22,025 bases of DNA, taken from positions 1 to 22,025 of the IMG/VR virus record IMGVR_UViG_3300037151_000035, one strand, 5' to 3'. Positions 1-22,025 of the stretch are shown here, in pieces. How positions within the stretch are numbered: the first letter of the stretch is position 1; every line of letters begins with the position of its first letter. Origin of the DNA: a virus. The position numbers and the translations under genes are program-made. The notes below the pieces were generated by a model. That model ran no database searches. It was given only the letters and a program-made list of their open reading frames with translations, and was not told the DNA's origin.

Positions 1-2
1 TG

Positions 3-119
3 GCCGGGGCCGAGGAGGACTGGAACTCGGTCCTCGCCAGCCTCCCGGCGACGCTGGCCGTCTGGCTGCTCGCCTGCCTCCTGACGTTCCGGCGGAAGGG
101 TCAGGGGTTCCACCAGTAG
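3..119 (+). CDS. C-terminal end of a small membrane protein (5' truncated by window edge)
   Basis: This frame is open from the window edge to a TAG at 117-119. It encodes 38 residues that begin with an acidic stretch (AEEDWN), pass through one hydrophobic segment (roughly LASLPATLAVWLLACLLTF) and end in a basic tail (RRKGQGFHQ). Nearly every codon ends in G or C, as expected of a real gene in this genome. It converges on the last tail fibre gene and overlaps its 3' end by 19 bases. A small membrane protein just past the tail fibres could be a holin or lysis accessory protein, but that is inference from position only. The family is not recognised because the N-terminus lies outside the window. 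Confidence 0.55.
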   Translation, partial: AGAEEDWNSVLASLPATLAVWLLACLLTFRRKGQGFHQ

Positions 120-2428
120 ACGCCGCCGTTGTTGCCGTAGCCATCGCCGTTGAACGACGACCCGCTGATCGCGGAGATGCCGCCCCACGTCCCGACCGTC
201 CCCGTCGCGCCGACCTTGCTGATCAGGCTGCTGGAAGTGAACGCGAAGTTCTGCCCGTACAGCGTCATCGTGGTCGACGGGCAGTACCAGGCCACGTAGT
301 AGCCGATCTGCGGGGTGGCGCTGACGTTCAGCGTGATGTCGAAGTCGCCGGCGGCGGACGGCGTGGCCGACCCGTAGGCCAGCAGGTTGCCGGGGCCGTA
401 GGTGCCGGTGTTGTCCAGCACCGCCACGGAGATCGCGTTAGCGGTGTCGACGGTGCCGATCCGGCAGCGGATCGAGCTCATCGCGTACCCGGCGGCCCAC
501 AGGCGGGTGGCGAACAGGGTGCTCGCGGTCACGTTCAGCGCGGCCAGCGCCTGCGGTGCCCCGGTGAACGTCTGGTTGCGGCCGACGCTGAGCGGGTCGT
601 TGCTGGCCGCGCCTCCGCCGCTGGGACTGGTCCACGTCCCCGGCGTGCCGCCGGACGTGCAGGTCCACACCGTGCCGGCCGAGTCGACCCAGATGTCCCC
701 GGCGAGGAACGTGCCGGCGGTCGGGTGGCCTGCCGTGGCGCTGCTGCCGCCCGTCAGCCGCGCCCCGGTAGACGCGGGGGTCGCGCCGACGAAGCCGGTG
801 GCGGCGAGCATCGCCGAGGTGATGCCGGACCGGGCGCTGATGTCGGTACTCCCGGCGGGCCGGTTGTAGTACGTCGCGTCGTCGCAGCTGACCGTGACGA
901 TGTAGGGGTCGGAGTTGAAGTTGATGCTGCCGCCGCACTGCTCCAGCTTGCCGCTGTAGAAGGAGTGGCAGTTGATGTCGTAGACGCCCGTCCCGAGCGT
1001 GCCCGACAGCCGGTCAATGCGGCTCAGCGAGAACATGTCGCAGGCCAGGTTCGTCCCGCTGGTGTTCCCGATGTAGTACATGTCGTTGCAGACCGCGCCG
1101 ACGGCGAGAGTCACCGGGTAGCCGCTGGCCGTGGCATTCGCCGACAGCGTGTAGCCGGTCCCCGAGGTCACGGCGGCGATGTACGTTCCTGCCGGGATGC
1201 CAGTGCCGGTGACGGGCTTGCCGAGGTCACCGGAGACCGCACTGCCGTCCAGCACGGTGGCGCTGGCGTTCGTGGTCGTGCACCCGGTGTCGCTGCGCGC
1301 GGCGGCGATGTCGTAGGTGACGTGGTTCTCGAAGGTGACGTACCGGAAGCCCTCCAGGTGGACATTGCCGCCCGTGGTCTCCTCGAAGCAGGCGCCGCGG
1401 ATGGTGAGATCCTGGGACCAGCCGGCCGTGTCCCCGTTAGCCAGCCAGAACGCCGGCGAGCACGAGTTGTTGCCGGTGTAGCGGAAGTTCTCCCAGGAAT
1501 TGTCGTTCTGGCTGTCCCCGGCGCCGAAGACGTGCCAGCCGGGCATCGTGTTGCCGCCGGAGACCGAGCACGTGAAGTCGTGGAACCAGCAGCTCAGCAT
1601 GGACCCCCCGCTGATGTACCACAGGGCCTTGCCGGGCACCGACTGGGACAGCGCCACCCGGTGCATCACCCAGAAGCTCACCGCCGCGCCCGTGAGATTG
1701 AAGACGTGGCCGCCCGAAGGGGTGAGCGTGCCGCCCGATCCGCCGCCGGGGTAGCAGGCGAGCGCGATGTCCTCGAAGACCACGTTGACGTAATTGCCGG
1801 ACGGGTTGTAGAAGAGGTCGCCGCCGCCGTTGGCCGTGGACCCGTTGTAGTAGCCCGAGAACAGCACCGTGTAGCCCGGCGACCCGCTGGTGCCGGTGTA
1901 GTTGCTGCCCTGCCCGGAGATGTGGATGTTGCCCCCGGCGGGCAGCGTGAGGCCGCCCTCCAGCCACCACCCGTTGCCGAACCGCAGCCGGCCCCCGTTC
2001 GGCAGCGCAGCGAGCCCGGCCGCGGCGGTCAGCTTGGCCGATCCCCAGGACAGGCCGTCATTGGCGTCGGCGCCGTTCTTGGAGACGTAGATGATCGTCT
2101 CCAGCGCGCCGGGCTTGGCGTCCCACGAGCCGTAGTCCTGGGCAGTGACCCCGTGCACGATGATCGCGCCGGGCTCGTGCGCCTGCGCCGTCGTGCCGTC
2201 GATGCCGCGCGTGACTGCGGGGAGAGTCCACGGCCCGCTGCCCGTCGGCGCCGACGTGACGGATATCGCCTCCTGGGTGGCGTCCCCCCAGTCGAGAAGC
2301 ATCGTAAACGGGACACTTGCGGGCAGTCCGGCGACCGACCCGACCTGGAATGTCGTCTGCGACGAGCTGATCGCCGACAGGATGGTGGTCGGGAATGCGC
2401 CGCTCGCGTAATACCGTTGCTGCGCCAT
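101..2428 (-). CDS. tail fibre / tail spike with right-handed beta-helix (775 aa)
   Basis: This is probably a receptor-binding fibre or spike at the tail tip. Residues 1-100 form an adaptor segment, with the signatures LLDWGD, QEAISVTSAPTGSG and TRGIDGTTAQAH, that recurs in the 1032-aa fibre. From about residue 112 (IIYVSKNGADANDG) it resembles the beta-helix of pectate-lyase-like spikes, with Asn- and Gly-rich coils to about 520. Residues 384-443 hold a small inserted domain (VTGTGIPAGTYI) also found in the 383-aa protein. Residues 575-600 carry a common fibre motif (GDIWVDSAGTVWTC). The last 160 residues look like a compact beta receptor-binding domain ending YWWNP. Depolymerase activity is possible, but no catalytic residues can be assigned. 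The ATG start follows AAGGGTGAC, which lies inside a hairpin. It is the last gene of the tail operon. Confidence 0.85.
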   Translation of the reverse strand: MAQQRYYASGAFPTTILSAISSSQTTFQVGSVAGLPASVPFTMLLDWGDATQEAISVTSAPTGSGPWTLPAVTRGIDGTTAQAHEPGAIIVHGVTAQDYGSWDAKPGALETIIYVSKNGADANDGLSWGSAKLTAAAGLAALPNGGRLRFGNGWWLEGGLTLPAGGNIHISGQGSNYTGTSGSPGYTVLFSGYYNGSTANGGGDLFYNPSGNYVNVVFEDIALACYPGGGSGGTLTPSGGHVFNLTGAAVSFWVMHRVALSQSVPGKALWYISGGSMLSCWFHDFTCSVSGGNTMPGWHVFGAGDSQNDNSWENFRYTGNNSCSPAFWLANGDTAGWSQDLTIRGACFEETTGGNVHLEGFRYVTFENHVTYDIAAARSDTGCTTTNASATVLDGSAVSGDLGKPVTGTGIPAGTYIAAVTSGTGYTLSANATASGYPVTLAVGAVCNDMYYIGNTSGTNLACDMFSLSRIDRLSGTLGTGVYDINCHSFYSGKLEQCGGSINFNSDPYIVTVSCDDATYYNRPAGSTDISARSGITSAMLAATGFVGATPASTGARLTGGSSATAGHPTAGTFLAGDIWVDSAGTVWTCTSGGTPGTWTSPSGGGAASNDPLSVGRNQTFTGAPQALAALNVTASTLFATRLWAAGYAMSSIRCRIGTVDTANAISVAVLDNTGTYGPGNLLAYGSATPSAAGDFDITLNVSATPQIGYYVAWYCPSTTMTLYGQNFAFTSSSLISKVGATGTVGTWGGISAISGSSFNGDGYGNNGGVYWWNP
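2176..2213 (-). repeat. 38-bp exact repeat, copy in the 775-aa fibre gene
   Basis: These 38 bases are identical to 9626-9663. They encode the TRGIDGTTAQAH core of the shared N-terminal adaptor. Flanking DNA is clearly related but diverged, so this is the best-conserved piece of a larger homologous segment of about 150 bases. Confidence 0.85.
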
Positions 2429-2430
2429 TC

Positions 2431-2464
2431 GTCACCCTTTCGGATATAGCTACGGAAGGGTGAC
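2431..2464 (-). promoter_or_regulatory. hairpin covering the ribosome binding site of the 775-aa fibre gene
   Basis: The 42-base gap holds an inverted repeat of GTCACCCTT against AAGGGTGAC (9 perfect pairs, then one mismatch and two more pairs) with a 10-base AT-rich loop. On the minus strand the 3' arm contains the AGGGTGA that serves as the Shine-Dalgarno sequence two bases before ATG. Folding would hide the site. It could be an RNA switch, a protein-binding operator or a weak terminator. No U-tract follows, so a terminator is the least likely. Confidence 0.5.
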
Positions 2465-2470
2465 CAGTGA

Positions 2471-5400
2471 TCAGGCGGGATAATAGGACGGCAGTACGTC
2501 AGCTACGATGTTTATTGATGCGACCCCGGCTGAGAAGTCGATGATGCGGTGAATCTGGCTAATTCTCCACTGCCCCGAGAAGGACGGCTGGCCCGGAGGG
2601 CGGCGTGTCGCCTGGACAATGTCGCCGACGCTCGCGCCGAAGACCATGACCCAGGCCGCCGGGCATGACCGGGTCTTGGACGCCGCGTCAACGGTCAGGC
2701 CGGTGATCCGCTGCCGGGGGGTGCCGAAGGTGTCGAACAGCCAGTCAGCTCTAGCCTGGATGTCCGCCGCGTTCTGCAGGTAGGACGTCTCGGTGTACTG
2801 CTGGTCGTTGTTCTGCGCCTGCGATGCCTGCACCGCGGCCCACCGGCTGCCGTCCGGCGCGAATGTCACGCCGGTCGTGGTCTGCTCCGCCGTGCCCGAG
2901 TCGGTCCCGCCGGTCCCCGTGGTGGAGTCCGGGGCCACCGACGACTGCGTGATCGCGATGTCGTTGCGGACCTGCTGCGGGTCGGTGTCCCACGTCGCGT
3001 CAGGCTCGTAGGGGATCTCGCCGTTGCCGGTGTCCTCGCCGAGGATCCACTGCGCCGTCATCCCGGCCAGGTGCGGCCGGGAGAAGTAGCACAGGTTCCC
3101 GCACGCGTCGATGTACAGCAGGCCGCCGTCGGAGGCCGCGATGTTCGACACGGACGTGCCGCACGCCTGGCCCCCGGTGTCGATCTCCGCGACCATCGGC
3201 GAGGTGGCGGCGTCGATGCACCTTTGCGGCGTGGTCACGTTGCCGGCCTGCAGCAGCCGCTCGATCCGGTTCTGCGCGGTGTCGCCAAGTGCGGAGGGTG
3301 ACTGCGGCATCGCGGCCCCGCTGCCGTAGCCGCCGACGTAGAGGTAACTCGCCAGCGTGACGGCGGCCTGCTGCTCAGCCCCCGCGCCCTCGCTCGTGAA
3401 CCAGGTGTAGGCCGGGACCGCGTCGCCCGTGGCGGTGAGCCACATGAACCCGTTCTGGGCGTCGTCCGGCGTGGCCACTGGCGGCTGGATGGTGACCGAC
3501 TCCGGGACCGCCGGGCCGGACGTCAGGCCTCCCCCGGTCGCCGACGCTTCCGCCGCGAGGGACGGCTGGTAGAAGTCGGGCGAGCCGAAGTAGCCCCCGG
3601 TGTAGATGTTCCCGTCCGGCGCGTAGGCGCCCTCCGGCGCCTCGGTTTCCACGAACTGCGCGGTCAGGGCCGGGGCGGGCAGCTGCCCGAACCCGGCGTA
3701 CGCGGCCATGAAGTGGGCCATGATCCGGGCGGCGGGCAGCACGCGCGGGTAGACCGCGATGTGGGCGTGCGCGCAGTTCGGCGAGCCCGCGATCGTCTCC
3801 GCGGCCGGCGGCGCTCCCGCGTTGCCGGTCCCGGCGCCGGCGAGGAACCAGGACCACGCGGAGTCCATGCTGGCCGGCCCGGACGCGCTCGCGATGACGC
3901 CGCCGTTGACCAGCGCCGCCCACGACGACTGGGTCAGCGTGACCGTGACCCCGGTCCACGTGGCGTTCCGCACGTCCTCGGCGGAGTAGATGACGTGCGA
4001 GGCGGGGGTGCTGCCCGTCCACGTGGTCAGCACCAGGGCGCCTGAGGCCGTGACCTGGAGCGCGGCCAGCGGCGCTGTGGCGGACGCGATCTCCCACAGC
4101 GTCAGCGTCACGCCGGGCGGCTGCGTGTACGGCCCCTGGACCACGCCGGACCCGGACCCGGACCCGGTGGCGAGGAACGCGAGGCTGCCCCACCACTCGA
4201 TCGTGGTCCCGCCGGACAGCGGCGGGAAGTCCGGGTCATAGCAGGCCAGGTACCGGCCCGTGGCCCCGGACCCGTTGCCGCTCTGCTGCCACGCCGCGCT
4301 GACAGGGTCGCCGTACATCCACCCGGAGTCCGCGGCGAAGTCCTGCACCGCCGAGTAGGCGGCGGTGAACGGCTCGGTCAGGGTGGCGGACAGGCCGGCC
4401 GGGGAGGTGACGATCTGGAGGTGACTGCTGTTGCCCGGCGCGGCGTTGACCAGCGTCACCGGCAGCGGGACCAGCGCCGGGTCATCGCACGGCCACCACG
4501 CGTACGTGGCGTCAGCGATGACCTCGGCCCGGTAGCACGTCGGCAGCGCCCTGGCAGTGCCCGACCACTGGTCGTTGCCGGCCGCGTTGACGATGCCCCG
4601 GAAGCAGTCGTCCCACGACTGCGGCCAGCGCTCCACGTTCCGCTGGACGATCATCCACACCGGGGTCACGGCGGCCGCGGGGGGGATGACGCGCAGCCGG
4701 CACGGCGTGCCCGGAACCACATGCGGGTAGTACGGGCTGGACGGGTTCTCCGGGGAGAGGTAGCCGTCGGGGTTGTCGAGGATGAGCTCCAGCTCGCTGC
4801 TCTCCAGCGCGTCCAGCTCGTACTGCGCGCCCGTGGTCTCATCCCAGCGGCGGCACCGGAACCCGGTGGCGAGGGTCTGGAGGTTCACCCACTCCATGGC
4901 GTCGGGAGGCGTCTGGTAGCCGCTGCCGAAGGCGCACTCCCAGATGACGTACGCCCAGTTCGGGTTGATCCCCGGCGGCCTCGGGTCCGGGGCGTTCATG
5001 ACGAGCCCGAGCATCATGCCGGACATGGCCTGGCTGGCGCTCGCGGTGGCCGTGACGGTGGCCGAGGCGACCTGGAGGCTGGTGCACGCGGCGGACAGGA
5101 CCACGTCGCCCGTGTGGTCGGCGCCATTGCCCGCGGTCACGGTGTGCAGCGGCGTCCACCCCGGCGGGGCCAGCACCGGGGGAGCGGACGAGTTGTCGCC
5201 CGCGGTGAGCGCGATGACGAACGTGACCGCCTGGATGACGTCGCCGGCGGCGCTGAGCGTGCCCGCGCCGCCTGCTGACGCTGTTCCGGGTATGACGACC
5301 TCGCCCGAGGCTGCCAGCGTCCCCGTGGCAGCCATGGGGGCCGCGCCCCCGGCGACGGGGGAGCCGAAGGTCAGCGGCCGGGTGACCGGCCCGTCCAGGC

Positions 5401-5557
5401 CCGGCGACCACGTCAGCGCAGGCGCGTAAGCCGCGTAGTCACTGCCCGCGCCCGTCAGGCTCGCCGAGCCGGTGATGGTCTCAGCGGGCACCGGGACGTC
5501 GCTCAGGGGCTGCACGACGGGCGAGCAGACGCCGGGGACGTAGGGCAGCGCGGTCAC
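2471..5557 (-). CDS. minor tail / tail hub protein with lectin-like insert (1028 aa)
   Basis: This is a structural protein of the tail tip, in the style of actinophage minor tail proteins. Residues 30-105 carry Ala/Gly repeats (TGAG, AATGTLAASG, GGAGTLSAAG) related to those of the 457-aa protein. Residues 205-300 contain the characteristic segment ELILDNPDGYLSPENPSSPY followed by GTPCRLRV, typical of the hub family. Residues about 445-620 look like a concanavalin A/LamG-type lectin domain (TTIEWWGSLAF; then AHIAVYPRVLPAARIMAHF). The C-terminal third resembles the hub: WDTDPQQVRNDIAI, an Ala-rich helix (ADIQARADWLFDTFG), VGDIVQATRRPPG and the end VADVLPSYYPA. The GTG start is preceded by GGGGGAG. 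The lectin-like domain suggests host-surface sugar binding, which is inference. Confidence 0.85.
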   Translation of the reverse strand: MTALPYVPGVCSPVVQPLSDVPVPAETITGSASLTGAGSDYAAYAPALTWSPGLDGPVTRPLTFGSPVAGGAAPMAATGTLAASGEVVIPGTASAGGAGTLSAAGDVIQAVTFVIALTAGDNSSAPPVLAPPGWTPLHTVTAGNGADHTGDVVLSAACTSLQVASATVTATASASQAMSGMMLGLVMNAPDPRPPGINPNWAYVIWECAFGSGYQTPPDAMEWVNLQTLATGFRCRRWDETTGAQYELDALESSELELILDNPDGYLSPENPSSPYYPHVVPGTPCRLRVIPPAAAVTPVWMIVQRNVERWPQSWDDCFRGIVNAAGNDQWSGTARALPTCYRAEVIADATYAWWPCDDPALVPLPVTLVNAAPGNSSHLQIVTSPAGLSATLTEPFTAAYSAVQDFAADSGWMYGDPVSAAWQQSGNGSGATGRYLACYDPDFPPLSGGTTIEWWGSLAFLATGSGSGSGVVQGPYTQPPGVTLTLWEIASATAPLAALQVTASGALVLTTWTGSTPASHVIYSAEDVRNATWTGVTVTLTQSSWAALVNGGVIASASGPASMDSAWSWFLAGAGTGNAGAPPAAETIAGSPNCAHAHIAVYPRVLPAARIMAHFMAAYAGFGQLPAPALTAQFVETEAPEGAYAPDGNIYTGGYFGSPDFYQPSLAAEASATGGGLTSGPAVPESVTIQPPVATPDDAQNGFMWLTATGDAVPAYTWFTSEGAGAEQQAAVTLASYLYVGGYGSGAAMPQSPSALGDTAQNRIERLLQAGNVTTPQRCIDAATSPMVAEIDTGGQACGTSVSNIAASDGGLLYIDACGNLCYFSRPHLAGMTAQWILGEDTGNGEIPYEPDATWDTDPQQVRNDIAITQSSVAPDSTTGTGGTDSGTAEQTTTGVTFAPDGSRWAAVQASQAQNNDQQYTETSYLQNAADIQARADWLFDTFGTPRQRITGLTVDAASKTRSCPAAWVMVFGASVGDIVQATRRPPGQPSFSGQWRISQIHRIIDFSAGVASINIVADVLPSYYPA

Positions 5558-5566
5558 GGATCACTC

Positions 5567-5596
5567 CCCCGGCGGTGACTCTCGGTGCCGCCGGGG
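5567..5596 (-). promoter_or_regulatory. GC-rich hairpin overlapping the ribosome binding site of the 1028-aa gene
   Basis: CCCCGGCGG at 5567-5575 is the exact reverse complement of CCGCCGGGG at 5588-5596, with a 12-base loop. It sits in the 71-base gap between the 383-aa and 1028-aa genes. On the minus strand the 3' arm runs into the GGGGGAG Shine-Dalgarno sequence of the downstream GTG start. It could tune translation or mark an mRNA processing site. No T-run follows, so a classical terminator is not indicated. Confidence 0.45.
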
Positions 5597-5628
5597 ATCA
5601 GGCCGCCCGGGCGCGGCGGGCGGGCAGG

Positions 5629-6780
5629 TCAGGAGGCTATGGCGACGCCCGTGTCGTGCCAGACATTGCCGGCCCACAGGTTCGACGCAGGGACGGCGTC
5701 GAAGTCGGCCACGACGCCGTAGTAGCCCCCGGTCGACGGGAAGAACACCTGGCTGACCCGGTTACTGGTGACCACGATGCCCTTCGTGTAGTGCAGCGTG
5801 AGGGACGTCGTGGTGCCGGGGATGCTCGCGCTGGCGGTGTAGCCGCTGCCGGCGGTGACGGAGGCGATCGTGGTGCCGGCGGGCACTCCGGTGCCGGTGA
5901 CCGTGGCCCCGAGGTCGGTGGCTGCCGCGCTGGTGTCACTGACGGACGTGGTCCCGCTGGCAGTGACCGAGCGGACCTGGTTCGCCCAGTTCTGCTGCTG
6001 GCCGCCGTAGATCACGTAGTCGCCGCCGGCCAGCAGGTTATCGCTGATGGTGACGTTGCTCGTAGGCTCCGGGCCCAGGCCGCCGAGGTAGATCGCGTCC
6101 GTCTGGCCGAGCTGGTTGAGAATCGTGTTGTGCAGGATGTACAGCGGCCCGACAGTGCCTTCCGCGTAGATGCCGTCCGTGTGGTCCTGCGGGGTGTAGC
6201 CGAAGTCGTAGCCGAAGTCGTGCATCCAGCAGTCGCGGATGGTGCCCACGCCGAGGTTGACCCCGATGCGCATCCAGTACAGGTCGCAGCCCTGCACGAG
6301 CGTGCCGATGCTGGAGCCGTTGCCGTCGTTGATGCAGTAGTCCACGCGGCCCGAGCCGGGGCCGCTGCCGCTTACCGTGCAGTTGAGGATGGTCGTGTCG
6401 GTGGAGACGTTCAGTCCGCCGCCACCGAGGTAGATGCCCGACGTGGTGCCGCCTCCGGACGAGGTGATCACGCAGTTCTCGACCGTGACGCCCGTCGTCG
6501 GCGCCGACGCGGCGACCTGCAGTTCCTGGGCGATCGCGCACCCGGCGACGGTGACGCCGCTCGCGGAGACCGGCAGCGCCGGGGCGCTCAGCCCGTACAG
6601 CACGGCGTTCGCGGCTATGGTCCACGTGGTGCCGCTGTACGACCACCCGGCGTTCGGGCTGCCCGCTGCGGACGCCGTGGAGCCGCTGGCGACCGTGTAG
6701 AGCGAGCCGGGCAGCGTGGCCCCGCTGCTGCCCGCGCTGGGGAACGACGGCGCCATGGCCAGCGCGGCGGGGAGGATCAC
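5629..6780 (-). CDS. right-handed parallel beta-helix tail protein (383 aa)
   Basis: This is a tail-associated beta-helix protein, probably a surface adhesin or polysaccharide depolymerase. Coils with repeated Asn and hydrophobic rungs are visible (VENCVITSSGGGT, TILNCTVSG, YILHNTILNQLGQTDAIYLG, VTISDNLLAGG), along with a polygalacturonase-like DHTDGIYAEG stretch. Counting from the ATG at 6756, residues 263-324 form a small inserted domain (VTGTGVPAGTTIASV) also found in the 775-aa fibre. The start chosen is GTG at 6780, which overlaps the TGA of the preceding gene as GTGA and suggests translational coupling. An in-frame ATG at 6756 would give 375 aa. Neither start has a good ribosome binding site. 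An upstream open stretch to 8352 is a shadow of the neighbouring fibre gene. Catalytic residues are not assigned. Confidence 0.8.
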   Translation of the reverse strand: MILPAALAMAPSFPSAGSSGATLPGSLYTVASGSTASAAGSPNAGWSYSGTTWTIAANAVLYGLSAPALPVSASGVTVAGCAIAQELQVAASAPTTGVTVENCVITSSGGGTTSGIYLGGGGLNVSTDTTILNCTVSGSGPGSGRVDYCINDGNGSSIGTLVQGCDLYWMRIGVNLGVGTIRDCWMHDFGYDFGYTPQDHTDGIYAEGTVGPLYILHNTILNQLGQTDAIYLGGLGPEPTSNVTISDNLLAGGDYVIYGGQQQNWANQVRSVTASGTTSVSDTSAAATDLGATVTGTGVPAGTTIASVTAGSGYTASASIPGTTTSLTLHYTKGIVVTSNRVSQVFFPSTGGYYGVVADFDAVPASNLWAGNVWHDTGVAIAS

Positions 6781-9700
6781 CGGCCGTACAGCCAGGCGAT
6801 CGTGCCGCCGGATGAGTACGACGACGGGGTGAACGACCCTGGCATCGAGGTGATCGCCGTCTTGTAGAGGTTCGGGTAGAGTCCGCTGATCGCCGCCGAC
6901 CACCCGTAGGACGTGAAGCCGACCGTTACAGGGACGGTGCCGGTAAAGTCCGGCAGGATCGCGAGGTAGTAGTTCGTCCCCGCCGTGATCGCCACGCCGG
7001 AGCCGAGGGTGCCCTCGCAGGTGCCCGCCGACTCCATCGCGGTGGCCATGCTGCCGGTGATCCCGAGGTACGCGCCACCCGAGGCAGGGTAGATCGCCAT
7101 CGCGTTGACGTTCGCGCCGGGCGTGACGCCGCCCGTCTTCAGCCAGGTGCCGAGGACCGTGATCGTCTTGCTGATCGTCGCGGTAGCCAGGAAGCACTGG
7201 ATCTGGTTGGCGGTCAGGCTGACGTTGGAGACGTTGACCTGCGTCAGCGGGATAGTGGCAATCGCGTAGCCAAGCCCGGCGATCGACAGTCCGCCCGCCG
7301 ATCCGTCGGGGATCTGCCCGAACGCGGCCGAGTCGGTCGATACCGAGCCGAACAGCAGCCCGGTCAGCTTGAAGCCGGCCATGGCCACGCTCGCGGCGGG
7401 GGACGGCAACTCGTCCAGGGTCGGGTACGAGCCGAACGCGGGCAGCGCGCCCGCGCCTCCGGAGAGCAGCGGCTGGCCGCTCGAGCCGGTCCCGATCTGG
7501 GTGACCGCGGTGCCGCCGGAGTTGGCTGCCAGAAGCTCGTAGCCCGTCAGGCCGCTGCGGCCCAGTCCGCCGCTGGCCGTGGCCAGGGGCGACGACGAGC
7601 TCGGCCCGGTCGCCGCGAACGTGATGCTGCTGGTCCCGAGCGTGAAGGTGCCGCTGAACGGCTGCACGCCGAACCACTGGCCGCCGTTGACGGTGCCGTA
7701 GGCCGCGTAGCAGACGGTGCCGGGCACCTGTGCGGCGGTGGCCATGCCGCCGTAGCGGGCCAGCCCGTAGGACAGGCTGCCCGACCCGGGCGACACCACC
7801 GTGTAGATGCCGTTGTACGGGGCGTTGGCGCCGGTCTCGTTCTGCACCAGGAGCAGGTTGCCGGGCGCGAGCGTCACGCCGTCGATGGTCCCGAGCGCGG
7901 TATCCGCCGGCCCGGTGATGGTGCCGAGGCTGTAGGTGTAGCCGCCCGGCAGGGTGGTGGTCGTGGCGGCGGTCACCGAGAGGCTGACCTGCACGACGGG
8001 GCTGGCGGACGTCGCGCCCGCGGCGACCAGGCCGTTGGGCACGCTCAGCGCGGTGACGCCGAGGCCGCCCTGGCCGACGGGCAGCGGCAGGGCAACGCTG
8101 GCCCCGGTGCCGTACCAGGTGGTGCCCCCGTTGGCCGTCTGGAGGATAACGACGGTCACGGCCGACGCGACCTGGGTGATGACCGGCGGCGACCCGGACA
8201 GCCAGGTGATGGCCGGCCACGCCGACGACGGGAAGGCCCACGGGCCGCCGCTGGCAGGCTGGGCGATGAGCAGCGTGACCGTCTGCGCCACGGCGGCGGT
8301 CGCCCCCGAGAGCGTCAGCCCCGTCACGGCGGCGCTGAGGGTGATGTTCCACGTCCCGGCCGTGTTCACCGTGATCGCGGGAGTCGCCCCGGCGGTCGCC
8401 AGGGTGCCGATGGCCGCGCCGTAGCGGATGTCCGCCTGGCCGAGCGGCAGGTCATCGCCGAGGACGTACCAGATGCCCGGCGCGTGGGCGTACTGGAGCA
8501 TGACGCCCTGGCTGAGCACTGCCAGCGTGATCGACGTCGAGCCGCCAGCCTTGTTGAACACGTCGGTCCCGCTCGGGTTCCGGACGATGGTGACGGTGTT
8601 GTAGGTGCTGCCCGAGCTTCCCTGCGCGATCATCTTCAGCGCGATCTGCGTCTCGTCGGCCGGGGCGTTGGGAAGCGTGACCGTGAAAGCGCCGGAGGTC
8701 GTGTCACAGGGGTAGAACGTCGCGACCGCGGCCGGCCCGGGGTCGGCGGTGATGACCGCGCTGGCCGTCAGCGCCGAGGCGCCGCCGGGGGGTGCCTCCC
8801 AGTTCCCGTCCGCGCGCAGGAAGTTGGTAGTTCCGCCGCCCAGCTCGATCGCGCCCTGGGCGCTCGTGGTCGCCGCCGGGAGGTCCGCGGCCTGGATGGC
8901 GGACAGCTGCATGTTGCTGCCGGTGCCGCGCAGGTACTCGCCGCTGGTGGTGCCGCCCGCGAGGTTGTTCAGCGCCGTCTGCCGCGTAGCCAGGTCGGAC
9001 AGGTTATTGGCGGGCTCCAGGAACGCCGAGGATGCCTGCGTGGCTGCCGTCCCGAGCCCCAGGTTCGTCCTGGCCGCGCTGGCGGACGCGAGGTCGCTGA
9101 GATTGTTGGCGGTCTGCGCCACGGCGGATGACGCCAGCGTGGCCGCGCTGCCGAGCCCCAGGTTCGTTCGCGCCGTCGGCGCGCTCGCCAGGTCGGACAG
9201 GTTGCTGGCCCGCTGCGCGCTGGCCGCCTCCGCATTGGCCTGCGCGGTGGCGGCGGCACCCGAGGCGTCTGCCCCGACCTCTGCGGCGGTGAGGACGACG
9301 GCACCGGTCTGCGTGTTGACGCTGGAGACCCCGCCGCCGCTCCCGTCCGCCGCAGCCGTGATCCGGCCGTCCGCCTCCACGGTGATGTTCGCCGCGGTAT
9401 AGCTGCCCGGCGTGACGGCGGTCGACGGCAGGACCGTCCCCGAGCCGAGCGTCTTGTTGGTCAGCGTCTGCGTGTCGGCGGTGCCGACGACCGACGACCC
9501 GCTGGCCAGGCCGTGGACCTGCTGGTTGCCGGTGCCCGACTCGCCCGATACGTAGCTCTGGATGTGACCCTGGACGTCGTTGAAGTCCTGGCCGCTCACG
9601 CCGTGCACGACGACCGCGCCGATGGCGTGCGCCTGCGCCGTCGTGCCGTCGATGCCGCGCGTGCAGGGCAGCGTGTAAGGCCCGCTCCCGGTCGGCGCGC

Positions 9701-9875
9701 TGGTGACGGAGACGGCCTCCTGAATGGCCGTGCCCCAGTCGATCAGCACCGTATACGGGTACTCCGCCGGCCACGTCCCCGGCAGCGAGGCGACCACCAC
9801 GCTGCCCGACGACGCGGCGGCCGAGGACAGGGCGGCCGGCTGCGCCGTCGAAACGAAGTACCGCGCAACTGTCAT
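6777..9875 (-). CDS. long tail fibre protein (1032 aa)
   Basis: This is a trimeric-type tail fibre. Residues 1-100 are the adaptor segment shared with the 775-aa fibre (LIDWGTAIQEAVSVTSAP, TRGIDGTTAQAH, VVVHGVSGQD). VGTADTQTLTNKTL near residue 130 and VNTQTGAVVLTAAEVGA near 186 are recurrent fibre motifs. Three 33-residue repeats with NLSDLA and ARTNLGLG follow at about 221-306, probably coiled stalk. GGGTTNFLRADGNWEAPP (about 346-363) is another fibre signature. The middle is low-complexity beta repeats. The last 150 residues (MAIYPASGGAYLG, GTNYYLAILPDF) form a compact domain related in style to the end of the 775-aa fibre, likely receptor-binding. The ATG lies behind GGGTGACCT and 15 bases after the previous stop. 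Confidence 0.88.
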   Translation of the reverse strand: MTVARYFVSTAQPAALSSAAASSGSVVVASLPGTWPAEYPYTVLIDWGTAIQEAVSVTSAPTGSGPYTLPCTRGIDGTTAQAHAIGAVVVHGVSGQDFNDVQGHIQSYVSGESGTGNQQVHGLASGSSVVGTADTQTLTNKTLGSGTVLPSTAVTPGSYTAANITVEADGRITAAADGSGGGVSSVNTQTGAVVLTAAEVGADASGAAATAQANAEAASAQRASNLSDLASAPTARTNLGLGSAATLASSAVAQTANNLSDLASASAARTNLGLGTAATQASSAFLEPANNLSDLATRQTALNNLAGGTTSGEYLRGTGSNMQLSAIQAADLPAATTSAQGAIELGGGTTNFLRADGNWEAPPGGASALTASAVITADPGPAAVATFYPCDTTSGAFTVTLPNAPADETQIALKMIAQGSSGSTYNTVTIVRNPSGTDVFNKAGGSTSITLAVLSQGVMLQYAHAPGIWYVLGDDLPLGQADIRYGAAIGTLATAGATPAITVNTAGTWNITLSAAVTGLTLSGATAAVAQTVTLLIAQPASGGPWAFPSSAWPAITWLSGSPPVITQVASAVTVVILQTANGGTTWYGTGASVALPLPVGQGGLGVTALSVPNGLVAAGATSASPVVQVSLSVTAATTTTLPGGYTYSLGTITGPADTALGTIDGVTLAPGNLLLVQNETGANAPYNGIYTVVSPGSGSLSYGLARYGGMATAAQVPGTVCYAAYGTVNGGQWFGVQPFSGTFTLGTSSITFAATGPSSSSPLATASGGLGRSGLTGYELLAANSGGTAVTQIGTGSSGQPLLSGGAGALPAFGSYPTLDELPSPAASVAMAGFKLTGLLFGSVSTDSAAFGQIPDGSAGGLSIAGLGYAIATIPLTQVNVSNVSLTANQIQCFLATATISKTITVLGTWLKTGGVTPGANVNAMAIYPASGGAYLGITGSMATAMESAGTCEGTLGSGVAITAGTNYYLAILPDFTGTVPVTVGFTSYGWSAAISGLYPNLYKTAITSMPGSFTPSSYSSGGTIAWLYGR
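8958..9215 (-). repeat. three 33-residue repeats in the 1032-aa fibre
   Basis: NLSDLA recurs at residues 225, 258 and 291 of the fibre, each followed about 10 residues later by ARTNLGLG or ALNNLAGG and then AAT. This is a known stalk-type repeat in tail fibres, usually trimeric coiled coil or triple beta. Confidence 0.75.
9626..9663 (-). repeat. 38-bp exact repeat, copy in the 1032-aa fibre gene
   Basis: This is the partner of 2176-2213, in the same orientation and at the equivalent position of the encoded protein (about residues 71-84). Confidence 0.85.
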
Positions 9876-9890
9876 AGGTCACCCGTTCCG

Positions 9891-11264
9891 TTACAACGTG
9901 ACGGTCATGGACAGCGATCCGGTCGCGGCGTCGTAGGCGGCGGCGATCCCCGCGAGCAGGTCCCAGGTGCCGATGCCGGCGACCTCGATCACCAGCACGG
10001 CCATCCCGGCGGTGTAGGAGTTCGGGGCCACGTAGACCCATGCGGGCGCGGTGGTGACCTGGCCGGCGTTAGCCGTGTACCAGCACGTGGCCCGGGTCAG
10101 CCCGGACGGCTCGGACGGGACTGCCGGGCGCCACCAGGAGTGCGTGTCGTCGCCCACGTTCACCGTGGCCGGGGGCGCGCCCGGCGCCTGCCGCCAGCCG
10201 CACAGCGCGAACAGCCAGCTGCCGGCGGACGGCAGCCCGGAGCCGCCGCCGACCGACGTGGCGGGGGTCAGCGGCAGGGCGATCTCGGCGAGGCCGGGCA
10301 GCGAGGGGCCGAACAGGGGGTTCTGCGTGATCGTCCCGGCCCACTGGTTGGCGACGGTCCACTCCGTGGGCGGCGTGCCGTATGCCTGGAGCGTCCCGGC
10401 GCCGGACATGGCGGCGGTGGCCTCGATGGTGACGCTGGCTTCCGCCGCCAGTTCCCCGGCGCCCCCGAGCGCGGCGGAGTCCGGCGGAGCCGAGATCCCG
10501 GCCGCTGCCAGCGTGCCGGCCCCGGAGAGCGACGCCGACGCGGCAGGCCCCCCGGCGGCAGCGAGGGTGCCGGCGCCGCTCATGTCCGCCGTTGCCGACG
10601 CGGTGCCGGACTGGAAGGTGACAGCCGCGGCGGCCCACTGCTCGCCCGCGCCGGTCATCGTGCCCGCGTAGTCCGGGCTGCCCGCGGAGGCGGCCAGCTG
10701 GTAGCCGGCCATGCCTGAGTTGTCGGTCGCGGTCACCGCGAGGCTGGTGCACGTCCAGCCGGACGGTCCGGTGACCGAGGCGTTGCCGCTGAAACTCGCG
10801 CAGCCGAGCCAGAACTCGCCGCCCTGCGCGGTCGGGCCGAAGCTCCCCGTGCCCCATGCTGTCGACAGGCCGATGCCGCTGCCGGTGACGTCCTTGATCG
10901 CAGACGGCGGCCCGTTCACTTCCCAGGCATGCGCGATGATCGAGGTGAGTTCCCCGCCGGACGCGCCGGTCAGGGTGATCGTGACCTCGGTCTCGCCCTC
11001 AAGCTCCGTGGCGAGGTCGGCCCAGCACCCGGCGTAGACGTAGGACTGCTCGTCCGTCCCGGCGTTGCGCTCGCCGTGCTTGTACATCACCCAGTTGTCG
11101 GGTGACGAGCCGAGCGTGACGGCCGTGGAGTACGACCCGGTGTTGAAGTCGATGATGCTCAGCGCCAGCATCACGCTGTTACCAGGCGTGATGTCCGAGC
11201 CGAAGGTGATCGCCAGGCTGGTGCCGACTACCTCGCCGCTGGCGGCCTGGACGACAGTTGCCAC
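9891..11264 (-). CDS. tail structural protein with SGAGTL repeats (457 aa)
   Basis: This is probably a minor tail or adhesin protein; its exact role is unknown. Residues 1-218 form a beta-rich domain (TSLAITFGSDITPGNSVMLAL, AHAWEVNG, VTGPSGWTC). Residues 225-296 are low-complexity repeats with cores MSGAGTLAAAG, LSGAGTLAAAG, LGGAGELAAE and MSGAGTLQAYG. Residues 300-457 form a second beta-rich domain (SAGSWLFALCGWRQAPG, DDTHSWWRPA) that may be related to the first. The same kind of repeat occurs near the N-terminus of the 1028-aa hub. The GTG start is supported by GGAGG five bases upstream. The two flanking domains could bind carbohydrate, but no family is firmly recognised. Confidence 0.75.
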   Translation of the reverse strand: MATVVQAASGEVVGTSLAITFGSDITPGNSVMLALSIIDFNTGSYSTAVTLGSSPDNWVMYKHGERNAGTDEQSYVYAGCWADLATELEGETEVTITLTGASGGELTSIIAHAWEVNGPPSAIKDVTGSGIGLSTAWGTGSFGPTAQGGEFWLGCASFSGNASVTGPSGWTCTSLAVTATDNSGMAGYQLAASAGSPDYAGTMTGAGEQWAAAAVTFQSGTASATADMSGAGTLAAAGGPAASASLSGAGTLAAAGISAPPDSAALGGAGELAAEASVTIEATAAMSGAGTLQAYGTPPTEWTVANQWAGTITQNPLFGPSLPGLAEIALPLTPATSVGGGSGLPSAGSWLFALCGWRQAPGAPPATVNVGDDTHSWWRPAVPSEPSGLTRATCWYTANAGQVTTAPAWVYVAPNSYTAGMAVLVIEVAGIGTWDLLAGIAAAYDAATGSLSMTVTL

Positions 11265-11311
11265 GCTAGCCTCCGGCGGTCAGCGCAGCGGATCGGTACG
11301 GAACGGGATGA

Positions 11312-11707
11312 TCAGGCGAGAGCAGCCGACACCCCGGCCGCCGCCTCCGCGAACGCGTTGCCGTTCGCGACGTAGATCGGGTACCCGGAGTAGCTGCCGA
11401 AGAAGTGCCGCTGCGGGGAGGGATCCCAGATCTCCGTCCCCTCGATCGACCACGAGCTTCCGGAGCCGTTCGTCCACGACAGGGCACCCGAGTTCGACGT
11501 CGCCTGCCCGGAGACCGCGTTCCACGAGATCGCGCTGCCGCCGGGGGTATAGCCGCTGCCGGCCAGCTCGGTCATGTCCGTCCCCGCGCTGCCGATATTG
11601 CTGCCGACCCGCTGCTTCGTGCTGGCCACCGCCGGGTAGGTATAGCCGCTGATGCCGAGGTTGGCCTGCAGCACGTGAGCCGCGTCGGCGGCGTCGTACA
11701 TCGCCAT
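11312..11707 (-). CDS. small tail (fibre-associated) protein (131 aa)
   Basis: This is a short protein of tail-module type. It starts MAMYDAADAAHVLQANLG and continues with small-residue, aromatic and Gly/Ser-rich beta segments (SGALSWTNGSGSSWSIEG, HFFGSYSGYPIYVANG) and an Ala-rich end. Proteins like this are often labelled phage tail fibre protein in Streptomyces-type prophages; that recollection is the basis for the call. The start is ATG at 11707, two bases after the stop of the Cys-rich gene. A second in-frame ATG lies at 11701. No strong Shine-Dalgarno is present, so coupling to the upstream gene is likely. It follows the tape measure region, where tail-tip components are expected. Confidence 0.7.
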   Translation of the reverse strand: MAMYDAADAAHVLQANLGISGYTYPAVASTKQRVGSNIGSAGTDMTELAGSGYTPGGSAISWNAVSGQATSNSGALSWTNGSGSSWSIEGTEIWDPSPQRHFFGSYSGYPIYVANGNAFAEAAAGVSAALA

Positions 11708-11709
11708 GG

Positions 11710-12060
11710 CTACGCCACCGCCTGTCCGCTGAAGTGAACGTACGCGGTCACGACCAGCGGGCGGCAGACCGTGCAGTCCTGCACGCCGAGCCCGCAGTGA
11801 CCCCCGGCGCAGCCCTCGCCGGGGAAGACCCCGCAGGTCTCCGGAGACGGGCAGGCGTGCGCCGAGTGGTCAGCCGTGCACGCGTTCGCGGCCTGCCCGT
11901 GGTGGTGGTCGAGTTTGCAGCACGGGCCGTCAGGCGCGCAGATGACAGCTGCGTCAGGGTCGGCCCGCTGCTCCGGGGCGGTCAGCTCGGCCAGCGCCCC
12001 GCAGCCGGGACAGGCCGCCACCGGCATCTTCGCGGCGTTCTCGTAGATCACGTCAGGCAT
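11710..12060 (-). CDS. Cys/His-rich small protein (116 aa)
   Basis: This gene encodes 116 residues with 12 cysteines (17, 20, 41, 47, 48, 61, 70, 76, 84, 89, 96, 99) and 7 histidines, including HHH at 52-54. CPGC at 17-20 and CTVC at 96-99 look like metal-binding knuckles, so one or two zinc sites or an iron-sulfur site are possible. The first 16 residues (MPDVIYENAAKMPVAA) are not a signal peptide. The ATG is fixed by TAGGAGAG five bases upstream; the open frame extends further but without support. It lies between the tape measure and tail-tip genes, so a structural or assembly role is plausible. No family is recognised. Confidence 0.78.
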   Translation of the reverse strand: MPDVIYENAAKMPVAACPGCGALAELTAPEQRADPDAAVICAPDGPCCKLDHHHGQAANACTADHSAHACPSPETCGVFPGEGCAGGHCGLGVQDCTVCRPLVVTAYVHFSGQAVA

Positions 12061-12091
12061 GGCTCTCCTAGGTGATGGCGAGCGGGAATGA

Positions 12092-15000
12092 TCAGCGGCC
12101 GGGCAGGTTCGGGTAGGTCGTCGGGTTGCGCTTGGCCTTCTGCATGGCGAATTTCTGGCTGACCCGGGCCAGCGTCTGGCCGGAGAGGTTGATGACGATG
12201 TCCGCGTGCAGGTCGCCCGGCGATGACCAGCCGGCGCCCTGCGGGATGACCGGCGCCCGCATCCGGTCGTCATGCGGCGGCCGGTAGCGCTCGTGCGGGG
12301 CCGTGACGTGAGCGCCACCGGATCCGCCGGACGTCCCGGTGCCGGTGCCGAGCTCGGCGTCGATCTTCTTCACGGCGGCCTTGATGGCCGACCCGGAGTC
12401 ACCCAGCGCGGTCATGATCGACACCACGAGGGACTTAGCGATGGACGCCATCTCCGAGTCGACGCCCTTGAGCGAGTCCTTCAGCCCGGCGCCCAGCGCC
12501 TTGCCGATCTGGGAGGCATTCTCGTAAGCCGCGTTGGCCCCGGTCACGCCCAGCCTGGACGACGCCACGCCGATCTCGTCCTGGAGCTTCGCGATGGCCT
12601 TCACGCCGGACGCGCCCTCGCCGAGGATCTGCTGCGCCACGGGCAGCCCCCCGGACACCCCGGCGCCGAGAAGCTGCTGGATGCCTTCCTTGTCCAGCCC
12701 TTCCTTCTTCAGCCTGATGATGTCCTGGCGGAACTCGCGGATCTGGCCGAGTTGCTGCTTCAGGCCCTGCTGGATGCTGGTGTACGGGTTCTGCGACGTG
12801 CCCGCCGCGCCCTCGGCCTGGTCGGCGATCTGGAGGCCTGCGTTGGTGTTCCCCGCGATGCCGATGATGCTGGCCCCGGAGATCGCGGCGGAGGTCACCG
12901 ACTTGGCCAGCGCGTCGGCCGCGGTGATCTGGCTGACCAGCTTCGCCCGCTGCTGGGCGAGGCTCATCAGCTTCCTGTTGTCGGTGTCGAGCAGCTGCGT
13001 CAGCGCCGACCCGCGCAGGGCCTGCGCCGGGTTCCACGATTCCGTTAGCGCCTTCAGGTCGGTGCGGAGCTTCGCGGTGGCGCTCGTGATATCGCTATCA
13101 GTGAACGGGCGGGTTCCGAGCACGTCATCCATGGCCGCCTGGACGGCCGCCTTGCCGCCCATCAGGCCCAGGATCAGGCCGGCGTCGGTGTCCTCGCCGA
13201 CCTTCTGGGCCTTCCTGGACGGCGAGTGCGTCTCCAGCGCGTCCCGCATGGAGGACTCGACGGCACTGGCCACGGACGCAGCCGCAGCCGCGGCAGCGCC
13301 CTCGCCGCCCCGGATGCCGGCCGCGAGGCCCTGGTCGGCCTCCTCGCCGATCGTGCGGAACTCCCCGGGCAGCGGGGCCAGGGCAGCCTGCGCCTGCGAC
13401 ACCAGCGGGCGGATCGCGGCCACGGCCTGCGCGACCCCGGACCGGAACTCCGACGCCAGGGCCGACATGCCGGACGCGGCAGCCGATCGGGCCGCCTGCA
13501 TGGCCTGGCTCACGCCCGCCCGGACGCCGCCGGTCAGCGGGCCGAGCGCGGCGATCGACCGGGCGTCCATGTCCCGGAACGCCGAGGCGACTTGCGAGGA
13601 ACCGGACCGGGCGGCCGACTCCGCGGACTGCATCGCCTTCGCCACGGAGTCCTTAGCCGCGGCCTCGACCTGCGAGGACGACGACTTCACGGCCCTGGAC
13701 AGATCCTGGCCGTACGCCTTCCCGGCATCGTCGCCGGCCTTCGAGGCGGCGTCCTTCCCGCCGTCCAGCGACTTCACGGCCTTATCGGCGGCCGACTTCG
13801 CGTCCCCGGACGCCGAGTCGGTACCCTTGCGGAGCCCGGCACCGTACTGCTTCCCGGCGGTCTCCCCGGCCGCCGTAGCACCCTTCCCGGCATTGGCGAA
13901 CAGGCTCCGGGCGCCCTCGGGGTTCCCGGAGGTCATGTTCTTCTGCATCGACTTCGACCAGCTGGTGATCGCGCCCTGCATCCCGCTGGCCGAATCGCTG
14001 CTGGCGAGATCTTTCTTCGCGGAGTTGAAGAACCGCATCACCGGGGAGTCGGAGCCGATGCCCATCTGCCCCAGCGCCTGCTCGGCCGCGCTCTTCAGCC
14101 GGCTGGTGCTCCCGGAGTTGTGAAACAGCGAGCCGTACGAGCCGAGCGCCCTGGAGATGTCACCGCCGGCGGCTGACAGGTTCCCGAGGTTGACCTTCTC
14201 CAGCGACTGGAAGTCATTGACCATCGTGGTCAGGTCGCCGCCGTGGGTGCCGACGGCGTCCATCACCGTCGACAGGCCCTGCATGCTGCCCTTGAGCGCT
14301 GACATCGCCGCCGGGGTGACGCCCTTGACGAGGCTGCCCATGCTGGCGATGAACTGGCTGCTGCCCTTCGCCATGGCGGGGGAGACCAGGGCGCTGGCCA
14401 CGCCGCCGAGCGACGACATGAGGCTGTGCACCGAGCTGGCGACCTCGGGCATGTCCTTGGTGATGTTGCTGATGAACGTGGTCCCGGCCGGCGACTTGAT
14501 GTTCTTCCCGATGTCACGGAACATGCTGGAGATGACCGGCGCGGCGCCCTTGGCCATGGCCTCCAGCGACGGGATCGCCGCCGTGGCGTCCCTGACCCCG
14601 GACGTTATGTCCTTGAAGGCGTCCTGCTGGATGCCCGAGGTCTTGCTGGCCCGGCTGAACTCGGACGACAGGTCGTGGATCGCCGCCACGGCGGGCCGCA
14701 CGTCCGCCGGGACGCTGGCGTACGCAGCCTGCAGCTTCGCCAGGGCCGCCGCCTCGGCCGTGATGTTGTCCTTCGTCGGGTCGCGCTGCGCCACGCCCCT
14801 GGCAGTGCTGTAGGCCGTCCGGGCTGCCGAGACGGCAGACATGCCCTTCTCGACCTTGTCCAGCGCCGGGTAAGCCATGGCGCCGAAGGAGACGATCCCG
14901 GCGCCCGCGACCATCGCGGCAGGGGCGATCGACCCGACCAGCGCGATGAGGCCGGGGATCATGAGACTGGCCGGCGAGCCGCCCCCGGGCAGCTGCTCGA

Positions 15001-16312
15001 AGGCGTCGCCCATCTGGCCCGCGATCCCGACAAGGTTGCCGGCGGCACCGGAAGCCGCGGCGGCAACGCCGGCGAGTGCCCCCTCGCTGCCGGCTGCAGC
15101 AGCCTCGGTGTCGCCCAGCCCGGATGCGACGCCGCCGAGCGCCCCGCCCAGCGCCTCGGCCGCTGGCGCCGCATCGTCCATCGAGGCGGCAAGACCGGAG
15201 ATCCCGGCCTGCTGGTCATAGGCGCCCATGCCCGCAGCCATCCCGGGAACGGTGCGCTCCATCATGGAGCTGGCCATTTCCTCCGGCGTGGACTGCACCG
15301 ACGGGCCGGCCGAGTAGGCACCCCCGGCCAGCGACTCCCCGGCCCGCGCCAGGTCCTGCTCGGCCTCAGCGGCGCCCGCAGCAGCTTCCTTCCGCTCCTT
15401 CAGCCCTGCGACGTAGGCGTCATTGACCGCGGTGAAGCTGGACCCTGACGCCGGGCCCACGGACCAGGCGCCCCCCCCGAAGGACGTCACGCCGGCGGCG
15501 TCCGTCTCAGCGGCGGCAGCGGCGGCGCCGCGCAGCTCGTCCTTCAGCGCCGCGGCGCTCGCCGCGTCAGCGTCCAGCCCGGCGGCCATGCTGCCGACGC
15601 CGGCACCCGCCGACGTCACGTCATCAGCGGCTGCCGCGTCGCCGCGAAGCGCAGTGCCGAGCGACTCGGCGGCGGAGGTGCCCGCGTCCAGCCCGGCGGC
15701 GAGGCTGTCGACCGCCGCGCCGGACTCGCCCAGCTCGTGAGCCCCGTCGGCCGCCCCGGCCAGGGCGCCCCCGAGCGAGTCGGCCGACGAGGTCGACAGG
15801 TCCAGCGCCCCGGCCAGGTCATCGACCGCCGCGCCGGACTCGCCCAGCGCCGCGGCGGCACTGGCGTCATCGCGCAGGGCGTCGCCCAGGGACTCGGCGG
15901 CGCCCGTCCCGGACTCCAGTCCGGCGGCGACGGTGCCGATGCCAGCGCCTGCCGCGCTCAGCCCCGCGGCAGCGGTCGTGTCGCTGCGAAGCGCCTCGCC
16001 CAGCCCCTCGCCGGCGGCTGTCCCGGCGTCCAGCGCGCCGGCCAGGTCATCAACGCTGCCGCCCGAGGACCCCAGGCTCCCGGCGGCCTCGGCGTCCTGC
16101 CGCAGCACGTTGCCGAGCGGCTCGCCCGCGGCCTCGGCGTTCTCCAGGCTCTCGGTCAGGTCATCGACGTCAGCGGCAGCCGAGCTGACCTCGGCGGCGG
16201 CACCGGGAATCTTCTCCAGTGCCTCCGCTAGCCGGTTCGCCTCGTCTGCCGCCTCGCCGAGGGCTTCCGCGCCCTCGACGGTGATAGTGACGTTCTCCTC
16301 AACGTCACCCAC
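12092..16312 (-). CDS. tape measure protein (1406 aa)
   Basis: This protein sets tail length and is threaded inside the tail tube before being released during DNA ejection. It is the longest gene, Ala-rich and mostly helical, and directly follows the chaperone/gp10-like block, as expected. Residues 49-275 are six tandem 38-residue repeats (consensus VDDLAGALDAGTAAAESLG). Around 447-482 there is a hydrophobic stretch (SLMIPGLIALVGSIAPAAM), which in this family may insert in the host membrane. Further Ala/Ser repeats lie at about 870-1000. Near 1025-1055 is the typical tape measure motif HSPSRKAQKVGEDTDAGL. The start is GTG with only a weak GGTGAG upstream. At about 0.15 nm per residue the tail would be near 210 nm. 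No peptidoglycan hydrolase domain is evident. Confidence 0.93.
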   Translation of the reverse strand: MGDVEENVTITVEGAEALGEAADEANRLAEALEKIPGAAAEVSSAAADVDDLTESLENAEAAGEPLGNVLRQDAEAAGSLGSSGGSVDDLAGALDAGTAAGEGLGEALRSDTTAAAGLSAAGAGIGTVAAGLESGTGAAESLGDALRDDASAAAALGESGAAVDDLAGALDLSTSSADSLGGALAGAADGAHELGESGAAVDSLAAGLDAGTSAAESLGTALRGDAAAADDVTSAGAGVGSMAAGLDADAASAAALKDELRGAAAAAAETDAAGVTSFGGGAWSVGPASGSSFTAVNDAYVAGLKERKEAAAGAAEAEQDLARAGESLAGGAYSAGPSVQSTPEEMASSMMERTVPGMAAGMGAYDQQAGISGLAASMDDAAPAAEALGGALGGVASGLGDTEAAAAGSEGALAGVAAAASGAAGNLVGIAGQMGDAFEQLPGGGSPASLMIPGLIALVGSIAPAAMVAGAGIVSFGAMAYPALDKVEKGMSAVSAARTAYSTARGVAQRDPTKDNITAEAAALAKLQAAYASVPADVRPAVAAIHDLSSEFSRASKTSGIQQDAFKDITSGVRDATAAIPSLEAMAKGAAPVISSMFRDIGKNIKSPAGTTFISNITKDMPEVASSVHSLMSSLGGVASALVSPAMAKGSSQFIASMGSLVKGVTPAAMSALKGSMQGLSTVMDAVGTHGGDLTTMVNDFQSLEKVNLGNLSAAGGDISRALGSYGSLFHNSGSTSRLKSAAEQALGQMGIGSDSPVMRFFNSAKKDLASSDSASGMQGAITSWSKSMQKNMTSGNPEGARSLFANAGKGATAAGETAGKQYGAGLRKGTDSASGDAKSAADKAVKSLDGGKDAASKAGDDAGKAYGQDLSRAVKSSSSQVEAAAKDSVAKAMQSAESAARSGSSQVASAFRDMDARSIAALGPLTGGVRAGVSQAMQAARSAAASGMSALASEFRSGVAQAVAAIRPLVSQAQAALAPLPGEFRTIGEEADQGLAAGIRGGEGAAAAAAASVASAVESSMRDALETHSPSRKAQKVGEDTDAGLILGLMGGKAAVQAAMDDVLGTRPFTDSDITSATAKLRTDLKALTESWNPAQALRGSALTQLLDTDNRKLMSLAQQRAKLVSQITAADALAKSVTSAAISGASIIGIAGNTNAGLQIADQAEGAAGTSQNPYTSIQQGLKQQLGQIREFRQDIIRLKKEGLDKEGIQQLLGAGVSGGLPVAQQILGEGASGVKAIAKLQDEIGVASSRLGVTGANAAYENASQIGKALGAGLKDSLKGVDSEMASIAKSLVVSIMTALGDSGSAIKAAVKKIDAELGTGTGTSGGSGGAHVTAPHERYRPPHDDRMRAPVIPQGAGWSSPGDLHADIVINLSGQTLARVSQKFAMQKAKRNPTTYPNLPGR
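15485..16168 (-). repeat. six tandem 114-bp (38-residue) repeats in the tape measure gene
   Basis: Translated units begin at residues 49, 87, 125, 163, 201 and 239 of the tape measure, each 38 residues without gaps (the last slightly degraded). Two units share at least 26 identical bases exactly 114 bases apart (around 15706 and 15820). Each unit is two short helices: (V/I)(D/G)xLAxxLDxGT followed by AESLGxALRxDAAAA, ending in a Gly/Ala turn. Confidence 0.85.
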
Positions 16313-16335
16313 GGCTGCTCACCGCCCGTCGCTGG

Positions 16336-16824
16336 TCACAGGCCGGAGTCGTGCAGGATCTTCTCGATGGCCTCGGTGCACGGCGCGTCCAGCCCGCCGC
16401 CCTCAGCCCAGTCGGCGGTGCGCTCCAGGTAGCGGCTGCCCTCCTGCGTGACCTCCAGCGGGAAGCCCCCGCCGGGCCAGTGCAGGGTGTGCTGGTGGAC
16501 GCCCCAGCGGCGCGGGAACGTCCCCGTAGGGCTGCCCGTCCACCCGCCGCGCGGCCGGTCGTGGGCGCGGATCGTGCCGCCGTCGTTGCGGAACGACGCG
16601 TACAGCGGAAGGTGCGTGGAGATGCTCGCCGTGGCCTGCGTCCCCGACCCGCTGACCCCGTTGACCCGCTCGGAGTCCCGGAGTGCCCCGGTCAGGACGG
16701 GCGTGTTCTCCTGGAACTGCGCCAGGAACGCCCTGGCCGCCCCGTCGGCGCAGTCGGTCGCGCCGTGGTCCGCGATGGCCTCCTGCGCCTGCCGGAGGGC
16801 TGCGGCGAAGCCGGCGAGGTCCAC
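16336..16824 (-). CDS. HK97 gp10-like tail/connector protein (162 aa)
   Basis: It resembles HK97 gp10-type proteins, which act in head-tail joining or tail completion. Visible features are an N-terminal helix (FAAALRQAQEAIADHG), then ENTPVLTGALRDSERV (the family's TPVxTGxLRxS element), THLPLYASFRNDGGTI (the YA element near a Gly loop) and a C-terminal helical end with RYLERTADW. The start is GTG at 16824, preceded by GGGGTGAG, three bases after the chaperone T-frame stop. Its place between the chaperones and the tape measure is unusual, because this family usually lies upstream of the tail tube gene. A tail-specific paralogue is therefore possible. Confidence 0.7.
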   Translation of the reverse strand: MDLAGFAAALRQAQEAIADHGATDCADGAARAFLAQFQENTPVLTGALRDSERVNGVSGSGTQATASISTHLPLYASFRNDGGTIRAHDRPRGGWTGSPTGTFPRRWGVHQHTLHWPGGGFPLEVTQEGSRYLERTADWAEGGGLDAPCTEAIEKILHDSGL

Positions 16825-16827
16825 GGC

Positions 16828-17043
16828 TCACCCCGGATCCGGCCTGCTCAGGTACCGGTAGGTGTAGTCGACCGCGTCGACCCACGCGCAGACGGCCAGG
16901 GGGAAGGCCCAGAACTCATCGGGGGTGAAGCCGCGCCGTGCCGCGTACTTGCACAGCATCGCCTCCTCGGCGGTCATCCCTCCGGGAGGATCGCTGACTC
17001 GTCCCTGGCACCACTGGAGGAGCCATCGGTAGTCGGAGCTGCT
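16828..17043 (-). CDS. tail assembly chaperone, T-frame (expressed by -1 frameshift from the G-frame)
   Basis: This is the second half of a lambda G/GT-type chaperone. Reading in the -1 frame from the slip site gives SDYRWLLQWCQGRVSDPPGG, then MTAEEAMLCKYAARRG, FTPDEFWAFPLAVCAWVDAV and DYTYRYLSRPDPG to a TGA. There are no stops between the slip site and the only ATG (16977), and the residues before that ATG (DYRWLL, PPGG) look like genuine family sequence. The ATG overlaps the G-frame stop (ATGA), but its GGAGG lies only one base away, too close for good initiation. The fusion would be 127 + 71 = 198 aa. In the known family the GT product binds the tape measure and recruits tail tube subunits. 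Confidence 0.85.
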   Translation of the reverse strand, partial: SSSDYRWLLQWCQGRVSDPPGGMTAEEAMLCKYAARRGFTPDEFWAFPLAVCAWVDAVDYTYRYLSRPDPG

Positions 17044-17423
17044 TTTGGGCCAGCGCTCAGCAGTTCCGTGCCGGTCTCGTCGGCCAGCTTCTCCAGCGCC
17101 TTGACCAGGTCCAGCGGCGCGTCGTCGCCGCCGTCCAGGACCGCCCCGTCGTAGACGCCGCCGAGCGACCAGGCCGTGACGATGCGCTGGAGCACGACGT
17201 CGCGGCGCCTCGTGAGGACGTCGCGGGAGACGATGCGCAGGGCGGGCCGCTTCACCATGCTCACGCCATCGGGGGACACCTCGTAGGGGTCGCCGTCATC
17301 GCTGACCCGCAGGCCGTCTTTCAGGCCGTTCGCTGCGTCGTTGACCTCCTGCAGTGCCTTGCGGTCGCCTCCGGTCAGCCCATCGCGCACGTCGGCCCAC
17401 CATCCGGGCCCTTCTAGCCTCAT
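16974..17423 (-). CDS. tail assembly chaperone, G-frame (149 aa)
   Basis: This is the gpG-like chaperone that coats the tape measure during tail assembly. It begins MRLEGPGWWADVRDGLTGGD, has a central DVLTRRRDVVLQRIVTAWSL helix and PLDLVKALEKLADE, and ends in a Ser/Gly-rich tail. Position (between tail tube and tape measure), length and the downstream -1 frame all match the family. AAGGAGG lies six bases before the ATG. The slippery CCCAAAA lies at codons 126-127, so a fraction of ribosomes would continue into the T-frame. The short 22-residue unshifted end (AAPTTDGSSSGARDES...) is disorder-like, consistent with being just the non-shifted terminus. Confidence 0.88.
   Translation of the reverse strand: MRLEGPGWWADVRDGLTGGDRKALQEVNDAANGLKDGLRVSDDGDPYEVSPDGVSMVKRPALRIVSRDVLTRRRDVVLQRIVTAWSLGGVYDGAVLDGGDDAPLDLVKALEKLADETGTELLSAGPKAAPTTDGSSSGARDESAILPEG
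17043..17049 (-). promoter_or_regulatory. CCCAAAA programmed -1 ribosomal frameshift site
   Basis: On the minus strand the G-frame reads GGC CCA AAA GCA. The heptamer C CCA AAA fits X XXY YYZ exactly. After a one-base slip the reading continues AGC AGC TCC GAC TAC and remains open into the T-frame to the TGA at 16828. A GC-rich pairing (ATCC...GGAT) surrounds the G-frame stop about 55 bases downstream; whether it stimulates slipping is unknown. Confidence 0.88.
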
Positions 17424-17483
17424 GCAGTCCTCCTTGTTGCGGTTCTATGACGCCAGCGTGCCGGCGCCGCGTGGCGGCGGAAG

Positions 17484-17612
17484 GTGCGGAACACCGGGTC
17501 GGTCGTGGTGCTGAACCTGTTCCTCGGCTGGGCCGTGATCGGCTGGGTGGTCGCGCTGGCGATGGCCTGCCGGACGCGCGATGCCGTGCCGCAGTCGCCG
17601 GACTTGCCCTAG
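17484..17612 (+). CDS. superinfection-immunity-like membrane peptide (about 42 aa)
   Basis: A plus-strand frame in the gap between two tail genes encodes VRNTGSVVVLNLFLGWAVIG followed by WVVALAMACRTRDAVPQSPD. The core LNLFLGW..IGWVVAL is the hallmark of the superinfection immunity protein family (T4 Imm-like), which blocks entry of a second phage at the membrane. Almost every codon ends in G or C. The preceding codons (W R R K) also fit the family, but a TGA at 17448-17450 closes the frame and no ATG is present. GTG at 17484 is the first usable start and has a poor ribosome binding site. Family members usually have an additional N-terminal segment, so this may be a truncated remnant or use an unusual start. 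It overlaps the tail tube gene end by 4 bases. Confidence 0.5.
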   Translation: MRNTGSVVVLNLFLGWAVIGWVVALAMACRTRDAVPQSPDLP

Positions 17613-18865
17613 TAGGCCGCACAGGCGTTGATGAGGGTTATCTGAGCGACACCCCAGCCGCCGCTGTTCCCGGTGTCCGTCTGGTTCCCTACGAGGGTTC
17701 CGGACAGATCGTAACCAAACAGACCCTTCGTTACCTTAAGGGGCGCTTCGGTCACTGCCCCGTAAAGCGCTGTGACCGAGAAGCTGACCTCGGCCGCGCC
17801 GGTCAGCCCGTTGGTCGTGGTCCACGTCAGGGACGGCTGAGTGTTGTTAAGCAGGTAATTCAGGGCGCTCTCGTCCAGTGCGGGCAGGTACGACAGATTG
17901 AACGTACCGGTCAGGGGTCCGCGAGAGAACACGTATACGGCCTGCTGCCCGTCGATCGTCGGGATGGCCTCGACCTTGCGGGTGAAGGACATCTTCCAGC
18001 TGGCGATGTCGTTCGGCGAGCCCCCGCCGACCGCGGATGTGCCCCGCCAGGCGGGCATCGCGCGCACGCCGGACCAGGCCGGGACCACCTCGGCGGCGAG
18101 CGCGCCCTGGGGCTGCGACATGCCCTTGCCGGTCCAGCTCAGGAACCCCATCGGGTCGCCGGAGAACTCCATGTCCGACATGCAGACATAGGGGAAGAGG
18201 TCGCCCCAATACCCGGCCGATCCGGCCACCTGGTTGCGATCTATGACGGAAAGGCTCGCAGGCTGGGACGAGACGTTGCCGGAGCTAGATGCCGGGTTCA
18301 GGGTGGAAAAGACGTGCGTAAACGGGGCCACGACGGTCGTGATGGCCGTGGCGCTCGCGTGGGCGAAGCGGACCGGGCTGGCCGTCACGATGCTCGTGGA
18401 CGTCGACCCGGTGCCCACCACGACGGTCTCGGCCGTGGTCGACGTCCCCACCTGGATCGCCGTCCCCGCAGTGAAGCTCGCGCCGCCCGATGCCACCGGA
18501 AGCGCCGACACCCCGGCCGCGACCGCGGCGCTCAGCGTCGACGTCGGCGTGCTCGCGGTCCCCGTGGAGGTCAGGTCACCGAACAGGCCCATGATAAACT
18601 GGCCGATAGTGTCGCCGTAGGTCGGCGACTCGGGGATGGACCACTCGGTCCACGACGCGCCCATCTGGAAGTCGTACGGGCCGGACGCCGCGCCGCGCAG
18701 CGCGTTGTCCGCGATGGGGTTGACCTTCGGGGCCGGGTCCCACGAGACCACCGGGACGGACACGTAGGTAGCCGGCTCGACGCCGAACCCGGCCGCCTCG
18801 CGGCCCACGTTCAGCAGGCGAGTGGCCTCCGGGTAAATTAGGGTAGGAATGGACACGCCGGTCAT
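17609..18865 (-). CDS. major tail tube protein, paralogue A (418 aa)
   Basis: This is probably the main tail tube subunit, given its place directly upstream of the chaperone pair. The N-terminal part has PVVSWDPAPKVNPIADNALRG and GASWTEWSIPESPTYGD. Residues about 110-170 are a Thr/Ser/Ala-rich insertion (AGVSALPVASGG, TSTTAETVVVGTGS, SPVRFAHASATAI) resembling the adaptor segments of the fibres. The second half holds MEFSGDPMGFLSWTGKGMS, MSFTRKVEAIPTIDGQQA and the end AQITLINACAAY. Much of it aligns by eye with the 407-aa protein at 20034-21257. The ATG follows the TAA of the 126-aa gene with no gap and has GAGGA upstream. A stretch of lower G/C near the 3' end (about 17630-17770) is visible. 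Confidence 0.82.
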   Translation of the reverse strand: MTGVSIPTLIYPEATRLLNVGREAAGFGVEPATYVSVPVVSWDPAPKVNPIADNALRGAASGPYDFQMGASWTEWSIPESPTYGDTIGQFIMGLFGDLTSTGTASTPTSTLSAAVAAGVSALPVASGGASFTAGTAIQVGTSTTAETVVVGTGSTSTSIVTASPVRFAHASATAITTVVAPFTHVFSTLNPASSSGNVSSQPASLSVIDRNQVAGSAGYWGDLFPYVCMSDMEFSGDPMGFLSWTGKGMSQPQGALAAEVVPAWSGVRAMPAWRGTSAVGGGSPNDIASWKMSFTRKVEAIPTIDGQQAVYVFSRGPLTGTFNLSYLPALDESALNYLLNNTQPSLTWTTTNGLTGAAEVSFSVTALYGAVTEAPLKVTKGLFGYDLSGTLVGNQTDTGNSGGWGVAQITLINACAAY

Positions 18866-19246
18866 TTAGTCCTCGTCTTCCTGGCCAGCGGCCGGGGTGA
18901 TGGGCGTCACGGGCGGCGTGACGGGACCGGGGGGCGTGAGCGGGGGCGTCAGGGCCGGGCTGCCGTGGTCGCCGTCCGGCATCAGCCCGGCCCCGGCCGC
19001 CTCCGGGTCGCGGCGGTACATGTCCGCGCTCACTCCCGGCCACGGGGGCGGAACCTGCTCGCCGGCGGGAACCCAGCGGGCGTCCGGCGCCGGCCAGAAG
19101 CCCGGGGCGCCCTCGGGCTTCTCCTCGCCGCCGGCGCCGAACTCGCGGCGGTCGCCAGGCTCGACGGTGCCGATCACGTCCCCGGCGGCGTCACGCGTTT
19201 CCGTATACGAGCGGGGTACCTGGTCGGCGTAGGCGTACTCGGGCAT
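18866..19246 (-). CDS. small protein with Pro-rich tail, unknown function (126 aa)
   Basis: This gene is not recognised. Its N-terminal half is compact and charged (MPEYAYADQVPRSYTETRDA, GTVEPGDRREFGAGGEE, ARWVPAGEQVPPPWPGV). Residues from about 94 on are a Pro/Thr-rich tail (SPALTPPLTPPGPVTPPVTP) ending in an acidic QEDED. GGAGGTAAGCCC precedes the ATG, a strong ribosome binding site that fixes the start. The TAA abuts the ATG of tail tube A, so the two are co-translated. The Pro-rich end suggests an extended linker or binding segment. A tail or virion accessory role is inferred only from its place between the two tail-tube genes. Confidence 0.72.
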   Translation of the reverse strand: MPEYAYADQVPRSYTETRDAAGDVIGTVEPGDRREFGAGGEEKPEGAPGFWPAPDARWVPAGEQVPPPWPGVSADMYRRDPEAAGAGLMPDGDHGSPALTPPLTPPGPVTPPVTPITPAAGQEDED

Positions 19247-19267
19247 GGGCTTACCTCCGGGAGTGGC

Positions 19268-19278
19268 GGTGGGAGGAT
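19268..19278 (+). promoter_or_regulatory. duplicated initiation block, copy 1 (GGTGGGAGGAT)
   Basis: This 11-base block is identical to 19847-19857. In both places it is followed by exactly 7 bases and then ATGAGC. It contains GGGAGGA, a good Shine-Dalgarno sequence. Read on the other strand, it lies about 20 bases before the start of the divergent tail gene. Confidence 0.5.
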
Positions 19279-19285
19279 CGTGGTC

Positions 19286-19312
19286 ATGAGCAGCGACGAC
19301 GAGCCGCGGTGA
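19286..19312 (+). CDS. eight-codon leader-like frame (MSSDDEPR)
   Basis: ATG lies 7 bases after the GGTGGGAGGAT block, and the frame stops at TGA after eight codons. The stop overlaps the ATG of the 58-aa frame as TGATG, a typical translational coupling arrangement. It may be a leader peptide that delivers ribosomes to the next frame, which has no ribosome binding site of its own. It could also be chance, or the true start of a frameshifted gene. Confidence 0.3.
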   Translation: MSSDDEPR

Positions 19313-19488
19313 TGGGCGTGAAGAAGTGCGACGTCATCGAGGTCGGCAAGGACGGGCGGACCGGCCTGGTGCGCGTGACCGAGGTCGGGCCCGACCAGCA
19401 CGGAGGCAGCCGCAACCGTCACCGCGAGGGATGGACTGGGCGCTGGGGCGAAGACGCTAGGACTTCCCCGCCATCGTCATCCCCGTGA
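19312..19488 (+). CDS. small plus-strand protein, unknown function (58 aa)
   Basis: The frame begins MGVKKCDVIEVGKDGRTGLV and continues RVTEVGPDQHGGSRNRHREG to a Pro/Ser end. The first 29 codons all end in G or C, strong evidence of coding in this frame and strand. No Shine-Dalgarno precedes ATG 19312; instead TGATG couples it to the preceding eight-codon frame. Its last 32 bases overlap the end of the 123-aa minus-strand gene. The basic, Gly-rich tail may bind nucleic acid, but no family is recognised. It lies opposite the tail operon, so it is probably expressed separately. Confidence 0.5.
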   Translation: MGVKKCDVIEVGKDGRTGLVRVTEVGPDQHGGSRNRHREGWTGRWGEDARTSPPSSSP

Positions 19489-19828
19489 CCAGGAACGGGA
19501 ACGTGGCGGTCCGCGCCTCGCCGTCCACCACGAACCGGTCGGCGAACTCCGCCGGCGGCATCTTCTCGGGCAGGTGCAGCACAGGCGTGCCGTCTGCGTC
19601 GGCGTAGAGCGTGACCTCGGCCCAGATGATCCCCTCGGCCGAGAGGTGCGCGACTACAGAGCCGGACAGCACGGTCGTGACCGGGCCGTCCGTGTCGTAG
19701 ACGCCGACTTTCCAGCCGGCGATTGCGCGGACGTCCGCGATGTCGGCAGCGGGCCACTCGATGCCGATCTCCCCGGCGAACTCGGCGGGCATGCCGTCCG
19801 CGGCGGTGTCCTCGGCAAGGTCGGTCAC
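19457..19828 (-). CDS. tail-module protein of unknown function (123 aa)
   Basis: This gene is not recognised. The protein starts with an acidic segment (MTDLAEDTAADGMPAEF), then beta-type segments (WKVGVYDTDGPVTTVLSGSV, IIWAEVTLYADADGTPVLHL, TATFPFLVTGMTMAGKS). The GTG start has AGGAG about six bases upstream. The pattern of a short beta-rich domain with DxDGxPV loops resembles small virion-decorating or tail-completion domains, which is only an impression. It lies between the two tail-tube paralogues in the same direction and is flanked by two plus-strand mini-genes. A role in tail completion or as a tail terminator is possible, since no terminator is otherwise recognised here. Confidence 0.7.
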   Translation of the reverse strand: MTDLAEDTAADGMPAEFAGEIGIEWPAADIADVRAIAGWKVGVYDTDGPVTTVLSGSVVAHLSAEGIIWAEVTLYADADGTPVLHLPEKMPPAEFADRFVVDGEARTATFPFLVTGMTMAGKS

Positions 19829-19846
19829 GGGAACTCCTGGCGGCTA

Positions 19847-19857
19847 GGTGGGAGGAT
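19847..19857 (+). promoter_or_regulatory. duplicated initiation block, copy 2 (GGTGGGAGGAT)
   Basis: This is the second copy of the 11-base block at 19268-19278, again 7 bases before ATGAGC. A TAGGTG just overlapping its left edge could be a -10-like element. The T of the block plus the next base also forms an in-frame ATG (19856). Confidence 0.5.
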
Positions 19858-19864
19858 GGGCGGC

Positions 19865-20059
19865 ATGAGCGACGAGCGAGACGCCGAGAGCGTCAACGCC
19901 GATGGCCTGGACGGAGTAAGGAAGTCCCTGAGTCTGCTGACGGACGCGCTGCTCCGCGAGCGCCGGCGATGCCTGACACCATTCCCGCCGGAACCTGCCG
20001 ATGGCGTCTACCACTTCGCGCGGGCCGGGGATCTCAGTACGAGGCCGGCCAGTAGTTGA
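19865..20059 (+). CDS. small plus-strand protein, unknown function (64 aa)
   Basis: The product starts MSDERDAESVNADGLDGV, has a likely helix RKSLSLLTDALLRERRRCL and ends in a Pro-containing segment followed by ADGVYHFARAGDLS. The start at 19865 is supported by GGGAGGA within the duplicated block; an in-frame ATG at 19856 would add three residues. It occupies the gap between two minus-strand tail genes and overlaps the end of tail tube B by 26 bases. Codon usage is mostly but not wholly G/C-ending, weaker evidence than for its neighbours. A small charged helix-rich protein could be regulatory. No family is recognised. Confidence 0.45.
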   Translation: MSDERDAESVNADGLDGVRKSLSLLTDALLRERRRCLTPFPPEPADGVYHFARAGDLSTRPASS

Positions 20060-21257
20060 CCAGCGTGGCCGTGAACGCCGCGTCCCCGACCGGCTCAGCG
20101 AGCCCCGACAGCTTGAAGGAAGCTTTCAGGTAGGCATCATCCTGACCGGCCTCGCCGTCCCACCATCCGCTGCGCGGCATCGTCAGCGACAGGGAGCATC
20201 CCCCGGCGAGCACGGGCTGGGTCAGCACGTGGACCGCGGGCTCCTGGCTGGCTTCGGTGAACACGTCCATGTCGGACTGGTCCTCGAAGATCGCCGTGTA
20301 CGCGCCGTCCGCCGTGAGCGCGCCGGGCCAGATGCCGAGCGGCGCCTGCGACCCGTTGACGCAGGGCACGACGCCGAGCTTCCGCGAGAGCATCAGGTCC
20401 ATCGCCAGCCCCCGCGTGGACGGCAGCGCCACGGTGATGCCGGACGGGTCCGACAGCGGCCGGACGGCAGGCCCCGCCACCCCGTCCGCGAGCACGCCGC
20501 TCCCCTGCGTGATGCCCCACTGCCAGCCCTGCATGGGCTGCGCGGGCGTGGCGTCGTAGGCGAACGTCTCCTGCGTGGCTGGCGGCATGCCGGAGGCGGT
20601 GGCCTTGAGGCCGACGTAGCCCTCCTTGCTGATGCTGACCAGCAGCGAGCCGAAGACGCAGCCGGGCCAGCCGAGCGGGCCGGTGCCGTCGTCCATCGTC
20701 AGGCTGTAGCGCGGCCAGGAGAACGTCGGGCCGGCCTGCGACTGGGCGAATACGTGGGTGCTCCGGGACGCCGCGGCCTCGCCGGCGTCGTGAGCGAACC
20801 GCAGCGGCGTGGCCAGCGGAACGCTGTACGGACCTGGGCCGGTCGCTGCGCCTGCCTGCGCGTACTCCAGCGTGTCACCAGCGCCGATCATCAGCACGGC
20901 CCCCGCGGCAGGCTCCTCGCCGAGGGAGAGGGACTGCGCGCCCCCGGCCGCTGCGGACCGCAGCTGGGTGGTGACGCCGGGGGTGCAGGTGTCCGGGCCG
21001 ATGAGCGCCCGCAGGTACCAGCCAGCCAGGTCCGGGTAGCCGTCCGAGGGGATCGTCCACTCCGACCACGCCGGGCCCTGCTGGAGGTCCTGCTCGGTGC
21101 TGTCGGAGCCGCGGAGTGCCCGGTCGCGGAGAGGGGTGATGCGCTGGCGGTAGCGCGTGCCCCGGCCGTAGGTCACGGTGAACGCGGGAGGCTCGTAGAC
21201 GCCGGGGACCGTCTCGGCGGCGATGCCGAGCTTCGCCATGCGCGAGAGAACCGACAC
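20034..21257 (-). CDS. tail-tube-like protein, paralogue B (407 aa)
   Basis: This is a second tail-tube-type protein and the first gene of the minus-strand run. Blocks shared with paralogue A, in the same order, are LRGSDSTEQDLQQGPAWSEW, TPLRFAHDAGEA followed by STHVFAQ, then SISKEGYVGLKATASGMPPA, LSRKLGVVPCVNGSQAP with PGALT, and a C-terminal TLVNYWPASY. The start is GTG at 21257 with GCGGAGG upstream; an internal ATG (residue 7) is the alternative. It could form part of the tube, for example a distinct segment near the head or tip, or a tube-like adaptor. Which of A and B is the bulk subunit cannot be decided from sequence, but A lies next to the chaperones. Confidence 0.78.
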   Translation of the reverse strand: MSVLSRMAKLGIAAETVPGVYEPPAFTVTYGRGTRYRQRITPLRDRALRGSDSTEQDLQQGPAWSEWTIPSDGYPDLAGWYLRALIGPDTCTPGVTTQLRSAAAGGAQSLSLGEEPAAGAVLMIGAGDTLEYAQAGAATGPGPYSVPLATPLRFAHDAGEAAASRSTHVFAQSQAGPTFSWPRYSLTMDDGTGPLGWPGCVFGSLLVSISKEGYVGLKATASGMPPATQETFAYDATPAQPMQGWQWGITQGSGVLADGVAGPAVRPLSDPSGITVALPSTRGLAMDLMLSRKLGVVPCVNGSQAPLGIWPGALTADGAYTAIFEDQSDMDVFTEASQEPAVHVLTQPVLAGGCSLSLTMPRSGWWDGEAGQDDAYLKASFKLSGLAEPVGDAAFTATLVNYWPASY

Positions 21258-21279
21258 GGCGCCCTCCGCTGGCTACGCT
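21251..21279 (+). promoter_or_regulatory. promoter for a leaderless transcript (CCGACA-17-TACGCT)
   Basis: CCGACA (21251-21256) and TACGCT (21274-21279) are 17 bases apart. The expected transcription start is at or next to the ATG at 21286. Actinobacteria often use leaderless mRNAs with this geometry. The -35 overlaps the start codon of the divergent tail-tube gene B, so expression of the two directions may interfere. Confidence 0.45.
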
Positions 21280-21285
21280 GGGGTA

Positions 21286-21351
21286 ATGCGAGGTCACAGG
21301 CAGAATGCGCCAGCGCCCGAGTCCTGTCCGACTATGACGGTCATGTCATGA
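21286..21351 (+). CDS. 21-residue leaderless frame (possible leader peptide)
   Basis: ATG lies seven bases after the TACGCT -10 element. The frame reads MRGHRQNAPAPESCPTMTVM and then S and a TGA that overlaps the ATG of the next frame (ATGA). There is no ribosome binding site, as expected for leaderless translation. Its main role may be to couple translation to the membrane peptide downstream. Codon usage is not clearly coding. Confidence 0.3.
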   Translation: MRGHRQNAPAPESCPTMTVMS

Positions 21352-21458
21352 GCCGCGCCGGGCGGTGCGCGCGGCGGCGGATCCGCCGGGCCGGGTGCTG
21401 GCTCCTGCCGTTCCTGGCCGTACTGGCAGCTGCGGGGGTGCTGGCGCTGTGGCCGTGA
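21348..21458 (+). CDS. 36-residue single-span membrane peptide
   Basis: The frame starts MSRAGRCARRRIRRAG, strongly basic, followed by a single hydrophobic span CWLLPFLAVLAAAGVLALW and one final Pro. By the positive-inside rule the N-terminus should stay in the cytoplasm. It overlaps the preceding frame by ATGA and the following one by GTGA, a coupled three-frame run. It is too short to place in a family. Small membrane peptides of this type in phages can be holin-like or exclusion factors; this is inference. Confidence 0.45.
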   Translation: MSRAGRCARRRIRRAGCWLLPFLAVLAAAGVLALWP

Positions 21459-21616
21459 GCGATGAGGCCGACTACCTCAAGGTGCTCTACGACCTGAGCG
21501 CGCCCTGGGTCAGGCTGCGGCTCATCCGCGTGACGGACCCGGCCGTCAACCCGCGCCATCTCTGGTCGGAGGCTGAGGCAGCGGATTATCAGGCGCTGAT
21601 GGATCGGCTAGGCTGA
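21455..21616 (+). CDS. small acidic/helical protein, unknown function (53 aa)
   Basis: The product starts MSDEADYLKVLYDLSAPWVR and continues LRLIRVTDPAVNPRHLWSEA followed by ADYQALMDRLG. It looks like a compact three-helix protein. The GTG start overlaps the stop of the membrane peptide (GTGA). Codons are almost all G/C-ending in the first two thirds, so coding is well supported. It is co-transcribed with the membrane peptide and may be its partner. No family is recognised. Confidence 0.55.
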   Translation: MSDEADYLKVLYDLSAPWVRLRLIRVTDPAVNPRHLWSEAEAADYQALMDRLG

Positions 21617-21633
21617 CCCGCGAATAAGCGATG

Positions 21634-21663
21634 TTGACTATTGCTGCTTACTCCTGCTAGGGT
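21634..21663 (+). promoter_or_regulatory. sigma70-type promoter (TTGACT-18-TAGGGT)
   Basis: TTGACT at 21634-21639 and TAGGGT at 21658-21663 are separated by 18 bases, a good actinobacterial housekeeping-type promoter. It lies in a locally AT-richer patch in the 79-base gap before the gene at 21696. The transcript would have a leader of about 25 bases ending in AGGAGG. Confidence 0.65.
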
Positions 21664-21695
21664 TTCCTACATCCGAAACTCTACAGGAGGCCATC

Positions 21696-22025
21696 ATGAC
21701 CAGGGTCAACGTCTACGAGACTCTCCCCGAGGACGACTTCGGCTACGCGCCGCCGAAGCTCGCTGGCTGGTTCGACGTCGCCAAGGCTGAGCGCTGGACC
21801 GACGCAGACCACGACGGCAACGGCAGCGGCGGAACCGGGCGCGGGAAGGCCGTCATCCGCACCGCGCAGGGCAAGTGGGTGCTCCAGCACTGGAGCGCAT
21901 GGCAGCAGGACGAGGCCACCGGGTACGTCTACATCACCCCCGATGAGGCCCGCGAGTGGCTGCTGCGCAACCAGGAGGACCACGCCGCGGAAAAGTACTT
22001 CGGCGAGCTCGCGGAAGAAGAGGAC
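21696..22025 (+). CDS. actinobacterial small hypothetical protein (3' truncated by window edge)
   Basis: The frame runs 110 codons to the window end without a stop. It begins MTRVNVYETLPEDDFGYAPP, then GWFDVAKAERWTDADHDGNG, then the conserved-looking GKWVLQHWSAWQ and GYVYITPDEAREWLLRN, ending in an acidic stretch. The pattern of a short WVLxxWSxWQ strand followed by xxITPxEAxxWLLxN recalls a small family seen in actinobacterial genomes, plasmids and phages, with no known function. AGGAGG lies six bases before the ATG, behind its own promoter, so it is probably well expressed independently of the tail operon, for instance in the lysogenic or early state. Confidence 0.75.
   Translation, partial: MTRVNVYETLPEDDFGYAPPKLAGWFDVAKAERWTDADHDGNGSGGTGRGKAVIRTAQGKWVLQHWSAWQQDEATGYVYITPDEAREWLLRNQEDHAAEKYFGELAEEED

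What the first reader, a model, noticed from the sequence alone, without database searches (positions are those of the whole stretch)
17424..21616. Counter-strand mini-genes occupy the gaps of the tail operon
Plus-strand frames with coding-like third positions fill the gaps at 17.48, 19.31 and 19.87 kb and the stretch 21.29-21.62 kb; another ends at 119. Their 3' ends overlap tail genes by only 4-32 bases. This looks like repeated insertion of independently expressed small genes (morons) in opposite orientation. Two of them encode single-span membrane peptides, a hallmark of exclusion or immunity functions, so the set may be a dispersed superinfection-exclusion or lysogenic-expression module.
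Basis: partly seen in the sequence, partly recalled or inferred. Interest (0 to 1): 0.62.

Follow-up and report, generated by a model that had tools for sequence, protein, structure and literature searches.

The report
Reverse cargo genes in phage tail operon
The gaps between this soil actinobacterial phage's tail genes hold small reverse-strand passenger genes, several with what looks like their own on-switch; one is a truncated copy of a known "keep other phages out" gene, so this is a real but partly decayed set of phage accessory genes.

Summary
In detail: coordinates and 3' overlaps are right. Open frames alone prove little in such GC-rich gaps (P 0.06-0.79), but homology does. Frame 17484 passes Pfam's cut-off for Imm_superinfect (E 8e-8), and a close relative has the full 85-aa Imm on the same strand in the same gap. 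Frames 19865 and 21348 have homologues in the same gaps of other relatives; 19309 keeps the tail of a DUF6221 protein. In relatives these gaps hold different counter-strand genes (Imm, DUF6221, HNH endonucleases, membrane peptides) or are empty; the interval just upstream of tail gene p126 is occupied in all 14 phages mapped. New here: an upstream element, GTGGGANNAT, found 14 times in 235 kb, always in gaps, 13 times on the counter strand, usually 6-7 bases before a start codon. It resembles an extended -10, leaderless promoter. So these work like morons with their own promoters. The exclusion module is only partly supported: the window's Imm copy lacks its first membrane helix, an ordinary start and any promoter-like element, and is probably a relic; most other cargo has no known function. 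Expression could not be tested.

The parts
17484..17612 (+). Truncated Imm_superinfect homologue, 42 aa, GTG start, second membrane helix only; probable relic
   Evidence: PF14373 E 7.8e-8, profile 16-42/42; phrog_1039 4.5e-10; full 85-aa homologue in same gap of L002; in-frame stops at 17415-17417 and 17448-17450, no -10-like hexamer at leaderless distance
19269..19278 (+). Promoter-like element GTGGGAGGAT, 7 bases before ATG 19286
   Evidence: the extended pattern is expected 0.12 times in the window, found twice
19286..19312 (+). 8-codon leader frame MSSDDEPR, its stop overlapping the next ATG (TGATG)
19309..19488 (+). DUF6221 relic: ~25 C-terminal residues kept, most of the domain missing
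   Evidence: Weak tblastn to DUF6221 of L002 and L014 (E 0.002-0.03); same gap holds intact DUF6221 in L003
19848..19857 (+). Promoter-like element GTGGGAGGAT, 7 bases before ATG 19865
19865..20059 (+). 64-aa counter-strand gene, function unknown, looks intact
   Evidence: Homologue in equivalent gap of L012/L022, E 6e-7 with the same upstream element
21274..21279 (+). -10-like TACGCT, 6 bases before ATG 21286
   Evidence: Sequence; same spacing in L067 (TATGCT)
21286..21351 (+). 21-codon leader frame, ATGA-coupled to 21348
   Evidence: Sequence
21348..21458 (+). 36-aa single-span membrane peptide
   Evidence: Homologue in same gap of L067, E 1e-5, same coupling on both sides; hydropathy
21455..21616 (+). 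53-aa frame GTGA-coupled to 21348; no homologue found
   Evidence: Codon score; no relative
21634..21663 (+). Promoter-like TTGACT-N18-TAGGGT
   Evidence: Only match of TTGACNN{16,19}TANNNT in the window, expected 0.10
21696..22025 (+). 110+ aa gene with strong Shine-Dalgarno, cut by the record's end; function unknown
   Evidence: Codon score 81; no family
3..119 (+). 3' end of another counter-strand frame with one membrane span, cut by the record's start
20034..21257 (-). Operon gene mtp2 (minor-tail-like, phrog_290), frame of reference
18866..19246 (-). Operon gene p126; the interval upstream of it is occupied by counter-strand genes in all phages mapped
17609..18865 (-). Operon gene mtp1 (tail-tube-like), used to find relatives

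Best explanation
The gaps of this late (tail) operon are recurrent landing sites for small autonomous cargo genes on the opposite strand: moron-like genes. Shown by sequence: homologous counter-strand genes sit in the same gaps of related phages, the same gap may be empty or hold different cargo, and many of the genes carry a short upstream element (GTGGGANNAT or TANNNT) 6-7 bases before their start codon. Inferred: the element is an extended -10 promoter making leaderless transcripts, so the genes are read while the late operon is silent (lysogeny or early infection) and are opposed by convergent late transcription. Cargo includes the Imm superinfection-immunity family, DUF6221, small membrane peptides and HNH endonucleases; the latter may help move neighbouring cargo (inferred). 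In this window the set is partly worn: Imm is cut to its second helix and DUF6221 to its tail, while 19865, 21348 and 21696 look intact.
For: Imm domain hit and full-length Imm in the same gap and strand of L002; Imm in another gap of L011; homologues of 19865 and 21348 in matching gaps; variable occupancy across relatives, with empty gaps in L004, L012, L014; GTGGGANNAT 14 times in 235 kb, all in gaps, 13 counter-strand, 12 hits against 0 for the reversed control in ten whole records; 10 of 33 counter-strand leaders against 2 of 182 operon genes with a -10-like hexamer at leaderless distance; the MTNHP gene is found in both orientations, each time with its own element.
Against: No transcript data. 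No terminator-like site in 17000-22025. GC content of the cargo is like the operon's. The element was first noticed on some of the sites later counted, so the counts are partly circular. pN/pS of 0.54-0.70 on 34-40 codons is weak evidence of constraint and biased downwards. The window's Imm and DUF6221 copies are truncated, and the homology of 19309 rests on a weak match plus position.
Confidence: 0.78

Rival explanations
1. A working dispersed superinfection-exclusion module: the small membrane peptides in the gaps together block injection by other phages.
For: 17484 belongs by sequence to the Imm family; full Imm copies exist as counter-strand cargo in L002 and L011; further membrane peptides at 21348 and before 119.
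Against: The window's Imm lacks helix 1, an ordinary start and a promoter-like element; no other cargo tested matches an exclusion or defence family; much cargo is HNH, DUF6221 or unknown.
Confidence: 0.12
2. The GTGGGANNAT element is not a promoter but a one-way repressor site in late-operon gaps, like the stoperators of cluster A mycobacteriophages (from memory), and the counter-strand frames are a side issue.
For: Sites lie in short operon gaps and almost all point one way.
Against: Spacing to the counter-strand start codon is fixed at 6-7 bases in 11 of 14 sites; only 0-2 sites per phage record; when the MTNHP gene is turned round in L046 the element turns with it; frames are conserved as proteins.
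Confidence: 0.05
3. The frames are mostly non-coding: antisense shadows or leaders of antisense RNAs that regulate tail genes.
For: Frames of this length are common by chance in such gaps. PMC7067206 reports an antisense exclusion RNA over late genes of a Salmonella prophage.
Against: Protein-level homology at matching positions, ATGA couplings kept in L067, coding-like third positions. Remains possible for 21455 and the relics.
Confidence: 0.05

Closest known systems
Phage morons / prophage accessory genes antisense to lytic genes, e.g. STMMW_20121 of prophage ST64B (PMC7067206)
   Same: Cargo between or against lytic genes, own promoter, present in some relatives and absent in others
   Different: Here several junctions of one tail operon are used, one interval is occupied in every phage mapped, and many genes share one leaderless-type upstream element; no terminators seen; expression untested
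Imm superinfection immunity family (PF14373, phrog_1039; T4 Imm, 'Imm-like' proteins of Mycobacterium and Gordonia phages)
   Same: Second-helix core (LNLFLGWAVIGWVVALAMA) above Pfam's cut-off; full members in L002 and L011 on the counter strand
   Different: The window's copy lacks the first helix. Annotated copies looked at lie outside the tail operon: next to the repressor region in Pelly, after the par genes in Nedarya
DUF6221 (PF19730), actinobacterial family of unknown function
   Same: Recurrent counter-strand cargo in L002, L003, L004 (two copies in its record), L011 by homology, L014 by homology, L046; weaker in L037 and L028
   Different: Only a C-terminal stub in the window; AlphaFold model (pLDDT 78) has no significant match in PDB or viral libraries
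Actinobacterial leaderless promoters with TGN-extended -10 (PMC3898074)
   Same: TGN then a -10-like hexamer, no -35 conserved, start codon at transcript-start distance
   Different: First base of the hexamer is usually G (GANNAT), not T; activity not measured

Membership tests
Moron (autonomous phage cargo gene) | Site empty or differently filled in close relatives | tested here: met
Moron (autonomous phage cargo gene) | Own promoter | tested here: inconclusive
   Strong sequence pattern but no transcription data; the Imm frame itself has none
Moron (autonomous phage cargo gene) | Own terminator | tested here: not met
   No terminator-like site in 17000-22025; hence 'works like a moron', not filed as a classical one
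Moron (autonomous phage cargo gene) | Expressed from the prophage, dispensable for lytic growth | not testable with these tools
   Needs RNA-seq and deletions
Moron (autonomous phage cargo gene) | Base composition unlike the flanking genes | tested here: not met
   GC by codon position is similar
Imm_superinfect (PF14373) | Score above the curated cut-off | tested here: met
   32.5 bits against 27.9
Imm_superinfect (PF14373) | Whole domain with both membrane helices | tested here: not met
   Profile 16-42 of 42 in the window; L002 covers 1-42 and L061 2-42
Imm_superinfect (PF14373) | Blocks entry of superinfecting phage DNA | not testable with these tools
   Needs plating assays
DUF6221 (PF19730), frame 19309 | Domain of about 122 positions above cut-off | tested here: not met
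   No Pfam hit; only ~25 C-terminal residues align with relatives

The most novel reading that the evidence does not exclude
The counter-strand genes form a dispersed regulon: one shared leaderless promoter type (GTGGGANNAT) at tail-operon junctions turns on interchangeable cargo in lysogens, and convergent late transcription turns it off, so that strand orientation itself acts as the lysogeny/lysis switch for accessory and defence cargo.
Probability: 0.3. Interest if true: 0.68.

Novelty: new variant of a known kind. Interest (0 to 1): 0.5.

Why it matters
Small counter-strand genes in late operons are easily dismissed in GC-rich phages, where antisense frames are everywhere. Here positional homology plus one shared upstream element gives a cheap rule for finding the real ones, and points to tail-gene junctions of uncultured actinophages as a place to look for exclusion genes and other prophage-expressed cargo.

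Tried and rejected
Nucleotide search of the whole window in phage records: no match; mtp1 protein search there: no match. Chance ORFs as the whole explanation: rejected by homology. Strict sigma-70 promoter and terminator scan: nothing. PADLOC and NCBIfam on the cargo: nothing. DUF6221 structure and fold search: no match, so no function is proposed for it. An upstream in-frame first helix for the window's Imm: rejected (stops at 17415-17417 and 17448-17450). The element as a Shine-Dalgarno sequence: rejected, because its two middle bases vary freely and in L002 and L014 it stands before a separate Shine-Dalgarno and start. The element as a purely phage-specific signal: not shown; in Trebonia kvetii it is 3-fold above control (30 against 10 in 9.3 Mb), so it may be a host-type promoter that these phages use preferentially. 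Paper searches for DUF6221 and Imm_superinfect in this setting: nothing relevant.

Full report
What the window is. The record is a 22,025-base virus fragment whose minus strand is a tail operon: two related tail-tube-like genes (mtp2 20034-21257, mtp1 17609-18865), small genes between them (p123 19457-19828, p126 18866-19246), p149, p49, p162, a tape measure gene 12092-16312 and fibre genes. Nothing similar is in GenBank phage records, but relatives were found among uncultured virus contigs, and one distant one (32% identity) in the genome of Trebonia kvetii, an actinobacterium. The L002 phage carries an integrase-like and an HTH-repressor-like gene (recognised by eye from the translations), so the group is probably temperate.

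Noticed in passing
window 17609-18865 and 20034-21257: The two tail-tube-like genes of the operon are distant relatives of each other (each finds the other's place in relatives, E about 1e-7 to 1e-10): a duplicated tail protein.
   Followed up: no
L027 7525-8739 -: A 404-aa counter-strand frame between p162 and the tape measure gene reads like a TnpB-type transposon protein (by eye), so mobile elements also enter these gaps.
   Followed up: no
L037 1985-6368: A relative with about seven counter-strand genes around its mtp2, the densest case seen.
   Followed up: partly
L070 13127-15683 (L002 phage, right arm): The same upstream element also stands before minus-strand genes outside the tail operon, one of them HNH-like by eye.
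   Followed up: partly
L021 9555 -: A GTGGGAGAAT site in an operon gap with no called counter-strand gene after it.
   Followed up: no
L077 6994-8534 -: A block of seven counter-strand genes between fibre genes of the L011 phage.
   Followed up: no

Follow-up and report, generated by a model that had tools for sequence, protein, structure and literature searches.

Tail genes and tube proteins of the window

The window, which comprises the entire 22,025 nucleotides of soil phage DNA that were analysed, carries a series of tail genes on its minus strand, two of which encode related proteins resembling subunits of phage tail tubes. We refer to these proteins as A and B, to contigs containing both as A+B and to contigs containing one of them as A-only or B-only. 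Families of neighbouring genes are designated by the letter c and a number. The window contains the following features:

12092-16312, minus strand: tape measure protein of 1406 aa, matching phrog_1204 (3.3e-22) and other tape-measure families
16336-16824, minus strand: HK97-gp10-like gene of the A lineage (PF04883, 1.1e-4; 55 bits with the A-only gp10 model, no B-only score listed)
16828-16959, minus strand: short open reading frame after the chaperone-type gene (ORF call)
16974-17423, minus strand: tail assembly chaperone-type gene of the A lineage (26 bits with the A-only model, no B-only score listed)
17609-18865, minus strand: A, 418 aa, tube protein of the lineage with a c3-c5/c10 neck, proposed main tube subunit
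18866-19246, minus strand: c2, 126 aa, which travels with A (family found in 14/14 A+B and 15/32 A-only contigs)
19457-19828, minus strand: gene of 123 aa between B and c2 (cluster c22, shared with a gene of 140 aa at the corresponding position in contig L014)
20034-21257, minus strand: B, 407 aa, GTG start, tube protein of the lineage with a c6-c7 neck, proposed coupling ring
21449-21616 and 21696-22025, plus strand: two opposite-strand reading frames between B and the contig end (ORF calls)

As described in the initial annotation, A is located beside the chaperone-type genes and B heads the minus-strand tail genes, with two genes encoding proteins of 123 and 126 aa between them. The product of 16974-17423 is assigned as a presumable tail assembly chaperone-type protein from its position, which also makes the short reading frame at 16828-16959 a possible frameshift partner. 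The neck genes of the window (presumably c6 and c7, described below) would fall past the end of the contig, and its assignment to the c6-c7 group is based on the placement of its B protein inside the clade formed by the B proteins of A+B phages.

The initial annotation had further described A and B as a homologous pair sharing sequence blocks, and this relationship was confirmed. In BLASTP, both proteins are 36% identical over 143 aa (E 7e-15) in an alignment that includes the LRG..W(S/T)EW(S/T)IP, (S/T)P(L/V)RFAH and THVF blocks, with the weaker C-terminal blocks located outside. A profile-profile comparison of the A family (38 sequences) and the B family (13 sequences) covers 370 columns (E 1.5e-30, probability 99.8%) and reaches the C-terminal LxN motif, at a mean A/B identity of about 21% in the joint alignment. 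The similarity around RFAH and THVF resides partly in an inserted beta domain (residues 103-182 in A and 95-165 in B), which also matches tailspikes and other phage proteins (VIA-align). These blocks by themselves thus do not prove that A and B are paralogous tube proteins, which is instead proven by the remainder of the protein. The head-tail adaptor gp8 of phage Mufasa8 (L069 gene 8) is also weakly matched by the A profile (7e-7), and the inserted domain is perhaps a roaming decoration domain common to adaptor and tube.

The assignment of both proteins to tail tubes is corroborated by structure models obtained with AlphaFold2, which find the same solved tubes of the T5 pb6 type. The model of A has a pLDDT of 87.5 and that of B, generated from 13 sequences, a pLDDT of 60, corresponding to low confidence. 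The first matches common to both models are the SH-Ab15497 major tail protein, the P74-26 tube, pb6 of T5 and DT57C and chains of the T5 tail tip, which we take to include p140. In VIA, the A model aligns with a Z of 27.7 to 8xan_A and 8ed0_A and of 23.6 to 9iny_A over 293 residues, and the B model, at its pLDDT of 60, with a Z of 17.1 to 8ed0_A (268 residues) and 9iny_A (267 residues). Two tail-tube domains per chain with a pb6-like organization along the length are found in both models, for B again at a pLDDT of 60, and A and B are thus predicted to be double-domain tail-tube proteins with an inserted domain.

Among sequence families, B matches phrog_290 (2.2e-4), and neither A nor B of the window matches Pfam PF18906 (Phage_tube_2). 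This family is matched by 6 of the 38 A-family members (best 2.4e-14) and by the B-only relatives L142 and L198 (53.5 and 42.5 bits at a cut-off of 27). The A1 and A2 profiles gave no convincing match to PDB sequences, NCBIfam matched 0 of 9 proteins, and tblastn searches of 50,697 phage records with A and B of the window and with two proteins from B-only contigs returned either nothing or THSA-485A alone.

Two neck types in three classes of contigs

A and B were used in separate searches of IMG/VR, with genes of the relatives called by a simple ORF caller. In these searches, A was frequently found without B, and several contigs contained the pair. After collapse at 97%, we distinguished 14 A+B, 32 A-only and 62 B-only contigs, with seven 'A?' contigs, whose neck is not visible, and eight 'B?' contigs, whose tail end is not visible, left out of the classes. 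The search for other phages with the same pair, as suggested in the initial annotation, has in this way yielded 14 dereplicated contigs including the window.

Phages of these classes display two types of neck. Where A occurs alone, the neck genes are c3 (~315 aa) in combination with c5 or c10, and where B is present they are c6 (~220 aa) and c7 (~160 aa). By PHROGs, c6 is predicted to be a head-tail adaptor, with nine of ten members matching phrog_442. For c7, there was no match to PDB sequences and no convincing match to PHROGs, and hhalign detects a weak relationship to c5 (E 4.7e-4 over 78 columns, probability 32.5%). Given this weak profile link together with its size and position, we infer c7 to be a putative terminator. 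Between the neck genes of A+B and A-only phages, we also observed a gene of cluster c17 with a Thr/Lys-rich N-terminus (L016 6889-7497, L015 2451-2912, L031 6243-6800), whose copy in L016 has no Pfam match.

A is the sole tube protein in the 32 A-only contigs, a class defined by a match to c3, c5 or c10, so that its neck count holds partly by definition; independently of this definition, none of its members showed c6 or c7. In the 62 dereplicated B-only contigs, which were drawn from searches with c6 and c7 and whose c6/c7 counts therefore hold by construction, B is the sole tube protein. If B had been imported together with the c6-c7 neck, phages with c6, c7 and B but without A would be expected, and such phages were found in number in the c6 and c7 searches. 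In 13 listed B-only contigs, with a few insertions or missed gene calls, B has a chaperone-type gene of its own behind it, then in most cases a short ORF with a gp10-like gene, and finally the tape measure. The 14 A+B contigs contain c6 in 12, c7 in 13, c2 in 14 and A-type chaperone and gp10 genes in 13 cases each, and c3, c5, c10 or B-type chaperone and gp10 genes in none. In 13 of them, the order is a neck of the c6/c7 type, followed by B and then by A with tail genes of the A lineage.

Homologues of B were also identified in bacterial genomes. A first scan of genome contigs (A4) revealed no relative, and a scan with B-only proteins (A7) detected 15 prophage loci in 14 actinobacterial assemblies (L207-L221), eight from Streptomyces, four from Catenulispora, two from Kitasatospora and one from a Streptosporangiaceae MAG. 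All 15 loci contain capsid, c6, c7, B and B-type chaperone genes and none contains A; gp10 is of the B type in 14 loci and scores as A-type in L210. Like the A+B phages, these loci have genes of the c6, c7 and B types close to that of the capsid; unlike them, they are devoid of A and contain their own chaperone and gp10-like genes after B. In a set of genomic and viral loci found with B, which avoids the bias from construction with c6 and c7 yet overlaps with the B-only set in contigs, A is absent in 90 of 90 cases, and all 67 loci whose upstream sequence exceeds 3.5 kb contain genes of the c6 and c7 types and none an A-type neck.

Gene typing and phylogeny of A+B phages

The genes of A+B phages were assigned to either lineage with models trained on A-only and B-only contigs that did not include any A+B sequence. 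The adaptor, c7 and B are B-type, and A, the chaperone and gp10 A-type, in every A+B contig showing them, and c2 is of the A-lineage type in 12 of 14 contigs, with two lacking a score. Of 11 capsid proteins, 10 are B-type and that of L018 (the same contig as L012) is A-type. Among 12 tape measures compared, a set that does not include those of L083 and L024, nine best match the A type and three (L039, L021 and L191) the B type. In the window, the best match of the tape measure is that of the A-only contig L005, with 190 bits compared to 69 bits to B-only proteins. The tape measures of L021 and L039 also match A-type proteins in other parts and are thus mosaic, and the tail module of A+B phages is in consequence not purely A-type.

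A phylogenetic tree of tube proteins, from which A of L047 (207 aa) was left out and in which the B-only set was thinned from 62 to 31, separates A and B with a support of 100. The B proteins of A+B phages form a single clade on the B side (98, and 100/100 in a careful tree). Their A proteins are broken up by A-only L005, L020 and L025, and a single clade was rejected (AU p 3.8e-13). In the capsid tree, where some rows are fragments, A+B phages are mixed among the other groups with at least four changes on well-supported branches; trees of c6 and c7 show weak resolution. Heads thus move between groups, and the B that stands before an A always belongs to one clade, as would be expected if B had needed to adapt to A. 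B reads as open frame in all 14 A+B contigs, with dN/dS values of 0.34-0.61 that are below 1 in 7 of 7 pairs (some dS values being large), and dN/dS is also below 1 for A.

Judged by their sequences, the A+B phages are chimeras in which a module of neck and B has recombined with an A tail module. The initial annotation had proposed that the two proteins arose by duplication. As each of the two proteins serves as the only tube protein in a lineage of its own, duplication within this phage is not supported, and the two genes were instead joined by recombination.

Natural swaps between related phages

Comparison of closely related contigs illustrates the exchange. The DNA of L005 and L012 aligns over the capsid region (73%) and again from just before c2 into A (69%), whereas the unaligned middle holds c3-c5 without B in L005 and c6-c7-B in L012; the whole 73-kb contig of L005 has no B beside its A. 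Likewise, the A region of L025, whose neck is c3-c10 without B, shares 78% DNA identity with that of L185 over 1287 bp. Parts also reassort among the A+B phages themselves. A of the window groups with L003 and L017 (100/100) and its B with L013, L004 and L018 (99/97). An AU test rejected a tree of A constrained to the grouping of B (5.9e-35), and the A grouping (window with L003 and L017) forced on B gave a borderline p of 0.055 and was not rejected. Between L023 and L024, A is 90% and B 68% identical in DNA.

Small opposite-strand genes were observed at joints of the tail operon (c7/B, B/c2 and A/chaperone) in the window (21449-22025, plus strand), L014 and L016. In L014, where such genes are also found between c7 and B, they are located at 9146-9607 and 12557-13249, the latter with NUMOD4 and HNH_3 domains, and the joint gene of L016 (9228-9704) belongs to DUF6221. 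Endonuclease VII-like genes (L012 4013-4729, L161 9221-9628) and an HNH gene (L005 3634-4431) are inserted after a capsid or tube gene. Homing-type nucleases at the joints of the tail operon might promote the exchange of modules.

B as proposed coupling ring

From these sequence relationships, we assign the window to a chimeric siphophage and consider it fairly probable that its tube consists of A and that one or a few head-proximal rings of B couple a foreign neck to the tail. The tail module, consisting of c2, A, the chaperone, the gp10-like protein and most of the tape measure, originates from a lineage with A as its only tube protein, and the neck cassette, with the adaptor c6, the putative terminator c7 and B, from a lineage with B as its only tube protein. 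Starting at the tip, A would polymerise upward around the tape measure, assisted by the chaperones of its own lineage, and B, as one ring or a few, would close the head-proximal end of the A tube underneath c7, because c7 would fit B but not A. B might have been retained for its contact with A. With a terminator candidate from the B lineage and chaperones from the A lineage, a tube of A with B under c7 is the simplest assembly. Whether more generally a neck cassette that can be transferred brings along a tube protein of its own as coupling ring, and can so be exchanged onto tails whose tube protein is about 21% identical, we regard as an evenly balanced question.

The initial annotation had considered a tube of mixed composition or a role of B as tube-like adaptor or terminator. 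The former two are both still viable, with the adaptor favoured. B is unlikely to be the terminator since in 13 of 14 A+B contigs it is preceded by the separate putative terminator c7. As candidate for this role, B was rejected: a terminator is short, with a single tube-type domain at the end of the tube (T5 p142, 161 aa), whereas B is a protein of 407 aa with a double-domain tube match along its length, and c7 is the terminator candidate.

Two comparisons concern the contact and stoichiometry of A and B. Residues common to B and its A partners only are four in number, three of them within 8 residues; in a control that left out five distant A proteins, as did all residue tests, and in which some pairs overlap the tested pair, at least four were reached in 12 of 120 clade pairs, and mimicry of an interface between B and A is for that reason not claimed. 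Codon usage does not separate the copy numbers of A and B, with B above A in 12 of 14 contigs, which if anything is against a high-copy A.

In an unlikely mirror image of the proposed assembly, B would form most of the tube and A one or few rings at the tip, the place of p140 in T5. B is the sole tube protein of B-only phages, three of the 12 tape measures are closest to the B type, and the second tube-like protein of T5 sits at the tip (PMC10038345); the gene order taken by itself would also be compatible with a tube of B that has A close to its tip. However, wherever an A+B contig shows the chaperone and gp10-like genes, these are A-type, a B-type chaperone occurs in 0 of 14, and nine of the 12 tape measures are closest to the A type. 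Chaperones select the tube subunit, as in the case of lambda G/GT, which bears against a tube of B.

A tube in which A and B would co-polymerise, or which could be built from either of them, is quite unlikely. Although both proteins match double-domain tubes, retain the inserted domain and have dN/dS values below 1, free mixing would not predict that B is confined to phages with a c6-c7 neck and absent from near relatives with another neck, and an average A/B identity of only about 21% also argues against it. We think it very unlikely that B is a passenger that recombination left behind and that has no role in the virion: it would have been brought along with c6-c7 by a crossover immediately behind it, but its open frame in each of the 14 contigs, its own clade and its dN/dS in the seven pairs, some with large dS, speak for its maintenance. 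Finally, duplication of a tube gene in place followed by divergence is hardly credible, since despite the homology of A and B and the existence of such duplicates (gp17, gp19 and gp20 of phage DizzyRudy, 42-51% identical), B of A+B phages groups with B-only and A with A-only proteins at a support of 100 and the types of neck and chaperone split in the same way.

The proposed coupling by B bears on a general question, as phage genomes are mosaic although their heads, necks and tails have to be compatible. Related A tails with two kinds of neck, and a second tube protein with only one of these, provide a natural comparison in which the compatibility of modules becomes testable on named genes. 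If correct, B would be a compatibility device for the exchange of modules between head and tail, and a second 'major tail protein' in an annotation can be a coupling piece brought in by recombination rather than a duplicate.

Relationship to known systems

In the accessible parts of openly licensed literature on second or multiple tube proteins and on necks (including PMC11784142, PMC7302621 and PMC5513430), we found no description of a cassette of neck and tube. The phrases 'second' or 'additional tail tube protein' were not found in openly licensed papers, and 'two tail tube proteins' there refers to the tubular proteins A and B of a podophage.

Actinophages of clusters EL, DJ and others have two annotated major tail proteins (PMC11080557, PMC10652937) and, as also in the record of DizzyRudy, resemble the A+B phages in containing more than one tube gene per tail operon. 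Unlike A and B, gp17, gp19 and gp20 of DizzyRudy belong to one family (phrog_2645) and are duplicates within it, and they are not recognised by the A and B models. An origin of A and B as same-genome duplicates of this type was rejected, as they fall into separate clades with A-only and B-only phages. The A lineage has a counterpart in the isolated Arthrobacter phage Mufasa8, whose gp12 is an A-type tube protein (1.3e-42) and whose gp8 and gp9 correspond to c3 (3.3e-45) and c5 (4.6e-13) of the A-lineage neck; unlike the A+B phages, it has only one annotated major tail protein.

The nearest known analogue of B is p140 of T5, a tube-type protein with pb6 fold that lacks the Ig-like domain and forms one trimeric ring at the tail tip, where it connects the main tube to a further ring (PMC10038345). 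In both cases, the genome encodes an additional tube-type protein next to a distinct main tube protein, as observed for A and B within one tail operon in 14 contigs. Unlike p140, which is distal and read as a duplicate of pb6, B is encoded on the side of the neck and comes from another phage lineage, and it keeps its inserted domain (~95-165), whereas p140 is described there as devoid of the Ig-like decoration domain (PMC10038345). In T5, the terminator p142 (161 aa) is located directly on the main tube protein pb6 (PMC11784142), whereas A+B phages are proposed to place B between the terminator candidate and A.
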